64,000 nt of DNA, from positions 1 to 64,000 of the forward strand of contig NZ_JADILJ010000018.1 in NCBI RefSeq assembly GCF_017355185.1, written 5' to 3'. The stretch is from Rathayibacter sp. SD072. Lineage in GTDB: Bacteria > Actinomycetota > Actinomycetes > Actinomycetales > Microbacteriaceae. Shown one piece after another: positions 1 through 64,000 of this stretch. Both the position numbers and the translations under genes were made by a program. The stretch's first letter is position 1. Each line of letters starts with the position of its first letter. The notes under the pieces are model-generated. The model was not told where the DNA came from. It worked only from the letters and a program-made list of their open reading frames with translations, and ran no database searches.

Positions 1-387
1 CGCCGCCGTCTTCCCCGCCGCCTCGCCGACCGCGTCCGCCGTGCGACCGGCCACCAGGACGGCGCGGACGCCCGCGGTGAAGCCCGCGAGCTTGATCAGC
101 GGACCGCCGATCGTGGCGGCGGTGAGGGCGACGAGCGCGTTCACGTTGCCGGTGACCTCGGCCACGTCCTTCGTGATCGTGTCGACCCGCGCGAGCTGCT
201 GGTTGGCCTCGCGGAGGGTGGAGGCGGACTCGTCCAGGATCGGGGTGAGACCGTCGCTGGCCTGCTTGATCGCCTCGCTGGTGCTGTCGAACACGCGACC
301 CAGCTTCCACAGCGGGATCGCCGCGATCGCGACCAGGATCGCGAACACTCCTGCGGCGATGAGTCCTGCGATGTCTCCACCGGTCAC
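1..387 (-). CDS. DUF948 domain protein, 3' end outside the window
   Basis: The first 129 codons are visible and the frame runs off the window edge. The GTG start at 387 has a GGAGG ribosome site just upstream. Residues about 6-27 form one hydrophobic membrane segment (LIAAGVFAILVAIAAIPLW), followed by a helical stretch rich in Glu, Thr and Asp (FDSTSEAIKQASDGLTPILDES) and then a second mildly hydrophobic region. This is the pattern of DUF948 proteins, small membrane-anchored helical proteins of unknown function. It lies downstream of rpsD on the same strand; in related actinobacteria this gene usually sits between rpsD and alaS, which I cannot see here. The family call is from sequence pattern only. 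Confidence 0.8.
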   Translation of the reverse strand, partial: MTGGDIAGLIAAGVFAILVAIAAIPLWKLGRVFDSTSEAIKQASDGLTPILDESASTLREANQQLARVDTITKDVAEVTGNVNALVALTAATIGGPLIKLAGFTAGVRAVLVAGRTADAVGEAAGKTAA

Positions 388-488
388 GGTGACCTCCGTT
401 CGGCGCCGCCCGATGCGGCACTCCAGCCTAGCGACGCTCCGCGGAGCGCTGCGGCAGGGGCGGTGCGCGTGCCGTGCCCCGGGACGAC

Positions 489-519
489 GGAAGGCCCCTG
501 CGGTGAGCAGGGGCCTTCC
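489..519 (-). terminator. Hairpin after rpsD
   Basis: Two perfect 12-nt arms (489-500 and 508-519, GGAAGGCCCCTG and its complement) enclose a 7-nt loop. It lies 35 nt past the rpsD stop codon and upstream of the DUF948 gene. There is no clear U-tract, so it may be an intrinsic terminator of the GC-rich actinobacterial kind or an RNA end stabiliser. Confidence 0.65.
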
Positions 520-553
520 GGGACGACGGTCGGACGACCGGGTCAGGAGTGGA

Positions 554-1183
554 TCAGCGGGCGGCGTAGTACTCGACGACCAGCTGGACCTCGCAGGTCA
601 CGGGGACCTCGGCGCGCTTCGGGCGGCGCAGCAGCGTCGCCTGGAGCTTGTCGATCTCGACCTCGAGGTAGCCCGGGGTCTTGGGGAGGACGTCGACGTG
701 CCCACCGGCGGCGGCGACCTGGAAGGGCTCGGTGCCCTCGGAGCGGGTCTTGACGTGGATGACCTGGCCCGGCTTCACGCGGAAGGAGGGGCGGTCGACC
801 GTCTTGCCGTCCACCATGATGTGGCGGTGCGTGACGAACTGGCGGGCCTGCGCGGTGGTGCGGGCGAAGCCCGAGCGCAGGACGAGGGCGTCGAGGCGCA
901 TCTCGAGGAGCTCGACCAGGTTCTCACCGGTCAGGCCCTGGGTGCGGCGCGCCTCGGCGAACGCGATGCGGAGCTGCTTCTCGCGGATGCCGTACTGGGC
1001 GCGCAGACGCTGCTTCTCACGCAGGCGGACCGCGTAGTCGGAGTCGGCCTTGCGCTTCGAGCGGCCGTGCTCACCGGGAGCGTAGGGACGCTTCTCGAGG
1101 TAGCGGGCCGCCTTCGGGGTCAGCGGGATGCCGAGGGCGCGCGAGAGGCGCGTCTTCGAACGGGAACGGGAGGTCGTCGACAC
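554..1183 (-). CDS. rpsD: 30S ribosomal protein S4
   Basis: The 209-residue product has the usual S4 length. S4 binds 16S rRNA early in small-subunit assembly. The N-terminal part carries the rRNA-binding region (RYLEKRPYAPGEHG), and the central S4 RNA-binding fold is at about residues 98-160 (MRLDALVLRSGFARTTAQARQFVTHRHIMVDG). The N-terminal Cys cluster of some S4 proteins is absent, as in the zinc-free form. The gene stands alone rather than in the alpha operon and is preceded by about 215 nt without a gene, which may hold its promoter and a leader. A TAGTCT -10-like hexamer lies on the minus strand at 1367-1372. A hairpin follows the gene. Confidence 0.97.
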   Translation of the reverse strand: MSTTSRSRSKTRLSRALGIPLTPKAARYLEKRPYAPGEHGRSKRKADSDYAVRLREKQRLRAQYGIREKQLRIAFAEARRTQGLTGENLVELLEMRLDALVLRSGFARTTAQARQFVTHRHIMVDGKTVDRPSFRVKPGQVIHVKTRSEGTEPFQVAAAGGHVDVLPKTPGYLEVEIDKLQATLLRRPKRAEVPVTCEVQLVVEYYAAR

Positions 1184-1398
1184 TGTGGTCCTTCCAAGGT
1201 CTGAGAGGTTCGATCGCAGCTCTCGCCTGCGCTCTCCGGGAGGAGAGCGGGCGCCGTGGTCGTGTCCGGTCGCGGGTGCGTCCGGAAGGGTGACCGCGGT
1301 GACGAGCTGCGCGATTCAGAGGGATGCGCTGCTCCGCTCGGCTACAGAGCGGTGGGCAACCGCAGAAGACTATCACGGACGACCGCCGTGCACTGGTC

Positions 1399-2823
1399 TC
1401 ATCCGCCGCGGATGATCCGCATGAGCTTGGCGAGTCGGGCCGACACGTCGCGCTCGTTGCCGTGCTCCGTCGGGTCGTAGTACCGGGCGCCCTCGAGCGC
1501 GTCGGGGAGGTACTGCTGCTGCAGCACGCCGAGGTCGGCGTCGTGCGGATAGCGGTACCCCTTGCCGTGCCCGAGCCGCTTCGCGCCCGGATAGTGCGCG
1601 TCGCGCAGATGCGGAGGCACCCGCCCGGCCTTCCCCGCGCGGACATCGGCGATGGCCGCGTCGAGCGCCGTGTAGGAGGCGTTGGACTTCGGCGCGGTCG
1701 CGAGGTGCACGACGGCCTGCGCGAGCGGGATGCGACCCTCGGGCATCCCGATGAGCTGCACCGCATCGGCGGCGGCGACCGCGATGACGAGCGCCTGCGG
1801 ATCGGCCATGCCGATGTCCTCCGACGCCGAGACGATGATCCGCCTGGCGATGAAGCGCGGGTCCTCCCCCGCCTCGATCATCCGGGCCAGGTAGTGCAGC
1901 GCCGCATCGACGTCGGAGCCGCGGATCGACTTGATGAAGGCGCTGATGACGTCGTAGTGCTCGTCGCCGTTGCGGTCGTAGCGCAGCAGAGCGCGATCGA
2001 CGGCCCGGGCGACGATCTCGGTGGTGATGAGCGGGAGCTCGGGCTCCTCGGGCGGCGAGTCGCCCCCGACGGGCGCGTCGTCGTCCTCGTCGTCCTCGTC
2101 CTCCGGCTCGGCCGTCCGGGCGGCGCGGTCGGCCTCGCGCGCGTCCGACCTGGCCGAGGTGGCCGCCGCCTCGAGCGCCGTGAGCGCCCGTCGGGCGTCT
2201 CCGGAGGCGAGGCGGATGATGCTCGCCCGCGCCTCGGGATCGAGCGCGACCGTCGCTCGCAGGCCCCGCTCGTCGACGAGGGCGCGGTCGACGAGCACGC
2301 CGAGGTCGTCGTCGCTCAGCGGCTCGAGGGTGAGCAGCAGCGAGCGCGACAGCAGGGGCGCGATCACCGAGAAGGACGGGTTCTCGGTGGTCGCGGCGAT
2401 GAGGATGACCCAGCCGTTCTCGACACCGGGCAGCAGGGCGTCCTGCTGCGCCTTCGTGAAGCGGTGGATCTCGTCGAGGAAGAGGACCGTCGAGGTGCCG
2501 TAGAGATCGCGGGTCGAGAGCGCCTCCTCCATCACCTGGCGCACGTCCTTCACTCCGGCGGTGACCGCCGAGAGCTCGACGAACCGGCGGCCGCTGGAGT
2601 GGGCGACCGCCTGCGCGAGCGTCGTCTTGCCGGTGCCGGGCGGACCCCACAGGATCACCGACACGGCACCGCGCTCGCCCGTGGTGTCGGCCGCGAGGGC
2701 GACCAGCGGCGAGCCCCGCGTGAGCAGGTGGCGCTGGCCGGCGACCTCGTCGAGGCTGCGCGGGCGCATCCGCACGGCGAGCGGAGTCGCGCCGGAGCGG
2801 AGTCCGGCCTGCTGCATGGTCAT
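1399..2823 (-). CDS. rarA: Replication-associated recombination protein A (RarA/MgsA AAA+ ATPase)
   Basis: This 474-residue AAA+ ATPase resembles clamp-loader subunits and RuvB and acts at stalled replication forks. Walker A is at about 59-68 ([10 protein letters not shown]) and Walker B at about 114-120 (LFLDEIHR), followed by a sensor region (ATTENPSF). The C-terminal MgsA tetramerisation part includes [15 protein letters not shown] and HLATAPKSN. The start ATG at 2823 gives the usual N-terminus ([17 protein letters not shown]); a second ATG lies two codons later. An acidic, low-complexity insertion at about 222-264 (EDEDDEDDD) separates the ATPase core from the C-terminal domain and is longer than I expect for the family. 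It is divergent from the cyclophilin gene. Confidence 0.94.
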
Positions 2824-2976
2824 GCCCGCAAGCGTAACGAGGGCCCCCGACACCCGCGTCGGGCGGCGGAGCGGCGTGTGGAGTCGCCGCGCCGATTCTC
2901 GTAGGCTCATCGCGGTCTGCGCCCCGCGCGGACCGCCGCGCCGACCGGGGCGCGATGGGAGACGTCGGAGGAACAC

Positions 2977-3765
2977 GTGGTTCAGGGCAAGTCGAACGAC
3001 CGCGAGGCGCGCACCCGGCTCAGGGCCTACCAGGCCCGGCAGGCCCTGCACCGCACCCGATCCGCCCGCCGCCGGCGCGACAACGTGATCGCGGCCGTCG
3101 CCGGCGTCGTCGTGCTCGCCCTCGCCGTCATCGCCCAGATCCTCTACTTCTCGGGTGGACCGGGCACCCCGGTCGCCGAGCCGTCGTCCAGCGCGAGCGC
3201 GACTCCCGCTCCCACCGCGACCGGGCAGAACACCGGCGACGTCCCCTCGAGCGACATCGCCGAGGGCCGCGACTGGACCGGCGAGATGACGATCAACACC
3301 GACGCGCTCGGCATCACCCTGGCGGGCGCCGCGGCTCCCCAGGCCGTCTCCTCCTTCCTCTCGCTCGCTCAGTCGGGGTTCTACGACGGCGTCTCCTGCC
3401 ACCGGCTCACCACCGAGGGCCTGTTCGTCCTGCAGTGCGGCGACCCCGACGGCGACGGCACCGGAGGACCTGGCTACAGCTACGGCCCCGTCGAGAACGC
3501 CCCCGAGGACGGCCTCTACCCGGCCGGCACCATCGCGATGGCCCGCCAGTCGGGCAACGGCTACAGCCAGGGCAGCCAGTTCTTCGTCGTCTACGAGGAC
3601 ACGACGCTCCCCGCCGACGCCGCCGGCGGCTACACCGTCATCGGGCAGGTCACCTCGGGCCTGGACGCCCTGGTCGCCGACGTCGTCTCGAAGGGCACCG
3701 CCGACGGCTCCGCTGACGGCGCGCCCGCGGAGCCCGTGGCGATCACCTCCGTCTCGGTGCAGTAG
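2977..3765 (+). CDS. Membrane-anchored cyclophilin-type peptidyl-prolyl isomerase
   Basis: The 262-residue protein begins with a basic cytoplasmic tail (about 1-35), one membrane helix (about 36-58, [20 protein letters not shown]), then a Ser/Ala/Pro/Thr-rich linker and a cyclophilin domain (about 95-262), so the isomerase domain should lie outside the membrane. Cyclophilin signatures include [26 protein letters not shown] and [10 protein letters not shown]. It probably helps fold secreted proteins by catalysing proline isomerisation. The GTG start at 2977 has GGAGG eight bases upstream. It is divergent from rarA, with a TAGGCT -10-like hexamer at 2902-2907. The position near relA and secDF matches Rv2582 of M. 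tuberculosis. Confidence 0.92.
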
Positions 3766-3952
3766 GCGCGGCGCGCCCCCTCGCCCGACCGGGGTGCAGG
3801 AGCCGGGGGCGCCCCTGTGCAATAGGCTGAACGTCACTGCCCGTTCGCGGCCGAGCGCGGTACCCGGCCTACCGGCCGTCGAGCCCGATCGGCCACCGAC
3901 GCGACGGACATCGAACAGCACGACATCGAACAGCAAGGTGAGGCTCCGAGCG

Positions 3953-5176
3953 ATGAGTGACCAGCAGCCGTGGGGACGAGTCGACGACGACGGGACGGTC
4001 TACGTCCGAGTCGGAGACGGGGAGCGCGAGGTCGGCCAGTACCCCGATGCCACCCCAGAGGAGGCGCTCGCCTACTACGAGCGCAAGTACACCGAGCTGG
4101 CCGGGCAGGTCTCCCTGCTCGAGCAGCGGGCGAAGCGGGGTGCTCCCGCCGCCGACGTCGCCCGGACGGTCCAGTCGCTGACCGCGGCGATCGCCGAGGC
4201 GCACGCCGTCGGTGATCTCGAGGCGCTGCAGACGCGCGTCAGCGCGCTGAGCGGCTCGGTCGAGGACCTCTCCGAGCAGCAGGCCGCCGAGTCCAAGGCC
4301 GTGCTGGCCGAGGCTCTCGCGTACCGCGAGGCGATCGTCGCGGAGGCGGAGGCCCTGGCCGCCGTCGATCCCGCCAAGACGCAGTGGAAGCAGGCGAGCG
4401 CGGCGATCGACGAGCTGTTCGCCCGTTGGCAGAGCCACCAGCAGCAGGGGCCCCGCCTGCCCAAGAACGAGGCCAACGAGCTCTGGCGCCGCTTCCGCGG
4501 TGCCCGCACGACCATCGAGCAGAACCGCAAGGCGTTCTTCGCCGACCTCGACTCCGCGCACCGCGAGGCCAAGGCCGCGAAGCAGGCGCTGATCGACCAG
4601 GCGGAGGCCCTCGTGCCGCGCGGCGCCGAGGCGATCCCCGAGTACCGCACCCTCCTCGAGAGCTGGCGGGTCGCCGGTCGAGCGGGCAAGCGGTTCGACG
4701 ACGCGCTCTGGGCGCGGTTCAAGGCCGCCGGCGATGCGATCTACGGCGCGAAGGCCGAGATCGTCGCCCAGGAGAGCGTCGAGTACACCGAGAACCTCGA
4801 CCGCAAGCTCGCGCTGCTCGAGGAGGCGGAGCCGCTCCTGCAGGAGCAGGATCGCGAGAAGGCGAAGCGCGCCCTGCTCTCCGTCCAGGAGCGCTGGGAC
4901 GAGGTCGGACGCGTGCCGCGCGAGCAGGTCCGCACGATCGAGGACCGGCTCCGCAAGGTCGAGGCGCACGTGCGCAAGCTCGACGAGGAGCATTGGAACC
5001 GCAGCAACCCGGAGCGCAAGGCCCGCTCGGAGGGGCTCGCCTCCCAGCTGACCTCGGCGATCCAGAAGCTGCAGGACGAGCTCGACGAGGCGAAGGCCCG
5101 CGGCGACCGCGCCGCCATCGCCCAGGCGCAGGAGGCCCTCGACGCCCGCAAGGTGTGGCTGGACGCGCTGGGCTGA
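3953..5176 (+). CDS. DUF349 domain protein
   Basis: The 407-residue protein is almost wholly helical and charged, with repeated DUF349-type segments containing W and R/K at regular spacing ([64 protein letters not shown]). It starts with a small beta-rich head ([25 protein letters not shown]), common in the actinobacterial family. The function is unknown; coiled-coil behaviour is likely. The frame is open from further upstream, but the ATG at 3953 follows AAGGTGAGG and begins where the conserved head begins. A TAGGCT -10-like hexamer lies at 3823-3828. A short hairpin follows the gene at 5196-5215. Confidence 0.9.
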
Positions 5177-5195
5177 TCCCCGAGGGGCTGATCCG

Positions 5196-5215
5196 GGTGG
5201 AGGTCCTCCTCCACC
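5196..5215 (+). terminator. Short hairpin after the DUF349 gene
   Basis: Eight-base arms (GGTGGAGG and CCTCCACC) are separated by TCCT, 20 nt past the stop codon. No U-tract follows, so this is a possible rather than proven terminator. Confidence 0.45.
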
Positions 5216-5250
5216 GTCCGGATCCGTCCACAGATCCGCAGAAGCGCCTC

Positions 5251-5301
5251 CGGAGGGGAGTCGCGTCGTCCACTCTCGTGGGATGACGCGACTCCCCTCC
5301 G
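5251..5301. repeat. 17-bp perfect inverted repeat spanning a start codon
   Basis: The arms at 5251-5267 and 5285-5301 are exact reverse complements (CGGAGGGGAGTCGCGTC) with a 17-nt spacer. The right arm begins inside the ATG at 5283, so the start codon and first codons of the next gene would be paired in RNA, and the GGAGGGGAG stretch would be hidden in the left arm. It could equally be a protein-binding palindrome. Confidence 0.7.
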
Positions 5302-5840
5302 TTCTGCTTCCCGGACACCTCCCCCTCGCCGAGCTCTGCGCGGCCCGACTCGACGGGGAGCTGCGAGCCCTCGACGAGGGCTTCGTCGTCTCCGACCTGC
5401 CGACGGGCGCCGCCGAGCGCGGAGCCGCGCTGCTGGCGGTGCTCCCCCGCGGCACCGTCGCCGATCGGCTCAGCGCCGCCTGGGTCCACGGAGCGACGAC
5501 GGACGCACCGTCCGTGCACAGCGCATCGATCGACCGCCGCCACCGGCTGCACCCGCCGCGGATGGCCCGGCTGCGCTACCACGAGGTGCGCCTCTCCGAC
5601 TCCGAGGTCGTCACCCTCGGCGGGTGCGCGGTCACCACTCCCGTGCGCACCCTCGTCGATCTGGCGAGGATCGCGACGGCGTGCGACGACGACCTGCTCC
5701 GCTCGCTCGCGGCCGTCACCGGGACGTCCCTCGACGCGGTGCTGGCGCACCTCACCGCGGCGGGCACGGCCGTGGCGGGCCGCCGCATCGCCGAGAGCCG
5801 GCTGGCGGCCGCGCTCGACGCGCGGCCGCCGGATCCGGGG
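5283..5840 (+). CDS. AbiEi-like / DUF559-associated protein, 3' end uncertain
   Basis: About 186 residues look coding, with high G/C at codon third positions. The pattern GTVADRLSAAWVHG, HPPRMARLRYHEVRLSDSEVV and CAVTTPVRTLVDLARI is that of actinobacterial proteins related to AbiEi-type antitoxins, whose first part is a small regulatory domain. No partner toxin gene is nearby. This frame has no stop before relA and stays open antisense to relA, the rhodanese gene and secF, as far as 9677. Stops in the other two frames occur at once (5852-5854 and 5860-5862), so a one- or two-base shift near the GC-rich end (about 5815-5840) would give a normal C-terminus. I therefore end the entry at the relA stop and treat the 3' end as unresolved. 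Function unknown. Confidence 0.5.
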
Positions 5841-5857
5841 TCAGCCCGCGCTGACCC
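5838..5857. terminator. Shared hairpin at the relA 3' end
   Basis: Eight-base arms (GGGTCAGC and GCTGACCC) with a 4-nt loop contain the relA stop codon in the left arm as drawn on the plus strand. A plus-strand TGA in another frame lies in the right arm. It may terminate both converging genes. Confidence 0.5.
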
Positions 5858-8093
5858 GGTAGACGTCGTAGACGGCGTCGATGCGGCGCACGGCGTTCAG
5901 CACCCGGTCGAGGTGCGTCGTGTCGCCCATCTCGAAGACGAAGCGGCTGATCGCCAGCCGGTCGCTCGAGGTCGAGACGGTCGCCGACAGGATGTTCACG
6001 TGGTGCTCGGAGAGCACGCGGGTCACATCGCTGAGCAGTCCGGAGCGATCGAGGGCCTCGACCTGGATCTGCACCAGGAAGATGCTCTTGGACGACGGCG
6101 CCCACTCGACGTCCACGATGCGCTCGGGCTCCTTGAGGAGCTCCTGCACGTTGTGGCAGTTGGCCTGGTGCACCGAGACGCCCGCCCCGCGCGTGACGAA
6201 TCCCACGATCTGATCGCCCGGCACCGGGGTGCAGCACTTGGCGAGCTTCACCAGGATGTCGGGGGCGCCCTTGACGAGCACGCCGGACTCGCTGCTGCGG
6301 CTGCGCGGACGCGGGGAGCGAGGGAGGGTGACCTCGTTCTCGTCCGACTCCGGATCGCCCTGGATCGAGGCGACGACCTTCTCGAGCACCGACTGGGTCG
6401 AGACGTGCCCCTCGCCGACGGCCGCGTAGAGCGCCTCGACGTCGTTGTAGCGCAGCTGGCTCGCCACCTCGGTGAAGGTGTCCTGGCTCATCAGCTTCTG
6501 CAACGGCAGGTTCTGCTTGCGCATCGCCCGGGCGATCGAGTCCTTGCCCTGCTCGATTGCCTCGTCGCGCCGCTCCTTGGTGAACCACTGGCGGATCTTG
6601 TTGCGGGCCCGAGGGCTCTGCACGAAGTTCAGCCAGTCCTGGCTGGGCCCGCTGTCGGGGTTCTTCGAGGTGAAGACCTCGACGACGTCGCCGGTCGTCA
6701 GCGAGGACTCGAGCGGCACGAGGCGGCCGTTGACCTTCGCGCCCATGGTGCGGTGGCCGACCTCGGTGTGCACCGCATAGGCGAAGTCGACGGGGGTCGC
6801 TCCGGTGGGCAGGCCGATGACCCGGCCCTTCGGAGTGAAGACGTAGACCTCCTTGGCGCCGATCTCGAAGCGGAGGGAATCGAGGAACTCGTTCGGGTCC
6901 GTCGTCTCGGACTGCCAGTCCGAGAGGTGCGCGAGCCAGGCGAGGTCGGTGTCGTTCGAGCCGGACGTGGGCACCTTGCCCGTCGCCATCTGCTCCTTGT
7001 ACTTCCAGTGCGCCGCGATGCCGAACTCGGCGTGCTGGTGCATCTCGTTGGTGCGGATCTGGATCTCGACCGCGCGGCCCTTGGGGCCGACCACCGTCGT
7101 GTGCAGCGACTGGTACAGGTTGAACTTCGGGGTCGCGATGTAGTCCTTGAAGCGGCCCGGCATCGGGGTCCACCGCGCGTGGATCGAGCCCAGCACCGCG
7201 TAGCAGTCGCGCACCGAGTTCACGAGCACGCGGATGCCCACGAGGTCGTAGATCTCGTCGAACTCGCGACCTCGCACCACCATCTTCTGGTAGATCGAGT
7301 AGTACTGCTTCGGACGGCCGACGACCCGGCCCCGGATCTTGCCGGCGCGCAGGTCCTCGCCGATGAGGTCGATCACGCTCTGGACGAACTCCTCGCGCTG
7401 AGGCGTCCGCCGCTTCACGAGGCTCTCGATCTCGTTGTAGATCTTGGGGTACAGCACCGCGAACGACAGGTCCTCGAGCTCCCACTTGATGGCCTGGATT
7501 CCCAGGCGGTGCGCGAGGGGCGCGTAGATCTCGAGGGTCTCGGTGGCCTTGCGCGCGGCGGACTCGGCCGGCACGAACCCCCAGGTGCGGGCGTTGTGCA
7601 GCCGGTCGGCGAGCTTGATGATGAGGACGCGGATGTCCTTCGACATCGCCACGATCATCTTGCGGACGGTCTCGGCCTGGGCGCTGTCGCCGTACTTCAC
7701 CTTGTCGAGCTTGGTGACGCCGTCGACCAGCATCGCGACCTCGTCGCCGAAGTCGGCGCGGAGCTCGTCGAGCTTGTAGTCGGTGTCCTCGACCGTGTCG
7801 TGCAGGAGGGCCGCGGCGATGGTCTTCGAGCCGATGCCGAGGTCGGCGAGGATCTGCGCGACCGCGAGCGGGTGCGTGATGTAGGGCTCCCCGCTGCGGC
7901 GCTTCTGCCCCGAGTGGGCCCGCTCAGCGACGGAGTAGGCGCGCTCGATCAACGCGATGTCGCTCTTGGGGTGGTGCATCCGCACCGTGCGCACGAGGGT
8001 GTCGACCGCGCCGCTGGGCTGCGCGCGCGAGAAGATCCGAGGGACCAGTCTGCGCAGGGCAGCGGTGGACGACGTGGTCGTGGTTTCCGTCAC
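5841..8093 (-). CDS. relA: Bifunctional (p)ppGpp synthetase/hydrolase (RelA/SpoT family)
   Basis: The 750-residue Rsh enzyme makes and degrades the stringent-response alarmone (p)ppGpp. In order: HD hydrolase domain (about 45-200, H60, H74 and the H98-D99 pair in LLHDTVEDT intact), synthetase domain (about 250-375, with GRPKQYYSIYQKM, RFKDYIATPKFNLYQSLHT and EIQIRTNEMHQHAEFGIAAHWKYK), TGS domain (KEVYVFTPKGRVIGLPTGATPVDFAYAVHTEVGH as its start), a conserved Cys-rich region (KCCTPVPGDQ), and a C-terminal ACT domain. Both catalytic halves appear intact, so it should be bifunctional. The GTG start at 8093 has GGAG upstream. It follows the rhodanese gene on the same strand after an 80-nt gap; the neighbourhood matches Rv2583c. 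Confidence 0.97.
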   Translation of the reverse strand: MTETTTTSSTAALRRLVPRIFSRAQPSGAVDTLVRTVRMHHPKSDIALIERAYSVAERAHSGQKRRSGEPYITHPLAVAQILADLGIGSKTIAAALLHDTVEDTDYKLDELRADFGDEVAMLVDGVTKLDKVKYGDSAQAETVRKMIVAMSKDIRVLIIKLADRLHNARTWGFVPAESAARKATETLEIYAPLAHRLGIQAIKWELEDLSFAVLYPKIYNEIESLVKRRTPQREEFVQSVIDLIGEDLRAGKIRGRVVGRPKQYYSIYQKMVVRGREFDEIYDLVGIRVLVNSVRDCYAVLGSIHARWTPMPGRFKDYIATPKFNLYQSLHTTVVGPKGRAVEIQIRTNEMHQHAEFGIAAHWKYKEQMATGKVPTSGSNDTDLAWLAHLSDWQSETTDPNEFLDSLRFEIGAKEVYVFTPKGRVIGLPTGATPVDFAYAVHTEVGHRTMGAKVNGRLVPLESSLTTGDVVEVFTSKNPDSGPSQDWLNFVQSPRARNKIRQWFTKERRDEAIEQGKDSIARAMRKQNLPLQKLMSQDTFTEVASQLRYNDVEALYAAVGEGHVSTQSVLEKVVASIQGDPESDENEVTLPRSPRPRSRSSESGVLVKGAPDILVKLAKCCTPVPGDQIVGFVTRGAGVSVHQANCHNVQELLKEPERIVDVEWAPSSKSIFLVQIQVEALDRSGLLSDVTRVLSEHHVNILSATVSTSSDRLAISRFVFEMGDTTHLDRVLNAVRRIDAVYDVYRVSAG

Positions 8094-8172
8094 GCGGGCA
8101 TCTCCATCGCCCCATTATCGCGCCTGCGGAGCGCTCCGATGACCCATCCGCCCAGGGCGGACCCGGCGGTCC

Positions 8173-8514
8173 TCAGTCGATCCGACCGGGACGGCCCTCG
8201 TCGTCGACCACATCGCCGCCGGCGGCCGCCCAGGCGGTCATCCCGGCCTCGACGTTGGCCGCCTCGTACCCCGCACCCTCGAGCGCCTGCACGACCATCG
8301 CCGACCGGACCCCGGAGTGGCAGACGACCAGGATGGGCGCCTCTGCGGGCAGCTCGTCCTGCCGTGCACCGATCGAGTTCATCGGGATGTGGTGGGCGGC
8401 GGAGGCGTGCCCGAGCGCCCACTCGTGCGGCTCCCGCACGTCCAGGAGCCACACCTCGTCGCGGGAGACGAGACCGATCGCGTCCGCCGCGGAGACCTGC
8501 GAGTACTCGGCCAT
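8173..8514 (-). CDS. Single-domain rhodanese-like sulfurtransferase
   Basis: This 113-residue protein is one rhodanese domain. The active-site loop CHSGVR (about 65-70) has the catalytic Cys65, and the usual WLLDVREPHEWALGH motif is at about 22-36. Such enzymes carry a persulfide on the active-site Cys and pass sulfur to acceptors; the partner here is unknown. The ATG at 8514 overlaps the secF stop codon by one base (TGATG), so translation is probably coupled to secF. No signal peptide is seen, so it should be cytoplasmic. In M. tuberculosis another gene (apt) fills this slot between secF and relA. Confidence 0.92.
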   Translation of the reverse strand: MAEYSQVSAADAIGLVSRDEVWLLDVREPHEWALGHASAAHHIPMNSIGARQDELPAEAPILVVCHSGVRSAMVVQALEGAGYEAANVEAGMTAWAAAGGDVVDDEGRPGRID

Positions 8515-9518
8515 CAGGCGCCCTCGACGACCGGCGTGCCGGCCTTCAGGCGGGCGGCCTCGACGCGCTTGTCGTGCCGGGACACGTCGACCTCGCGACT
8601 GCGCAGCTGAGCGTAGAGCGGCGCCGCCACGAAGATCGTCGAGTAGGTGCCGACGATGATGCCGATCAGCAGCGCGAGGGAGATGTCGCGGAGCGTGCCG
8701 GCCCCGAGCACGAACGCACCGATCACGAGGATCGCACCGACGGGCAGCGCCGCGACGATCGAGGTGTTGATCGAGCGCACGAGCGTCTGGTTCTCGGCCA
8801 GGTTGACCGTCTCGGAGAAGGTCCTCGTGGTGCTGCCGAGCGCCTCCACCGTGTTCTCGCGGATCTTGTCGAAGACCACGACGGTGTCGTAGAGGGAGTA
8901 GCCGAGGATCGTCAGGAGGCCGATGACCGCGGCCGGCGACACCTCCGTGCCGGTGATGCCGTAGACGCCGGCGACGATGACGAGGTCGTGCACGAGCGCG
9001 ACGATGGCCGCCAGCGACATCTTCCAGGTGCGGAAGTACGCCCACATCGCCAGGGACGCCAGCACCACGAAGATGATGAGGCCTCGGAGGGCCTGCTGCG
9101 TGATGTCGTTGCCCCACGACGCTCCGATGAAGGAGGACGTGACCTGGTCGTTGCCGACGTCGTACGCCTCGGCGAGCGAGTTGCGCACGGCGGTCGACTC
9201 GTCGGTCGACAGCTGGTCGGTCTGGACGCGGATGGAGTCGTCGCCCACGACCGAGACGCGCGGCACGGTCTCGGGCGAGACCGCGGTGACCGCGTCGGTG
9301 GCGGTCGCCTGGTCGAGGCTCGACGGAGAGGACACCGTGAACTCGGAGCCGCCGGTGAACTCGATGCTGAAGTTGAACCCGCCGCGGGCGACGGTCCCGA
9401 GGACGGTGATCAGGATCAGGACGAGCGAGATCAGGTACCAGGTGCGCCGCCGGCCGACGAAGTCGATCGAGCGCTTGCCGGTGTAGAGGTCGTTGCCGAA
9501 CTGCGAGAAGCTGGCCAT
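8514..9518 (-). CDS. secF: Protein translocase subunit SecF
   Basis: The 334-residue membrane protein works with SecD, using the proton gradient to complete export through SecYEG. An N-terminal helix (about 27-44, WYLISLVLILITVLGTVA) is followed by the SecF head with FSIEFTGGSEF, a periplasmic domain, then a five-helix C-terminal bundle with VHDLVIVAGVYGITG and GYSLYDTVVVFDKIRENT, both typical of SecF. The start overlaps the secD stop by one base (TGATG), and the stop overlaps the rhodanese start in the same way. It is part of the yajC-secD-secF-rhodanese unit. Confidence 0.97.
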   Translation of the reverse strand: MASFSQFGNDLYTGKRSIDFVGRRRTWYLISLVLILITVLGTVARGGFNFSIEFTGGSEFTVSSPSSLDQATATDAVTAVSPETVPRVSVVGDDSIRVQTDQLSTDESTAVRNSLAEAYDVGNDQVTSSFIGASWGNDITQQALRGLIIFVVLASLAMWAYFRTWKMSLAAIVALVHDLVIVAGVYGITGTEVSPAAVIGLLTILGYSLYDTVVVFDKIRENTVEALGSTTRTFSETVNLAENQTLVRSINTSIVAALPVGAILVIGAFVLGAGTLRDISLALLIGIIVGTYSTIFVAAPLYAQLRSREVDVSRHDKRVEAARLKAGTPVVEGA

Positions 9519-11233
9519 CACGCGTCCTTGGTCGAGTCGGAGGAACCGGCGGTGCGGGCCGCCTCGGCGGCCTTGCGCTCGGCGATGGTCTGGCGCTTCG
9601 CCGCTTCGCGGGCGGCGGTGGAGCCCTTGCCCGCGACCACGGCGTCCTGCGGGCGGAACGCCGCTCGGCCGCGGTAGACCGCGCCGAGAGCCCGTGGATC
9701 GAGGCCGGACAGCCGGTGCCCGTCCGAGAAGAACTTCGTCGTCGCGAGCAGCTGCAGCATCGGATGCGTGAAGAGGATCACGACCACGAGGTCGATGAGA
9801 GTCGTGATGCCCAGCGTGAAGGCGAAGCCGCGGACGCTGCCGACGGCGAGGATGAAGAGCACCACGGCGGCGAGCAGGTTCACCATGTCGGAGGCGAAGA
9901 TCGTGCGCAGGGCCCGTCGCCAGCCGGCCTCGACAGCGGACTCCAGCCCCCGGCCGTCGCGCAGCTCGTCGCGGATCCGCTCGAAGTAGACGATGAACGA
10001 GTCCGCGGTGATGCCGATCGCGACGATGAGGCCCGCGACGCCCGCGAGCGACAGCCGCAGGCCCTCCCGCCACGACAGGAGCGTCACGACGAGGTAGGTG
10101 ACGACGGCCGCCACGATCAGCGAGGCGATCGTGACCGCTCCGAGCACCCGGTACTGGGCGAGGGAGTAGACGACGACGAGGATCAGTCCGATCACACCCG
10201 CCAGCAGGCCGCTCGCGAGCTGGGCGGTGCCCAGGGTCGCCGAGATGCTGTCCGAGCTCTGCACCTGGAAGCCGATCGGCAGTGCGCCGTACTTGAGCTG
10301 GTCCGCGAGGGTCTTGGACGACTCCTGGGTGAAGGACCCGGTGATCTGGGCGTTGCCGTCGGTGATGGCGGCATTGGTGGACGGGGCCGAGATGACGCGG
10401 CCGTCGAGGACGATCGCGAACTGGTTCTGGGCGCCCTGCAGCGCGACGAGGCGCGTGGTCACGTCCGAGAACGCCGTGGTCCCGGCGTCGTCGAAGGAGA
10501 GGTTGACCGCCCACGTGCCGGTGCTCGCACCGGACTGGGTCGTCACCAGGCCGTTGGAGGCGTCGGCGATGTCCTCGCCCGTCACCTCGACGGGGCCGAG
10601 GATGTACTTCACCGTGCCGGTGTCGTCGCACGTGATCAGCGGCTGGTCGGCCGGCGCGAGGTTGGGGTCCTGGCTGTTCAGGAACGCGCAGTCGAAGGCG
10701 GTGTACTGCGCCTCGAGCGCCGGAGTGATGTACGCGAGGTCGCTCGCGTTCGTCGGCTCGGCCGTGGGCTCCGTGGCGAGCGACGGATCGACGGGCGTCG
10801 GCGAGGACGTCGCGTCGCCGCCGACCGCGGTGTTCGTGGCCTGGCTGCCGACGAGGACCGGGCGGAAGTCGAGCTTCGCGGACGCCTCGATGCGCTGGAG
10901 CGTCTCGTCGTCGGGGGTCCCGGGGATCGAGACGACGATGTTGCTCGAGCCCTGGGTCGTGATCTCGGCCTCGGAGACGCCCGAGGCGTCGATGCGCTGG
11001 CGGATGATCGAGACGGCCTGGGTCAGCTGCTCGGACGAGACGGTGTCGCCGTCGTTCAGCTGCGGCTGGAGGACGATCTGCGTCCCGCCCTCGAGGTCGA
11101 GGGCGAGCTTCGGCGTCCAGGACCCGCCGCCCCAGAGGACGGCGGCGGTGTTCAGTCCGACGAGAGCCAGGATCAGGACACCGAGCCAGCTCAGGGAGCG
11201 CCGGGCCTTCCGGACGGGGGTTGATGCGGCCAC
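9518..11233 (-). CDS. secD: Protein translocase subunit SecD
   Basis: The 571-residue SecD has one N-terminal helix (about 15-36), the conserved LDLEGGTQIVLQP motif (about 46-58), a large external domain, and a C-terminal five-helix bundle (GVIGLILVVVYSLAQYRVLG; GLIVAIGITADSFIVYFERIRDE split over two helices). The external domain carries a Thr/Pro/Ser-rich insertion (ATSSPTPVDPSLATEPTAEPT), common in actinobacterial SecD. The C-terminal tail is basic and Ala-rich. The GTG start at 11233 is the first one that keeps the N-terminal helix whole. A strong hairpin lies just upstream, between yajC and secD. Confidence 0.97.
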   Translation of the reverse strand: MAASTPVRKARRSLSWLGVLILALVGLNTAAVLWGGGSWTPKLALDLEGGTQIVLQPQLNDGDTVSSEQLTQAVSIIRQRIDASGVSEAEITTQGSSNIVVSIPGTPDDETLQRIEASAKLDFRPVLVGSQATNTAVGGDATSSPTPVDPSLATEPTAEPTNASDLAYITPALEAQYTAFDCAFLNSQDPNLAPADQPLITCDDTGTVKYILGPVEVTGEDIADASNGLVTTQSGASTGTWAVNLSFDDAGTTAFSDVTTRLVALQGAQNQFAIVLDGRVISAPSTNAAITDGNAQITGSFTQESSKTLADQLKYGALPIGFQVQSSDSISATLGTAQLASGLLAGVIGLILVVVYSLAQYRVLGAVTIASLIVAAVVTYLVVTLLSWREGLRLSLAGVAGLIVAIGITADSFIVYFERIRDELRDGRGLESAVEAGWRRALRTIFASDMVNLLAAVVLFILAVGSVRGFAFTLGITTLIDLVVVILFTHPMLQLLATTKFFSDGHRLSGLDPRALGAVYRGRAAFRPQDAVVAGKGSTAAREAAKRQTIAERKAAEAARTAGSSDSTKDA

Positions 11234-11292
11234 CCAGGGCTCAGCTTTCTCTTCGGTCGACGATGACGGCCCGGATCCGGGCGCGGACAGGA

Positions 11293-11329
11293 AGGGCGGG
11301 CCGGACGCTCTCGCGCTCCGGCCCGCCCT
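11293..11329 (-). terminator. Hairpin between yajC and secD
   Basis: Perfect 13-base arms (11293-11305 and 11317-11329, AGGGCGGGCCGGA and its complement) with an 11-nt loop lie 5 nt past the yajC stop. It could lower transcription into secD-secF relative to yajC, or protect the yajC end of a processed message. Confidence 0.6.
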
Positions 11330-11334
11330 GGAGA

Positions 11335-11730
11335 CTACTGGGCGTCCGGCTTGCGGTCGCGCTCGATCGGGTCGACCAGCGGGTCGCCCTGGTGAGCGGC
11401 GTCGCGCTCGCCGAACGCGGGAGCGGCGCCGTCGACGGTGTCGTCCTCGTCGGTCGCGACGACGTTCTCGCTCGGGTCGATGAGGCGCGCGATGGCCTGG
11501 CGGTGGATCGTCAGCAGGGTGCCGGGGGTCGACTCGATGACGATCTTGTTGGCGTCCTCGTCGATCGACACGACGGTGCCGAAGAGTCCGGACCCCGTCA
11601 TCAGCTCGACGCCGGGGACCAGGTTGTTCTTCATGTTCTCCGCGTCGCGCTGGCGCTTCTTGTTGTTGCGGAACATGAAGATGATCATCACGGCGAGCAG
11701 CAGGACGAGCAGGATGATCGTCGGATCCAT
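11335..11730 (-). CDS. yajC: Preprotein translocase subunit YajC
   Basis: The 131-residue product has one N-terminal membrane helix (about 4-20, TIILLVLLLAVMIIFMF), a basic stop-transfer segment (RNNKKRQRD), and the small YajC beta domain (LVPGVELMTGSGLFGTVVSID). It ends in an acidic, Asp/Glu/Arg-rich tail of about 35 residues that is not part of the conserved core. YajC associates with SecDF. The ATG at 11730 follows GGAAGG. A perfect TATAAT hexamer on this strand (11815-11820) overlaps the ruvB stop and could serve the operon, though no good -35 is visible. Confidence 0.94.
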   Translation of the reverse strand: MDPTIILLVLLLAVMIIFMFRNNKKRQRDAENMKNNLVPGVELMTGSGLFGTVVSIDEDANKIVIESTPGTLLTIHRQAIARLIDPSENVVATDEDDTVDGAAPAFGERDAAHQGDPLVDPIERDRKPDAQ

Positions 11731-11815
11731 GGGTGAGCCTTCCGGAGTGGGTGGCGAGCCCGCGCGGCGTCTCAGCCGGATGCGCGGGATCGAGCGGCCC
11801 GTCGGGCCTTGAAGA

Positions 11816-12856
11816 TTATAGGTCATCCCCGAAGAGCGACTGCTGGGAGGCGGCGGCACCGCGCGGGTCGAGCCCGAAGTGGCGCCAGGCCGCGGGAGTG
11901 GCGACGCGCCCCCGCGGTGTGCGCGTCAGCAGGCCGATCCTGACGAGGAAGGGCTCGACCACGGCCTCCACGGTCTCGGCCTCCTCGCCCACCGAGACGG
12001 CGAGCGTGTTGAGGCCCACCGGTCCCCCGTCGAACCGGGTGAGGACGATCTCCATGACGGCGCGGTCGAGGCGGTCCAGGCCCAGCGGATCGACGTCGTA
12101 CAGGTCGAGAGCGGCGCGGACGGCGGCGATGTCGGCACGTCCGCCGTGCACCAGGGCGAAGTCGCGCACGCGACGCAGCAGCCGGTTCGCGATGCGAGGA
12201 GTGCCGCGGCAGCGCCCGGCGATCTCGGCGATCGCCTCGGTGTCGATGTCGAGCTCGAGCAGGCGCGCCGCACGGGCGAGGACCTGGCGCAGCTCGTCCT
12301 CGGCGTAGAACTCGAGGTGCGCCGTGAAGCCGAAGCGGTCGCGCAGAGGATTGGGCAGCAGACCGGACCGGGTCGTGGCGCCCACGAGGGTGAAGGGGGC
12401 GAGATCCAGCGGGACGGACGTCGCTCCGGCGCCCTTGCCGACCATGATGTCGATCCGGAAGTCCTCCATGGCCAGGTAGAGCATCTCCTCCGCGGAGCGC
12501 GCCATGCGGTGGATCTCGTCGATGAAGAGGATCTCGCCGGGCAGGAGGGACGACAGCACCGCGGCCAGGTCGCCGGCGTGCTGGATCGCGGGACCGCTGG
12601 ACAGCCTCAGCGGCGACGAGCTCTCCTCCGCGACGATCATCGCCAGCGTCGTCTTGCCGAGACCGGGAGGACCCGCGAGCAGGATGTGGTCGGGGGTGCG
12701 GCCCTGCATCGCCGCCGCCTTCAGCAGCAGCTCCAGCTGGCCGCGGACCTTCCGCTGGCCGACGAACTCGCTGAGGCTCTTCGGACGCAGGGCGCCCTCG
12801 AACGCGATCTCGGCCTCGGAGACGACCTCCGGTCCGAGCAGTCCGTCGCCGCTCAC
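11816..12856 (-). CDS. ruvB: Holliday junction branch-migration ATPase RuvB
   Basis: The 346-residue AAA+ motor drives branch migration of Holliday junctions together with RuvA. Walker [11 protein letters not shown] is at 61-70, Walker B FIDEIHR at 111-117, sensor 1 VGATTRSG at about 159-166, and the C-terminal winged-helix DNA-binding domain includes [17 protein letters not shown]. The length is normal. The GTG start overlaps the ruvA stop by four bases (GTGA). It is the last gene of the ruvC-ruvA-ruvB unit. The typical RuvB N-terminus ([12 protein letters not shown]) supports the start. Confidence 0.97.
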
Positions 12857-13458
12857 GAGCGGGCCGCCGGACCGAGTCGGGCGAGGGCGAGGCGCAGGAG
12901 CGCCTGCACGTTCGCGGCGTCGGACGCCTGGGCGTCGAGGAGGATCTCGTCGACCACCTCGGCGGCGATGCGCTCGGGCCAGCCGAGTCCGACGAGGGCG
13001 GAGAGCACGCTCTGGGCGGCGGTCGCCCCGGGACCGGTGCCGCGGGCGGCGCGCGGGCGGACGGCGAGCTTGCCCGCCAGGGACAGGATGATGAGCTTCG
13101 CGGTCTTCGGGCCGATGCCGGACACCTTGCGGAACACGGCGTCGTCCTCATCGGCGACGGCCTGCGCGATGCGCTCGGGCTCGACGGCGCCGAGGACCCC
13201 CAGAGCCGACTTGGGGCCGACCCCGGTCACCGCGATGAGGAGCTCGAAGATCTCGAGCTGCTCCGCGTCCGGGAACCCGTACAGGGTGAGCGAGTCCTCG
13301 CGGACGATGAGCGTGGTCGTGACCGTGGTCTCGTCGCCGACGCGCATCTCGAGCGCGTGCTGCGGAGTCACGTTGACCGCGTAGCCGACGCCGTGGACGT
13401 CGATCACGGCGAGACTCCCGCGGGCGGAGAGGACGGTGCCGCGGAGAGAGGAGATCAC
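12853..13458 (-). CDS. ruvA: Holliday junction DNA-binding protein RuvA
   Basis: The 201-residue protein binds four-way junctions and recruits RuvB. Domain I is an OB fold ([28 protein letters not shown] at the N-terminus, with GVGY), domain II has helix-hairpin-helix motifs ([17 protein letters not shown] and [16 protein letters not shown]), and the C-terminal domain III ([20 protein letters not shown]) contacts RuvB. The GTG start overlaps the ruvC stop (GTGA), and its own stop overlaps the ruvB start, so all three ruv genes are translationally coupled. Confidence 0.97.
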
Positions 13459-14039
13459 CGCGTCAGTCTAGGTGCTCGAACAGGCGTTCGAGAGGAGGCC
13501 TCCGCGGCGCGCCATGCGCGTTGCGCCGGCGTCTCCCCCTCGGCCGCGGACGACGGCCCGGAGGCGAGCGGCGCGCGCCACGCGTGGCAGACCGCGAGGG
13601 CGAGCGCATCGGCCGCGTCGGCCGGAGTCGGAGGCGCGTCCAGGTGGAGCACGCGCTGGATCATCGCGGTGACCTGCCGCTTGTCGGCGGCTCCGTAGCC
13701 CGTCACCGCGGCCTTCACCTCGCTCGGGGTGTGCATGCCGACCGGGAGGGAGCGGCGTGCGGCGGCGACGAGCGCGACTCCACTGATCTGCGCGATGCCC
13801 ATGACCGTGCGCACGTTGTTCTGGGCGAAGACGCGTTCGATGGCCACCGCGTCCGGCCGGTGCTCGTCCAGGAGGGCCTCGATGCCGTCGCCGAGGGCGA
13901 GGAGCCGCCGCTCGAGCGGGTCGTCGACGGGAGTCCGCAGGACGCTCACGTGCACCAGCGTCGCGCGCCGATCGCGAGCGACGTCGACGATGCCGACACC
14001 GCAGCGGGTGAGCCCCGGATCGATCCCGAGGACGCGCAT
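13455..14039 (-). CDS. ruvC: Crossover junction endodeoxyribonuclease RuvC
   Basis: The 194-residue resolvase cuts Holliday junctions. The four acidic catalytic residues of the RNase H-like fold are visible: D7 (GIDPGL), E68 (AIERVF), and D141 and D144 ([14 protein letters not shown]). [10 protein letters not shown] is also diagnostic. The last 40 residues form an Ala/Arg-rich tail beyond the usual core. It begins with ATG at 14039, 36 nt after the yebC stop, the same yebC-ruvC order as in most actinobacteria. Confidence 0.97.
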
Positions 14040-14075
14040 CAGCGCGACCCGATCGGGCGATCCGGGGTCACCGGG

Positions 14076-14837
14076 TCACTCCTCGTTCTCGAGCTCGGCG
14101 CGGACCTCGGGAGTGATGTCGAGGTTCGTGTAGACGTTCTGCACGTCGTCGGAGTCCTCGAGCGCGTCGATGAGACGGAACACCTTGCGGGCGGTCTCGG
14201 CGTCGGCCTCGACCTGCAGCGAGGCCACGAACTCGATGTCGGCGGAGTCGTAGTCGATGCCCGCCTCCTGCAGCGCCGAGCGCGCCGGGACGAGCTCGCT
14301 CGGCTCGACGCGCACCTCGAAGCTCTCGCCGTGGTCGAGGACGTCGTCGACGCCGAAGTCGAGGACCGCGCCCAGGACGTCGTCCTCGGTGACGCTCTCG
14401 CCGTGCGGCACGCTGATGACGCCCTTGCGCGCGAAGTTGTACGCGACGCTGCCCGGGTCGGCCATGGTGCCGCCGTTGCGGGTCATGGCCGTGCGCACAT
14501 CGGCGGCGGCGCGGTTCTTGTTGTCGGTGAGGCACTCGACGAGCAGGGCGATGCCGTTCGGACCGTAGGCCTCGTACATGATCGTCGTGTAGTCGATGAC
14601 CTCGCCGGTGAGGCCGGCGCCGCGCTTGATCGCGCGGTCGATGTTGTCGTTCGGGACCGACGTCTTCTTCGCCTTCTGCACGGCGTCGACGAGCGTCGGA
14701 TTGCCCGAGAGGTCGGCTCCGCCGATCTTGGCGGCGACCTCGATGTTCTTGATCAGCTTGGCGAACGACTTCGCGCGACGCGAGTCCTTGATCGCCTTCT
14801 GGTGCTTGGTCGTGGCCCACTTGGAATGCCCGGACAC
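14076..14837 (-). CDS. yebC: YebC/PmpR-family protein
   Basis: The 253-residue protein shows the full YebC pattern: [18 protein letters not shown] at the N-terminus, [28 protein letters not shown], and [22 protein letters not shown]. The family has been described as DNA-binding regulators and, more recently, as factors that help ribosomes through difficult sequences; which applies here is not known. GTG at 14837, preceded by GGGAG, starts exactly at the conserved SGHSKW motif. The frame is open further upstream but the sequence there is repeat DNA. It heads the yebC-ruvCAB group. Confidence 0.96.
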
Positions 14838-14905
14838 GGTGCTCCCTCGGAAAATCGTCGTGTGCGACCCCCGCGGGCGCCGCTGATAGCTGAGCCAGTC
14901 TAATT

Positions 14906-15028
14906 GAGAGCCGGTCCCCGCCCGGCTCTCCGCGGTCGGCTCCCCGAAACGGTCGCGCAGGTGGAGCGTCGTGCGTCCGGCTACGCCGATCCGCTGACAC
15001 GCGGAAAGACGATCCGCCTCGACCGAGG
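14906..15028 (-). repeat. Dispersed 123-nt repeat, copy A (inverted)
   Basis: On the minus strand this segment aligns without gaps to the repeats at 15557-15679 and 62625-62747. It holds a 5-bp core hairpin (TCCGC / GCGGA around 14990-15005) and a 9-bp terminal hairpin (14906-14914 with 14922-14930, GAGAGCCGG arm, 7-nt loop). It lies 69 nt upstream of the yebC start. No gene ends on the appropriate side, unlike the other copies. Confidence 0.75.
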
Positions 15029-15556
15029 CCGGTTTCTGGCTTTCTGGGCCGCCGTCCTGTCTGCAACCGAGGTCGGGAGGGCTCGCGGAATCCGCTCGAG
15101 GCGTCCGGACGGTTCCCGACCTCGGTTGCGGACCACTCAGCAAGCGGAACGAAGGCTGAGCGCGCGGATCCGAGCGCGAATCGCCCGATCGCGTCACGGA
15201 GCCTCACTTCTGACGTGCACCCGGGGATCCCGACGCCGCCCGAGCCGGACGTTCTGTGGGATGACACACGCCGGCAGTCAGGAACGGGCGCAGACGCCAT
15301 CGTGGCCGACGAGCCGTCCTGGCCGAGGTTCTCACGGACGATCAGGCATCATCGCAGACCGCACCGCCGTCCTCGCGGAACCCGTGGTCGTCCAGACAGC
15401 TTCTCCCCGAGAAGTCGTCTCACGCGCTCGGTCAGCAGGCCGACGGCGACCAGCCGGAGCCCCCACCGCCCAGACGCGATGCGGACCCGCCGCTCTGCAC
15501 ACGCGCACTCGACCAGCACGCCCGCGTTCTCGGATCCGCGGTAACCGGATCGCCGC
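15029..15556. other. Gene-free stretch between two inverted repeat copies
   Basis: I see no coding pattern in these 528 bases on either strand. A 16-bp perfect inverted repeat occurs at 15063-15078 and 15114-15129 (GCAACCGAGGTCGGGA), separated by 35 nt, and one CTCGACCAGCA element, like those in the tandem array near 62.5 kb, lies at about 15508-15518. It may be decayed sequence or the interior of a composite repeat. Confidence 0.55.
15063..15129. repeat. 16-bp perfect inverted repeat
   Basis: The arms at 15063-15078 and 15114-15129 are exact reverse complements and would form a hairpin with a 35-nt loop. No gene lies within 230 bases on either side, so it is neither an obvious terminator nor an obvious operator. 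Confidence 0.7.
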
Positions 15557-15679
15557 CCACCTCCGAGCCGAACAGGTGATCCGCGTGCGAGCGGATCGCC
15601 GTAGGCGGACGCAGGACGCTCCACCTGCGCGTCCACGCCGAGAAGCCGACCGCGGCGGGCCGGGCGGGGACCGGCCCGC
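15557..15679 (+). repeat. Dispersed 123-nt repeat, copy B
   Basis: It has the same length as copies A and D, and I count roughly three-quarters identity with copy D. The core palindrome GATCCGC-GTGCGA-GCGGATC is at 15578-15597. The terminal hairpin (15655-15663 with 15671-15679, GCGGGCCGG arm, loop GCGGGGA) directly abuts the stop codon of the glycosylase gene, so it probably also ends or protects that transcript. Confidence 0.8.
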
Positions 15680-16532
15680 TATTTGATCAGTCGCGAGAGG
15701 ACACGGTCCGCGAGGGGCTTCCCGCCCGTCTGGCAGGTGGGGCAGTACTGGAGGGTGGAGTCCGCGAAGATCACCTGGCGGACGGTGTCGCCGCAGACCG
15801 GGCAGGGCTCACCGGTGCGGCCGTGCACGCGCATGCCGAGCTTCTTCTCCTTCTTGAGGTCGGCGGCGTGCAGTCCCTCGGCTCGGCCGAGCGCCTCCTC
15901 GAGCGTGTACCGCAGCGCGGAGTAGAGGCGGTCGAGTTCCTCGGGCGAGAGGGTCGCCGGCTTGAACGGCGACATGCGCGCGACGTGCAGGATCTCGTCG
16001 GAGTAGGCGTTGCCGATGCCGGCGATGCGCGACTGATCGCGGAGGACGCCCTTGAGCTGCGCGCGGCCGGCGGTCGCGAGGATCGCGCCGAGGATCTCGC
16101 GCGTGAAGGCGGGGTCGAGCGGATCGGGGCCCAGTCGCGCGACCCGGTCGACGTCGCGCGGATCGGCGACGATCGACAGGGCGAGGCTCTTCTTCGTGCC
16201 GGCCTCGGTCACGTCGATCCCGGAGCCGTCCTCGAGGATCAGGCGCGCGGCGAGCGGCCCGGCTTCACCGGCGCCGTGGGGCGCTCGGGACGCCAGCGCA
16301 CCCAGCCCGCCCGGGCGAGGTGGAGCAGCACGTGCACGTCGCCGATCGAGAGGTCGAGGAACTTGCCGTGCCGCTGGACGCCGTGGATCGGCTGCCCGGA
16401 GAGGGAGGACGGCGGGATCGCCACCGTCTTGAGCGCCGAGATCGCGAAGACGTCGAGCCGCTCGAGGACGTGTCCTCCGAGGCGCTCGTCGAGATCGCGG
16501 GCGAGGGCCTGCACTTCGGGGAGTTCGGGCAT
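15679..16532 (-). pseudogene. Fpg/Nei-family DNA glycosylase, frameshifted
   Basis: The family removes oxidised bases from DNA. The first part starts with MPELPEVQAL at 16532, keeping the catalytic Pro2 and Glu3, and runs in one frame to a stop at 16239. The second part is in another frame: GPLAARLILEDGSGIDVTEAGTKKSL continues the protein, through SRIAGIGNAYSDEILH to a C-terminal zinc finger with two CxxC pairs (CPVC...CPTC) and an end at 15679. The joint lies at about 16255-16263 in a CGGCCCGG run, where one missing base would restore a single frame of about 284 codons. No internal ribosome start is evident. Both halves are otherwise well preserved, so the shift is either recent or a sequence error. 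Confidence 0.85.
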
Positions 16533-16587
16533 GCGTCCACTGTGCCGGTCACCACCGACAGGGGCCACCCCTGGCGGAGTCGCCGGG

Positions 16588-17244
16588 TCAGGCTCCGAAG
16601 CGCGTGGCCGCGACCTTCCGCAGGAACAGCTCGTGGAAGCGGTAGTCGCCCGTGATCTCGGGGTGGAACGACGTGCCGAGCAGGTTCCCCTGCTCGACCG
16701 CGACGACCCGGCCGTCGGCGACCGCGGCGAGAGCGGTCGCCCGCTCTCCCAGCTCCTCCACGATGGGCGCCCGGATGAACACCGCGTGCATCGGAGGGTC
16801 GCCGATCGCGGGCACGTCGAGGTCGGTCTCGAAGGAGTCGCGCTGGTTGCCGAACGCGTTGCGGCGCACGGTCACATCGAGCCCGCCGAAACTGTGCTGC
16901 CCGTCGATGCGGTCCAGCACCCGGTCGGCGAGCATGATCAGCCCGGCGCAGGTGCCGTAGACGGGCAGGCCCGTCTCGATCGCCTCGCCGATCGGCTCCG
17001 CGAGTCCGAAGAGGCGCGAGAGCTTGTCCATGACCGTCGACTCGCCGCCGGGGATGACGAGCCCGGCGACGGAGGCCAGCTCGGCGGGACGGCGCACGAG
17101 CACCACCTCCGCGCCGAGCTCGCGCAGCACGTTCGCGTGCTCACGGAAGTCGCCCTGGAGAGCGAGGACGCCGACCCGGAGCCCCTCGAGGGACTCGCGG
17201 GTCTCCCCCTCCCCCGCGACGCGGGGCCCGGTGCTACCAGCCAC
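16588..17244 (-). CDS. pdxT: Pyridoxal 5'-phosphate synthase glutaminase subunit PdxT
   Basis: The 218-residue class-I glutaminase supplies ammonia to PdxS for vitamin B6 synthesis. Visible motifs are [17 protein letters not shown] (about 67-71), the nucleophile Cys99 in VYGTCAGLI, and the His-Glu pair in SFHPEITGD near the C-terminus. The GTG start at 17244 overlaps the end of pdxS by 11 bases; the first 21 residues precede the conserved core and no better start lies nearer it. pdxS and pdxT are expected to form a 12+12 complex. The gene order matches Rv2606c-Rv2604c. Confidence 0.95.
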
Positions 17245-18154
17245 GCTCGGAGAGGCGGTGCGGCGCGGGGACGTCGGACACGTTGATGCCGACCATCGCC
17301 TCGCCGAGTCCGCGGGACGCCTCCGCGATGACCTTCGCGTCGTCGTAGAAGGTGGTCGCCTTGACGATCGCCGCGGCGCGCTTGGCCGGGTCGCCCGACT
17401 TGAAGATGCCGGAGCCGACGAAGACGCCGTCGGCGCCGAGCTGCATCATGAGCGCCGCGTCGGCCGGAGTCGCCACGCCGCCCGCCGTGAACAGCACGAC
17501 CGGCAGCTTGCCGGTCTGCGCGATCTCGGCGACGAGGTCGTAGGGGGCCTGGAGCTCCTTGGCCGCGACGTACAGCTCGTCCTTGGTCATCGCCTTCAGG
17601 CGGTTCACCTCGGCCGAGATGGTGCGGATGTGCTTGGTGGCCTCGGAGACGTCGCCGGTGCCGGCCTCGCCCTTCGAGCGGATCATCGCGGCGCCCTCGG
17701 TGATGCGGCGCAGCGCCTCGCCCAGGTTCGTCGCACCGCAGACGAAGGGGACGGTGAACCTCCACTTGTCGATGTGGTTCACGTAGTCGGCCGGCGAGAG
17801 GACCTCGGACTCGTCGATGTAGTCGACGCCGAGCTCCGACAGCACCTGCGCCTCGACGAAGTGGCCGATGCGGGCCTTCGCCATGACGGGGATCGACACG
17901 GAGGAGACGATCGCGTCGATCAGGTCGGGGTCGCTCATCCTCGCGACGCCGCCCTGGGAGCGGATGTCGGCGGGCACGCGCTCGAGCGCCATGACGGCCA
18001 CGGCGCCTGCGTCCTCGGCGATGCGGGCCTGCTCGGCGGTGACGACGTCCATGATCACGCCGCCCTTGAGCATCTCGGCGAGACCGCGCTTGACGCGGCT
18101 CGAGCCGAACTGCTCCGAGGCAGCGGAGGAGGAGGGAGTGGGGGTGTCGGTCAT
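17234..18154 (-). CDS. pdxS: Pyridoxal 5'-phosphate synthase lyase subunit PdxS
   Basis: The 306-residue barrel enzyme makes pyridoxal phosphate from ribose 5-phosphate, glyceraldehyde 3-phosphate and ammonia. Key lysines are present: K93 in [10 protein letters not shown], and K161 in [11 protein letters not shown]36 in GGVIMDVV is the other expected active-site residue. The length and motifs are those of a normal enzyme. It starts with ATG at 18154, just upstream of pdxT. The 105 bases between it and the HIT gene contain an 18-nt direct repeat and no gene, although in many actinobacteria the phospholipid genes pgsA and pimA lie between these two. Confidence 0.97.
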
Positions 18155-18175
18155 GATCGCGGGTCCTGTTTCTCT

Positions 18176-18217
18176 GCTCTGTCTCCAGCCGACGGCTGGG
18201 CTCTGTCTCCAGCCGAC
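18176..18217. repeat. 18-nt direct repeat between the HIT gene and pdxS
   Basis: GCTCTGTCTCCAGCCGAC occurs at 18176-18193 and again at 18200-18217, separated by six bases. It sits where related genomes often carry several phospholipid genes, so it could be a deletion scar, a short tandem duplication, or a tandem regulator site upstream of pdxS. Confidence 0.65.
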
Positions 18218-18259
18218 AGCGCCGTCGAGTCTACCGAGGTCCGCCTGCGCGGACCCTGC

Positions 18260-18814
18260 TCACGCCGTCGGCCAGGCCGCGGCGATGCTGGCGCGGACGT
18301 CGCCGAGCAGCTGCGGCAGCGCTTTCGTGCGCGCGATGATCGGGAAGAAGTTCGCGTCCGTCGCCCAGCGCGGCACCACGTGCTGGTGCAGATGCGCGGC
18401 GATCCCGGCTCCGGCGACCGCGCCCTGGTTCATCCCGAGGTTGAAACCGTCGTTGTTCGACACCTCGCGGATCACCCGCATCGCCGTCTGCGTGAGAGCG
18501 CCGATCTCGGCCACTTCTTCCGGGGTGGCCTCGTCGTAGAGCGGGATGTGGCGGTACGGGCAGACGAGCAGGTGGCCGGAGTTGTACGGGAAGAGGTTGA
18601 GGAGGACGTAGGCGTGCTCGCCGCGGGCGACGATCAGCGCCTCCTCGTCGCTCAGAGTCGGGGCGACGCAGAACGGGCAGTCGTCGGCTCCGGGCTGCCC
18701 CTTCTGGATGTAGACCATGCGGTGCGGGGTCCACAGGCGCTGGAACTCGTCGGGGACGCCCGCGAGGTGCGCGGACCCCTCCGCTCCCTCGGGGACGAGG
18801 TCGTCCACGCTCAC
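18260..18814 (-). CDS. HIT-domain hydrolase (Ap4A phosphorylase-like)
   Basis: The 184-residue protein carries the histidine triad HLHQHVV at 141-147 and a CPFC pair at 46-49, as in the mycobacterial Rv2613c family, which phosphorolyses diadenosine tetraphosphate. Other conserved pieces are [20 protein letters not shown] and GFNLGMNQG. The GTG start at 18814 overlaps the thrS stop by four bases (GTGA), so it is translationally coupled to thrS, whose enzyme can produce Ap4A as a side product. That functional link is an inference from pairing and family knowledge. Confidence 0.93.
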
Positions 18815-20814
18815 ACCTGCGCCTTCGAGGCGATCGCCTCGCGGATGCGCGCCACGGCGTCGGCGACGGGGATCCCGTTCTCCTGCGTGCCGTCGCGGAA
18901 GCGGAAGCTGACCGCTCCGGCGTCGCGGTCCTTCTCGCCGACGATGATCTGGAACGGGACCCTCTGCAGGGTCGCGTTGCGGATCTTCTTCTGCATGCGG
19001 TCGCTGGAGTAGTCGATCTCGGCGCGGACGCCGGATCGCTTGAGCTCGCCGACGACCTCCTCGAGGTAGGGGAGGTACTCGTCGGCGATGGGGATGCCGA
19101 CGACCTGCACGGGCGACAGCCAGACCGGGAACGCGCCGGCGTAGTGCTCGGTGAGGATCGCGAAGAAGCGCTCGATCGAGCCGAACAGCGCACGGTGGAT
19201 CATCACGGGCCGCTTCTTCGAGCCGTCGGACGCGGTGTACTCCAGCTCGAAGCGCTCGGGCTGGTTGAAGTCGAGCTGGATCGTCGACATCTGCCAGGTG
19301 CGGCCGATCGCGTCGCGCGCCTGCACCGAGATCTTCGGGCCGTAGAACGCCGCTCCGCCGGGATCGGGGACCAGCTCGAGGCCCGACTCCACCGCGACAG
19401 CGCGGAGGGACTCGATGGCCGCCTCCCACTGCTCGGGGGCGCCGACGAACTTCGGGTTCCCCTCCTCGTTGGTGGAGAGCTCGAGGTAGAAGTCGTTCAG
19501 GCCGTAGTCGCGCAGCACCTGCAGGACGAACTCGAGGTTGCGGGTGAGCTCGGCCGCCACGTCCTCCTGCGTCACGTAGATGTGCGCGTCGTCCTGGGTG
19601 AGCCCGCGCACGCGGGTGAGGCCCTGCAGGGTCCCGCTCTTCTCGTAGCGGTAGACGGTGCCGAACTCGGCCAGGCGCAGCGGCAGCTCGCGGTAGCTGC
19701 GTCCGCGCGAGCGGAAGATGAGGTTGTGGAACGGGCAGTTCATGGGCTTGAGGTAGTAGTCCTGGCCCTGGCGGGTGACGTTCCCGTCCTCGTCCTGCAG
19801 CTCGTCGAGGTGCATCGGGGGGAACATGCCCTCGGAGTACCACTGCAGGTGCCCGCTGGTGGTGAAGAGGTCGCCCTTGGTGATGTGGGGCGTGTAGACG
19901 AGCTCGTAGTCGTGGGCGAGCAGCTGCTCGCGCATGTACTGCTCGATCTCGTAGCGGATGATGCCGCCCTTGGGGTGGAAGACGGCGAGCCCGGAGCCGA
20001 TCTCGTCGGGGAACGAGAAGAGGTCGAGCTCGTGGCCGAGCTTGCGGTGGTCGCGGCGGGCGGCCTCCTCGAGGCGCGCCTGGTGCGCACGGAGCTCGTC
20101 CTTCGTCGGCCAGGCCGTGCCGTAGACGCGCTGCAGCTGCGGGTTCTTCTCGGAGCCCCGCCAGTAGGCCGCGGCGTTGCGGGTGAGTGCGTAGCCGCTG
20201 CCGATCATGCGGGTGTTGGGCAGGTGGGGACCGCGGCAGAGGTCCTTCCACACCGTCTCGCCGGTGCGCGGGTCGACGTTGTCGTAGATGGTGAGCTCGG
20301 CGCCGCCGACCTCGACCGACTCCTCGTCCGCTCCCCCGCCCTTGAGGCCGATGAGCTCGAGCTTGTAGGGCTCGGCGGACAGCTCGCTCCGGGCCTCCTC
20401 CTCGGTCACCACGCGCCGCACGAAGCGCTGGCCCTGGCGGATGATGCGGTCCATCGCCTTCTCGAGCGCCTTCATCGCCTCGGGGGTGAAGGGCTCCTCG
20501 ACGTCGAAGTCGTAGTAGAAGCCGTCGGTGACGGGCGGGCCGATGCCCAGCTTCGCCTCCGGGTTGCTCTGCTGCACGGCCTGCGCGAGGACGTGCGCGG
20601 CGGAGTGGCGGAGGATGCTCAGCCCGTCGGGCGAGGAGATCAGCACCGGCTCGATGCGGTCGCCGGGGACGACGTCCGCCGCCAGGTCCTTCAACTCGCC
20701 GTTGACGCGGATCGCGACGACGGCCCGGTCGGAGAAGTGCGTGAAGCCCGTCCCGGCCTCGGTCACCACCGCGGGGGACTCGTTCTCGGACGGATTCGAC
20801 GGTTCGTTCGACAC
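18811..20814 (-). CDS. thrS: Threonine--tRNA ligase
   Basis: The 667-residue class II synthetase charges tRNA-Thr. It has an N-terminal TGS domain ([22 protein letters not shown]), an editing domain ([12 protein letters not shown], an HxxxH-type motif, plus the C-terminal part of the editing site), the catalytic core with [12 protein letters not shown] (zinc-binding Cys), [20 protein letters not shown], and motif 3 ([10 protein letters not shown]), then an anticodon-binding domain. A Ser/Asn/Glu-rich head of about 20 residues precedes the TGS domain. GTG at 20814 has an AGGAG site upstream. No T-box leader is visible; only about 100 bases separate it from the next gene. Confidence 0.97.
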
Positions 20815-20913
20815 GCGCGGACACTCCTCAGGGCTTCGCCAACCCCTCGACTTTAGCCGCCCGCCGGGCGGGGGTCGTCCGCGGGCGACGGCCCGCGGCG
20901 AGCGTCCGGCGCC

Positions 20914-21147
20914 CTAGCCGAGGACGGCGCGCACGCGCTCGTCGAGACCGCGCAAGGCGTCGAGCAGCTCGCCCCGGTCGGCACCGGGGAGCAGCAGGTC
21001 GTTCTGCACGAGGTGGCGGATGAGCACCGACTCCACGTCGGACGGCAGTCCGCCCGAGGCGAGCGCGCCCTCCAGCACGGCGAGGACCGAGACCAGTGCC
21101 AGTGCGTCGTCGACCGCCAGCGGGTGCTCGCTGCTGTCCGTGTCCAT
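20914..21147 (-). CDS. Small helical protein, unknown function
   Basis: The 77-residue acidic protein is predicted mostly helical (VDDALALVSVLAVLEGALASGGLPSDVESVLIRHLVQNDLLL). It has no signal peptide and no known motif. Its spacing of Leu, a central charged turn, and the ending LDERVRAVLG resemble the 63-residue protein at 22027-22218 (LDRLARRVSALC), so the two may be distant relatives flanking the TetR gene. The ATG at 21147 has only a weak ribosome site. A short GC hairpin lies downstream at about 20857-20871. Whether it is real rests on codon composition and position. Confidence 0.55.
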   Translation of the reverse strand: MDTDSSEHPLAVDDALALVSVLAVLEGALASGGLPSDVESVLIRHLVQNDLLLPGADRGELLDALRGLDERVRAVLG

Positions 21148-21318
21148 GCGTCCAATCCCGGGCGCCGGAGCACCGGCACCCGTCGAGGTTCCCGTCCAGC
21201 CTGGCGAAGACGACGGCCGGGAGTGGCGGCGCCGCGGCGGGACTTCGTTTCCCGTACACCGGTCCCGGAGGGGCGCTCCTCCCCCGGCGGACTCGTCCGA
21301 TCCGTCGGAACAGCGCCT
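21148..21318. other. Intergenic stretch upstream of the TetR gene
   Basis: Between the minus-strand small gene and the operator region I see no coding pattern. Divergent promoters for the small gene and the TetR gene must lie here or in the repeats just downstream, but I cannot identify convincing -35/-10 pairs. Confidence 0.4.
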
Positions 21319-21368
21319 GGTACGCTGTGCCGTCTCCTACTGGCACGCCGTGCCGGTACGGTGTGCCG
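21319..21368. promoter_or_regulatory. Operator candidate: palindrome between two direct repeats
   Basis: A near-perfect 21-nt palindrome at 21338-21358 (TAC-T-GGCAC-GCC-GTGCC-G-GTA, one mismatched pair) lies between two 14-nt direct repeats, GGTACGcTGTGCCG at 21319-21332 and GGTACGgTGTGCCG at 21355-21368, which differ at one base. It is just upstream of the TetR start. TetR proteins normally bind palindromes of this size near their own gene. Confidence 0.65.
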
Positions 21369-21412
21369 GGTTGGTGCACGCCCGAGGAGGCGCTGATCAA
21401 GAGGGCGAACCG

Positions 21413-21991
21413 GTGGACCGACGCGAGCAGATCCTGGAGGCGGCACGGTCGGTGATCGCCGAGTCCGGCGTCGCCGCCCTGAGCGTCCGGACGGTCGCCG
21501 CGAGAGCAGGGATCGGCGCCAGCACGCTGCGCCACCACTTCCCCACCCAGCGGGGTCTGCACGACGCGGTGGTCGCCGAGCTCTTCCACGCCGGCCTCGA
21601 GGACCACCGGATCGCCGATCGCCGCCTGGACCCGCTGGAGCGCCTCGTCGAGTGCGCCGGGCAGTTCCTGCCCGCGGCGGACGCTCCTCCGGCCCTGAGC
21701 GGATGGTTCGCGCTCCACGCCGCCGGGCTGGGAGTGGGAGCGACCGATCAGGGCCGGGTGCTGCTCGAAGCCGTCGCCGCGAGCAGCCGCGAGAGCACCG
21801 CGCGATGGATCGCTGTGCTGTCGGAGGAGGGAGTGCTGCGGCGGGGGCCTCTCGAGCAGCACGTCGAGCTGATACTCGCTCTCGTCGACGGCCTGCGGAT
21901 GCGGATGCTCACGCCGGGCAGCCGCGTCGGCCCCGGCGAGGCGCTCGGTCTCCTCGAGGCCGCTCTCGAGAGGGCCGTCATCCGGGACTGA
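21413..21991 (+). CDS. TetR-family transcriptional regulator
   Basis: The 192-residue protein has an N-terminal helix-turn-helix at about 26-45 (SVRTVAARAGIGASTLRHHF) and a helical ligand-binding C-terminal part, the TetR layout. It is probably a repressor. I use the GTG at 21413 because the conserved first helix (DRREQILEAARSVIAESG) starts there; an in-frame GTG at 21374 would add 13 residues. Repeats upstream look like its operator. Flanking genes on the opposite strand are two small unknown proteins, and the VOC protein and an MFS exporter lie downstream; any of these could be targets. The ligand is unknown. Confidence 0.88.
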   Translation: MDRREQILEAARSVIAESGVAALSVRTVAARAGIGASTLRHHFPTQRGLHDAVVAELFHAGLEDHRIADRRLDPLERLVECAGQFLPAADAPPALSGWFALHAAGLGVGATDQGRVLLEAVAASSRESTARWIAVLSEEGVLRRGPLEQHVELILALVDGLRMRMLTPGSRVGPGEALGLLEAALERAVIRD

Positions 21992-22000
21992 GGTTCAGCG

Positions 22001-22042
22001 GAGGGCGGGATCAGCAGAGGGCGGGATCAGCAGAGGGCGCTC
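22001..22042. repeat. 16-bp tandem repeat, 2.6 copies
   Basis: The unit GAGGGCGGGATCAGCA occurs at 22001-22016 and 22017-22032, then decays after eight bases of a third copy. It covers the converging ends of the TetR gene and the small minus-strand gene, whose stop codon lies inside the second unit. A duplication here could have moved the end of the small gene. Confidence 0.75.
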
Positions 22043-22218
22043 ACGCGCCGAGCCAGCCGGTCCAGCTCCTGTCCGAGCGACGCCGTCTCCTCGGCCGCCA
22101 GAGCGCGGGCGAGGAGACGCAGCTCCTCCGCCTCGAGCGCTCCGTCCTCGACGAGCTCCGCCACCAGCCGGGTGAGGGCCGCGAGCGCGGACGCCTCGTG
22201 CCGGTCCAGTCCGTTCAT
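22027..22218 (-). CDS. Small helical protein, unknown function
   Basis: The 63-residue protein (MNGLDRHEASALAALTRLVA as start, LDRLARRVSALC as end) is amphipathic and helical, with many Leu, Ala and Glu. The ATG at 22218 has a strong GGAGG site, which makes the gene likely real. It resembles the 77-residue protein at 20914-21147 in length, helix spacing and ending, and the two flank the TetR gene on the opposite strand. Its stop lies within a 16-bp tandem repeat. No function can be assigned. Confidence 0.6.
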   Translation of the reverse strand: MNGLDRHEASALAALTRLVAELVEDGALEAEELRLLARALAAEETASLGQELDRLARRVSALC

Positions 22219-22385
22219 CACGCCTCCTCGCGTCGGGGACGATCCTGCGCGACCGACGGAGCACTTCGCAGCCCCGCTGCGCCTTCCGGACAGCCGAGCA
22301 CGCAACCCCTTGTCGGCTCTGCGTCGAGGGCGTGGGCTGAGAGCACCCGTCGCCCCGAGCGACTCCCCCGACGAAAGGTGCACCC

Positions 22386-22763
22386 GTGCTCTCCGACTCC
22401 CCGATCGGCCCCGTCCTGCTCTCGACCGACCTCGCCGCCTCGCGCGCCTTCTACGCCGAAGCGCTCGGCCTCCAGGTGATCGAGGAGAGCGACTCCGCCG
22501 TCGCCTATCTCACCGGCGGGACCCGCCTCACCGTGACCGCCAGCACCACCGGCTCGAAGGACGAGCAGACCAAGGCGTCCTGGCGCGTCTCGGACCTGCG
22601 CGCCGAGCTCGACGCCCTCGCCGAGCGCGGCGTGACCCCCGAGGACTACGACACCGACGAGCTGCGCACCGAGAACGGCGTCGCCGATCGCGGCAGCGTC
22701 TGGTCGGCGTGGATCCTCGACCCGGACGGCAACGCCCTCGGCATCGAGCAGCCCAAGGACTGA
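22386..22763 (+). CDS. VOC-superfamily (glyoxalase-like) protein
   Basis: The 125-residue protein has the paired beta-alpha-beta-beta-beta layout of vicinal oxygen chelate proteins: PIGPVLLSTDLAASRAFYAEALGLQVIEE at the start and WSAWILDPDGNALGIEQPK at the end, with the final Glu expected as a metal ligand. The substrate is unknown; members include glyoxalases, dioxygenases and drug-binding proteins. The GTG at 22386 follows AAAGGTG. A hairpin terminator follows at 22770-22801. Confidence 0.88.
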   Translation: MLSDSPIGPVLLSTDLAASRAFYAEALGLQVIEESDSAVAYLTGGTRLTVTASTTGSKDEQTKASWRVSDLRAELDALAERGVTPEDYDTDELRTENGVADRGSVWSAWILDPDGNALGIEQPKD

Positions 22764-22769
22764 CCCGGC

Positions 22770-22801
22770 GGGCTCGGCCCCGGAGCCCGGGTGCCGAGCC
22801 C
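22770..22801 (+). terminator. Hairpin after the VOC gene
   Basis: Nine-base arms (GGGCTCGGC and GCCGAGCCC) with a 14-nt loop sit between the VOC gene and the promoter of the next gene. Confidence 0.6.
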
Positions 22802-22807
22802 TAGAAT
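22802..22807 (+). promoter_or_regulatory. -10 element of a probably leaderless transcript
   Basis: TAGAAT ends seven bases before the ATG at 22814, and no ribosome site lies between them. This spacing puts the transcription start at or next to the A of ATG, as in leaderless actinobacterial messages. Confidence 0.6.
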
Positions 22808-22813
22808 TCCCCC

Positions 22814-23398
22814 ATGTCCGACGAATCCCCTCGCACTCCCGCGCCCGGGTGGTACCCGCATCCCGCCGATCTCGGCTCGGAGCTCTACTGGGACGGATCC
22901 GCCTGGACCGACCGGTCCCGTCCGACCGGCCCGCAGTCGCCCGCGGCTCCGATCTACGGCACGCCGGACGCGCCCGACGCCGCCTCCGGCCGCCCGGCGC
23001 CCTCGGCGGACCCCGGGTACGGGTCGGCCCCCTCCGGCGCCGGCACGACCGACCCGTACTCGTCCGACTCGACGGCGGCGAACCCGTACGCCTCGAGCAC
23101 GTACTCGTCGAACCCGTACGCGACGAACCCGTACGCCTCTCCGGCAGCGTCCGGCCGGAACCCGATGGCGATCGCGAGCCTCGTGCTGGGGATCCTCAGC
23201 CTCCTCGTGAACCCGCTCTTCGTCCCCTCCATCCTCGCCATCGTGTTCTCGGTGCGCGGCCGCGCCGCCGCCGCCGTCACGGGCATCGGCCGCGGCATGG
23301 CGACCGCCGGCCTGGTGACGGGCATCGCCGGCATCGTCTTCGGCGGCATCGGCTTCCTCGTCAACCTCGGGGGCTTCCTCTCCCAGCTCGGGTCCTGA
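22814..23398 (+). CDS. DUF2510/DUF4190 membrane protein
   Basis: The 194-residue protein starts with a DUF2510 module (PAPGWYPHPADLGSELYWDGSAWT), then a Ser/Pro/Tyr-rich linker of about 70 residues with repeated NPYAS/NPYAT units, then two membrane helices (about 118-140 and 155-190) of DUF4190 type. Such proteins are common in actinobacterial membranes and have no known activity; the tyrosine-rich linker may bind partners. ATG at 22814 is preceded by a -10 element at leaderless spacing. Confidence 0.9.
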   Translation: MSDESPRTPAPGWYPHPADLGSELYWDGSAWTDRSRPTGPQSPAAPIYGTPDAPDAASGRPAPSADPGYGSAPSGAGTTDPYSSDSTAANPYASSTYSSNPYATNPYASPAASGRNPMAIASLVLGILSLLVNPLFVPSILAIVFSVRGRAAAAVTGIGRGMATAGLVTGIAGIVFGGIGFLVNLGGFLSQLGS

Positions 23399-23441
23399 CC
23401 GCGGTGCGCGGCCGCCGCCCCGCACCCGCCCCGATGCGTCG

Positions 23442-24650
23442 ATGACGCCGCGTCGGAGCGCCCCCTGGCTCTTCGTCGTCGCCGTCGCCCTCGTCGCACT
23501 GGTCCTGCGCGGGCCGATCGTCGCCGTCGCGCCCGTGATCGACGCGATCCGCGACGACCTCTCGCTCTCCTCCGGTCAGGCGGGCGTCCTGACGAGCATC
23601 CCCGTGCTCTGCTTCGCCCTGGCGACGCCGCTCGCCCTGCTCGTCATCCGCCGCGCCGGGCCCGATGCCGCGGTGACGGTCACCGTGCTCGGTGTCGCAC
23701 TCGGCACGATCGTCCGCTCGTCGGGCGACACGGTCGCCGTCGTGGCGGGCACCGTGCTCATCGGCGTCTTCATCACCATCGGCAACGTGGTCGTGCCCGT
23801 CGTGATCCGCCGGGACGTCTCCGCCGCGCGGGTCGATCTGACCACGGGCGTCTACACGGCCGCTCTCAACATCGGCTCGACGATCACGTCGCTGGGCACC
23901 GCACCCCTCGCCCTCCTCCTGGGCTGGCGGGGCGCCCTCCTGGTCTGGCTCGTCCTCACTCTGCTCGCGCTGCTCGGCTGGCTCGCCGCCGTCGGACCGC
24001 GGCGCGCCGTCCGTCCGGTGCCGCGCACCCCGGCGCCCGATCGGCGGACGGGGGCTCCTCCGCGCATCTGGCGGAGCGCCACGGTGCTCGCACTCGCGGT
24101 CTGCTTCTCCAGCCAGGCGTTCTCGTACTACGGCGTGACCGCGTGGCTGCCGAGCCTCCTCGTCGACCGCAACGGCTTCTCGGTCGAGACCGCCGGAGCG
24201 AGCTCCTCCGTCTTCCAGCTCGCCGCGGTGGTCGGCGCACTGGGCGTCGCGCTCCTGGTGCGCCGGCTGCGGCCGCTGGGCAGCATCGCCCTCGTCGGCT
24301 CCCTCTGGTGCACGGTGCCGGCGGGACTCCTGCTGGCCCCCGATCTGTGGGCACTGTGGTGCGCTCTCGGCGGCGTCGCGCAGGGCGGAGGATTCACGGT
24401 CGTCTTCGTCCTCGTGGTGCGGCTGTCGCAGTCGGACGCCCACGCCTCGCGGCTCTCGGCGACGGTCCAGGGGATCGGCTACGCCGTCGCCGCCACCGCC
24501 CCCACGGTCCTCGGGTTCGCGCACGACGCGAGCGGCGGCTGGGACGCCCCGCTGCTCCTCGTCCTCGCCGCGACCTGCTCCTTCCTCCTCTTCGGAGTGC
24601 TGGCAGCGGCGAGGCAGGGACGCGGACCGCGTCCCTTACCGCCCGCCTGA
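23442..24650 (+). CDS. MFS transporter, CynX/NimT type
   Basis: The 402-residue protein has about twelve membrane helices in two halves. Features include a first helix WLFVVAVALVALVLRGPIVAVAPVI, the LRGPI-type motif of the CynX/NimT group, and GVYTAALNIGSTITSLGTAPL. This group includes exporters of cyanate, nitroimidazole-like drugs and other small molecules; the substrate here is not predictable. ATG at 23442 starts right at the first helix. The gene is 43 bases after the DUF2510 gene on the same strand. Confidence 0.9.
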   Translation: MTPRRSAPWLFVVAVALVALVLRGPIVAVAPVIDAIRDDLSLSSGQAGVLTSIPVLCFALATPLALLVIRRAGPDAAVTVTVLGVALGTIVRSSGDTVAVVAGTVLIGVFITIGNVVVPVVIRRDVSAARVDLTTGVYTAALNIGSTITSLGTAPLALLLGWRGALLVWLVLTLLALLGWLAAVGPRRAVRPVPRTPAPDRRTGAPPRIWRSATVLALAVCFSSQAFSYYGVTAWLPSLLVDRNGFSVETAGASSSVFQLAAVVGALGVALLVRRLRPLGSIALVGSLWCTVPAGLLLAPDLWALWCALGGVAQGGGFTVVFVLVVRLSQSDAHASRLSATVQGIGYAVAATAPTVLGFAHDASGGWDAPLLLVLAATCSFLLFGVLAAARQGRGPRPLPPA

Positions 24651-24710
24651 GCGCTGCCTGACAGCGCAGGGCACCGGCGTCAAGGGCCACCGCGCACCCG
24701 CCCCGCGCCG

Positions 24711-24716
24711 TAGCGT
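24711..24716 (+). promoter_or_regulatory. -10-like element, leaderless spacing
   Basis: TAGCGT lies six bases before the ATG at 24723, with no purine-rich ribosome site between. The hexamer is a modest match (TAnnnT). Confidence 0.4.
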
Positions 24717-24722
24717 GGCGGC

Positions 24723-25817
24723 ATGGCCGAGAAGAGCACGACCCGAGAGAAGACCGCGCCCGAGCCCGACGACGCGCGCAAGCCGGACGAGCTGAGTGAT
24801 CTGACGAAGCGCTCGTGGGGCTACGTGCTCAAGAAGACGATGCGCGAGTTCGGCGCCGACCAATGCACCGATCTCGCCGCGGCGCTCACGTACTACGCGG
24901 TCCTGGCCCTGTTCCCGGCGCTGCTGGCGATCGTCTCGGTGCTGGGGCTCTTCGGCCAGGCCCAGGCGACCACCGACACCGTGCTCGAGCTGATCGGGAA
25001 CCTCGCGTCCCCGCAGGTCGTGGACGTGCTCCGCGACCCGATCGAGTCGCTCACCAGCTCCCCCGCCGCCGGTGTCGCCTTCGTCACCGGTATCCTCGGC
25101 GCCCTCTGGTCCGCCTCGGGCTACGTCGGCGCCTTCGGCCGCGCGATGAACCGCGTCTACGAGATCGACGAGGGGCGTCCCTTCTGGAAGCTCCGCCCGA
25201 CCATGCTCGGCGTCACCGTGGCCACGGTCGTCCTGATCGTCGTCGCCGCCCTCATCCTGGTGCTCAGCGGACCGGTCGCCGAAGCCGTCGGCGACGTGGT
25301 CGGGCTCGGCCCCGCCGCCCTCACGGTGTGGAACATCGCGAAGTGGCCCGTGCTCCTCGTCATCGCGATCGTGATCGTGGCGATCCTCTACTACTGGGCG
25401 CCGAACATCCGCCAGCCGAAGTTCCGCTGGATCGGCGCCGGCTCGATCATCGCCCTGCTGATCTGGCTCGTCGCCTCGGTCGGCTTCGGCTTCTACGTGG
25501 CGAACTTCTCGAACTACGACCGGACCTACGGCTCGCTCGGTGCGGTCATCGTGTTCCTCCTCTGGATCTGGATCACCAACATCGCTCTGCTCTTCGGCGC
25601 CGAGTTCGACGCCGAGCTCGAGCGGGGTCGCGAGCTGCAGGCCGGCATCGAGGCGGAGGAGACCATCCAGCTCCCGCCGCGCGACACCGCTGCGAGCGAC
25701 AAGAAGGCCGCGGTGCACGAGCAGGACCTGCGCGACGGCCGCTGGCTGCGCCTGGCGTCCGAGAACAAGAAGGGCTCGGAGCAGGAGAAGGCCGCCGAGG
25801 ACGGCTCGACCCGGTGA
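24723..25817 (+). CDS. YihY/BrkB-family inner-membrane protein
   Basis: The 364-residue protein has a charged N-terminal tail, then about six membrane helices with the YihY pattern (CTDLAAALTYYAVLALFPALLAIVSVLGL; GRAMNRVYEIDEGRPFWKLRP; YYWAPNIRQPKFRWIGAGSIIAL; LWIWITNIALLFGAEFDAELERGRELQAG as pieces of the conserved core), and a charged C-terminal tail. The family was once called ribonuclease BN by mistake; its role is unknown. A -10-like hexamer at close spacing suggests a leaderless message. It converges on the APH-like gene with a 10-base gap. Confidence 0.93.
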   Translation: MAEKSTTREKTAPEPDDARKPDELSDLTKRSWGYVLKKTMREFGADQCTDLAAALTYYAVLALFPALLAIVSVLGLFGQAQATTDTVLELIGNLASPQVVDVLRDPIESLTSSPAAGVAFVTGILGALWSASGYVGAFGRAMNRVYEIDEGRPFWKLRPTMLGVTVATVVLIVVAALILVLSGPVAEAVGDVVGLGPAALTVWNIAKWPVLLVIAIVIVAILYYWAPNIRQPKFRWIGAGSIIALLIWLVASVGFGFYVANFSNYDRTYGSLGAVIVFLLWIWITNIALLFGAEFDAELERGRELQAGIEAEETIQLPPRDTAASDKKAAVHEQDLRDGRWLRLASENKKGSEQEKAAEDGSTR

Positions 25818-25827
25818 ACCGCCGGGC

Positions 25828-26544
25828 TCAGGACTCGGCGCTCCAGAGCGCGCGGAAGTAGGCGCTCCGGGCCTCGTCCGGGGTGGCGCCGTACTCCTCG
25901 AGGAGCAGCTCCTCGAAACCCTCGCCGTAGTTCCAGCCCAGGCTCATCGCAGCCACGGCGAGGTCGGCCCAGCGGTCGCCGAGACCGAGATCGCCGACGT
26001 CGACCGTTCCGCACCACTCTCCGCGGTCGTCGAGGAGCGTGTTCGGAGCGCAGGCGTCGCCGTGCACCAGGACCTGGTCCTCGAGGGCCGGGACGGTGGC
26101 GCCGGGCAGGGAGCGGTGGAACCAGGAGTCGTGGCGCAGCTCGTCCGGCAGCTCCTGCACGGGGAGGTCGTGCAGAGCTCGCAGGCCCCGCGCGATGGCT
26201 CTCACCGCGGTCTCCGGACGGGCGATCCACTGCGGATCGACGGCGCTGCGTCCGTCGATCGCCTCGGTCAGCAGCCACTGACCGCCGTCCTCCTCCCCCG
26301 CGTCGAGCACCTGGGGCACCGGATGCCGGCCCTGCAGCCAGCGCAACCGCACCGTCTCGCGCTCCAGGTCGATACCGCTGCCCGCCGGGTTCCACTTGAG
26401 GTAGCCCGATGCCACGCGGAACGTCAGACCGTCGGCCTGGTTCCGCCACGCGAGCTCCGGTGACGGACCGCCGAGACGGCGCACGACGGCCGGGAGGACG
26501 ACCCCGTCGAGCGAGTACTGCCGCGAGAGGTCGGGTCCGGTCAT
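25828..26544 (-). CDS. Aminoglycoside phosphotransferase-family kinase
   Basis: The 238-residue protein has the APH kinase motifs: a probable ATP-binding lysine in GYLKW (about 50), HGDACAPN (161-168, catalytic Asp163 and Asn168) and the metal-binding [16 protein letters not shown] (about 181-196). Overall it resembles APH(3')-type proteins, but many such chromosomal members phosphorylate other small molecules, so antibiotic resistance should not be assumed. It starts with ATG at 26544, divergent from a FadR-type regulator; two strong palindromes lie in the 81-bp gap, so the regulator could control this gene too. Confidence 0.88.
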
Positions 26545-26573
26545 CCGGCCAGCCTAGGCACCGCCCCTCGCAC

Positions 26574-26590
26574 ATGTGGTCAGACCACAT
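26574..26590. promoter_or_regulatory. FadR/GntR-type operator 1
   Basis: A perfect 17-nt palindrome, ATGTGGTCAGACCACAT, contains the TGGTCnGACCA core typical of FadR-subfamily GntR regulators such as LldR. Its centre is 23 bp from that of operator 2, about two helix turns. Confidence 0.88.
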
Positions 26591-26597
26591 GCTACGG

Positions 26598-26612
26598 TGT
26601 GGTCTGACCACA
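26598..26612. promoter_or_regulatory. FadR/GntR-type operator 2
   Basis: A perfect 15-nt palindrome, TGTGGTCTGACCACA, directly abuts the AGGAGGAGG ribosome site of the regulator gene. Binding here would block transcription of the regulator-lldD unit. Confidence 0.88.
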
Positions 26613-26625
26613 GGAGGAGGCGACC

Positions 26626-27345
26626 ATGAGCGAGTCCGAGCGCGCTTGGGAGGCCGTCCTCGCCCACGTCGAGGGCCTCCTCCTCACCGGCGCTCTGGGT
26701 CCCGGCGACCGCCTTCCCGCGGAGCGCGCGCTGGCCCAGGAGCTGGGTGTCGGCCGCTCGTCCGTCCGCGAGGCCGTCCGCGTCCTCGAGGTGATGGGGC
26801 TCGTGCGCACCCGAGCCGGTTCCGGCCCCGCGGCCGGCGCCGTCATCGTCGCCCGGCCGACGGGAGGGATGAGCGCCCTCCTGCGACTCCAGGTCGCCGC
26901 GAGCGGATTCGCCGTCGAGGACGTCGTCCGCACGCGCCTGGTCCTGGAGACGGCCGTGGTCGACGACCTGGCGCGCACGGCGTCGATCCCACTGGGCGAG
27001 AGCCGCGAGCTCCTGGACGCCATGGACGCGGACGCGATCGATCACGACGCCTTCCTGGCGCTCGATCAGCAGTTCCACCTCTCCCTCGCCGAGGCGTCCG
27101 GGAACGCCGTCATCGCCGCGATGACGGCAGGGTTGCGCGACGCCGTCGAGAGCTACGTGCTCGCAGCCGCGCAGACCCTGCCCGACTGGCCGCGCACCCG
27201 CGACCGCCTGCGCAGCGAGCACCGAGCCCTGGTCGCTGCGATCGCGGCCGCCGACCCCGACCGCGCCCGCGCGCTCGTCGAGGCCCACATCTCCGGCTAC
27301 TACGCCGAGACCCACCTGACACCCAGCGAAGCGGAGAAGGACTGA
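26626..27345 (+). CDS. FadR/GntR-family regulator (LldR-like)
   Basis: The 239-residue protein has an N-terminal winged helix-turn-helix (about 10-75; [34 protein letters not shown] split over the recognition region) and a C-terminal FCD ligand domain (about 95-230) with metal-ligand candidates in [22 protein letters not shown] and HRALVAAI. Two TGGTC-GACCA palindromes precede it and a lactate dehydrogenase gene follows after two bases, so it is very probably a lactate-responsive repressor of itself and lldD. The ATG has a strong AGGAGG site. Confidence 0.92.
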
Positions 27346-27347
27346 CC

Positions 27348-28619
27348 ATGGTCGACCGACGAATCCCGAAGGTGCGCGATCTCGCGCCCCTGATGCAGTT
27401 CAAGAAGCCCGAGCTCGACCTCAAGAAGGCCCGGCTCGACAAGGCGCTGACGATCCACGATCTGCAGCGCATCGCGAAGCGGCGCACGCCCAAGGCCGCG
27501 TTCGACTACACGGAGGGCGCCGCCGAAGCCGAGATCTCGCTCGGCCGCGCGCGCCAGGCGTTCGAGGACATCGAGTTCCACCCGGCGATCCTCCGCGACG
27601 TGTCGGAGGTCAGCACCGGCTGGGACGTCCTCGGCGCCCCGGTCTCGCTCCCCTTCGGCATCGCGCCGACCGGCTTCACCCGGATGATGCAGACCGAGGG
27701 CGAGATCGCCGGCGCGCGCAACGCTGCCAAGTGGGGCATCCCCTTCTCCCTCTCCACGATGGGCACCACCGCCATCGAGGACGTGAAGGCCGCCAACCCC
27801 GACGGGCGCAACTGGTTCCAGCTGTACATGTGGAAGGACCGCGACCGGTCGATGGCGCTGGTCGACCGGGCCGCCGCGTCCGGCTTCGACACCCTCCTCG
27901 TGACGGTCGACGTCCCGGTGGCCGGCGCCCGACTGCGCGACAAGCGCAACGGCTTCTCGATCCCGCCGCAGCTCACCCTGGGCACCGTCGTGAACGCGAT
28001 GCCGCGCCCGTGGTGGTGGGTCGACTTCCTCACCACCGAGCCGCTGTCGTTCGCGTCGCTGGACCGCTGGTCGGGCACCGTCGGCGAGCTGCTGGACACC
28101 ATGTTCGACCCGACGGTCGGCTTCGAGGACCTGGCGTGGATCCGCGACCAGTGGCCCGGGAAGATCGTCGTCAAGGGCATCCAGACGGTCGACGACGCCC
28201 GCCGCGTCGCAGAACTGGGCGTGGACGGGATCGTGCTCTCGAACCACGGAGGCCGTCAGCTCGACCGCGCGCCGATCCCCTTCCACCTCCTCCCCGAGGT
28301 GGTGCGCGAGGTCGGGACCGGCAGCACCTCCGGCATGGAGGTCCACCTCGACACCGGCATCATGTCCGGTGCGGACATCGTCGCGTCGGTGGCGCTCGGC
28401 GCCCGCTTCACGCTCGTCGGCCGCGCGTACCTCTACGGGCTCATGGCCGGCGGAGAGGCGGGCGTGAACCGCATGATCGAGATCCTCTCCGAGCAGATCA
28501 CCCGCACCATGCGGTTGCTGGGCGTCAACTCCCTCGAGGAGCTGAACCCGTCGCACGTCACGCAGCTCCAGCGCCTGGCGCCGCGCAGCGTGTCGCCGCA
28601 GTTCGTCCTGGCGGACTAG
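27348..28619 (+). CDS. lldD: L-lactate dehydrogenase (FMN-dependent, LldD type)
   Basis: The 423-residue flavoenzyme of the alpha-hydroxy-acid oxidase family oxidises L-lactate to pyruvate, probably passing electrons to quinone. Motifs: [83 protein letters not shown] with catalytic His300, and [18 protein letters not shown] near the end (each a fragment of the FMN-binding core). ATG at 27348 lies two bases past the regulator stop, with GGAGAAGG upstream. The frame is open far upstream, but that part is antisense or out-of-frame sequence over the regulator. A bidirectional hairpin follows. Confidence 0.95.
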
Positions 28620-28628
28620 CGGCCTGCA

Positions 28629-28663
28629 CTACCTGCGCGCCCCGTCAGCGGGCGCGCAGGTAG
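28629..28663. terminator. Bidirectional hairpin between lldD and the RibD-like gene
   Basis: Perfect 14-bp arms (28629-28642 and 28650-28663, CTACCTGCGCGCCC and its complement) with a 7-nt loop. The stop codon of the minus-strand gene is in the loop and its last five codons are in one arm, so it would terminate both converging genes. Confidence 0.75.
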
Positions 28664-29391
28664 CGCAGCAGGAGGGTGTCCCCGGAGGCGAGGACGTGCG
28701 CGAGGCGCTGCGTCCTCGCCTCCGGCGCGTCCGCGCGGGCGATGCGCCCGGCGCCGCCCGACTCCAGCGTCGGGCTGATCGTCAGGTCGAGCTCGTCGAC
28801 CACGTCGTGGGCGAGGAGGGTCCCGAGCAGTCCCGGCCCGCCCTCGCAGTGGATGCGGGCGAGGCCGCGGTCGGCGAGGGCGTCCCTCATCCGCACGGCG
28901 TCCAGCGCCTGCTCCCCGCAGACGAGCACATCGGCCACCTCGCTGAGCTCCGAGCGCCTGCGCGACGGGGACGCCGCGGTGGTGACGACGATCGGGCGCA
29001 CGGGCGCCTCGGTGAAGATCCGCGACGCAGGATCGAGCTCGAGCGAGCCCGAGACGATCGCGAACACCGGATGCGGCTCCCGGCCCTGGGCGGATCGCGC
29101 GCGCGCCGACTCCTCCCCCAGCACCATCGGCCCGTAGCCCTCGGTGCGCACCGTGCCGGCCGCGACGAGCACCACGTCGGCGAGTCGGCGCAGCAGATCG
29201 AAGACCCGCTCGTCCGCCTCGCCGCCGAGCGCGCCGGACACCCCGTCGCGGGTGACTGCTCCGTCGATGCTCGAGACGAAGTTGACCCGCAGCCACTCGT
29301 CGGCCGAGTCCTCGGTGTAGAGCGCGAGGAGCGCGTCGTCGTCGAGCGCGCGCAGCGGCGAGGGGAGCAGTAGATCGATCGCCGCGCTCAT
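28645..29391 (-). CDS. RibD C-terminal-type pyrimidine/pterin reductase
   Basis: The 248-residue protein has the dihydrofolate-reductase-like fold of the RibD reductase domain: VNFVSSIDGAVTRDGVSGALGG (about 36-57), then VLVAAGTVRTEGYGP and IHCEGGPGLLGTLLAHDVVDELDLTISP. It lacks the RibD deaminase domain. In riboflavin synthesis this domain reduces the ribose of the pyrimidine intermediate; M. tuberculosis Rv2671, of the same type, has been shown to give dihydrofolate reductase activity. Here its ATG overlaps the stop of the FolP-like gene (ATGA), which favours a pterin or folate role. That is an inference. Confidence 0.85.
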   Translation of the reverse strand: MSAAIDLLLPSPLRALDDDALLALYTEDSADEWLRVNFVSSIDGAVTRDGVSGALGGEADERVFDLLRRLADVVLVAAGTVRTEGYGPMVLGEESARARSAQGREPHPVFAIVSGSLELDPASRIFTEAPVRPIVVTTAASPSRRRSELSEVADVLVCGEQALDAVRMRDALADRGLARIHCEGGPGLLGTLLAHDVVDELDLTISPTLESGGAGRIARADAPEARTQRLAHVLASGDTLLLRYLRAR

Positions 29392-30257
29392 GCGACGGGC
29401 TCGATGTTGTGACGGAGGAAGGCGGGCGCCCGCCAGCCGAGCACCGCCTCGGTGAGCCGCACGGCGTCCACCGCCTGCCGCACGTCGTGCATCCGCACGA
29501 TCCTCGCTCCGTTCAGGATGCAGATCACGGCGGCGGCGAGAGAGCCCTCCAGCCGCTCCCCCTGCCGCCGGTCGAGCGTCTCGCCGATGAAGTCCTTGTT
29601 CGACACGGCCGCGAGCACGGGGAGGCCCAGAGCCGCCACCTCGCCGAGCCGACGCGTGAGCTCGAGCGTGTGCAGGGTGTTCTTGTTGAGGTCGTGGCCC
29701 GGGTCGACGATGATCCGCTCGCGCGGGATCCCGCCCGCGAGTGCCCGCTCCATCCGCTCGCGCAGGTGCTCGATCACCGAGGCGACGACGTCGTCGTACT
29801 CGGGTCGCACGGGCTCGCTCCGCGGCTCGCCCAGGCTGTGGGTGATGACGAGCTGGGCGCTCGAGGACGCCACGGTCCCGAGCATCGCCGGATCGTGCAG
29901 GCCGCTCGTGTCGTTGACGACGGAGGCGCCCTCGGCGATGCTCAGCCGTGCCACCTCGGCGCGGGTCGTGTCGACCGACACGACCACGTCGCTCCGCTCG
30001 TGGATCCCGGCCACGACCGGGACCACCCGGTCGATCTCCTCCTGCAGCGACACCGCGGGCCCGCGCCCGAAGGGCACCCCGCCGATGTCGACCCAGTCGG
30101 CGCCCTGCTCGGCCGCGCGCACCGAGGCGGCGACCGCCCTGTCGAGCGCGAAGGTCGAGCCCTTGTCGTAGAAGGAATCGGGGGTGCGGTTCACGACCGC
30201 CATCACGGCGACCTGCCGCTCGAAGTCGAACTCGCGTCCGCCGATGGTGCGGGTCAT
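29388..30257 (-). CDS. Dihydropteroate synthase-like protein (FolP2 type)
   Basis: The 289-residue TIM-barrel protein has the DHPS start (AVMAVVNRTPDSFYD, about 17-31), SVDTTRAEVARLSIAEGASVVNDTSG split over the pterin pocket, and RIVRMHDVRQAVDAV at the end. Two signatures differ from classical DHPS: IGGVPFGRG (58-66) replaces the IGGESTRPG loop, and DPGHDLNKN replaces DPGIGFGK. These changes are in the substrate-binding loops, so activity on p-aminobenzoate is doubtful; the FolP2 paralogue of mycobacteria is likewise reported inactive as DHPS. It is coupled to the RibD-like reductase. The ATG at 30257 begins directly at the conserved core. Confidence 0.85.
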   Translation of the reverse strand: MTRTIGGREFDFERQVAVMAVVNRTPDSFYDKGSTFALDRAVAASVRAAEQGADWVDIGGVPFGRGPAVSLQEEIDRVVPVVAGIHERSDVVVSVDTTRAEVARLSIAEGASVVNDTSGLHDPAMLGTVASSSAQLVITHSLGEPRSEPVRPEYDDVVASVIEHLRERMERALAGGIPRERIIVDPGHDLNKNTLHTLELTRRLGEVAALGLPVLAAVSNKDFIGETLDRRQGERLEGSLAAAVICILNGARIVRMHDVRQAVDAVRLTEAVLGWRAPAFLRHNIEPVA

Positions 30258-30317
30258 GCTCCAGCCGTCCCTCTCGGTCCGTGCGCCGGTCGATCGCCCG
30301 CGCGGCCGCCGCCCACC

Positions 30318-30917
30318 CTAGACGTTGCGGCTCGGAGGGGCCTGCGGCCCGGGCGGCACCAGAGGCGCCTCGGCCGAGAGCTCGAGCAGGCGCTGGAAGA
30401 GGAGGTGGTCCTGCCACTCCCCCGCGATGCGCAGGTACCGCCGGGCGACACCGATGCGCTCGAAGCCGTTGCGCTCGAGCACGGTCTGCGAGGCGACGTT
30501 GTGAAGCAGCGTCCCCGCCTGCACCCGGTGCAGATTCAACTCGTCGCGGGCGAGGCGGACCGCCTCGCCGACGGCGCGGGTCATCAGCCCGCGTCCCTGC
30601 AGATCGGCGTCGAGCCAGTAGCCCATCTCGGCGCTCTCGAAGGCGCCCCGGAGGATGTTCGACAGCGTGATCCGGCCGACGATCGCGTCGCCCTGCGCGA
30701 GGACGAGAGGGAGCACGCTGCCGGAGCGGTGCGCGAAGAGGGAGTCGGCGATCGCGTCGGTCTGGCCGCCCGACTCGAAGAACCGGGACGACCGCAGCGG
30801 CTCCCAGGGCGCGAGATGCCGGCGATTGCGGCGGTACGCGGCCGACAGCGCGGGGCCGTCCTCGCGGGCGACGAGACGGAGGATCGTGCTCTCGTCGAGA
30901 CGGATCGCAGCAGGCAC
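30318..30917 (-). CDS. GNAT acetyltransferase, RimJ/RimL type
   Basis: The 199-residue protein has the RimJ/RimL layout: DESTILRLVAREDGPAL at the start, GRITLSNILRGAFESAEMGYWLDADLQGRGLMTRAV including the Q/RxxGxG/A acetyl-CoA loop (LQGRGLM), and NLHRVQAGTLLHNVASQTVLERNGFERIG. These enzymes acetylate N-terminal amines of ribosomal proteins or other small amines; the target here is unknown. A Pro-rich tail of about 15 residues follows the core. It starts with ATG at 30917 and ends 60 bases before the FolP-like gene. Confidence 0.9.
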   Translation of the reverse strand: MPAAIRLDESTILRLVAREDGPALSAAYRRNRRHLAPWEPLRSSRFFESGGQTDAIADSLFAHRSGSVLPLVLAQGDAIVGRITLSNILRGAFESAEMGYWLDADLQGRGLMTRAVGEAVRLARDELNLHRVQAGTLLHNVASQTVLERNGFERIGVARRYLRIAGEWQDHLLFQRLLELSAEAPLVPPGPQAPPSRNV

Positions 30918-31015
30918 GTCCCCGAGGGTAGCCCGGGTGCCGGGTGCGCAGAACCTCGTCGAACGAGTCCCGCCGAGCAGTGGCGCTCCTCCGGTGTCGA
31001 GTACCGGTTAACGAC

Positions 31016-31042
31016 GGAACCCCGGCCGAGGGCCGGGGTTCC
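31016..31042 (-). terminator. Terminator of the Gly-Cys-Val tRNA unit
   Basis: Twelve-base perfect arms (GGAACCCCGGCC and its complement) with a 3-nt loop lie 4 nt past the encoded CCA of tRNA-Val. Confidence 0.8.
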
Positions 31043-31045
31043 AGG

Positions 31046-31120
31046 TGGTGGGCGATACTGGGATCGAACCAGTGACCTCTTCCGTGTCAGGGAAGCGCGC
31101 TACCGCTGCGCCAATCGCCC
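31046..31120 (-). tRNA. tRNA-Val (GAC)
   Basis: The minus strand folds into a full cloverleaf with acceptor GGGCGAT/ATCGCCC, T-loop GGTTCGATCC and anticodon GAC in the loop of CTTCC-CTGACAC-GGAAG. The discriminator is A and a CCA end is encoded (31046-31048), unlike the other tRNAs in this window. It is the last gene of the three-tRNA unit. Confidence 0.95.
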
Positions 31121-31159
31121 GTTGCTCCGCGAGGAGCGCCTCGTTCGTCGGAACGATCG

Positions 31160-31230
31160 AGGTGGATACGGGATTCGAACCCGTGTATACGGCTTTGCAG
31201 GCCGCTGCCTCGCCTCTCGGCCAATCCACC
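31160..31230 (-). tRNA. tRNA-Cys (GCA)
   Basis: Cloverleaf on the minus strand with acceptor GGTGGAT/ATCCACC, anticodon stem CGGC/GCCG and loop CTGCAAA, giving anticodon GCA. The T-loop is GGTTCGAATCC. The discriminator is U, as expected for tRNA-Cys, and CCA is not encoded. Confidence 0.95.
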
Positions 31231-31330
31231 GTGTATTGGGTTCGGTGTCGGCGACCCGCGAGGCGAGCCGACCGGGGTGGAGAGAGCCCGGAGGCCCTCT
31301 CAGAAACATCGGCCCGGAGGCCGATATTCG

Positions 31331-31402
31331 AGCGGATGACGAGATTCGAACTCGCGACCCTCACCTTGGCAAGGTGATGCGCTACCGCTGCGCCACATCC
31401 GC
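31331..31402 (-). tRNA. tRNA-Gly (GCC)
   Basis: Cloverleaf on the minus strand with acceptor GCGGATG/CATCCGC, anticodon loop TTGCCAA (anticodon GCC) and T-loop AGTTCGAATCT. The discriminator is U and CCA is not encoded. It is the first gene of the Gly-Cys-Val unit, an arrangement common in actinobacteria. Confidence 0.95.
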
Positions 31403-31519
31403 ATGTAGGTCGTATTCAGTTGTCTTGCCGTGCTGTTCCTTGCCAGTCGCACACCTTGCCTGATGCGTCCCCGTCTTCGCCTCCCCGGCGCTTTCGCTGC
31501 CCGGCTCGACCTAGAAGAC

Positions 31520-31547
31520 TTTATAGGACGGCTGCTCGAGAAACCAA
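31520..31547 (-). promoter_or_regulatory. Promoter of the Gly-Cys-Val tRNA unit
   Basis: On the minus strand TTGGTT (31542-31547) and TATAAA (31520-31525) are separated by 16 bp, a good housekeeping sigma-factor match in otherwise GC-rich DNA. Confidence 0.65.
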
Positions 31548-31674
31548 ATCGAGCGGACGCGAATCCGGAGCGGATCGGCCGCTCGCCCGTCTTTCCGCCG
31601 GAAACCGGCCCGTCACATCCCGTTCACCCGGGCGTGGCGCGACGTGCGCGTGCGTCGGACGCCCGAGGATCCGC

Positions 31675-31680
31675 TAACAT
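31675..31680 (+). promoter_or_regulatory. -10 element for tRNA-Val (CAC)
   Basis: TAACAT lies 33 bases before the tRNA. The -35 region is not a clear match. Confidence 0.45.
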
Positions 31681-31712
31681 CGTCTCTCGGGTCGTCCACG
31701 CGACGTCCCTCT

Positions 31713-31785
31713 GGGCGATTGGCGCAGTTGGTAGCGCGCTTCCTTCACACGGAAGAGGTCATCGGTTCGAGTCCGGTATCGCCCA
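31713..31785 (+). tRNA. tRNA-Val (CAC)
   Basis: Cloverleaf with acceptor GGGCGAT/ATCGCCC, anticodon loop TTCACAC in CTTCC/GGAAG (anticodon CAC) and T-loop CGGTTCGAGTCCG. The discriminator is A; CCA is not encoded (CCC follows). It is closely similar to tRNA-Val(GAC) on the opposite strand, with which it shares the acceptor and anticodon stems. Confidence 0.95.
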
Positions 31786-31790
31786 CCCTC

Positions 31791-31828
31791 ACCCCCGGCC
31801 CGTGCAGCAGCGCGGCACCGGGGGTTTT
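31791..31828 (+). terminator. Terminator after tRNA-Val (CAC)
   Basis: Arms ACCCCCGG and CCGGGGGT enclose a 19-nt loop, followed by a run of four T, a normal intrinsic terminator. Confidence 0.75.
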
Positions 31829-31878
31829 CTCGTGCACCGCCGTGCACCCGATCCGCTGACGAGGTGCCTCCCGCCGTG

Positions 31879-32640
31879 ATGGGCCGTTCCCACGCCGTCT
31901 CCGGCGCACTCGCCTGGTCGGTCGCGACGAGCGTCCCGGCCCTCGCGGGGCCGCTCGGAGTCTCGGACCTGCCGCTCGACATCCGCCTCGTGGGTCTCGG
32001 CGTCACCGCGGGCTGGGCGCTCGCGCCCGACGCCGACCACGCTCGGGCGACCATCTCCCGCTCGGCTCCGGGCGCCTCCCTCCTCACCGCGACCGCCGGC
32101 CGCATCAGCGGCGGCCACCGCCACGGCATGCACTCCCTCCTGGCGATCGCGGTCGTCTGGTACCTCGTCCCGGTGCTCACTGCGATCCGCTTCCCGCTGC
32201 CGCCGCTGGGCACGGTCTCCCTCGCCGCGGTGCTGACGCTCCCCGCCCTCGCCTTCGCGGCGAAGGCGACCGCGACCGCCCGCTCCTGGCCGCTCGCGTG
32301 GGCGGTGGCCGCGGTGGTCACCGGGCTGCTCGTCGGTCTCGCCGACGGCAGCTGGGCGTGGCTGCGGGTCGCGGCGACCCTCGGCTACCTGGTGCACATC
32401 GCGGGCGACGCCCTCACCACCGGGGGCATCAACTGGCTCTGGCCGATGCGGATCCGCGCGCCCCGCCTCGTCCGCCGCACCCCGGTGATCCGCCGGCTCT
32501 GGACCTCCGGCGGGTACGCGGCCCTGCCGGTCCTCGGCTCGGCCGGCTCGTGGCGCGAGACGATCCTCTACTGGCTGATGTCGACCGCGACCCTCGTCCT
32601 CACGGCCGCACTCCTGGTGGGCGGGCTGCTGCCCGCCTGA
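31879..32640 (+). CDS. YdjM-type membrane protein (metal-dependent hydrolase family)
   Basis: The 253-residue membrane protein has metal-ligand candidates typical of the YdjM/DUF457 family: GRSHAVSG at the N-terminus, LAPDADH (about 52-58) and SGGHRHGMHS (about 80-89), followed by about four helices and GYLVHIAGDALTTGGINWLWP. The E. coli homologue is an SOS-controlled inner-membrane protein; no LexA box is visible here. I chose ATG at 31879 because the motif begins there and GAGGTG lies upstream; GTG codons at 31864 and 31876 are in frame too. Confidence 0.88.
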   Translation: MGRSHAVSGALAWSVATSVPALAGPLGVSDLPLDIRLVGLGVTAGWALAPDADHARATISRSAPGASLLTATAGRISGGHRHGMHSLLAIAVVWYLVPVLTAIRFPLPPLGTVSLAAVLTLPALAFAAKATATARSWPLAWAVAAVVTGLLVGLADGSWAWLRVAATLGYLVHIAGDALTTGGINWLWPMRIRAPRLVRRTPVIRRLWTSGGYAALPVLGSAGSWRETILYWLMSTATLVLTAALLVGGLLPA

Positions 32641-32644
32641 CGTC

Positions 32645-34009
32645 TCAGAAGACCTTGCCGGGGTTCATGATCCCGAGCGGATCGAAGACCGCCTTGATGC
32701 CCCGCTGGAGGGCGGTGGAGTCCTCGCCCAGCTCCTCCTCGAGCCAGCGCCGCTTGAGCAGTCCGACGCCGTGCTCCCCCGTGAGGGTCCCGCCGAGCGC
32801 CACCGCCGTGCGGAAGAGCTCGGCGGCCGCCGCCCAGACCTCCTCACCGACGACCTGCGACCCGCGCGGCAGGACGAAGTTCGGATGCAGGTTGCCGTCG
32901 CCCGCGTGCGCGACCGTCGGGATCCGCAGACCGGTCCGCTCCTCGATGCCCCGGATCGCGGCGAACATCGCCGGCAGCGCCGAGCGCGGGACGCAGACGT
33001 CCTCGATCAGCACCTCCCCCTCGGCCTCGAGCGCCGGGTGGAAGGCGCGCCGCACCGCGAGCAGCGCCTCGCCCGCCACCGGGTCCTCGGTGGACCCGGC
33101 GTCTCCTCCGGCTCCCGCGATGATCGCGAGGACGCGCTCCGCCTCGTCCCGCGCTCCCCCGCCGTCGGTCTGCACGAGCAGGTACGCGGCGCCCCGGTCC
33201 ATCGGCACGCCCGTGTACCGGCCGATGGCGGCGAGCGCCGCCTCGTCCATCAGCTCCATCACGGCCGGCCGGAGCCGCGCGGCGGTCACGGCGGCGGAGG
33301 CGGCGGCCGCGGCCACCACGCTGGGGAAGTAGGCGCCGACGGTGACGACCGGCCCCTGCGGGATCGGCCGCAGCCGCACGGTGGCCTCGACGATCACGCC
33401 GAGCGTGCCCTCCGACCCCGTGAGCAGCGCGGTCAGGTCGTAGCCGGTGACGCCCTTGACGCTGCGCCGACCGGTCCGGACGAGGCGGCCGTCGGGGAGC
33501 ACCACCGCGAGACCGAGCACGGCCTCCCGCGTCACCCCGTACTTCGCGCAGAGCAGGCCGCCGGCGTTCGTGGCGATGTTGCCGCCGATGCTCGAGATCG
33601 CCTTGCTGGCCGGATCGGGCGAGAAGATCAGCCCGTCCGCAGCGACGGCGTCCGAGAGCGCCTGGTTGATCACGCCGGGCTCGACCACCGCGAGCTCGTC
33701 CTCGAGCGAGATCTCGAGGATCCGGTCCATCCGGGCGGTCGAGAGGACGATCGCTCCGGCACTCGCGACCGCTCCGGCGGCGAGACCCGTCCCCGCACCA
33801 CGGGGGACGACCGGCACGCGGTGCTCGGTGGCGATCCGCAGCACGGCCTGGACCTCGGCGATCGAGCGCGCCTGCACCAGGGCGAGCGCCCGCTCCCCCG
33901 TCACGAAGCCCGACTTGTCGGTGTGCACGGCCTCGAACTCCGGGCCGGAGACGACGAGCGCCTCGGGGACGGCCTCGCCCAGTGCCCGCAGGACGGCGGT
34001 GCTGCTCAT
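32645..34009 (-). CDS. FAD-linked oxidase, GlcD / D-lactate dehydrogenase type
   Basis: The 454-residue flavoprotein has an N-terminal FAD-binding PCMH domain (VPVVPRGAGTGLAAGA, SSIGGNIATNAGGLLCAKYG, SVKGVTGYDLTALLTGSEGTLGVI as its parts) and a C-terminal oxidase domain with VAHAGDGNLHPN and GGTLTGEHGVGLLKRRWL. Such enzymes oxidise glycolate or D-lactate. No GlcE or GlcF partner genes are adjacent, so a stand-alone D-2-hydroxyacid dehydrogenase is the more likely role. It starts with ATG at 34009, divergent from the NUDIX gene, and ends five bases past the YdjM-type gene. Confidence 0.92.
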   Translation of the reverse strand: MSSTAVLRALGEAVPEALVVSGPEFEAVHTDKSGFVTGERALALVQARSIAEVQAVLRIATEHRVPVVPRGAGTGLAAGAVASAGAIVLSTARMDRILEISLEDELAVVEPGVINQALSDAVAADGLIFSPDPASKAISSIGGNIATNAGGLLCAKYGVTREAVLGLAVVLPDGRLVRTGRRSVKGVTGYDLTALLTGSEGTLGVIVEATVRLRPIPQGPVVTVGAYFPSVVAAAAASAAVTAARLRPAVMELMDEAALAAIGRYTGVPMDRGAAYLLVQTDGGGARDEAERVLAIIAGAGGDAGSTEDPVAGEALLAVRRAFHPALEAEGEVLIEDVCVPRSALPAMFAAIRGIEERTGLRIPTVAHAGDGNLHPNFVLPRGSQVVGEEVWAAAAELFRTAVALGGTLTGEHGVGLLKRRWLEEELGEDSTALQRGIKAVFDPLGIMNPGKVF

Positions 34010-34091
34010 GGTCCACTCCGTGCGCTCGTGGTCGGTCCCTCGATCCTTCCACGCGAGCACGGCAGGATGGAGGGATGAACCGGAGCCCGCG

Positions 34092-34574
34092 ATGACCGCC
34101 CCGACGAGCGCGGGCCTCCTGCTGCACCGCGGCACTGCGGAAGGAATCGAGGTGTTCCTCGGGCGCATGGGCGGACCGTTCTGGAGGCGGCGGCCCCGCG
34201 CCTGGTCGATCCCCAAGGGGCAGCACACCGTCGAGGAGGCGCCGCTGGACGCCGCCAAGCGCGAGTTCGAGGAGGAGATCGGGGCGCCCCCGCCCGACGC
34301 CGAGTACCGGCTCCTCGGGTCGTACCGGCAGGGCTCCGGCAAGATCGTCACGGTCTTCGACGCCCCTGGCGACGACTCCGCGCGCTTCGTGGCGAGCAAC
34401 ACGTTCGCGCTCGAGTGGCCGCGAGGGTCCGGCCGGATGCGCGAGTACCCCGAGATCGAGACCGCGCGCTGGATGCCGATCGGGCAGGCCCGCTCCGAGC
34501 TCGTCGCCGGGCAGGTGCCGGCGCTCGACGCGCTCGAGGCGGCGATCGCCGGCGGATCGGCCTCCGGCTCCTAG
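34092..34574 (+). CDS. NUDIX hydrolase
   Basis: The 160-residue protein has a complete Nudix box at about 43-65 (G-QHTVE-E-...-REFEEEIG, with RE and EExG in place). The N-terminus (TSAGLLLHRGTAEGIEVFLGRMGGPFW) and PRAWSIPKGQ match the short actinobacterial group near diadenosine polyphosphate or nucleotide pyrophosphatases. The exact substrate is unknown. ATG at 34092 has CGGAG upstream; an earlier ATG at 34077 runs into a stop after six codons. Its stop overlaps the stop of the convergent small gene. Confidence 0.9.
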   Translation: MTAPTSAGLLLHRGTAEGIEVFLGRMGGPFWRRRPRAWSIPKGQHTVEEAPLDAAKREFEEEIGAPPPDAEYRLLGSYRQGSGKIVTVFDAPGDDSARFVASNTFALEWPRGSGRMREYPEIETARWMPIGQARSELVAGQVPALDALEAAIAGGSASGS

Positions 34575-34909
34575 AAGAGCTCGCCGTCGGCCGTCACGAG
34601 CGGCACCGAGACGTCGTCGTCGGAGTAGACCGGCGACGGCCCCTGGAGGTGCCCGGCCCGGCCGCGGAGATCGGACACGAGAGCCTCGTCGACGATCTCG
34701 TCCGCCCGCGTGTCCTCCTCGGTCACGAGCATCTGGCTGGCCGGTCCGAGCAGCAGGCGCACGGGCCGCACGGAGTCGTGGTGCAGGGTCGGCAGTTCGA
34801 CGGTGTCGGCGGTGGAGGTGACCGCGAGCATGCGCGCGTACTCGAGGACGGCGTCGGCGATCTCGTCCCCCGTGACGATGCTGTCCTCCGCGTAGTGGAT
34901 GCGTCTCAC
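34571..34909 (-). CDS. Small acidic protein, unknown function
   Basis: The 112-residue protein (MRRIHYAEDSIVTGDEIADAV at the start, VSVPLVTADGELF at the end) has no membrane helix and no motif I recognise. It is acidic with a mixed alpha/beta look. The GTG at 34909 is preceded by GGGAGACACCC, a good ribosome site, and codon composition supports it. Its frame remains open upstream, but that is intergenic sequence. It converges on the NUDIX gene with a four-base overlap. Confidence 0.7.
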   Translation of the reverse strand: MRRIHYAEDSIVTGDEIADAVLEYARMLAVTSTADTVELPTLHHDSVRPVRLLLGPASQMLVTEEDTRADEIVDEALVSDLRGRAGHLQGPSPVYSDDDVSVPLVTADGELF

Positions 34910-35046
34910 GGGTGTCTCCCTCTGCGGCGGGGAACCGTGTCCCTGCCCGCTCTTCCAGGGTCGCACGCGCTCCGGCGGGCGCCGCCTGCACGGCGGATGT
35001 CCGGAGGGGGCTTCCCACGGGACGGCACGACGTGCAGGCGCGGGAG

Positions 35047-36276
35047 TCAGGTGTAGAGCGACAGGGGCTGCACCTCGCCCGTGAGGAACGCCGCTCCGAC
35101 CTCGAGCTTCTTGTAGTCCACCGGATCGTGCAGCGAGTGGGTGCGGACGTTGCGCCAGTACAGGTCCAGGCCCACGGAGCTCTTGGCCGAGCTCGAGCCT
35201 GTCGCCTCGTAGACGCGGGAGGCGGCGTCCAGGGCGAGGTCGTTCGTCACGACCTTCACCTTGGCGATCTCGATCGCGAGGGCCGCGCGGGAGGCGGCGG
35301 TCACTCCGTCGCCCTTCGCGATCTCGGCGTCGTGCAGCACGGCGACCCGGTCGGCGAGCGCCTCGGCGGCCGCGGTGTGCGCGACCAGCTCGCCGTAGAG
35401 GCGTCGCACGAAGGGGTCCTCGGAGTAGCGGTCGACCCCGCTGAGGAACCAGGCGTTCGGTCGGGCGACCGTGATCTCGCGGGCGCGGGCGAGCACCCCC
35501 TCGGCGATGCCGAGGTAGAGGTTGCCGAAGCCGAGCTGGATGCTCGGGGTGATCAGCGTCGCGAAGGGCTCGTCCGTGAGCGGCCCGAGCAGGTCCTCCG
35601 GCTCGACCCGCACCGAGGTGAAGCGGACGGACCCCGACGCGCTCTGCCGCTGACCGAGGTAGTCCCAGTCGCCGAGGGGCTCCACCCCGTCGCGGTCCCG
35701 CTCGATCACGAAGGCCACGGCGGTGCCCGCGTCGGGCCCCTCCGCGATCACCGCGTTCACGAGGGCGACGTCCCCCGCCGACACACCGGTCGAGAAGCGC
35801 TTCAGCCCGTCGAGCCGGTAGCCGTCGCCCTCCGGGGTCAGCCGCAGGTCGGGGTCGACGGGGTTCACGGAGTCGCCCCACAGGTGCCGGCCCTCGATCG
35901 TCGCGCGGTAGAAGCGCTCGCGCTCCTCCGCCGGCGCGGTGAAGGCGATGTTCGCCGAGTTGACGAAGTGGTAGAGCAGCAGCTGCGCGAGTGACGCGTC
36001 GGCGCGGGCGAGGATCCGCACGACGCGGAACGCCGTGCTCCAGTGGGCACCGCCTCCCCCGAGCTCCGAGGGGTCGAGCAGGTTCACGAGGCCCGAGTCC
36101 CGCAGCGGCGCGAGCTCGACGGTCGGGTCCTGCCCTGCGCGGTCGCGCTCGAGCACGTCGGCGGCGAGCACGCGCCCCACCTCCTCGGCGACCGCGGTCC
36201 AGTGCGCCGTCTCTCGGGCGGAGGCGGTGCCGACCCAGTGCGTGCGCGGGCGGGCGAGGGTGCTGTCGAGCGTCAT
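35047..36276 (-). CDS. Acyl-CoA dehydrogenase-fold flavin monooxygenase (DszC/SfnC-like)
   Basis: The 409-residue protein has the acyl-CoA dehydrogenase fold: an N-terminal helical part (LAPLRDSGLVNLLDPSELGGGG), the central beta domain (DSVNPVDPDLRLTPEGDGYRLDGLKRFSTG in pieces) and a C-terminal helical bundle. Its style is that of the DszC/SfnC/NtaB-linked oxygenases, which use reduced flavin and O2 rather than acyl-CoA. It overlaps the upstream SnaA/NtaA-type gene by four bases (ATGA), so the two are co-translated. The pair suggests attack on a heterocyclic, sulfur- or nitrogen-containing compound. The substrate is unknown. Confidence 0.87.
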   Translation of the reverse strand: MTLDSTLARPRTHWVGTASARETAHWTAVAEEVGRVLAADVLERDRAGQDPTVELAPLRDSGLVNLLDPSELGGGGAHWSTAFRVVRILARADASLAQLLLYHFVNSANIAFTAPAEERERFYRATIEGRHLWGDSVNPVDPDLRLTPEGDGYRLDGLKRFSTGVSAGDVALVNAVIAEGPDAGTAVAFVIERDRDGVEPLGDWDYLGQRQSASGSVRFTSVRVEPEDLLGPLTDEPFATLITPSIQLGFGNLYLGIAEGVLARAREITVARPNAWFLSGVDRYSEDPFVRRLYGELVAHTAAAEALADRVAVLHDAEIAKGDGVTAASRAALAIEIAKVKVVTNDLALDAASRVYEATGSSSAKSSVGLDLYWRNVRTHSLHDPVDYKKLEVGAAFLTGEVQPLSLYT

Positions 36277-37820
36277 CGTGCGGACTCCTGATCGGGGACG
36301 GGGGTGGCGGCGGGCTCCGGCGGCAGGACCGCCAGGACCTCGGGAGGCAGGCCGTCGGCGGCGGACGGGCCCCCGGCGTAGGCGCCGCGGTAGGCCGCGG
36401 CGGGGTGGCTGTCGGCGACGCGCGCGTTCCCGGGTCCCTGGAGGTACTCGCGGAGGGTCGAGCCCTCGTACTCGTCCCAGACGCGGCCGCGGCGGCGCAG
36501 CTCGGGGACCGCCAGGTCGACGAAGTCCTCGAAGGTGCCGGGGGTGATGACGTAGGCGAGGTTGAAGCCGTCGATGCCGCCGACGTCGACCCAGCGCTCG
36601 AGCTCGTCCGCGACGGTGCTCGGACTGCCGACGATCACAGGGCCGATGCCTCCGATCGCGAGGAAGTCCGCCACGTCGTCCGGTGTCCACTCGCGGGTGG
36701 GATCCGCCTTCGTGAAGATCGAGAGCGCGCTGCGGACCGCCTCGGTGTCGACGTAGCGCAGCGCCTCCTCCGGGTCGTAGAGCGAGAGGTCCAGGCCCGA
36801 CCAGCCGCCGTAGAAGGTCAGCGCGCCCTCGCGGCTGGCGTAGCCGAGGTACTCCTGGTGCTTGGCGCGGGCGGCCTCGTCGGTCTCGGCCACGATGACG
36901 GTGGCGAGCACGAGGATCTTGATCGCGTCGCGGTCGCGGCCGGCCGCCTCGGTGCGGTCGCGGATGTCGTCCGTCGTCCGCCTCGTCAGCTCGGGGGTGA
37001 CCCCGTTGATGAAGACGGCCTCGCCGTGGCGCGCGGCGAAGTCGCGGCCGCGGGGCGATGCTCCGGCCTGGAACACGACCGGGGTGCGCTGGGGCGAGGG
37101 CTCGGCCAGGTGGATGCCGGGGACGCGGTAGAAGCGGCCGTCGTGCGCCACCGGGTGCACCTTGCGCGGATCCGTGAAGACTCCGCGCTCGCGGTCGCGC
37201 AGCACCGCGCCCTCCTCCCACGAGCCCTCCCAGAGCTTGTACGAGACGTCGAGGAACTCCTCCGCCAGCTCGTAGCGGTCGTCGTGCGGCATCTGCGTCT
37301 CGAGGCCGAGGTTCTTCGCGGCGCTCTCGAGGTAGGAGGTGACGACGTTCCAGCCGATCCGCCCCTTCGTCAGGTGGTCCAGGCTCGAGAGCCGGCGGGC
37401 GAGCGCGTAGGGCTGCTCGTAGGTGGGGGCGATGGTCACCCCGAAACCGAGGTGCTCGGTGACCGCCGCCATCGCCGGGATCTGCAGAATCGGGTCGCCG
37501 ACGGGGATCTGCGCCGAGTCGATCAGCGCGGGTCCGGCGGAGTCGCGGTACACGTCGTAGACGCCCAGCACGTCGGCGAGGAACAGGGCGTCGAAGGTGC
37601 CGCGCTCGAGCGTCCGGGCGAGGGTCGTCCAGTACTCGAGGTCGGTGTACCGGTGGGCCTGGCTGTCGGGGTGGCGCCAGAGCCCCGGCGCCTGGTGCCC
37701 GACGCACGTCATGTCGAAGGCGTTGAGCACGATGCGACGCGGGCGTCCGCTCGACGGCTCCTGCTCGAGCGGTGCGTCGTCGCGCGGTGTGTCCTGGGGC
37801 AGCGGGACGTCCTGGGGCAT
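36273..37820 (-). CDS. NtaA/SnaA/DszA-family flavin-dependent monooxygenase
   Basis: The 515-residue bacterial-luciferase-like enzyme shows the family start (IVLNAFDMTCVGHQAPGLWRHPDSQAHRYTDLEYW in two parts), RLSSLDHLTKGRIGWNVVTS, RYELAEEFLDVSYKLWEGSW, and FQAGASPRGRDFAARHGEAVF. Members (nitrilotriacetate, pristinamycin IIA, dibenzothiophene sulfone monooxygenases) use FMNH2 from a separate reductase; none is encoded nearby. A Pro/Ala-rich tail of about 50 residues extends past the core. It is divergent from an ABC transporter, with a 10-bp-arm palindrome between them. Confidence 0.92.
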   Translation of the reverse strand: MPQDVPLPQDTPRDDAPLEQEPSSGRPRRIVLNAFDMTCVGHQAPGLWRHPDSQAHRYTDLEYWTTLARTLERGTFDALFLADVLGVYDVYRDSAGPALIDSAQIPVGDPILQIPAMAAVTEHLGFGVTIAPTYEQPYALARRLSSLDHLTKGRIGWNVVTSYLESAAKNLGLETQMPHDDRYELAEEFLDVSYKLWEGSWEEGAVLRDRERGVFTDPRKVHPVAHDGRFYRVPGIHLAEPSPQRTPVVFQAGASPRGRDFAARHGEAVFINGVTPELTRRTTDDIRDRTEAAGRDRDAIKILVLATVIVAETDEAARAKHQEYLGYASREGALTFYGGWSGLDLSLYDPEEALRYVDTEAVRSALSIFTKADPTREWTPDDVADFLAIGGIGPVIVGSPSTVADELERWVDVGGIDGFNLAYVITPGTFEDFVDLAVPELRRRGRVWDEYEGSTLREYLQGPGNARVADSHPAAAYRGAYAGGPSAADGLPPEVLAVLPPEPAATPVPDQESAR

Positions 37821-37915
37821 GGGGGGATCCTCTTCGTCGCGGGCGGCGCGGCAGCGCCTCGGCGGGCTCGACGGTAGCCCCGACCGGCGACGCGCTCCGC
37901 CGCGCGGCGCAACCT

Positions 37916-37942
37916 TTCGTCACACGAGGCCTGTGTGACGAA
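37916..37942. promoter_or_regulatory. Palindromic operator candidate between monooxygenase and transporter genes
   Basis: Perfect 10-bp arms, TTCGTCACAC and GTGTGACGAA, flank a 7-nt spacer. It lies 96 bp upstream of the monooxygenase start and 99 bp upstream of the transporter start, almost exactly midway. No regulator gene is adjacent. A hairpin role is less likely because both flanking genes point away. Confidence 0.75.
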
Positions 37943-38040
37943 CCGTGAAGCGGCGGGGCGACGCGGGACGTCCGCGTCCACCACGATCGGTGCCGACTCC
38001 CCACGACGACCCGGCCCCGGCCCGACGATCAGGACAGACC

Positions 38041-39081
38041 ATGCGATCCACCCGCACCCTCACCGCCTCCGTGGCGCTCCTCGGAGCCGCCGCGCTCGTG
38101 CTCTCCGGCTGCAGCCTCAAGACCGGGGCCGCCGCCGACGACTCGGCCGCCGACGCCGGCCCGGCCGCGGCGAGCGCCGCCGTCGACGTGCCGAGCCTCG
38201 AGGGGAAGACGATCGGCGTCGCGGCGAAGGACATCGTCCACGACTTCAGCCGCATCGTGTACGAGAGCGTCCAGGACCGGATCGAGGCCCTCGGCGGCGA
38301 GGTCGTCGCCACGCAGGCCGAGGCCAAGGACGACAAGCACGTCAGCGACATCGAGAACCTCGTCGCGCAGAAGCCCGACGCCATCATCGTGATCCTCGGG
38401 GACGCGACCACCCTCGCCCCGGCGCTGCAGGAGGTCGACGACGCGGGCATCCCGCTGTTCACGATCGACAACGTGTCGCCGCTGTCGATCAACAACGCGA
38501 CGAGCGACAACTGGCAGATCGGATCGACGCTCGCCCGCACCATCGCCGAGGACATCGGCGGCCAGGGGCAGATCCTCGTCTTCAACGGCTTCCCCGGAGT
38601 GGCGCCCTGCCGCATCCGCTACAACGAGCTGGCTCTCGTACTCGAGGACTACCCCGGCATCACGCTGATCCAGCCCGAGCTGCAGGACAAGTACGAGGGC
38701 ACCATCGAGGACGCGAAGCAGCAGATCACGGATGCCCTCTCCCGCTACCCCGAGGGCGAGATCTCGGCGATCTGGTCGTGCTGGGACACCCCGCAGATCG
38801 GCGCCGCCCAGGCCGTGGACGCCGCGGGCCGCGACGAGATCAGGATCTACGGGGTGGACGCCGACCAGGGCGCGCTGGACCTGATCCTGGACCCCGCCTC
38901 CTCCTACACCGCCACCGTCGCCCAGCAGACCGAGGCCATCGGCAGCGGCTCGGCCGAGAACGTCGCACGGTTCCTCGGCGGCGAGGAGGACAGCGTCCCC
39001 ACGACCAGCTACTTCGCCCCCGTCCTGATCACGAAGGAGAACGCGGCGGCCACGATCCAGGAGCTCGGTCTCGGTGGCTGA
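38041..39081 (+). CDS. Sugar-type ABC transporter substrate-binding lipoprotein
   Basis: The 346-residue protein begins with a lipoprotein signal peptide (lipobox LVLSGC, Cys at about 24), then a periplasmic-binding fold of the RbsB/LacI type: KTIGVAAKDIVHDFSRIVYESVQDRIEALGGEV as the first lobe, DAIIVILGDATTLAPALQEVDDAGIPLFTIDN, and SAIWSCWDTPQIGAAQAVDAAG. The ligand cannot be told from sequence. ATG at 38041 starts at the signal peptide. Its end overlaps the ATPase gene by eight bases. It is the first gene of a four-gene transporter divergent from two flavin monooxygenases. Confidence 0.92.
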   Translation: MRSTRTLTASVALLGAAALVLSGCSLKTGAAADDSAADAGPAAASAAVDVPSLEGKTIGVAAKDIVHDFSRIVYESVQDRIEALGGEVVATQAEAKDDKHVSDIENLVAQKPDAIIVILGDATTLAPALQEVDDAGIPLFTIDNVSPLSINNATSDNWQIGSTLARTIAEDIGGQGQILVFNGFPGVAPCRIRYNELALVLEDYPGITLIQPELQDKYEGTIEDAKQQITDALSRYPEGEISAIWSCWDTPQIGAAQAVDAAGRDEIRIYGVDADQGALDLILDPASSYTATVAQQTEAIGSGSAENVARFLGGEEDSVPTTSYFAPVLITKENAAATIQELGLGG

Positions 39082-40609
39082 GCCGCTCCCGTCCGCGCCC
39101 GCCCTGTCGATGCGCGGCATCGGCAAGGCGTTCGCGGGAGTGCCGGTCCTGCGCGACGTCGGGCTGGAGCTGGTGGCGGGAGAGATCGTGGCGCTCGTCG
39201 GCGAGAACGGCGCGGGCAAGAGCACCCTGATCAAGATCCTGACGGGCCTCTACTCCTCGGACGCGGGATCCGTCGCGATCGACGGCGAGCCCGTCGCGAT
39301 CGCGAGCCCGCGCGACGCCGAGCGGGCCGGCGTGCAGGTGGTGCACCAGGACCGCCACGTCGCAGGCCGGCTGACCGTCGCCGAGCAGCTCTTCCTCGGC
39401 CGGTCGGAGGGGCGCCGAGGCCTCGTCTCGCCGCGCGCCCTGCGTCTGCGGGCCGAGCGCGAGCTGCTCGAGCGCGTCGGACTCGCCCTCCGCGGCGACA
39501 CCCTCGTCGACGACCTCACCGTGGCCGAGCAGCAGCTCGTGCAGGTGGCGCGGGCCCTCTCCAGCGACCCGCGGGTGCTGGTCCTCGACGAGCCGACCGC
39601 TCCGCTGGCCTCGGAGGAGGTCGAGATGCTCTTCTCGGCGCTGCGCCGTCTGGCCGCCCGCGGCACGGCGGTCGTCTACATCTCGCACTACCTGCAGGAG
39701 GTGCGCCGCATCGCGTCCCGGGTCGTGGTCCTCCGCAACGGCGCCAACGCCGGCGAGGTCCTCCTGCACGGAGCACCCGGCGAGCTGGACGACGTCGTGC
39801 GGCTCATGATCGGCCGCGACGTCGAGGAGTTCGCCGAGGGACCCGGGCGCGTCGTCGATCAGGACGCCGTCGCCCTGCTCGAGCTCGAGGGGCTCTCGGC
39901 GCCCGGACTCGACCCGCTCTCGCTCGCCGTCCGCCCCGGCGAGGTGGTCGGAGTGACGGGACTCGTCGGCTCCGGCGTCGAGATCCTCGCCGACGCGGTC
40001 GCCGCAGTCGTGCCGCACGGGGGCCGCGTGCGGGTCGCGGGACGCCGCGTCTCCTCCGCCCGCGCCTTCGTGGCGGCCGGCGGCGCGTACGTGCCGAGCG
40101 ACCGCCGCCGCGACGGGGTGCTCGTCCGGCACACGGTGGCCGAGAACCTCTCCCTCGCGGCGCTGGGCGCCGTCTCGCGCCTGGGCTTCGTGTCCGACCG
40201 CCGGCGGGAGCGGGCGCTCGCCGCGCAGTGGATCCGGACCCTCGACATCCGCCCCGCCGATCCGGACGCCGTCGTCGGCACCCTGTCGGGCGGCAACCAG
40301 CAGAAGATCGCATTCGGCAAGTGGCTCGCCGCGGGCTCCCGCGTCTTCGTGCTCGACTCCCCCACCGCCGGCGTCGACATCGGCGCGCGCACCGCCCTCT
40401 ACCGGCGGATCGAGGCGCTGGTCGACTCCGGCGCCGCCGTCCTGCTGGTCAGCCTCGACCTCGAGGAGCTCGTGGGGCTCTCGGACCGCGTCGTGGTGCT
40501 GCACCGCGGAGCCGTCCGCGCCGAGCTCCCGCGCCGGGACGCGACCGGCGACCGCATCCTCGCCCTCGCCTCCGGCGCCGACGCGCCCGTCCCCCAGGAG
40601 TCACGATGA
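39074..40609 (+). CDS. Sugar-type ABC transporter ATPase (two ATPase domains, RbsA/MglA type)
   Basis: The 511-residue protein has two fused ATPase domains. The first has Walker A GENGAGKST (43-51) and Walker B VLVLDEPTAPL; its signature (LTVAEQQLVQVARAL) is degenerate, as usual. The second has the shortened P-loop region (GLVGSGVE), a full signature LSGGNQQK, and VFVLDSPTAGVD as Walker B, where Ser replaces the usual catalytic Glu. It energises uptake with the two permeases. The GTG at 39074 lies inside the end of the binding-protein gene, and its stop overlaps the first permease (ATGA). Confidence 0.95.
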   Translation: MAEPLPSAPALSMRGIGKAFAGVPVLRDVGLELVAGEIVALVGENGAGKSTLIKILTGLYSSDAGSVAIDGEPVAIASPRDAERAGVQVVHQDRHVAGRLTVAEQLFLGRSEGRRGLVSPRALRLRAERELLERVGLALRGDTLVDDLTVAEQQLVQVARALSSDPRVLVLDEPTAPLASEEVEMLFSALRRLAARGTAVVYISHYLQEVRRIASRVVVLRNGANAGEVLLHGAPGELDDVVRLMIGRDVEEFAEGPGRVVDQDAVALLELEGLSAPGLDPLSLAVRPGEVVGVTGLVGSGVEILADAVAAVVPHGGRVRVAGRRVSSARAFVAAGGAYVPSDRRRDGVLVRHTVAENLSLAALGAVSRLGFVSDRRRERALAAQWIRTLDIRPADPDAVVGTLSGGNQQKIAFGKWLAAGSRVFVLDSPTAGVDIGARTALYRRIEALVDSGAAVLLVSLDLEELVGLSDRVVVLHRGAVRAELPRRDATGDRILALASGADAPVPQESR

Positions 40610-41607
40610 CCGCCCTCGCCCCGTCCCGCGTTCCCGTGGGCGCCGCGCCCCGTCGGCGCGGCCTCGGCGCTCTCGCCGTGATCGGCTACCTCGTCGTCGC
40701 CGCCGAGATCCTCCTCTTCTCCCTCGCTTCGCCGTCCTTCGCGACACCCGGGAACGCCGCGACGATCCTCCTGCAGGCGGCCGTGCCCGCGATCGCCGGC
40801 TTCGGTCTCGCGATCGTGGTCATCACCGGCGGCGACGACGTCGTCACCGGCGGCATCGACCTCTCCTCGGGCCCCGTGGTCGGGCTCTCCGGAGTCGTCG
40901 CCGCCGTCGCCGTGCAGTCCGGCTGGCCGGCGCCGGGCGCGATCGGGCTGGCGCTCCTCGTGAGCATCGGCTTCGGCGCCGTCAACGGCACGGCCGTGGT
41001 TCTGGGGCTCCGCCCCCTGCTCGCCACGCTCGCGACCTCCGGCATCGTCACCAGCACCGTCTTCCTCGCCACCGACAACGTCAAGGTGCCGCTCGAGGAT
41101 CCGCTCTTCGTGTGGCTGCGCTCCGGATCGGTCCTCGGAGTGCCCGCTCCGGTGCTGGTGCTCGGCGTCACGGCGCTGCTCACCGGCCTCCTGGTCGGAC
41201 GCACGCCGTGGGGGATCCGCAGCTACGCCGTCGGGCAGAACCGCACGGCGGCGAGCGTCGCGGGCGTCCCCGTGTGGCGGTACGTCGGCGGCAGCTACGT
41301 GATCGCCGGCCTCCTGGCGGGGGTCGCCGGCGTCCTGCTCGCCGCGCGCCTCGCCGCGGCGGTGCCCGGCATCGGCGCGCAGATCCTGCTCGACATCATC
41401 CTCACCGCGTTCCTCTCCGTCGTCTTCTCCCGTCGGCTCGTCGTGACGATCGGAGGCACGCTGCTCGCGGCGGTCTTCGTCGCCGCGCTGGGCAACGGCT
41501 TCACCCTCCTCGGGGTCGGCAGCCAGTGGGTCGGCGCCATCAAGGGGATCCTGATCCTGCTGGTCCTCGGCCTCGCGGCCGTCCGAGAGCGAGGCACCCG
41601 CCGATGA
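40606..41607 (+). CDS. Sugar-type ABC transporter permease 1
   Basis: The 333-residue RbsC-type permease has about nine helices. It carries the conserved TGGIDLSSGPVVGLSG loop, GLRPLLATLATSGIVTS, and the cytoplasmic coupling segment GRTPWGIRSYAVGQNRTAASVAGV, which contacts the ATPase. The ATG overlaps the ATPase stop (ATGA) and its stop overlaps the second permease. The insertion GDDVVTGGIDL slightly extends the usual motif. Confidence 0.94.
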   Translation: MTALAPSRVPVGAAPRRRGLGALAVIGYLVVAAEILLFSLASPSFATPGNAATILLQAAVPAIAGFGLAIVVITGGDDVVTGGIDLSSGPVVGLSGVVAAVAVQSGWPAPGAIGLALLVSIGFGAVNGTAVVLGLRPLLATLATSGIVTSTVFLATDNVKVPLEDPLFVWLRSGSVLGVPAPVLVLGVTALLTGLLVGRTPWGIRSYAVGQNRTAASVAGVPVWRYVGGSYVIAGLLAGVAGVLLAARLAAAVPGIGAQILLDIILTAFLSVVFSRRLVVTIGGTLLAAVFVAALGNGFTLLGVGSQWVGAIKGILILLVLGLAAVRERGTRR

Positions 41608-42689
41608 GCACGATCACCGAGGCCCCTCCGGTCGCACCCTCCGACGTCGCTCCGGCGGTCCGGTCCGAGCGGCGGCGCGCCCTCGCGGTACGCCTCCTCG
41701 CCCCCGGGACCGTCGCCCTGATCCTGCTGGTGTTCGGCACGCTCGCCCCCGGGTACTTCGCGGCGGGCAACCTGCTGAGCGTCCTCAGTGCCGGCGCGAT
41801 CCTCCTGATCGCCGCCACGGCCATGACCGTCGTCGTCCGCACGGGCGGCATCGACCTCTCGATCGGAGTGGCGATCGACCTCGCCGCGCTCGGCGCCGCC
41901 GGACTCATCGCCGACGGCTACGTGGGCTGGTTCGCCGTCTCGATCGGCCTGGCCTTCGGCGCGCTCGCCGGACTCGTCAACGCGGTCCTGATCGTCGTGC
42001 TGCGCATCCGCGCCTTCCTCGCGACCCTCAGCGTCTGGTTCATCGGCACGAGCGTCGAGCAGCTTCTGACGGGCGGCGGCGCCCCGGTCTACCTCCGGCG
42101 GACGGGGACGCCCGACGACTTCGCGGCGATCGGCAACGCGACACTCGCCGGAGTGCCGGTGCCCGTCATCACCGCCGCTCTGCTGGGAGTCGTGGTCTGG
42201 CTGCTGCTGGACCGCACCCGCTGGGGACGCGTCCTGACCGCGACCGGCGAGCAGCCCACGGCGGCGCGCATCGCCGGCCGCCGCACCTCGCTGGTGCTCG
42301 CCTCGGCGTACGTCGTGGCGGCCCTCATCGCCGCGGTCGGCGGGATCGTCCTCGCCTCGCGCAGCTACGGCTTCTCGCCCGCGGGCGGGCAGCCCTACGT
42401 GCTCGACGCCATCGGAGCCGTCTTCATCGGCGCCACGCTCAGCCGGCTCGGCCGCCCCACGGTCCTCGGCACCGCGGTGGGAGTGCTGATCTTCGGCCTG
42501 CTCAACAACGGCATGGTGCTGATCGGGCTGTCCTTCTACTGGCAGGGGCTCCTGCGCGGAGTCGTGCTGCTCGCGCTGCTGCTGGCCACGGCGGCGCTGC
42601 GGCGAGAGAGCATCGCTCCGGCGCTGCGCTCGCTCACCGGAGGCGGACTGCTCGGGCGGCGACGAACACGTCAGTCGGCGGTGGAGTAG
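41604..42689 (+). CDS. Sugar-type ABC transporter permease 2
   Basis: The 361-residue RbsC-type permease pairs with the previous gene as a heterodimer. It has TGGIDLSIGVAIDLAAL, RIRAFLATLSVWFIGTSVEQLLTGGG in pieces, and the coupling loop RTRWGRVLTATGEQPTAARIAG. An N-terminal Pro/Ala-rich tail of about 30 residues precedes the first helix. The ATG overlaps the previous stop (ATGA). Its last 19 bases overlap the end of the converging PAP2/kinase gene. Confidence 0.94.
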   Translation: MSTITEAPPVAPSDVAPAVRSERRRALAVRLLAPGTVALILLVFGTLAPGYFAAGNLLSVLSAGAILLIAATAMTVVVRTGGIDLSIGVAIDLAALGAAGLIADGYVGWFAVSIGLAFGALAGLVNAVLIVVLRIRAFLATLSVWFIGTSVEQLLTGGGAPVYLRRTGTPDDFAAIGNATLAGVPVPVITAALLGVVVWLLLDRTRWGRVLTATGEQPTAARIAGRRTSLVLASAYVVAALIAAVGGIVLASRSYGFSPAGGQPYVLDAIGAVFIGATLSRLGRPTVLGTAVGVLIFGLLNNGMVLIGLSFYWQGLLRGVVLLALLLATAALRRESIAPALRSLTGGGLLGRRRTRQSAVE

Positions 42690-44251
42690 ACGCGCAGCGC
42701 GAGGCGCACGATCCGCACCGACGCCTCCTCGTAGCCGTCGCGCCGCCCGTCGAAGACCTCGGTCTCGCCGTCGTGGGCCCAGCCCGGGTCCTCCCCGGCG
42801 TCGCGGCGCACCGAGATGGTCAGGGAGTCGGTCGAGTACGACTCCACGACCGGCGCGCGCCAGCCGGGGATCCGCCCGACGATCGGAGTCGCCGTGCGGC
42901 CCAGCACGAGCGAGACCGCCCCGCGGGTGCGCGGCCGGCGTCCCGCGTGCAGGATGCGCACGTCCAGCTTCCCGTCGTCGAGCCGGCGGCGCGCGAGCGG
43001 CGCGGCCGTGCGGGGGTGCTCCTGATTGACGCCCACGAAGTACGACCAGACGAGCTCGCTCCGCCCGTCGCGCCGCAGCTCGAACGGATCCGTGCTGCGC
43101 ACGACCCGCAGGGCCGCGAGCACGGCGGACACGGGCTTGCCGAGCACCTTCTCGTGCTTCTCCCGCGCGGCCACGAATTCGGGGTAGACGCCGACCGACA
43201 CCGTGTTGAGCACCGTGATCGGATCGGAGTCGCCCGCCACGACCTCCGCCACGTCGACGTCGCGGCGCTGGCCGTGGGCGGCGGCGTCGAGGGCGTCCTC
43301 GATCGTGAGCAGCCCCAGCGCCTTCGCGAAGTGGTTCATCGTGCCGCCGGGCAGCACGAGCAGGGTCATGCCCTCCGCGCGGGCGAGCGCCGCGCCGACC
43401 GACATCGTGCCGTCGCCGCCGTAGACGCCGAGCACCTCCGGAGGCGTCCCGCCCGATCGGGCCTCGCGCACGACGTCCGCGAGCTCCTCCCCGTCCGCGA
43501 GGCGGTGCACACGGGCCCGCGGGAAGCGGTCGAGGATCATCGGCTCGGGATCGGGGCGGTGCGAGTCGCGGCCCGCCCCCGGGTTCAGCACCACGAGCAG
43601 CGACGCCCCGTCGCCCAGCGGCCGCGTGTCGACCGGGGGCAGCAGCGCGCGCTCCGAGACGGGCACGTGCCGGGGGGTCGCCGGCACCAGCACGCGCCCC
43701 AGCGTCGCGACGGCCGCGCCGAGCGCCGCACCGCCGAGCACGTCCGACAGCCAGTGGACCCCGACGTGCAGACGCGAGAACGCCACCGCCGCGGCCAGCG
43801 GCACGACGGCGGTGCCCACCTTCGGATTCTCCAGGGCGGCGCCGACGGCGAAGGCGGCGGCGCTCGCCGCGTGACCGGAGGGGAACGAGGGCGACGCGGG
43901 CACGCGGGCGAGCCTGCGCCCCACGGGCACGTCGACGATCAGCGGCCGCGCGCCGCCGAAGACGCGCTTGCCGATCAGGTTGGCCGCCGCGCTCGCGACG
44001 CTCAGCGACAGCACGCCGCGCACGGCCTCCCGGGGACGGCCCGCCGCCAGCAGCACCGCTCCGAGCGCGAACCAGAGCACCCCGTGATCCGCCGCCCGCG
44101 ACGCGGCGACGAGGGCGCCGTCCACGACGGCCGGAGAGCGTCTCGCATTCAGGCGCCGCGCCGCTCGGGCGTCCGCGCGGCGCACCGCCCGCGGCACGCC
44201 CGTCAGACGCCGGAGCAGGACGAGTGGGGGTCGTGTTCCGCGCAGGGCCAT
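42671..44251 (-). CDS. PAP2 phosphatase / diacylglycerol-kinase-like fusion
   Basis: The 526-residue protein joins two lipid enzymes. Residues about 40-190 form a membrane PAP2 phosphatase with all three motifs: KRVFGGARP, PSFPSGHAAS and SRLHVGVHWLSD. Residues about 215-520 form a diacylglycerol or sphingosine kinase-like domain with LNPGAGR, VYGGDGTMSVG and LPGGTMNHFAKALG. Such a fusion could turn phosphatidate into diacylglycerol and back, or act on an isoprenoid lipid; the real substrates are unknown. The ATG at 44251 starts a basic N-terminal tail. Its end overlaps the transporter operon tail to tail. Confidence 0.92.
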   Translation of the reverse strand: MALRGTRPPLVLLRRLTGVPRAVRRADARAARRLNARRSPAVVDGALVAASRAADHGVLWFALGAVLLAAGRPREAVRGVLSLSVASAAANLIGKRVFGGARPLIVDVPVGRRLARVPASPSFPSGHAASAAAFAVGAALENPKVGTAVVPLAAAVAFSRLHVGVHWLSDVLGGAALGAAVATLGRVLVPATPRHVPVSERALLPPVDTRPLGDGASLLVVLNPGAGRDSHRPDPEPMILDRFPRARVHRLADGEELADVVREARSGGTPPEVLGVYGGDGTMSVGAALARAEGMTLLVLPGGTMNHFAKALGLLTIEDALDAAAHGQRRDVDVAEVVAGDSDPITVLNTVSVGVYPEFVAAREKHEKVLGKPVSAVLAALRVVRSTDPFELRRDGRSELVWSYFVGVNQEHPRTAAPLARRRLDDGKLDVRILHAGRRPRTRGAVSLVLGRTATPIVGRIPGWRAPVVESYSTDSLTISVRRDAGEDPGWAHDGETEVFDGRRDGYEEASVRIVRLALRVYSTAD

Positions 44252-44293
44252 GGCCTCAGCCTAGGAGTCCGGGCCTGACGGAGCGCCGACCGC

Positions 44294-44965
44294 TCAGACC
44301 TCGCCGAAGCCCGATTCGACGAGGTCGCCGAGCCGGCCCACCGCCTCCTCCGCCTGCGGTCCGGTGGCAGAGATCACGACCTCGTCCCCCCGGTCCAGGC
44401 CCAGCGACATCACGCCCAGCAGGCTCGTCGCGTCCTTGCCGTTCGCGTCGATCCGCGCGTCGAAGGTGGTCGCGAGCTTCACGAAGTCGGCCGCCGGGCG
44501 GGCGTGCAGCCCGTTGGGATTGACGAGCACCACGCTGCGGCGCACGCCAGCCGCGACGGGCGGCTCCTCGGACGCCGGCGCGCCGGCACCGCGGGCCGAT
44601 TCCGCGGCGCGGACGACCTCCTCGAGCGAGGCTCCCGTCTCCGCCGCCACCGCCGCGGCGACCGCGCCCTCGACGAGCGGAGCGTCGACGAGGCGCACCC
44701 GCGCCCGCGCGTCGTCGTCGAGGAACTCCAGAGCCGTCTCGGCCGTCATGATCGCCGAGCCGAGATCGCAGAGCACCACCGCGCCCTCGCCCGAGTCCGC
44801 CTCGCCGAGGGCGGTCGAGATGCGATCGAAGCTGGTGCCGATCCCTCCCTCGTCCGTGCCGCCGGCGGCGACCAGCGCCACGGACGGCGCCATCTGCGCC
44901 GCCAGCTCCACGAGCCCCTCGGCGAGCCGCGCGCTGTGCGAGACGAGGACCAGCCCGACGCTCAC
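44294..44965 (-). CDS. dhaM: Dihydroxyacetone kinase phosphotransfer subunit DhaM with fused HPr domain
   Basis: The 223-residue protein has an N-terminal EIIA-Man-type domain (about 1-125) with the phosphate-carrying His10 in LVLVSHSARLAEG, a short linker, and a C-terminal HPr domain (about 143-223) with NPNGLHARPAADF (His154) and the Ser-containing LLGVMSLGLD. It passes phosphate from PTS enzyme I to the ADP held by DhaL. The enzyme I-like domain found at the end of E. coli DhaM is absent. The GTG overlaps the dhaL stop (GTGA). Confidence 0.93.
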   Translation of the reverse strand: MSVGLVLVSHSARLAEGLVELAAQMAPSVALVAAGGTDEGGIGTSFDRISTALGEADSGEGAVVLCDLGSAIMTAETALEFLDDDARARVRLVDAPLVEGAVAAAVAAETGASLEEVVRAAESARGAGAPASEEPPVAAGVRRSVVLVNPNGLHARPAADFVKLATTFDARIDANGKDATSLLGVMSLGLDRGDEVVISATGPQAEEAVGRLGDLVESGFGEV

Positions 44966-45609
44966 GCTGCCGCCTCGGCCGCCGCGCGCAGCAGCAGCAC
45001 GGTCGAGACGCTTCCCGGGTCGCGGTGACCGACGGCCCGCTCCCCCAGGTAGCTCGCCCGGCCCTTGCGCGCGACGAGCGGATCGGTGGCCTCGGCTCCG
45101 GTCTGCGCGGCCTCGGCTGCAGCGGCGAGGACCTCCGCCGGCGCCGCTCCCCCTGCGACCGCGGTCCCTGCCGCCTCGACCGCCGGGATCCACGCGTCAA
45201 CCATCGTCTTGTCGCCGGCCTCCGCCTTGCCCCGCAGCACGATGCCGTCGCGGGCCGCGGTCAGCAGTGCGACGAGGGCCTCGCCGTCGAGCGACTCCTT
45301 CCCGGCGACCGCCGCCGACGCCTTGAGGAACGCCGTGCCGAAGAGCGGGCCGGACGCGCCTCCCACCGTCGAGATCAGCGTCGTCGCCACGAGCTTCAGC
45401 ACCTCGGCCGGAGTCGACCCGCCGCCCGTCGCCTCGAGCTTCGCGACGACGGCCTGGAAGCCGCGGTCCATGTTCTCGCCGTGGTCGCCGTCGCCGATCG
45501 CCCGGTCCAGGGTGATGAGCTCCACCCGGTGCTCCGCGATCGACTGCGCCGCCGCCCGCACCCACCGGGTCGCCCACTCGGCGTCGAGCGCCGTCCGTCC
45601 GTCCTGCAT
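44962..45609 (-). CDS. dhaL: Dihydroxyacetone kinase ADP-binding subunit DhaL
   Basis: The 215-residue subunit has the Mg-ADP binding aspartates in DRAIGDGDHGENMDRG (about 35-50) and GGASGPLFGTAFL and DAWIPAVEAA of the helical barrel. It uses phosphate from DhaM to phosphorylate dihydroxyacetone held by DhaK. The length is normal. It starts with ATG at 45609, 68 bases after dhaK, and is coupled to dhaM by a four-base overlap. Confidence 0.95.
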   Translation of the reverse strand: MQDGRTALDAEWATRWVRAAAQSIAEHRVELITLDRAIGDGDHGENMDRGFQAVVAKLEATGGGSTPAEVLKLVATTLISTVGGASGPLFGTAFLKASAAVAGKESLDGEALVALLTAARDGIVLRGKAEAGDKTMVDAWIPAVEAAGTAVAGGAAPAEVLAAAAEAAQTGAEATDPLVARKGRASYLGERAVGHRDPGSVSTVLLLRAAAEAAA

Positions 45610-45677
45610 CGTTCCCTCTCCTGCGACCGCTCCCGCGGCCGTCGTGTCGTCTGCGTCCCGGGCGCCGTGCGCGTCGA

Positions 45678-46679
45678 TCAGCGTCCCCAGCGCAGCGCGG
45701 CGGTCTCGACCGGCGCGTCCCAGAGCTCGGTCATCGCAGCATCCAGCTTCAGCACGCTCAGCGAGAAGCCCTGCATCTCGAGCGAGGTGACGTAGTTCCC
45801 GACCAGGCTGCGGGTGACCTCGATGCCCTTCTCGGCGAGCACCTCCGCGGCGCGGCGGTAGGCGATGTAGAGCTCGACCAGGGGCGTTCCGCCCATGCCG
45901 TTGACGAAGAGCAGCACGCTGTCGCCGGAGGAGAACGGCAGGTCCTCGAGGATCGGGCCGAGGATGCGGTCGACGATCCGGTCCGCCGGCTCGAGGGCGA
46001 TCTTCTCGCGGCCGGGCTCGCCGTGGATCCCGATGCCGATCTCGATCTCGTCGTCGCCGAGCTCGAAGCTGGGCTCCCCCGCGTGAGGGACGATCGACGG
46101 CGAGAGCGCGACGCCCATCGAGCGGACGTTCGCGTTCACCGCCTCGGCGATCGCGGCGACCGCGTCGAGGGAGTCGCCGCGCTCGGCGGCCGCTCCCGCG
46201 ATCTTCTCGACGAGCACCGTCCCCGCCACCCCGCGGCGCCCTGCCGTGTAGAGCGAGTCCTTGACCGCGACGTCGTCGTCGATGACGACGGAGCGGACCT
46301 CGATGCCCTCGGCCTCGGCGAGATCGGCGGCGGTCTCGAAGTTGAGCACGTCCCCCGTGTAGTTCTTCACGAGGTGGAGCACACCCGCTCCGCCGTCGAC
46401 GGCCTGCGTGGCCGCGACGATCGGATCCGGGGTGGGCGAGGTGAACACCGGCCCCGGCACCGCCGCGTCCAGCATCCCGTGACCGACGAAACCGGCGTGC
46501 AGCGGCTCGTGGCCGCTCCCTCCACCGCTGACGATCCCGACCTTGCCCGAGCGCGGTGCGTCGACGCGCACGACGAACAGCGGGTCCGTCTCGACCCGGA
46601 CGAGATCGGCGTGCGCGAGGCCGAAACCGGCCACGGACTCCGCGACGACGTTCTTGGGGTCGTTGATGAGCTTCTTCAT
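45678..46679 (-). CDS. dhaK: Dihydroxyacetone kinase substrate-binding subunit DhaK
   Basis: The 333-residue subunit binds dihydroxyacetone covalently through His219 in [11 protein letters not shown], the match for His218 in E. coli. [21 protein letters not shown] and [14 protein letters not shown] are also conserved. The product, dihydroxyacetone phosphate, enters glycolysis. It is the first gene of dhaK-dhaL-dhaM; the 148 bases upstream probably contain the promoter. No glycerol dehydrogenase, glycerol facilitator or DhaR regulator gene is nearby. Confidence 0.95.
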
Positions 46680-46827
46680 CGAGGTCTCCTCCAGGGTCCG
46701 ACCACCGCTCGACGTCCGGGGCGATCCGGCTCGGGGTGGATCACGGCCCGCTCCGTCGCGGACAGCACTGCCACGTTACGCCCTGGCACCGCGGAGGCGC
46801 AGGCTCCTCGACGCGGGTCGGGGACGC

Positions 46828-47886
46828 TCAGTCCTCCCGCTGCGTCTCGGCGACCCACGCGTCGAGCTTCGCCGCGGCCGCTCCGGAGTCGACGGCCTCG
46901 GCCGCTCGCTCCATCGCGGAGCGGAAGCGCTCCAGGATCGCGGTCTGGATGAGGGACGGGTCGCGGGCCAGGTCGTAGGCGATGAGCCCCGCGGCCGCGT
47001 TGAGCAGCACGATGTCCCGGACGGGTCCGCCGTCCCCCGCCAGGACCGAGCGCACCACCCGCGCGTTGTACGCGGCGTCCTTGCCGCGGAGCTGGTCGAT
47101 GCTCGCCCGGCGCAGCCCGAGGTCGCGGGGGTCGAGGTCGTGCTCGACGACCAGGCCGCGCGACACCTCCCAGATGTGGCTGTGGCCCGTGGTCGTCAGC
47201 TCGTCGAGCCCGTCGTCGCCGCGGAAGACGAGCGCCGTCGCGCCGCGGGTCCGGAACACGCCGACGAACAGCGGCACGCGATCCAGGTGCGCGACCCCCA
47301 CCGCCGAGGCCTCGGGACGCGCCGGGTTGCACAGCGGGCCGAGGAAGTTGAAGACGGTCGGCACTCCGAGCTCGGCCCGCACCGCCCCCGCGTGGCGGAA
47401 GCCGGGGTGGAACATCGCGGCGAAGACGAAGGCGATGCCGGTGCGCCGGAACACCTCGGCGACGCGCTCGGGCGGCAGCGTCAGATCCACGCCCAGCGCG
47501 GCCAGGACGTCCGAGGACCCGGACGAGGAGGACGCGGCCTTGTTGCCGTGCTTGATCACGGGAGTGCCCGCCGCCGCGGCGATGATCGACGCGGTGGAGG
47601 AGATGTTCACGGTGCCGAAGCGGTCGCCGCCCGTCCCGACGATGTCCAGCGCCATCGGATCCACGTCCAGGGGCACCGCGTGCTCGAGGATCGCGTCGCG
47701 GAAGCCCACGATCTCGTCGACGGTCTCGCCCTTCGCCCGCAGCGCGATCAGCAGCCCGGCGAGCTGCGCCGGGGTCGCCTCGCCCTGCATCACCCGCTCC
47801 ATCGCCCACGTCGCCTCCGAGACGCTCAGATCGGAGGAGTCGAGCAGAGAGCTGAGAAGACGCGGCCAGGACAGGGTTTCCGACAT
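46828..47886 (-). CDS. trpD: Anthranilate phosphoribosyltransferase
   Basis: The 352-residue enzyme adds phosphoribose to anthranilate in tryptophan synthesis. Motifs: [16 protein letters not shown] (about 81-96) for [26 protein letters not shown], and [11 protein letters not shown]. It stands apart from other trp genes and next to ctaE. A GATAAT -10-like hexamer on the minus strand (47896-47901) ends nine bases before the ATG at 47886, so the leader is very short or absent. It diverges from ctaE. Confidence 0.95.
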
Positions 47887-47951
47887 GGCACTCAGATTAT
47901 CCGGGTAGGAACGCCGTACGGGAAGTGCGAATCACCCCTCCGGCCATCGTC

Positions 47952-47957
47952 CATAAT
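47952..47957 (+). promoter_or_regulatory. -10 element of ctaE, leaderless spacing
   Basis: CATAAT ends seven bases before the GTG at 47965 and no ribosome site is present. The divergent GATAAT of trpD lies 51 bases away. Confidence 0.55.
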
Positions 47958-47964
47958 GGTCTGT

Positions 47965-48594
47965 GTGACGAGCAGCACTCTTACCCCCACGGCCACCGCG
48001 CCCGTAGTGAACCGACCCAACCCGGTCGCGGTCGGAACGATCGTCTGGCTGGGCAGCGAGGTCATGTTCTTCGCGGGCCTGTTCGCGATCTACTTCACCC
48101 TGCGCAGCACCTCCCCGGAGCTGTGGGAGGCCGAGACGAGCATCCTCAACGTGCCGTTCGCGAGCGTCAACACGGTGATCCTGGTCGCCTCCTCGTTCAC
48201 GTGCCAGTTCGGCGTGTTCGCGGCCGAGCGACTGCAGTCACGCTCCACCGGGCTCAGCCCGTTCAAGTGGGGCATGGTCGAGTGGTTCTTCCTCACCTAC
48301 GCCCTCGGCGCGATCTTCGTCTGCGGCCAGGTCTTCGAGTACGCGACCCTCGTCTCCGAGGGCGTCAGCCTCTCGAGCAACGCCTACGGCTCCGCGTTCT
48401 ACCTGACCACCGGCTTCCACGCCCTGCACGTCACCGGCGGGCTCATCGCCTTCCTCCTCGTCATCGGCCGCGCGTTCGCGGTCAAGAACTTCGGTCACAA
48501 GGAGGCGACGAGCGCCATCGTCGTCTCGTACTACTGGCACTTCGTCGACGTCGTCTGGGTCGGCCTCTTCGTGGTCATCTACTTCCTGAAGTGA
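47965..48594 (+). CDS. ctaE: Cytochrome c oxidase subunit III
   Basis: The 209-residue subunit of the aa3 oxidase has five membrane helices, with [30 protein letters not shown] in the first, [23 protein letters not shown] and [22 protein letters not shown] at the end (pieces of the family core). I chose GTG at 47965 over ATG at 47956: the protein then begins [15 protein letters not shown], as in relatives, and the CATAAT -10 overlaps the ATG and points to transcription starting at the GTG. It leads the ctaE-qcrC-qcrA-qcrB unit. Confidence 0.95.
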
Positions 48595-48650
48595 TGCGTG
48601 CCGCTCCGATGAACTCCTCCACCCCCGACCCCCGCAGGAAGGTTGCCTCG

Positions 48651-49457
48651 ATGGCCTCCCCGAAGACGAAGAGCCGTGCCAAGAAGGGTCGCCGTCACCC
48701 TCTCGCCACGCTGGCCCTGATCGCCATCGGCCTCGGTCTCACCGGCGGCACCTACGCGGCCGTCGGAGTCGCCACCTCGGCCTCCGCCGAGACCTCGGCG
48801 AACAGCCAGCAGACGATCGACGAGGGCTCGAAGCTCTTCGCCGCGAACTGCGCCACCTGCCACGGCCTCGACGCCGCCGGCACCGACAACGCTCCGTCGC
48901 TCATCGGCGTCGGAGCCGCCTCCGTCGACTTCCAGGTCGGCACCGGCCGCATGCCGATGCAGATGCACGGCCCGCAGGCGCTCGAGAAGCCTGTCCAGTT
49001 CACCGACGAGCAAGTCGCCGAGCTGGCCGCGTACGTCGCGTCCCTCGCTCCCGGACCCGCCATCCCGACCGGCGAGGTCCTCGACGGCCAGGGCGACACC
49101 GCCAACGGCGCCGAGCTCTTCCGCATCAACTGCGCCATGTGCCACAACGTCGCCGGAGCGGGCGGCGCGCTGACCGAGGGCAAGTTCGCTCCCCCGCTCG
49201 GCGGCGTCACCGAGGCGCACATCTACGAGGCGATGGTCACCGGCCCGCAGAACATGCCGGTCTTCAACGACCTGAACATCTCGCCCGAGGACAAGCGCGA
49301 CATCATCTCGTACCTCAAGTACCTCGAGGCGAACCCGTCCCCGGGCGGATTCGCGCTCGGCTCCCTCGGGCCGGTCGCGGAGGGCCTCTTCCTCTGGATC
49401 TTCGGCCTCGGCGCGATCGTCGCGCTCACGGTGTGGATCACCGCCCGCTCGAACTAG
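48651..49457 (+). CDS. qcrC: Cytochrome bc1 complex dihaem cytochrome c subunit
   Basis: The 268-residue subunit has an N-terminal membrane helix (about 17-38), two c-type haem sites (CATCH at 67-71 and CAMCH at 161-165, with distal Met candidates in MPMQMHG and NMPVF), and a C-terminal helix (about 243-264). In actinobacteria this dihaem subunit replaces the soluble cytochrome c and links bc1 to the aa3 oxidase. ATG at 48651 follows AGGAAGG; upstream in-frame ATGs at 48594 and 48609 lack ribosome sites. Confidence 0.96.
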   Translation: MASPKTKSRAKKGRRHPLATLALIAIGLGLTGGTYAAVGVATSASAETSANSQQTIDEGSKLFAANCATCHGLDAAGTDNAPSLIGVGAASVDFQVGTGRMPMQMHGPQALEKPVQFTDEQVAELAAYVASLAPGPAIPTGEVLDGQGDTANGAELFRINCAMCHNVAGAGGALTEGKFAPPLGGVTEAHIYEAMVTGPQNMPVFNDLNISPEDKRDIISYLKYLEANPSPGGFALGSLGPVAEGLFLWIFGLGAIVALTVWITARSN

Positions 49458-49532
49458 TAGACATCAGCGCCCTGACGGGCGTGACAACCCCCACGGCCCC
49501 GTACGGAGCCGATAGGCGTGAAAAGGAGAACC

Positions 49533-50591
49533 ATGGCAGAGCACGATGAGGGTGGCACGGACCTCGCCACCTCGTCGGCCACCGGGCACGGTTCGGCTCC
49601 GGCCGGCACCGCGGTCGTCACGCGGGGCCGGGTCCAGGACCCGGGCCTCCCGCCGCACCGCCCCCGGATGACCGATCTCGACCCCAAGGTCGAGAAGCGT
49701 GCCGAGCGCACGGTGTACACGCTCTTCTACCTCTCCTTCGCGGGATCCCTGTTCGCGGTCGCCGCGTACATGGCCTTCCCCATCACGGAGGAGATCGAGT
49801 CCGTCCGCCTGAACACGCTGTTCATCGGACTGGGCATGTCCCTCGCCCTCCTCGCGATCGGCATCGCGGCTGTCCACTGGGGCAAGCAGCTGATGTCGGA
49901 CCACGAGGGCATCGACATCCGCCACCCGGTCCGCTCCTCCGAGGACACCCGCGCGCGTGCGCTCGAGATCTTCGACCAGTCCGACAAGGAGTCCGGCTTC
50001 GGTCGGCGCTCGGTCATCCGCAACAGCCTGATCGCGTCGCTCGTCGTGTTCCCGCTGCCCGCGGTCATCCTGTTCCGCGGCCTCGGCCCGCAGGACCAGA
50101 ACCCCGTCGCACTCCTCAAGACCACCATGTGGAAGGAGGGCACCCGGCTCACGCTGGACCCCTCCGGTGCCCCGATCCTCGCGTCGGACGTCACCCTGGG
50201 CTCCGCCTTCCACGTGATCCCCGAAGGCCTCGACCAGGTCGAGGGCAAGCTCGAGGAGAAGGCCAAGGCCTCCGTCCTCCTGATGCGCCTGAAGCCCGAG
50301 GACCTCGTCGTCAGTGAGGGTCGCGAGACCTGGAACTACGACGGAATCGTCGCCTATTCGAAGATCTGCACGCACGTCGGCTGCCCTGTGGCGCTGTACG
50401 AGCAGCAGACCCACCACCTGCTGTGCCCGTGCCACCAGTCGCAGTTCGACATCAAGCACGAGGCTGCCGTCATCTTCGGCCCGGCGAAGCGCCCGCTTCC
50501 GCAGCTGCCCATCACCATCGACGACGAGGGCTACCTGGTCGCGCAGAGCGACTTCACGGAGCCCGTCGGACCGTCCTTCTGGGAGCGATGA
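49533..50591 (+). CDS. qcrA: Cytochrome bc1 complex Rieske iron-sulfur subunit
   Basis: The 352-residue protein has three membrane helices (about 67-88, 100-120, and 165-185), as in actinobacterial QcrA, and a C-terminal Rieske domain. The 2Fe-2S ligands are visible: Cys279 and His281 in CTHVGC and Cys298 and His301 in CPCHQSQFD. It moves electrons from menaquinol to the dihaem subunit. ATG at 49533 follows AAAAGGAGA. Its stop overlaps the qcrB start by four bases. Confidence 0.96.
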   Translation: MAEHDEGGTDLATSSATGHGSAPAGTAVVTRGRVQDPGLPPHRPRMTDLDPKVEKRAERTVYTLFYLSFAGSLFAVAAYMAFPITEEIESVRLNTLFIGLGMSLALLAIGIAAVHWGKQLMSDHEGIDIRHPVRSSEDTRARALEIFDQSDKESGFGRRSVIRNSLIASLVVFPLPAVILFRGLGPQDQNPVALLKTTMWKEGTRLTLDPSGAPILASDVTLGSAFHVIPEGLDQVEGKLEEKAKASVLLMRLKPEDLVVSEGRETWNYDGIVAYSKICTHVGCPVALYEQQTHHLLCPCHQSQFDIKHEAAVIFGPAKRPLPQLPITIDDEGYLVAQSDFTEPVGPSFWER

Positions 50592-52252
50592 CTCACATGT
50601 CCACCACCACACCGTCACGACCCGCGTCGTCGCCCCAGGGCGACGGCGACGGCGTCATCCTCGGCAGCGGCAAGCTTCAGAAGGGCTACGTCGGAGCCGC
50701 ATCGAACTACATCGACGAGCGCACGAGCATCTCGGCCGTCGTCAAGGAGTTCGGCCGCAAGATCTTCCCCGACCACTGGTCCTTCCTCCTCGGCGAGGTC
50801 GCGCTCTACAGCTTCGTCATCATCCTGCTGTCGGGCACCTTCCTCACGTTCTTCTTCCAGGCCTCCATGGTCGAGACGCACTACGAGGGCAGCTACCTGC
50901 CGATGAAGGGCATCGAGATGTCCGCGGCGATGGCCTCGTCGCTCGACATCTCGTTCGACATCCGCGGCGGCCTGCTGATGCGCCAGATCCACCACTGGGC
51001 GGCACTGCTGTTCGTGGCCTCGATCGGCCTGCACATGCTCCGCATCTTCTTCACCGGTGCGTTCCGCAAGCCGCGCGAGCTCAACTGGGTCATCGGCTTC
51101 GTCCTCTTCATCCTCGCGATGGCCGAGGGCTTCACCGGCTACTCGCTCCCCGACGACCTGCTCTCGGGCAACGGCCTCCGCATCATCGACGGCATGGTCA
51201 AGGGCATCCCGATCGTGGGCACCTGGATCTCGTTCCTGCTCTTCGGCGGCGAGTTCCCGGGCACCGACATCGTCGGCCGCCTGTACACCCTGCACATCCT
51301 GCTCCTGCCGGCGCTGGTGCTCGCGTTCATCGCGCTGCACCTCGTGTTCGTGGTCGTCCACAAGCACACCCAGTTCCCCGGTGCGGGCAAGACCGAGCAG
51401 AACGTCGTCGGCTACCCGGTCCTCCCGGTGTACGCCGCCAAGGCCGGTGGGTTCTTCTTCATCGTCTTCGGTGTCGTCGTCCTCATCGCGTCGCTGTTCA
51501 CGATCAACCCGATCTGGAACTACGGCCCCTACGACCCCTCGCCCGTGTCCGCCGGCACCCAGCCCGACTGGTACATCGGCTTCGCGGACGGCGCGCTGCG
51601 CCTCGTTCCGCCGGGACTCGAGTGGGCCATCCCGGGCATCGGCACGCTGTCGTTCAACATCCTCATCCCGCTCGTCGGCCTGGGTCTGTTCATCGTCGCG
51701 GTCATGCTGTACCCGTTCCTCGAGGCCTGGATCACCGGTGACAAGCGCGAGCACCACCTGCTCGACCGCCCGCGCAACGCCGCCACCCGCACCGCGATCG
51801 GCGCCGCCGGAGTGACGTTCTACGCCGTCCTCTGGGCCGCGGCGTCCTCCGACATCATCGCCACGCACTTCCACCTCACGATGGAAGGCGTCATCCACGC
51901 CCTGCAGTTCAGCCTGATCGCCGGCCCCTTCATCGCGTACTTCATCACGAAGCGCATCTGCCTCGCCCTGCAGAAGAAGGACCGCGAGATCGCTCTGCAC
52001 GGCTTCGAGTCCGGCCGCATCGTCCGCCTCCCCGGCGGTGAGTTCATCGAGGTGCACCAGCAGCTCGACGAGTACGAGCGCTGGAAGCTGGTCAGCCAGG
52101 ACGAGTACGAGCCGCTGATGATCCGCCCGGACTCGCGTGGTCGCATCACCGCCCCGCAGCGCGTCCGTGCCGGCCTCTCCCGCTGGTTCTTCGAGGACCG
52201 CATCACCCCCGTCACCCAGAAGGAGCTCGAGAGCTCGCACAGCGAGCACTGA
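50588..52252 (+). CDS. qcrB: Cytochrome bc1 complex cytochrome b subunit
   Basis: The 554-residue subunit has the cytochrome b core of about eight helices, haem-ligand histidines in MRQIHHWAALLFVASIGLHMLRIFFTGAF (pieces) and LYTLHILLLPALVLAFIALHL, and a PDWYIGF motif in the quinol site where PEWY is common in other groups. The C-terminus has an extra domain of about 120 residues (GFESGRIVRLPGGEFIEVHQQLDEYERW in part), typical of actinobacteria. ATG at 50588 overlaps the qcrA stop; a second ATG follows three codons later. Confidence 0.96.
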   Translation: MTHMSTTTPSRPASSPQGDGDGVILGSGKLQKGYVGAASNYIDERTSISAVVKEFGRKIFPDHWSFLLGEVALYSFVIILLSGTFLTFFFQASMVETHYEGSYLPMKGIEMSAAMASSLDISFDIRGGLLMRQIHHWAALLFVASIGLHMLRIFFTGAFRKPRELNWVIGFVLFILAMAEGFTGYSLPDDLLSGNGLRIIDGMVKGIPIVGTWISFLLFGGEFPGTDIVGRLYTLHILLLPALVLAFIALHLVFVVVHKHTQFPGAGKTEQNVVGYPVLPVYAAKAGGFFFIVFGVVVLIASLFTINPIWNYGPYDPSPVSAGTQPDWYIGFADGALRLVPPGLEWAIPGIGTLSFNILIPLVGLGLFIVAVMLYPFLEAWITGDKREHHLLDRPRNAATRTAIGAAGVTFYAVLWAAASSDIIATHFHLTMEGVIHALQFSLIAGPFIAYFITKRICLALQKKDREIALHGFESGRIVRLPGGEFIEVHQQLDEYERWKLVSQDEYEPLMIRPDSRGRITAPQRVRAGLSRWFFEDRITPVTQKELESSHSEH

Positions 52253-52262
52253 CCTCCTTCCC

Positions 52263-52298
52263 CGAAGGGCCCGGACGATCCGTCGTCCGGGCCCTTCG
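52263..52298 (+). terminator. Terminator after qcrB
   Basis: Perfect 16-bp arms (52263-52278 and 52283-52298, CGAAGGGCCCGGACGA and its complement) with a TCCG loop, 10 nt past the stop codon. The stem is very stable, but no T-run follows. Confidence 0.8.
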
Positions 52299-53315
52299 TC
52301 GTCCCCGGGCTGGTCCTCCGCGCCCACCGCTGCCTGGTCACGATCGACCCCAGAACGAGCGGCGCATCCTCCTCGTCACGGCGCCGGTTCCGTCCTGCGA
52401 GGACGCGACGGGTTCGTGAGGAGGACCGCGGCCCCCGTTCTCACGTCGTCGGGCCGCGCCGAGGCGGCAGTGGCGGCCGAGCGCCCCGCGCGTCGACGAT
52501 GTCGACGTCGGCGCAGTCGACGATGTCGACGTCGGCGCAGTCGACGCGCAGCTCGAGGTCGGAGTGCGCGACGGGAGGAGGAACGGGCTGCGTAGTTCGG
52601 GCCACTCGCCCCCTCGCCTCTCCCCCGGCGCCTTCCCGTGCGATCCGTCGCCGAAGACGGTCATGCACTGGAACGAGTGCAGCTTCGCTGCAGCTACTCT
52701 CCGGATCCTCGCGGTCACGAACCGGCTGGTCCTGCCACGACACCTCCGACAGGCACGAGCGGAGAGTCCTGCTCACGTGAAGACCCATCAGATCAGCGAC
52801 GTCGCCCTCGCACCGGAGCGGGTTCCGAGCCGTCCCGCCGCCGGCCGACAGCAAGGTCGTGCTCGCACGAGCCGTTCGCAGCGCGAACGGGGAAACGCGC
52901 GAGAGATCGACGTCGGAGCCTTGCTCGCGGCCATCGAGCGAAGTCAGGGCCGGGACGACGAGTCTGCTCAGGAAGGCAGGCGATGAGTCGAGCTCTCCCG
53001 ACTCCGGGTCCTGCATCTCCGATCGGGTCAGGGGCTTCGAGGACGCCGCCGTCAAGTGCAACGGATCGCCCCGCTCCGTATCGGGCCCTCTGAGGCAACT
53101 GAAACCCGTCGGACGTCCCTTCGCCCCGCTCGACCGCACCCGCGCGCGGCAGCCGTCGAGGCGCCACAGGAGCCGTTCCGCGGGCTGTGGCCCCTGCGTC
53201 CGGGGCCGCCCCTCCCCGTCGTGCTGCGACCGACAGCCCGCGCTCGTGCGCAGTGGTGATCGCACGCCGCAGGCCGCCCTGGAACGCGCGCAGACGCCGC
53301 TCAGCGCAGCAGAAA
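52299..53315. other. Gene-free gap between the bc1 and oxidase operons
   Basis: About 1.0 kb between two convergent terminators shows no convincing gene: the open frames have mixed codon composition, no good ribosome sites and no recognisable domains. It holds a perfect 24-bp tandem repeat at 52492-52546. It could be decayed sequence or host a non-coding RNA; I see no clear promoter. Confidence 0.55.
52492..52546. repeat. 24-bp tandem repeat, 2.3 copies
   Basis: Two identical 24-bp units (52492-52515 and 52516-52539) and a seven-base partial third. The unit carries GTCGAC palindromes (GTCGACGATGTCGACGTC...). Read on the minus strand in one frame it gives VDCADVDI twice. Confidence 0.85.
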
Positions 53316-53353
53316 GGCCGGGTGCCGTGGGCTGTCGCCCACCGCACCCGGCC
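53316..53353 (-). terminator. Terminator after ctaF
   Basis: Sixteen-base arms with one mismatch (53316-53331 and 53338-53353) and a 6-nt loop lie 20 nt past the ctaF stop, followed on the minus strand by TTTCT. Confidence 0.75.
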
Positions 53354-53372
53354 CTCTGCCGGAGTCCTCCGC

Positions 53373-53789
53373 CTAGCGCGCGAAGTATCCGCGGTAGTAC
53401 TCGTACACCCAGCCCGTGATCGAGATCAGGAAGATCCCGGCCGCGATGTAGGTGATCCAGATGCCGACGGCGAGGCCGAGGAAGGCGAGCGCCGCAGCGC
53501 CGGCCAGGATCAACGGCCACCAGCTCCAGGGGCTGAAGAAGCCCAGCTCGGGGTCCCCGTCGTCGATGTCGGCGTCGAGGCGGTCCTCGGGCAGCTCGGC
53601 GCCCTGCGCCTTGTGCACCCGGCCGACGTAGAACGCGATGAACGCGCCCAGCACGGCCGAGAGGAAGATGCCGACGGTGCCGACCCACTCCACCTGCTCG
53701 GTGTCGATGAGGGACCACGTCGTGTATGCGACGCCCGCGAGGAGGAAGAAGCCGGCCAGGAGCCAGAACAGATTGACGTTGGCGCGCAT
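53373..53789 (-). CDS. ctaF: Cytochrome c oxidase subunit 4 (actinobacterial CtaF)
   Basis: The 138-residue membrane subunit has four hydrophobic segments: about 6-26 (NLFWLLAGFFLLAGVAYTTW), 38-54, 90-110, and 112-130. PEDRLDADIDDGDPELGFFSPWSWWPLILAG (in pieces) is the family signature. This subunit is specific to the actinobacterial aa3 oxidase. It lies four bases after ctaD on the same strand and is the last gene of ctaC-ctaD-ctaF. Confidence 0.95.
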   Translation of the reverse strand: MRANVNLFWLLAGFFLLAGVAYTTWSLIDTEQVEWVGTVGIFLSAVLGAFIAFYVGRVHKAQGAELPEDRLDADIDDGDPELGFFSPWSWWPLILAGAAALAFLGLAVGIWITYIAAGIFLISITGWVYEYYRGYFAR

Positions 53790-53793
53790 GGCC

Positions 53794-55521
53794 CTACTTC
53801 ACCGTGCCTTCGGACTTGTCGTATGTGGGGGCGTCCGGAGCGTCCTTCGCCGGACCGATTCCGACGGGGATGCCGGCCTCGGGGTGGTTCAGGTCGAAGG
53901 CCGGAGCCTCGCTGCGGATGCGCGGGATGGACGTGAAGTTGTGACGGGGCGGCGGGCAGGAGGTCGCCCACTCGAGCGACCGCGAGAAGCCCCACGGGTC
54001 GTTCACGGTGACCTTCGGCGCCTTGCGAGCCGTGATGTACACGTTGAGGAAGAACGGGATCAGCGAGACCGCGAGGATCATCGCTCCGACCGTCGACAAC
54101 TGGTTCATCCAGGTGAAGCCGTCCTCCGGGAGGTAGCTCGCGTAGCGGCGGGGCATGCCCACGACTCCGAGCCAGTGCTGGATGAGGAAGGTGGTGTGGA
54201 AGCCGATGAACAGCAGCCAGAAGTGCCACTTGCCCAGCGTCTCGTTGAGCATCTTGCCGGTCCACTTGGGCCACCAGAAGTAGAAGCCCGAGAACATCGC
54301 GAAGACGACGGTGCCGAACACCACGTAGTGGAAGTGCGCCACGACGAAGTACGAGTCCGAGACGTGGAAGTCGAGCGGAGGCGAGGCCAGGATGACGCCC
54401 GTGAGCCCGCCGAAGGTGAAGGTGATCAGGAAGCCGATCGCCCAGATCATCGGGGTCTCGAAGGTGACCGACCCGCGCCACATGGTGCCGATCCAGTTGA
54501 AGATCTTCACGCCGGTCGGAACCGCGATGAGCATCGTCATCAGCGAGAAGAACGGCAGCAGGACGGAGCCGGTGACGTACATGTGGTGCGCCCATACGGT
54601 CACGGACAGCGCCGCGATCGCGATGGTCGCGTAGATCAGCGTCTTGTAGCCGAAGATCGGCTTGCGGCTGAACACCGGGAAGACCTCGGAGACGATGCCG
54701 AAGAACGGCAGGGCGATGATGTACACCTCGGGGTGGCCGAAGAACCAGAAGAGGTGCTGCCAGAGCAGGACGCCGCCGTTGGCCGCGTCGTAGATGTGCG
54801 CGTCGAACACGCGGTCGGCGCCGAGCGCGAACATGGCCGCGGCGAGGACAGGGAAGGCCAGCAGCACGAGGATCGACGTCACGAGGATGTTCCACGTGAA
54901 GATAGGCATGCGGAACATGGTCATGCCCGGTGCGCGCATCGTGATGATCGTCGTGATGAAGTTCACCGCGCCGAGGATCGTGCCGAAGCCGGAGAGGCCG
55001 AGTCCGAAGACCCACAGATTGCCGCCGAGCCCTGGCGAGAACGTCGTGCTCGAGAGTGGCGCGTAGGCGAACCATCCGAACGACGCGGCGCCCTGGGGGG
55101 TGACGAAGCCGGCGACGGCGATCAGCGAGCCGAAGCTGTAGAGCCAGTAGGCGAACGCGTTGAGCCGCGGGAACGCGACGTCGGGTGCGCCGATCTGCAG
55201 CGGCATGAGGACGTTGGCGAAGCCGGCGAAGAGCGGCGTCGCGAACATCAGCAGCATGATCGTGCCGTGCATCGTGAAGAGCTGGTTGTACTGCTCGCGC
55301 GTCTCGACGACGGCCAGACCCGGCTCGAACAGCTGGGCGCGGATGACGAGGGCCATCACTCCCGCGATGCAGAAGTAGATGAACGAGGTGATCAGGTACA
55401 TGTACCCGATGACCTTGTGGTCGGTGGACGTCATCCAGCGAACGAGGACGTTCGCCTTGCGCTCGACGGGGGGTGTTCCGAAGGTGCGGGACGACGGGGC
55501 GGGTGCGGTGGCGGTGCTCAT
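53794..55521 (-). CDS. ctaD: Cytochrome c oxidase subunit I
   Basis: The 575-residue catalytic subunit has twelve membrane helices. Haem and CuB ligands are visible in [29 protein letters not shown] (the His-Tyr region), WAHHMYVTG and [13 protein letters not shown]. It reduces oxygen to water and pumps protons. The C-terminal tail of about 50 residues ([20 protein letters not shown] in part) is normal for actinobacteria. ATG at 55521 lies seven bases after the ctaC stop region. Confidence 0.97.
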
Positions 55522-55527
55522 GCTCCC

Positions 55528-56415
55528 CTACTCCTCGTTCTCGGTGCGGACCGGCGCACCGGTTCCGGGAAGGTTGCTGTTGCGGTCGTACTCGGCGCCC
55601 AGCTGGCCGGTCTGGCCCGCGTCGCGGAGCGACTGGATGTAGTCGTCGTAGGTGTCGCGATCGACGACCTCGACGTTGAAGAGCATCGCGGAGTGGTACT
55701 CGCCGCAGAGCTCGGCGCACTTGCCGGCGTACGTGCCCTCCTTGAGCGGCGTGACGTACATGTAGTTCGTCTTGCCGGGGATCATGTCCTTCTTGTAGAG
55801 GAAGTCCACGACCCAGAACGAGTGGATCACGTCGCGCGCGTCGAGCTGGATCTTGATCTTCTCGCCCACGGGCAGGTACAGCGTCGGCACCTCGGACTCG
55901 ACGAGCGAGCCGTTCGCGTCGCCGTCGGCACCCTCGTACTGGCCCTGGATGCCCGCCGAGTAGACGTCCTCGTCGACGTAGTTGAAGTCCCACGCCCACT
56001 GCTTGCCGTAGACCTGGATGGTCTCGTCGGGGTTCTCGTAGGGCTCCTCGATCGCGGCCTGGTCGCGCGCCGTGAAGGCGAAGAAGCCGATCACCAGGAT
56101 CAGCGGCACGATCGTGTAGAAGATCTCGATCGGCATGTTGTAGCGCAGCTGCACCGGGAGGCCCGTCTGGCCCTTGCGGCGGCGGTACACGACGACGGCC
56201 CAGATCGTGAGCCCCCACGTGACGACGCCGACGGCGAGGAGAACGATCCAGGAGGTGACCCAGAGTCCGATGACCCGGTCGACGTGGTTCGTCGTTCCGG
56301 GTTCGGTGGGGAGCCAGCCCTGGAGCTGCTCCTGCGTGCAGCCCGCGAGAACGAGGGCGAGGGCTCCTGCAACGGGTGCAGCGACCCATCTGCGGATTCG
56401 GCGATTGAAGCGCAC
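55528..56415 (-). CDS. ctaC: Cytochrome c oxidase subunit II, lipoprotein
   Basis: The 295-residue subunit has a lipoprotein signal (LVLAGCTQ, Cys26), two membrane helices (about 50-75 and 95-115) and an external cupredoxin domain with the CuA site CAELCGEYHSAM. It takes electrons from the dihaem cytochrome of the bc1 complex. GTG at 56415 gives a basic signal-peptide start (MRFNRRIRRW). It is the first gene of ctaC-ctaD-ctaF, 215 bases after erpA. Confidence 0.97.
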   Translation of the reverse strand: MRFNRRIRRWVAAPVAGALALVLAGCTQEQLQGWLPTEPGTTNHVDRVIGLWVTSWIVLLAVGVVTWGLTIWAVVVYRRRKGQTGLPVQLRYNMPIEIFYTIVPLILVIGFFAFTARDQAAIEEPYENPDETIQVYGKQWAWDFNYVDEDVYSAGIQGQYEGADGDANGSLVESEVPTLYLPVGEKIKIQLDARDVIHSFWVVDFLYKKDMIPGKTNYMYVTPLKEGTYAGKCAELCGEYHSAMLFNVEVVDRDTYDDYIQSLRDAGQTGQLGAEYDRNSNLPGTGAPVRTENEE

Positions 56416-56630
56416 CGGTGACCTTTCGGAAGACTGGGGACCAGTTCACACGAAACTGTATTAGACCGGCTCCAGCCTACCTTCCCCCCGGCGGCCGGAG
56501 TGCACGGGACACCGCTCTTGACCTCCGGGCCCGACGGTGCGACGGACGACGAACGGCGCCCGACGAGCCGCAGATGCAAGCCGTCGGACGCCGTCCGGAG
56601 GAGCGGGAGCGGCGTGTCGCCGCTCGAGCG

Positions 56631-56996
56631 TCAGTGGAAGCTGTCGCCGCAGGCGCAGCTGCCGCCCGCGTTGGGGTTGTCGATGGTGAAGCCCTGCTTC
56701 TGGATGGTGTCCTCGAAGTCGATGGAGGCGCCATCGAGGTAGGGGACGCTCATCTTGTCGACGACGAGGCCGACTCCCTCGAACTCGACCGCCGCGTCGC
56801 CCTCGAGGGTGCGCTCGTCGAAGTAGAGCTGGTAGATGAGGCCGGAGCAGCCGCCGGGCTGCACGGCGACGCGCAGGCGCAGGTCGTCTCGACCCTCCTG
56901 CTCGAGGAGGCTCTTCACCTTGGCGGCGGCGACGGGGGTCATCGAGACGCCGTGCGCCGCGGTCGTCTGGTCGACGGTCAGTGTCGTGTCGGACAT
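56631..56996 (-). CDS. erpA: Iron-sulfur cluster insertion protein (ErpA/IscA type)
   Basis: The 121-residue A-type carrier has the three cluster cysteines: Cys50 in PGGCSGLIY and Cys114/Cys116 in GGSCACGDSF. It hands 4Fe-4S or 2Fe-2S clusters to target enzymes. The position next to the oxidase and Rieske genes is common in actinobacteria and fits delivery of clusters to respiration, which is an inference. The ATG at 56996 has GAGGAG upstream. Confidence 0.93.
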   Translation of the reverse strand: MSDTTLTVDQTTAAHGVSMTPVAAAKVKSLLEQEGRDDLRLRVAVQPGGCSGLIYQLYFDERTLEGDAAVEFEGVGLVVDKMSVPYLDGASIDFEDTIQKQGFTIDNPNAGGSCACGDSFH

Positions 56997-57097
56997 GTCA
57001 CTCCTCGAGAGGTCGGTGCGTGATAGACGGCGTGATGCCTGTCGATTCTACGGGGGCAACCGCTAGGTGCGGCCGGGTATTCCGGATCCACCCGCGG

Positions 57098-58516
57098 TCA
57101 GTCCCGGTGGGCGGCGGCGCGCAGGAGGAAGAGCGCCTCCGTCTGGGCCGCGCGCTTGAAGACGCCGAGGTGCAGCGACTCGTTCGGACTGTGCGCGCGG
57201 GAGTCCGGGTCCTCGACGCCGGTCACCAGGATCTGGGCGGCGGGGAACTCGCGCACGAGGTCGGCGATGAAGGGGATGCTGCCTCCCGCGCTGGTCTCGA
57301 GCGCCGCACGGCCCCACGCGTCGGCCATCGCCTCCTTGACCAGGCCCACGGCCCAGCCCGAGGTGTCGACGAGGAAGGGCTCCCCCGTGTCGACGTCCTC
57401 GATGGCGAGGTGCGCACCGAACGGGGCGTGGGCGCGCAGGTGCCGCTCGAGCGCCGTGAAGCCCTCCGGCGCCTCCTGTCCGGGCGCGATCCTGGCGCTG
57501 ATCTTCACGCGCACCGACGGGCTCAGGGTGTTCGACGCGTCGACGACGCTCGGCGCGTCGATGCCGGTCACGGTGATCGACGGCTTCGACCAGATCCGCG
57601 AGAGGAAGGGTCCGGAGCCGATCGGCGAGACGCCGTCGAGCAGGCCCGCATCGCGCCGGAGCTCGTCCTCGCTGATCTCGGGGACGGCGCCGTCGTGCTC
57701 GCGCAGCCCCTCGACGGCGACGGAGCCGTCCTCGTTCCAGAGCGTGGACAGCAGGCGCACCGTCGCGAGCATCGCGTCCGGGACGGCGCCGCCGAGCATC
57801 CCGGAGTGCGAGGCGTGCTCGAGTGTGCTCACGGTGAGCGTGAAAGTGACGTTCCCGCGGAGGCCGACGGTCAGCGACGGAGTGTCGACGTCCCAGTTGT
57901 CGCTGTCGGCGACCACGATCACGTCCGCGCGCAGGGCGTCGTGGTGCTCGCGGAGGAACGTCGGGAACGAGCGGGAGCCGAACTCCTCCTCGCCCTCGAT
58001 GAAGAGCACGAGGCCGAGGTCGTGGTCGTCGCCCGCCACCTCGCGCAGCGCGCGCACGGCGGCGAGGTGCGACACCACTCCGGCCTTGTCGTCGGCGGCG
58101 CCGCGCCCGTAGAGCCGGTCGCCGCGGACGGTCGGCTCGAAGGGCGGCGTCTGCCACGCCGACTCCGCGCCCTGGGGCTGCACGTCGTGGTGCGCGTAGA
58201 GGAGGACGGTCGGAGCGCCGTTGCGGGCGGCGCGCGTCGCGAGCACCGCCGGCTGCCCGAGGACGCCAGAGTCGCCGATGGTGGAGCGGCGGATGGAGAC
58301 GTCCTCGAAGGCGCCGGTCTCCCGGGCGAGCTCGGCGATCGCCTCGGCGCTCGCGGCCACCCGCGTCGCGTCGAAGCCGTCCCACGAGACGGAGGGGATG
58401 CGCACCAGGCGGCCGAGCTCGGCGAGCGAGCGGGGCAGGTCGTCGCGGACCGCGGCCAGGACCGCCTCCTCGGCTGCTGGGAGAGTGGACGTCGGAGTCG
58501 GAGCGTCGTGAGCCAT
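57098..58516 (-). CDS. M20-family dipeptidase
   Basis: The 472-residue peptidase has the M20 metal-site motifs: VLLYAHHDVQP (first His/Asp), GRGAADDKAGV (bridging Asp), FIEGEEEFGS (catalytic Glu-Glu), VVADSDNWD, and LEHASHSGMLGG in the dimerisation lid. It is expected to cleave dipeptides or related amides using zinc or another metal. A TAAGAT -10 hexamer on this strand (58524-58529) ends seven bases before the ATG, so the message is probably leaderless. It diverges from the DUF3043 gene, and their -10 elements overlap. Confidence 0.93.
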   Translation of the reverse strand: MAHDAPTPTSTLPAAEEAVLAAVRDDLPRSLAELGRLVRIPSVSWDGFDATRVAASAEAIAELARETGAFEDVSIRRSTIGDSGVLGQPAVLATRAARNGAPTVLLYAHHDVQPQGAESAWQTPPFEPTVRGDRLYGRGAADDKAGVVSHLAAVRALREVAGDDHDLGLVLFIEGEEEFGSRSFPTFLREHHDALRADVIVVADSDNWDVDTPSLTVGLRGNVTFTLTVSTLEHASHSGMLGGAVPDAMLATVRLLSTLWNEDGSVAVEGLREHDGAVPEISEDELRRDAGLLDGVSPIGSGPFLSRIWSKPSITVTGIDAPSVVDASNTLSPSVRVKISARIAPGQEAPEGFTALERHLRAHAPFGAHLAIEDVDTGEPFLVDTSGWAVGLVKEAMADAWGRAALETSAGGSIPFIADLVREFPAAQILVTGVEDPDSRAHSPNESLHLGVFKRAAQTEALFLLRAAAHRD

Positions 58517-58521
58517 GCGGG

Positions 58522-58529
58522 TAATCTTA
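58522..58529. promoter_or_regulatory. Overlapping divergent -10 elements
   Basis: TAATCT on the plus strand (58522-58527) and TAAGAT on the minus strand (58524-58529) share four bases. They serve the DUF3043 gene and the dipeptidase gene, so the two transcripts should compete for polymerase. Confidence 0.55.
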
Positions 58530-58558
58530 AGAGACCCTCGATTCCAAGGACGTTCACC

Positions 58559-59131
58559 GTGGCCAAGCACCCGATCGCAACCGACACGCCAGACGACGCC
58601 GACTCCGCGCCGGCGACCGGCAAGGGGCGGCCGACGCCCACCCGGCGCGAGCGGGAGCTCGCCAACCAGCGGCCGCTCGTGACGACCGACCGCAAGCAGG
58701 CCGCGCGCGACGCCCGCGAGAAGGCCGCCGTGGCCCGCGAGCAGGCCCGCATCGGACTTGCCGCGGGAGACCAGCGCTACCTCCCGCTTCGCGACAAGGG
58801 TCCGCAGCGCAAGTTCGTCCGCGACTACGTGGACGCGCGCTACAGCCTCGGCGAGTTCCTCATCCCCGTGATGGTCGTGGTGCTGCTGCTCAGCTTCTTC
58901 CCGCAGCCCGAGCTTCAGTACGTGACCCTGATCGTGCTCTGGGCCTTCTTCGTCGTGGCGGTCATCGACTGCCTCCTGCTGGGCCTGCGCCTGCGCAAGA
59001 AGCTGGGCGAGCGCTTCGGCACCGACAAGGTCGAGAAGGGCATCCGCTGGTACGCCGCGATGCGCGCCCTCCAGCTGCGCGTCATGCGCCTCCCCAAGCC
59101 CCAGGTGAAGCGCGGGCAGTTCCCGGAGTGA
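58559..59131 (+). CDS. DUF3043 membrane protein
   Basis: The 190-residue protein has a charged N-terminal half (PTPTRRERELANQRPLVTTD, then an Ala/Arg-rich helix AARDAREKAAVAREQARIG) and two membrane helices (about 105-122 and 127-147), with DKGPQRKFVRDYVDARYSLGEFLIP just before them, the DUF3043 signature. Its function is unknown; it is widespread in actinobacteria, often next to this dipeptidase. GTG at 58559 follows AAGGA. A hairpin containing the stop codon follows. Confidence 0.92.
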   Translation: MAKHPIATDTPDDADSAPATGKGRPTPTRRERELANQRPLVTTDRKQAARDAREKAAVAREQARIGLAAGDQRYLPLRDKGPQRKFVRDYVDARYSLGEFLIPVMVVVLLLSFFPQPELQYVTLIVLWAFFVVAVIDCLLLGLRLRKKLGERFGTDKVEKGIRWYAAMRALQLRVMRLPKPQVKRGQFPE

Positions 59132-59154
59132 GCGCTGCGCGCTCATTTCGGGAA
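59120..59154 (+). terminator. Hairpin over the DUF3043 stop codon
   Basis: Inner arms TGAGCGC and GCGCTCA (59129-59135, 59139-59145) include the TGA stop; outer arms TTCCCG and CGGGAA (59120-59125, 59149-59154) extend the stem with an internal loop. Confidence 0.6.
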
Positions 59155-59343
59155 CTGGTGCTCGCTTGCTCGGCCTCCGGCCTCACCGCAGGCGGCTGAG
59201 CAGGGGGTGCGTTCCAGGGAGCTGCGGAGCAAGGCGGGCGCCTCTCACCCCGCGACGACCCGCCGGGTCGAGCACACGCCCAGCCGGAACGCTGCGGAGC
59301 CGCCGCCGCAGGTCCGGTGCTCGGCCTCCCGGCCCGGTGATGC

Positions 59344-59430
59344 CCTCGAGGCGAACCGTTGATTCGCGTGCGAGCGGATCGTCGCAGCCGAACGCGAGCA
59401 CACCCCGCAATCGCGGCTCAGGACCGATTG
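59344..59430 (+). repeat. Dispersed repeat, shorter copy C
   Basis: It matches the first half of copies B and D (CCTCGAGGCGAACCG, then TTGATTCGCGTGCGAGCGGATCG in two parts) but lacks about 35 bases of the middle. A 6-bp terminal hairpin (59408-59413 with 59425-59430) contains the pyrD stop codon in its loop. The upstream part, from about 59300, also resembles the flank of copy D. The rest of 59155-59343 shows no gene. Confidence 0.6.
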
Positions 59431-60431
59431 ATCGCCCGGGCCCAGAGGGGGCCCTCGTAGATGAAGGCCGTGTAGCCCTGGACCAGCGTGGCGCCGGCGG
59501 CGAGGCGCTCCCGCACGTCGGCTGCGGTCTCGACGCCGCCGACCGAGATGACGCAGAACGATTCGGGGACGACTCCTCGGATCACTCGGAGGACGGCGAG
59601 CGAGCGCGCGGCCAGTGGCGCGCCCGACAGGCCGCCCGCACCGGCGGCGTCGACGACGGAGGCGGTCGTCTCGAGGCCATCGCGGGACAGCGTCGTGTTC
59701 GTGGCGATGATGCCGTCGAGCCCGAGGCGCACGGCCAGCTCCGCGACGCGGACGACCTCGTCGTCGGACAGGTCCGGGGCGATCTTCACGAGCAGCGGAG
59801 TCGCGTCGGCCGCGTCCTTCACCGCCCCGAGCAGGGGTTCGAGCTTGTCGATCTCCTGCAGGCCGCGGAGCCCGGGAGTGTTGGGCGAGCTGACGTTGAC
59901 GACCAGGTAGTCGGCCAGCGGCGCGAGCATCCGCGCACTGACCAGGTAGTCCTCGACGGCGTCGTCGACGCTGACCACGCGGCTCTTGCCGATGTTGACG
60001 CCGATGACGGGGCGTCCGCCCACGCCGCGGAGGCGAGCGAGCCGACCGGCGGCCGCGCGCGCTCCGCTGTTGTTGAAGCCCATACGGTTGATCAGCGCGC
60101 GATCCGCGACGAGGCGGAACAGGCGCGGCCGGTCGTTGCCCGGCTGCGGACGCGCGGTCAGCGTGCCGACCTCGACGTGCCCGAAACCGAGGGCTCCGAG
60201 CCCGAGGACGGCGGTCGCGTCCTTGTCGAAGCCTGCGGCCACTCCGAACGGGGTGGCGAACCGCAGTCCGAGCGTCTCGACCGAGCGGTCCTCCTTCGGG
60301 AGCGTGAAGCGCCGGACGACGGGTGCGACGATCCCCAGCGCCCGGATGACCGGGAAGGCGAGGTGGTGCGCGCGCTCGGGGTCGAGGCGGCGCAGGACGG
60401 TCCTGAACAGGACCGGGTAGATCGCGGGCAT
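59418..60431 (-). CDS. pyrD: Dihydroorotate dehydrogenase (quinone), class 2
   Basis: The 337-residue flavoenzyme oxidises dihydroorotate to orotate in pyrimidine synthesis and passes electrons to quinone. The N-terminus ([26 protein letters not shown]) is the amphipathic membrane-contact helix of class 2. Motifs: VAAGFDKDATA, NRMGFNNSGA, VVNVSSPNTPGLRGLQ with catalytic Ser, and IATNTTLSRDG. The ATG overlaps the nrdR stop (TGATG). Its stop codon lies inside a hairpin of the dispersed repeat. Confidence 0.96.
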   Translation of the reverse strand: MPAIYPVLFRTVLRRLDPERAHHLAFPVIRALGIVAPVVRRFTLPKEDRSVETLGLRFATPFGVAAGFDKDATAVLGLGALGFGHVEVGTLTARPQPGNDRPRLFRLVADRALINRMGFNNSGARAAAGRLARLRGVGGRPVIGVNIGKSRVVSVDDAVEDYLVSARMLAPLADYLVVNVSSPNTPGLRGLQEIDKLEPLLGAVKDAADATPLLVKIAPDLSDDEVVRVAELAVRLGLDGIIATNTTLSRDGLETTASVVDAAGAGGLSGAPLAARSLAVLRVIRGVVPESFCVISVGGVETAADVRERLAAGATLVQGYTAFIYEGPLWARAINRS

Positions 60432-60904
60432 CAGAGCTCGCCTCCCTGCACGGCCTCGGTGCGCTCGGCACGCAGGAGGGTGATGGCCGATTCGAAGTCG
60501 TCGAGCGAGTCGAACGCCTGGTAGACGCTCGCGAAGCGGAGGTAGGCCACCTCGTCGAGCTCGCGCAGCGGCGCCAGGATCGCGAGGCCGATGTCGTTCG
60601 CGTCGATCTGCGACGCTCCCGTCGAGCGGATGCTCTCCTCCACGCGCTGAGCGAGCACCGCGAGGTCGGAGTCCGTCACGGGACGGCCCTGGCACGCCTT
60701 GCGCACTCCGCTGACGATCTTCTCGCGGCTGAACGGCTCCACGACTCCGCTGCGCTTGATCACGACGAGGCTGGCGGTCTCGGTGGTCGAGAAGCGGCGG
60801 CCGCAGGACGGGCACTGCCGGCGGCGCCGGATCGAGAGGCCGTCGTCGCTGGTGCGGGAGTCGATCACCCGGGAGTCGGGGTGCCGGCAGAACGGGCAGA
60901 ACAT
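60431..60904 (-). CDS. nrdR: Transcriptional repressor NrdR
   Basis: The 157-residue repressor of ribonucleotide reductase genes has a zinc ribbon with Cys3, Cys6, Cys31 and Cys34 (MFCPFC...CPSC) and an ATP-cone domain (about 49-139; [25 protein letters not shown] in pieces). It senses ATP/dATP levels. The ATG at 60904 is fixed by the zinc ribbon. No NrdR box is visible nearby. It is coupled to pyrD and follows hisD by 17 bases. Confidence 0.96.
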
Positions 60905-60921
60905 CGGGAGGTGCCTCTCGG

Positions 60922-62226
60922 TCAGGCGAAGCGCGCGTCGACGGCGTCCCCGTGCGCGGGGAGCGCCTCGGCGTCGCTGAGCGCGCGGATGTGCGGGGCG
61001 ACGCGCTCGAGGGCGGAGCGGTCGTAGCTGATGAGCTGCTGCGGGCGCAGGAACGTGTAGGCGCCGAGCCCGGAGGAGAAGCGCGCCTGACCCAGGGTCG
61101 GCAGCACGTGGTTCGACCCGGCCAGGTAGTCGCCGAGGCTGACCGGCGAGGTCGGCCCGAGGAAGATCGCGCCCGCGTCGCGGATGCGGGCGGCGGTGGC
61201 GGCGGGATCGGCGGTGTGCAGCTCGAGGTGCTCGGGGCCGTAGGCGTCGCTGAAGGCGCAGGCGGTCTCGAGGTCGTCGACGATCACGAGGGCCGATTGA
61301 GGCCCGTCGAGGGCGATCGCCACGCGCGCGGAGTGCGTGGTCGACGCCGCCTGCCGCTCGATCTCCGCGCCGACCGCGCGGGCCAACTCGGCGTCGTCGG
61401 TGACCAGGACCGCCGAGGCGGCCTCGTCGTGCTCGGCCTGGCTGACCAGGTCGGCGGCGATCAGGCGGGGATCCCCCGTGGAGTCGGCGATCACGAGGAT
61501 CTCCGTCGGACCGGCCTCGGAGTCGATCCCGACCTGTCCGAGCACCTGCCGCTTCGCGGTCGTGACCCAGATGTTGCCGGGGCCGGTGATCATGCCCACC
61601 GGCTCGAGGCCGATCGACTCGACGCCGTAGGCCAGGGCGGCGACCGCGCCCGCGCCTCCGGCGGCGTACACCTCGTCGATGCCCAGCAGGCCCGCAGCCG
61701 CGAGGATCGTCGGGTGGACCGCTCCGTCGAACGCCTTCTGCGGCGGGGAGACGATGGCGATGGACTCGACGCCCGCGATCTGCGCGGGCACGGCGTTCAT
61801 GACGACGCTCGACGGGTACACGGCCTTGCCGCCGGGGACGTAGAGGCCTGCGCGGGCGATCGGGGCCCAGCGCTGGACGACGGTCGCCCCGTCGTCCAGG
61901 ACGGTGGTGCGCTCGGGCGGGACCTGCGCCGCGCTCGCCCGGCGCACGCGCGAGATCGCCTCGTCGAGGGCGGAGCGGATCGCGGGATCGAGGTCGCGGA
62001 CGGCGGCCGCGATCTGCTCGGCCGGCACGCGCAGGTGCGGCGGACGGACTCCGTCGAGGCGCTCGGACTGGTCGAGGAGCGCCTCGGCGCCGCGCGCCCG
62101 GACGTCGGCGATCAGCTCGGCGACGACCGGACCGACGTCGGCGGAGGTGCCCGGGTTGCGCGGCACGAGGGCGAGCAGCTCGGCGGCGGAGGGACGACGG
62201 CCGCGGAGGTCGAGAGTCTGGATCAT
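60922..62226 (-). CDS. hisD: Histidinol dehydrogenase
   Basis: The 434-residue enzyme catalyses the last two steps of histidine synthesis, histidinol to histidine, with NAD and zinc. Motifs: [26 protein letters not shown] in two parts, [30 protein letters not shown] in parts, and the metal and catalytic residues in [13 protein letters not shown] and GPEHLELHT. It starts with ATG at 62226. Other his genes are not in the window. It is the first gene of hisD-nrdR-pyrD. Confidence 0.96.
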
Positions 62227-62473
62227 GGCCGCCCCAGTCTACCGGCCGCCCTCCCCGCCCTCCGGCGCTCCTGCCGTGCGAGACCGCTCCGTGAAGGCGA
62301 CCGCGGCCCGCCGCCCGCCACGTCTCGCGCCGAACCCCGGCCAGGAGTGGAACGTCGCCGCCGACGTGCGCCCCCGCCGACGCCCGGTCGACCGTCGGCC
62401 GCTGCGCCGTCCGGCGGGGTACACCACGTCCGCTTCGCAGGCGCAACGGTCTCGATACGCCGCTCCGCGCCTA
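62227..62473. other. Non-coding stretch upstream of hisD
   Basis: No gene is evident. It should contain the hisD promoter, but I cannot point to one. Near 62445-62473 lies a GGTCTCGATACGCCGCTCCG-type stretch that leads into the tandem repeats. Confidence 0.45.
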
Positions 62474-62561
62474 CTCGACCAGCAGAAGGCCCTCACTCGA
62501 CCAGCAGGGAGCCCCCACTCGACCAGCAGGGAGCCGCTGCTCGACCAGCAGGGAACCGCCA
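62474..62561. repeat. 22-bp tandem repeat, four copies
   Basis: The 12-bp core CTCGACCAGCAG occurs at 62474, 62496, 62518 and 62540, spaced by exactly 22 bases, with a variable 10-bp remainder (GGAGCC-rich). It lies between the hisD promoter region and the end of dnaE. Related single motifs occur near 15508. There are no unique spacers, so it is not a CRISPR array. Confidence 0.85.
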
Positions 62562-62624
62562 GCGCTACCCGCCCGTCAGAGAGGGCAACCCGCGCCGCCG
62601 CAGGCGCGCCTCCCCCACCTCTCG

Positions 62625-62747
62625 CCACCTCCGAGGCGAACCGCCGATCCGCGTCCCAGCGGATCGCCGTAACCGAACGCACCCCGCTCCCCGGACCGCA
62701 CCCCGTCGCGAAGCCGACCGCGCGAAGCCGGGCAGGGACCGGCTTCG
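62625..62747 (+). repeat. Dispersed 123-nt repeat, copy D
   Basis: Same length as copies A and B. The core palindrome GATCCGC...GCGGATC is at 62646-62665; the terminal hairpin (62723-62731 with 62739-62747, CGAAGCCGG arm, loop GCAGGGA) ends three bases before the dnaE stop codon. The stem sequence differs from copies A and B but stays fully paired. Confidence 0.8.
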
Positions 62748-62750
62748 AAT

Positions 62751-64000
62751 TCAATACAGGCAGTTCGGTCCGAGCAGGCTCTTGAGCTCGCCGAAGAGGT
62801 CGGGGGTGATCCGCACCGGGAACGGCACCTCGAAGATGCGCGCCGTGTCGCCCTTGATGAGTTTCAGTCGCACCTCCGTCGCCCCGGAGTGGCGGATGAG
62901 CACGTCGCTGAGCTGCGAGACCGTGTCCGTCGTCGCCCGGGCCTCGGGCATCGAGACGGTCAGGGGTCCGGAGTCGCCGTCCTGGCTCATCTCGGGGGCG
63001 AAGAGGCTGAACGCGTGCAGGTTCATGCCGTCGTCGCGCATGCTCACCCGTCCCCGCACGACCACGATGGAGTCGTTGGTGAGGGCGGGCGCGAACTCCT
63101 GGTACGCCTTGCCCATGAACATGCAGGTGATCTCGCCGCCGAAGTCCTCGACCTGGATCATGCCGTACTGGTTGCCCGAGGTCTTCGCCATGCGGTGCTG
63201 GACGCTGGTGACCAAGCCGGCCACGACGACGGTCTCGCCGTCGCCGATCGTCTCCGAGACGAGGAGGTCGGCGATCGTGGTGCTGTAGTGCTTCGCGAGC
63301 TCCGTCTCGAGGCCGGCGAGCGGGTGGTCAGAGACGTAGAGGCCGAGCATGTCGCGCTCGAAGGCGAGCTTGTCGCGCTTGGCCCACTCGGGCCGCTCCG
63401 GCACCTGGATCGCGGCCTGCGGCTCGTCCCAGAGGCTGTCGAAGTCGAAGCCGACCTGGCCGTTCGCCTCGTTCCGCTTCTCCCCCACTGCGGCCTCGAC
63501 GGCGTCCTCGTGGATCTCGACGAGCGCACGACGGGTGGACCCGAGCGAGTCGAACGCGCCGGCCTTGATCAGCGACTCGATGGTGCGCTTGTTGGTCGCC
63601 TGCATCGGCACCTTGCGGAGGAAGTCGTGGAAGGTCTCGAACCGGCCCTTCTCCTCCCGGGCCGCGCGGATGCCCTCGACCACGTTCGTGCCGACGTTGC
63701 GGACGGCGCCGAGCCCGAATCGGATGTCCGTCCCGACGGCGGTGAAGAAGCCGATCGACTCGTTGACGTCCGGCGGGAGCACCTTGATGCCCATCCGCCG
63801 GCACTCGTTCAGGTAGGCGGCCATCTTGTCCTTGGAGTCGCCGACGCTCGTCAGCAGCGCCGCCATGTACTCCGCGGGGTAGTGCGCCTTGAGGTAGGCC
63901 GTCCAGTACGAGACCACGCCGTACGCGGCCGAGTGCGCCTTGTTGAAGGCGTAGTCCGAGAACGGCAGCAGGATGTCCCACAGCGTCTTGACGGCCTCCA
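62751..64000 (-). CDS. dnaE: DNA polymerase III alpha subunit, C-terminal part
   Basis: The visible 416 codons are the C-terminal part of the replicative polymerase; the start lies beyond the window edge. DYAFNKAHSAAYGVVSYWTAYLKAHYPAEYMAALL (in pieces) marks the end of the polymerase core, followed by a helix-hairpin-helix region (IESLIKAGAFDSLG), the VSDHPL motif and an OB-fold domain (VVAGLVTSVQHRMAKTSGNQYGMIQVEDFGG in parts). The frame continues upstream of the first internal Met, so no start should be placed at 63917. The protein ends LLGPNCLY, right next to repeat copy D. Confidence 0.96.
   Translation of the reverse strand, partial: EAVKTLWDILLPFSDYAFNKAHSAAYGVVSYWTAYLKAHYPAEYMAALLTSVGDSKDKMAAYLNECRRMGIKVLPPDVNESIGFFTAVGTDIRFGLGAVRNVGTNVVEGIRAAREEKGRFETFHDFLRKVPMQATNKRTIESLIKAGAFDSLGSTRRALVEIHEDAVEAAVGEKRNEANGQVGFDFDSLWDEPQAAIQVPERPEWAKRDKLAFERDMLGLYVSDHPLAGLETELAKHYSTTIADLLVSETIGDGETVVVAGLVTSVQHRMAKTSGNQYGMIQVEDFGGEITCMFMGKAYQEFAPALTNDSIVVVRGRVSMRDDGMNLHAFSLFAPEMSQDGDSGPLTVSMPEARATTDTVSQLSDVLIRHSGATEVRLKLIKGDTARIFEVPFPVRITPDLFGELKSLLGPNCLY

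Follow-up and report, generated by a model that had tools for sequence, protein, structure and literature searches.

A repeat of ~118 nt, found in tens of copies after Rathayibacter gene ends, looks like a new family of gene-end elements

Copies in the window and their anatomy

The window analysed here, a stretch of 64,000 nucleotides from Rathayibacter sp. SD072 (contig NZ_JADILJ010000018.1, positions 1 to 64,000), carried three full copies of an intergenic repeat (A, B and D) and a decayed one (C). With its terminal hairpin (H2) at the right, the element consisted of a 3-bp clamp (H0), an inner hairpin (H1), a linker and H2, together ~118 nt. Copy A (14906–15022, minus strand; 108.7 bits with the covariance model R1, cmsearch) lay upstream of a YebC/TACO1 family gene (14076–14837, minus strand; Pfam PF01709 and PF20772). 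Its H2 (14906–14930) pointed toward the yebC start, an exception to the stop-codon rule described below, and its H1 region, read off alignment A4 at about 14984–15011, had two mismatches. Copy B (15563–15679, plus strand; 109.1 bits, cmsearch) had H1 at 15574–15601 and H2 at 15655–15679, the H2 end abutting the stop codon of a minus-strand gene with its edge at 15679. This gene (15679–16212) encoded the C-terminal half of a formamidopyrimidine-DNA glycosylase (fpg-like; Pfam H2TH and zf-FPG_IleRS). Copy D (62631–62747, plus strand; 105.1 bits, cmsearch), with H1 at 62642–62669 and H2 at 62723–62747, ended 3 nt short of the stop codon of another minus-strand gene (62751–63998, cut by the window edge). 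It encoded the C-terminal part of a DnaE-like DNA polymerase III alpha; from the domain order (Pfam HHH_6 and OB fold) we take it to be dnaE. The decayed copy C (59346–59455, plus strand) was found by R1 (48 bits, E 2.3e-7) and also by a repeat finder. It aligned well in its first half only, with a recognizable H1 half (59347–59395) and no recognizable canonical H2, and it overlapped the 3' end of a dihydroorotate dehydrogenase gene (stop at 59418).

The R1 boundaries were slightly shorter than those of the repeat itself (14906–15028, 15557–15679 and 62625–62747). As the earlier note on this DNA had stated, the three copies aligned over 123 nt without gaps, with 95 (A–B), 88 (A–D) and 91 (B–D) identical positions. 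The H2 stems and the loops it quoted (GCGGGGA, GCGGGGA and GCAGGGA) were exact. All three 9-bp stems, GAGAGCCGG/CCGGCTCTC in A, GCGGGCCGG/CCGGCCCGC in B and CGAAGCCGG/CCGGCTTCG in D, paired perfectly, with outer arms differing between the copies.

Several other features were seen in the window. The glycosylase was split into two ORFs (15679–16212 and 16239–16532), with the C- and N-terminal Pfam domains apart; its orthologues in three congeneric genomes (G003, G007 and G011) were each called as one 861-nt gene. Between copies A and B there was a long perfect inverted repeat (15063–15129, GCAACCGAGGTCGGGA / TCCCGACCTCGGTTGC), one arm of which recurred in two other element-bearing loci (L034, ~10396; L035, ~10342). 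At 62448–62560 a second dispersed repeat, built on GGTCTCGATACGCCGCTCCGCG..CTACTCGACCAGC, was followed by 22-bp tandem copies. CTACTCGACCAGC was present in 74 of the 261 loci examined, many of them overlapping, and often shared its intergenic regions with the element. The 88% complementary arms at 31047–31104 and 31730–31787 coincided with two tRNA genes in opposite orientation.

The covariance model R1 (118 positions, 23 pairs) was built from 15 clean copies (alignment A4), selected among 52 because they had a canonical 7-nt loop and, with two exceptions, a perfect stem. Context, stem and identity statistics were computed on 85 of the 87 R1 matches, excluding the two weakest (E 0.0016 and 0.0068). 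The clamp read AGCC..GGC or AGGC..GCC. H1 had up to 11 bp, with a nearly fixed inner CGC/GCG and loop (GTNNNA) and variable outer pairs. The linker, on the strand that ends with H2, was rich in C (42%) and poor in T (9%), and ended in GCCGACYGCG. H2 began at a fixed position, where 74 of the 85 copies formed 5 bp or more without a mismatch. The commonest stem length was 9 bp (34 of 74), and 48 distinct stems were counted. The loop was GC[AG][AG]GGA in 42 of the 74, the others being longer and GA-rich, for example GACGAGGAACGAGGA. A stem score of at least 5.5 was reached by 59 of the 85 copies vs 112 of 3000 random intergenic windows. Among the 11 copies without a perfect H2 stem, four made up a whole array (C25), and one (L031, 10230) failed only through a misplaced anchor. 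A sequence-only profile gave 52 copies, 31 of them with a perfect stem of at least 7 bp (26 distinct sequences) and 41 with at most one mismatch.

The stems changed in step. In the 87 copies, 20 of the 23 pairs had double changes, with 398 double-change cells vs 114 after shuffling and 59–68 with the partners slid. The percentages of paired cells, 96.5% in A4 (74.3% shuffled) and 95.0% in the 87 copies (70.0% shuffled), are biased upward, because good hairpins were a criterion for entry into A4, and the rows of alignment A5 were found and aligned by the resulting model. Because the model rewards pairing, we made a further count of the outer four H2 pairs, restricted to the 72 copies outside it. 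These pairs formed in 261 of 284 cells, against a shuffled mean of 48.5% and maximum of 54.9% (500 shuffles), and not at the chance rate that would speak against the earlier note. Together with those at one orthologous site (see below), these counts give strong support to the conserved structure proposed there. When the raw MAFFT alignment was given to RNAalifold, however, H2 was missed and no covariation bonus was obtained, and the folding energies of the three window copies were ordinary (z −0.2 to −2.1).

We rejected the idea that the hairpin is part of the target and not of the element. In 1.13 Mb of sequence there were 43 hairpins with a GC[AG][AG]GGA loop and 6 bp or more of stem, and 38 of them lay inside elements; six control loops gave none. 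The other five were intergenic (four, which we read as remnants) or in a gene (one).

Position next to genes and spread among genomes

Further copies, on which the earlier note had made its reading depend, were numerous. Blastn with copy B found 45 places in this genome, and R1 had 61 matches (E ≤ 0.01) in the 3.88-Mb draft. At E ≤ 0.001 there were 75 matches in G003 and 51 in G011. Head-to-tail arrays were frequent, with unit periods of 111, 121, 124, 128 and 140 nt. A coding function was rejected, since these periods are not all multiples of 3. On the G003 chromosome (3.94 Mb), the block 1.68–3.29 Mb, 41% of its length, contained 59 of the 75 matches and 32 of the 44 distinct sites (p 2e-5, the block borders having been picked after inspection); in G011 the picture was similar by eye, in origin-based coordinates.

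Genes were called with a purpose-made codon-usage caller on 57 loci (1.13 Mb). Out of 53 arrays, 47 had their H2 end facing a stop codon, at a distance of up to 60 nt in 45 of the arrays and up to 15 nt in 21 (median 19 nt). From the other end the median distance to the next gene was 323 nt, and in only one of the 53 arrays did this end lie within 60 nt of any gene edge. When intergenic regions of 100 nt or more were sorted by the orientation of the flanking genes, an element was present in 20 of the 48 convergent ones, 22 of the 215 tandem ones and 1 of the 75 divergent ones (convergent vs the rest, Fisher p 2.3e-8). These shares are inflated for all types because 19 of the 57 loci were picked for holding copies. 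In tandem regions, 22 of the 27 arrays had H2 pointing toward the stop, where chance would predict one half (p 0.0015). The six start-facing arrays comprised four at the yebC site, one in L031, next to the start of a presumably dnaG-like gene (named from its protein), and one in G002 (L157). From the synteny given by the fpg neighbour we infer that the four represent the same yebC site in four species, copy A of the window included.

The stop codon next to the element read TGAG[CT]T in 9 of 44 neighbours, compared with 15 of 978 stops overall. ACAACTCAG, the reversed reading of this motif, came after H2 in 4 of 20 hairpins from other genera. The two could be a shared tag or target.

Mismatches in the stems carried information on the strand. 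On the strand ending with H2, G.T outnumbered A.C in H1 by 35:6 distinct region-column cases (p 5e-6, an optimistic value, as copies share ancestry and two adjacent pairs dominate), with 16:5 in convergent and 19:1 in tandem regions. H2 was without a clear strand preference (14:6, p 0.12). The tolerance of G.T in H1 points to one folded strand. The sign of the bias is opposite to that expected from selection on the neighbouring gene's own mRNA, and a correction of palindromes would give equality. Motifs resembling a −10 box were scarce, with three TANNNT in the 120 nt before 55 first units, so no promoter belonging to the folded strand can be seen. It would then be a read-through or antisense transcript, or single-stranded DNA.

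R1 matched the site after dnaE in 11 of the 15 congeneric genomes, with a contig end cutting one of these matches; G001, G004, G008 and G009 had none. In G008 another repeat took the place of the element. In G001 we read the site as a hairpin-like remnant followed by a transposase-like start near the contig end. Twelve aligned copies from the 11 genomes had 25 double-change cells vs 8.8 after shuffling and 0–1 with the partners slid. The H2 stem at this site was CGAAGCCGG/CCGGCTTCG in G000 and G012, CCGAGCCGG/CCGGCTCGG in G010 and G002, and GCGAGCCGG/CCGGCTCGC in G005, G006 and G014; 10 of the 12 stems were perfect, with one broken pair each in G003 and G011. Other orthologous sites were occupied more patchily. 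At one convergent site G007 had two inverted copies with a common stem, and G012 a single bare hairpin with that stem, as would remain if the sequence between the matching arms had been lost. At a second site, all six genomes had a typical terminator hairpin after the gene, and five had the element beyond it. At the orthologous sites compared, the element is common to several species. A non-systematic look at them gave no clean filled/empty pair with a target duplication. Among the 85 copies, identity between different loci of one genome did not exceed 0.89 and that between tandem neighbours reached 0.99, so dispersal looks old and local duplication ongoing.

At first the element appeared to be restricted to the genus. 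R1 matched 15 of 15 genomes of the same genus and none of 22 of the same family or 23 of the same order, and an independent DNA pattern of the element matched 20 stretches, all from Rathayibacter records. A genus-only occurrence, suggested by the R1 counts (15/15 vs 0/45), was dropped after the survey of 299 family genomes with R1 and the search with a second model. In surveys of more than 40 genomes filters were stricter and 10–61 candidates were scored per genome, so copy numbers there are lower bounds and low-copy genomes may be missed. R1 matched the six Rathayibacter genomes drawn and, weakly, at least six genomes of two other genera. Among the 20 matches listed, 12 covered only the 3' part of the model. 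In these two genera the linker and H2 were as in Rathayibacter, preceded by a different hairpin, which also covaried.

The second model, R2, was made from copies of other genera only (alignment A7: 14 of 20 rows, excluding near-duplicates and partial matches, plus L195, a weaker copy added by hand). It matched at least 19 of the 299 family genomes, in at least 9 of 85 genera, and recovered window copies A and B with E 5.6e-9 and 6.8e-9. Among 394 genomes of the class it matched this genome only. Six of the 19 positive genomes had a single match (E 1.9e-15 to 7e-5), and in some of these cases H2 stood alone, attached to a different body. The core of H2 by itself, GCCGGGC[AG][AG]GGACCGGC, was found in 32 of the 299 genomes, with a maximum of 39 per genome; the reversed pattern reached at most 2. 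With genes called by the Rathayibacter codon table, a stop codon lay no more than 60 nt from H2, on the same side, for 8 of 14 hairpins in the genus g78, for 2 of 3 in the genus g74 and for 14 of 21 in the genus g12. In g12 the body ending in H2 was of a third type, and its inner sequence CCGCGTCAGCGA would recall the tip of H1. In another genus, five bare H2 hairpins with 44-nt spacing stood between two genes (L259, G185:C1:2198002-2198194).

Interpretation and rival explanations

We tentatively favour, short of calling it probable, a composite, REP-like, non-coding structured repeat of intergenic regions that acts at the 3' borders of genes. With structure, copy number, position, polarity, tandem growth and relatives in other genera observed, its role as a gene-3'-border element is what we infer. 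Where H2 lies directly past a stop codon, the strand ending with it points into the antisense strand of that gene. When folded, this strand would most likely stop or degrade transcripts that enter the gene from behind. H2, readable from both strands, may in addition cap the 3' end of the gene's own mRNA. Copies would now multiply mainly by local tandem duplication. An element acting on backward-entering transcripts fits the polarity, the enrichment in convergent regions, the strand and the C-rich linker.

The serious rival is mobility as single-stranded DNA. The element may be non-autonomous and moved by an unknown or lost enzyme that would recognise the hairpins folded by the conserved strand, inserting after stops with a fixed polarity, like REPs with RAYTs; we consider this possible and, on balance, doubtful. 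It would account for the strand-specific tolerance of G.T next to so few promoter-like motifs, for a free stem with a common loop, and for the patchy occupancy of orthologous sites. Inverted pairs, tandem arrays and the joining of the terminal hairpin to different bodies in other genera fit as well, and TGAG[CT]T at the neighbouring stops would be a possible target or tag. The search for an enzyme argues against it. The earlier note had suggested looking for a RAYT-like Tnp_REP transposase, and Y1_Tnp (PF01797; RAYT, IS200/IS605) was absent from all 15 Rathayibacter genomes in a search that was positive in 5 of 14 controls, on which ground we rejected RAYT mobilisation in the present genomes. 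No HUH-type motif (NH[VIFLY]H) was found in the 34 loci examined for it (14 + 20). The ceiling on identity between loci speaks against recent dispersal, and the sites compared, in a non-systematic look, gave no filled/empty pair with a target duplication. An explanation at the level of DNA seems unlikely to us, whether the palindromes serve a DNA-binding protein or supercoiling where convergent genes end, or template switching at replication corrects imperfect palindromes without selection. Gyrase-binding BIMEs are a parallel for palindromes at convergent gene ends, and the convergent enrichment, the lack of a clear strand bias in H2, and the convergent site with a bare hairpin in one species and two inverted elements with that stem in its relative agree with it. 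Palindrome correction, however, expects equal leftovers of G.T and A.C, which the H1 ratio contradicts, and the common loops, the conserved linker and the fixed polarity to stops are left unexplained.

It is very improbable that the copies are ordinary intrinsic terminators that resemble each other by chance. Their GC-rich hairpins do stand right after stops, and a lax scan scored copy B as terminator-like on the plus strand (one match), but the 8 nt following 74 hairpins held a mean of 1.16 T and the conservation extends over a 118-nt body and linker. At one locus the element lies beyond a separate, typical terminator, which stays where the element is absent (G002). The terminator suggested in the earlier note finds no support as a classical intrinsic one, given the T count, and neither does its RAYT link, whereas its kept structure stands; features that go beyond it are a second, inner hairpin that covaries, the constant orientation toward stop codons, the copies in tandem and the related elements of other genera. 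We give equally little credence to a family of trans-acting small RNAs processed from these loci, whose conserved loops would pair with targets such as ribosome-binding sites: the recurrence of GC[AG][AG]GGA and GACGAGGAACGAGGA-like loops on variable stems would suit it, and the scarcity of promoter-like motifs and the tens of copies, tandem arrays among them, would not.

Along with the gene-border reading we entertain a bolder one, rather speculative and doubtful as it stands. The Microbacteriaceae would have a family of strand-specific guards of gene 3' ends, in which a common free-stem hairpin with the loop GC[AG][AG]GGA sits on exchangeable structured bodies with constant polarity toward stop codons. 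Its folded C-rich strand would block backward transcription or serve a mobiliser of single strands with gene ends as its target.

Textbook terminators are few in high-GC actinobacteria. With its conserved shape and near-constant orientation at stop codons, some of them of housekeeping genes, the repeat offers dozens of natural replicates in each genome for studying how these bacteria delimit their gene ends. The element would also be a REP-like system without RAYT, in a phylum outside those named for tagged REPs in the consulted part of PMC3733652. From a loop that stays common while the stem varies, we predict that a protein or an RNA partner reads the loop.

Comparison with known systems

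With Rfam 15 at gathering score, the window gave only four tRNAs and five element-bearing loci gave no match. On 14800–15800 at E ≤ 5 there were five sub-threshold matches, all on another hairpin. A known Rfam RNA was rejected, as the element had no match above threshold in the window or the five loci.

The attC sites of integrons keep a hairpin shape over a variable sequence, lie just past the stop codon and work as a single DNA strand; they have the core sites RYYYAAC/GTTRRRY and an integron integrase. We liken the element to them by resemblance only, and the units here are not gene cassettes. MIRUs are actinobacterial intergenic units of ~50–100 bp, which form head-to-tail arrays at gene borders and carry a small in-frame ORF through the units. 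The element shares the tandem intergenic arrays, with slightly longer units (111–140 nt). It differs in its covarying hairpins and in periods (121, 124, 128 and 140) that are not multiples of 3 and keep no frame. The MIRU of mycobacteria is mentioned in PMC2267715, in the part consulted.

In the open literature, with subscription journals mostly outside this scope, we found no description of the element. A possible exception is a ~75-nt palindromic repeat of Rathayibacter genomes, with 15–99 copies per genome, given in the accessible part of PMC6113626. It shares the genus and the tens of copies and is known there by description, without sequence; it may be this element, a part of it, or the CTACTCGACCAGC family. 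Candidate REPs appear for three Actinomycetota genomes, none of them Rathayibacter, in the portion of PMC12306157 consulted.

The nearest known kind is REP/BIME. These hairpins are dispersed in intergenic regions, mostly downstream of genes, and their stems show complementary changes; they often supply or touch stop codons and form pairs and arrays, and families tagged with CGTC lack a dedicated transposase (PMC3733652, in the sections consulted). The phyla named there for the GTAG and CGTC tags exclude Actinobacteria, a word absent from the main text. The element is likewise a dispersed intergenic hairpin mostly downstream of genes, as the distances of the arrays to stops show (45 of 53 within 60 nt). 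In contrast to REPs of 20–40 bp, it is a composite (118-nt model) of H0, H1, H2 and a conserved linker, with fixed polarity to stops; bare units of H2 size occur in other genera. The 4 nt before H2, scored at its 5' foot only, were CGCG in 58 and TGCG in 20 of 87 copies, with neither GTAG nor CGTC listed, so the REP tag is not at this foot. As neither this tag at the 5' foot of H2 nor a RAYT in the 15 genomes was found, we do not file the element under REP/BIME and regard these repeats as its closest known counterpart.
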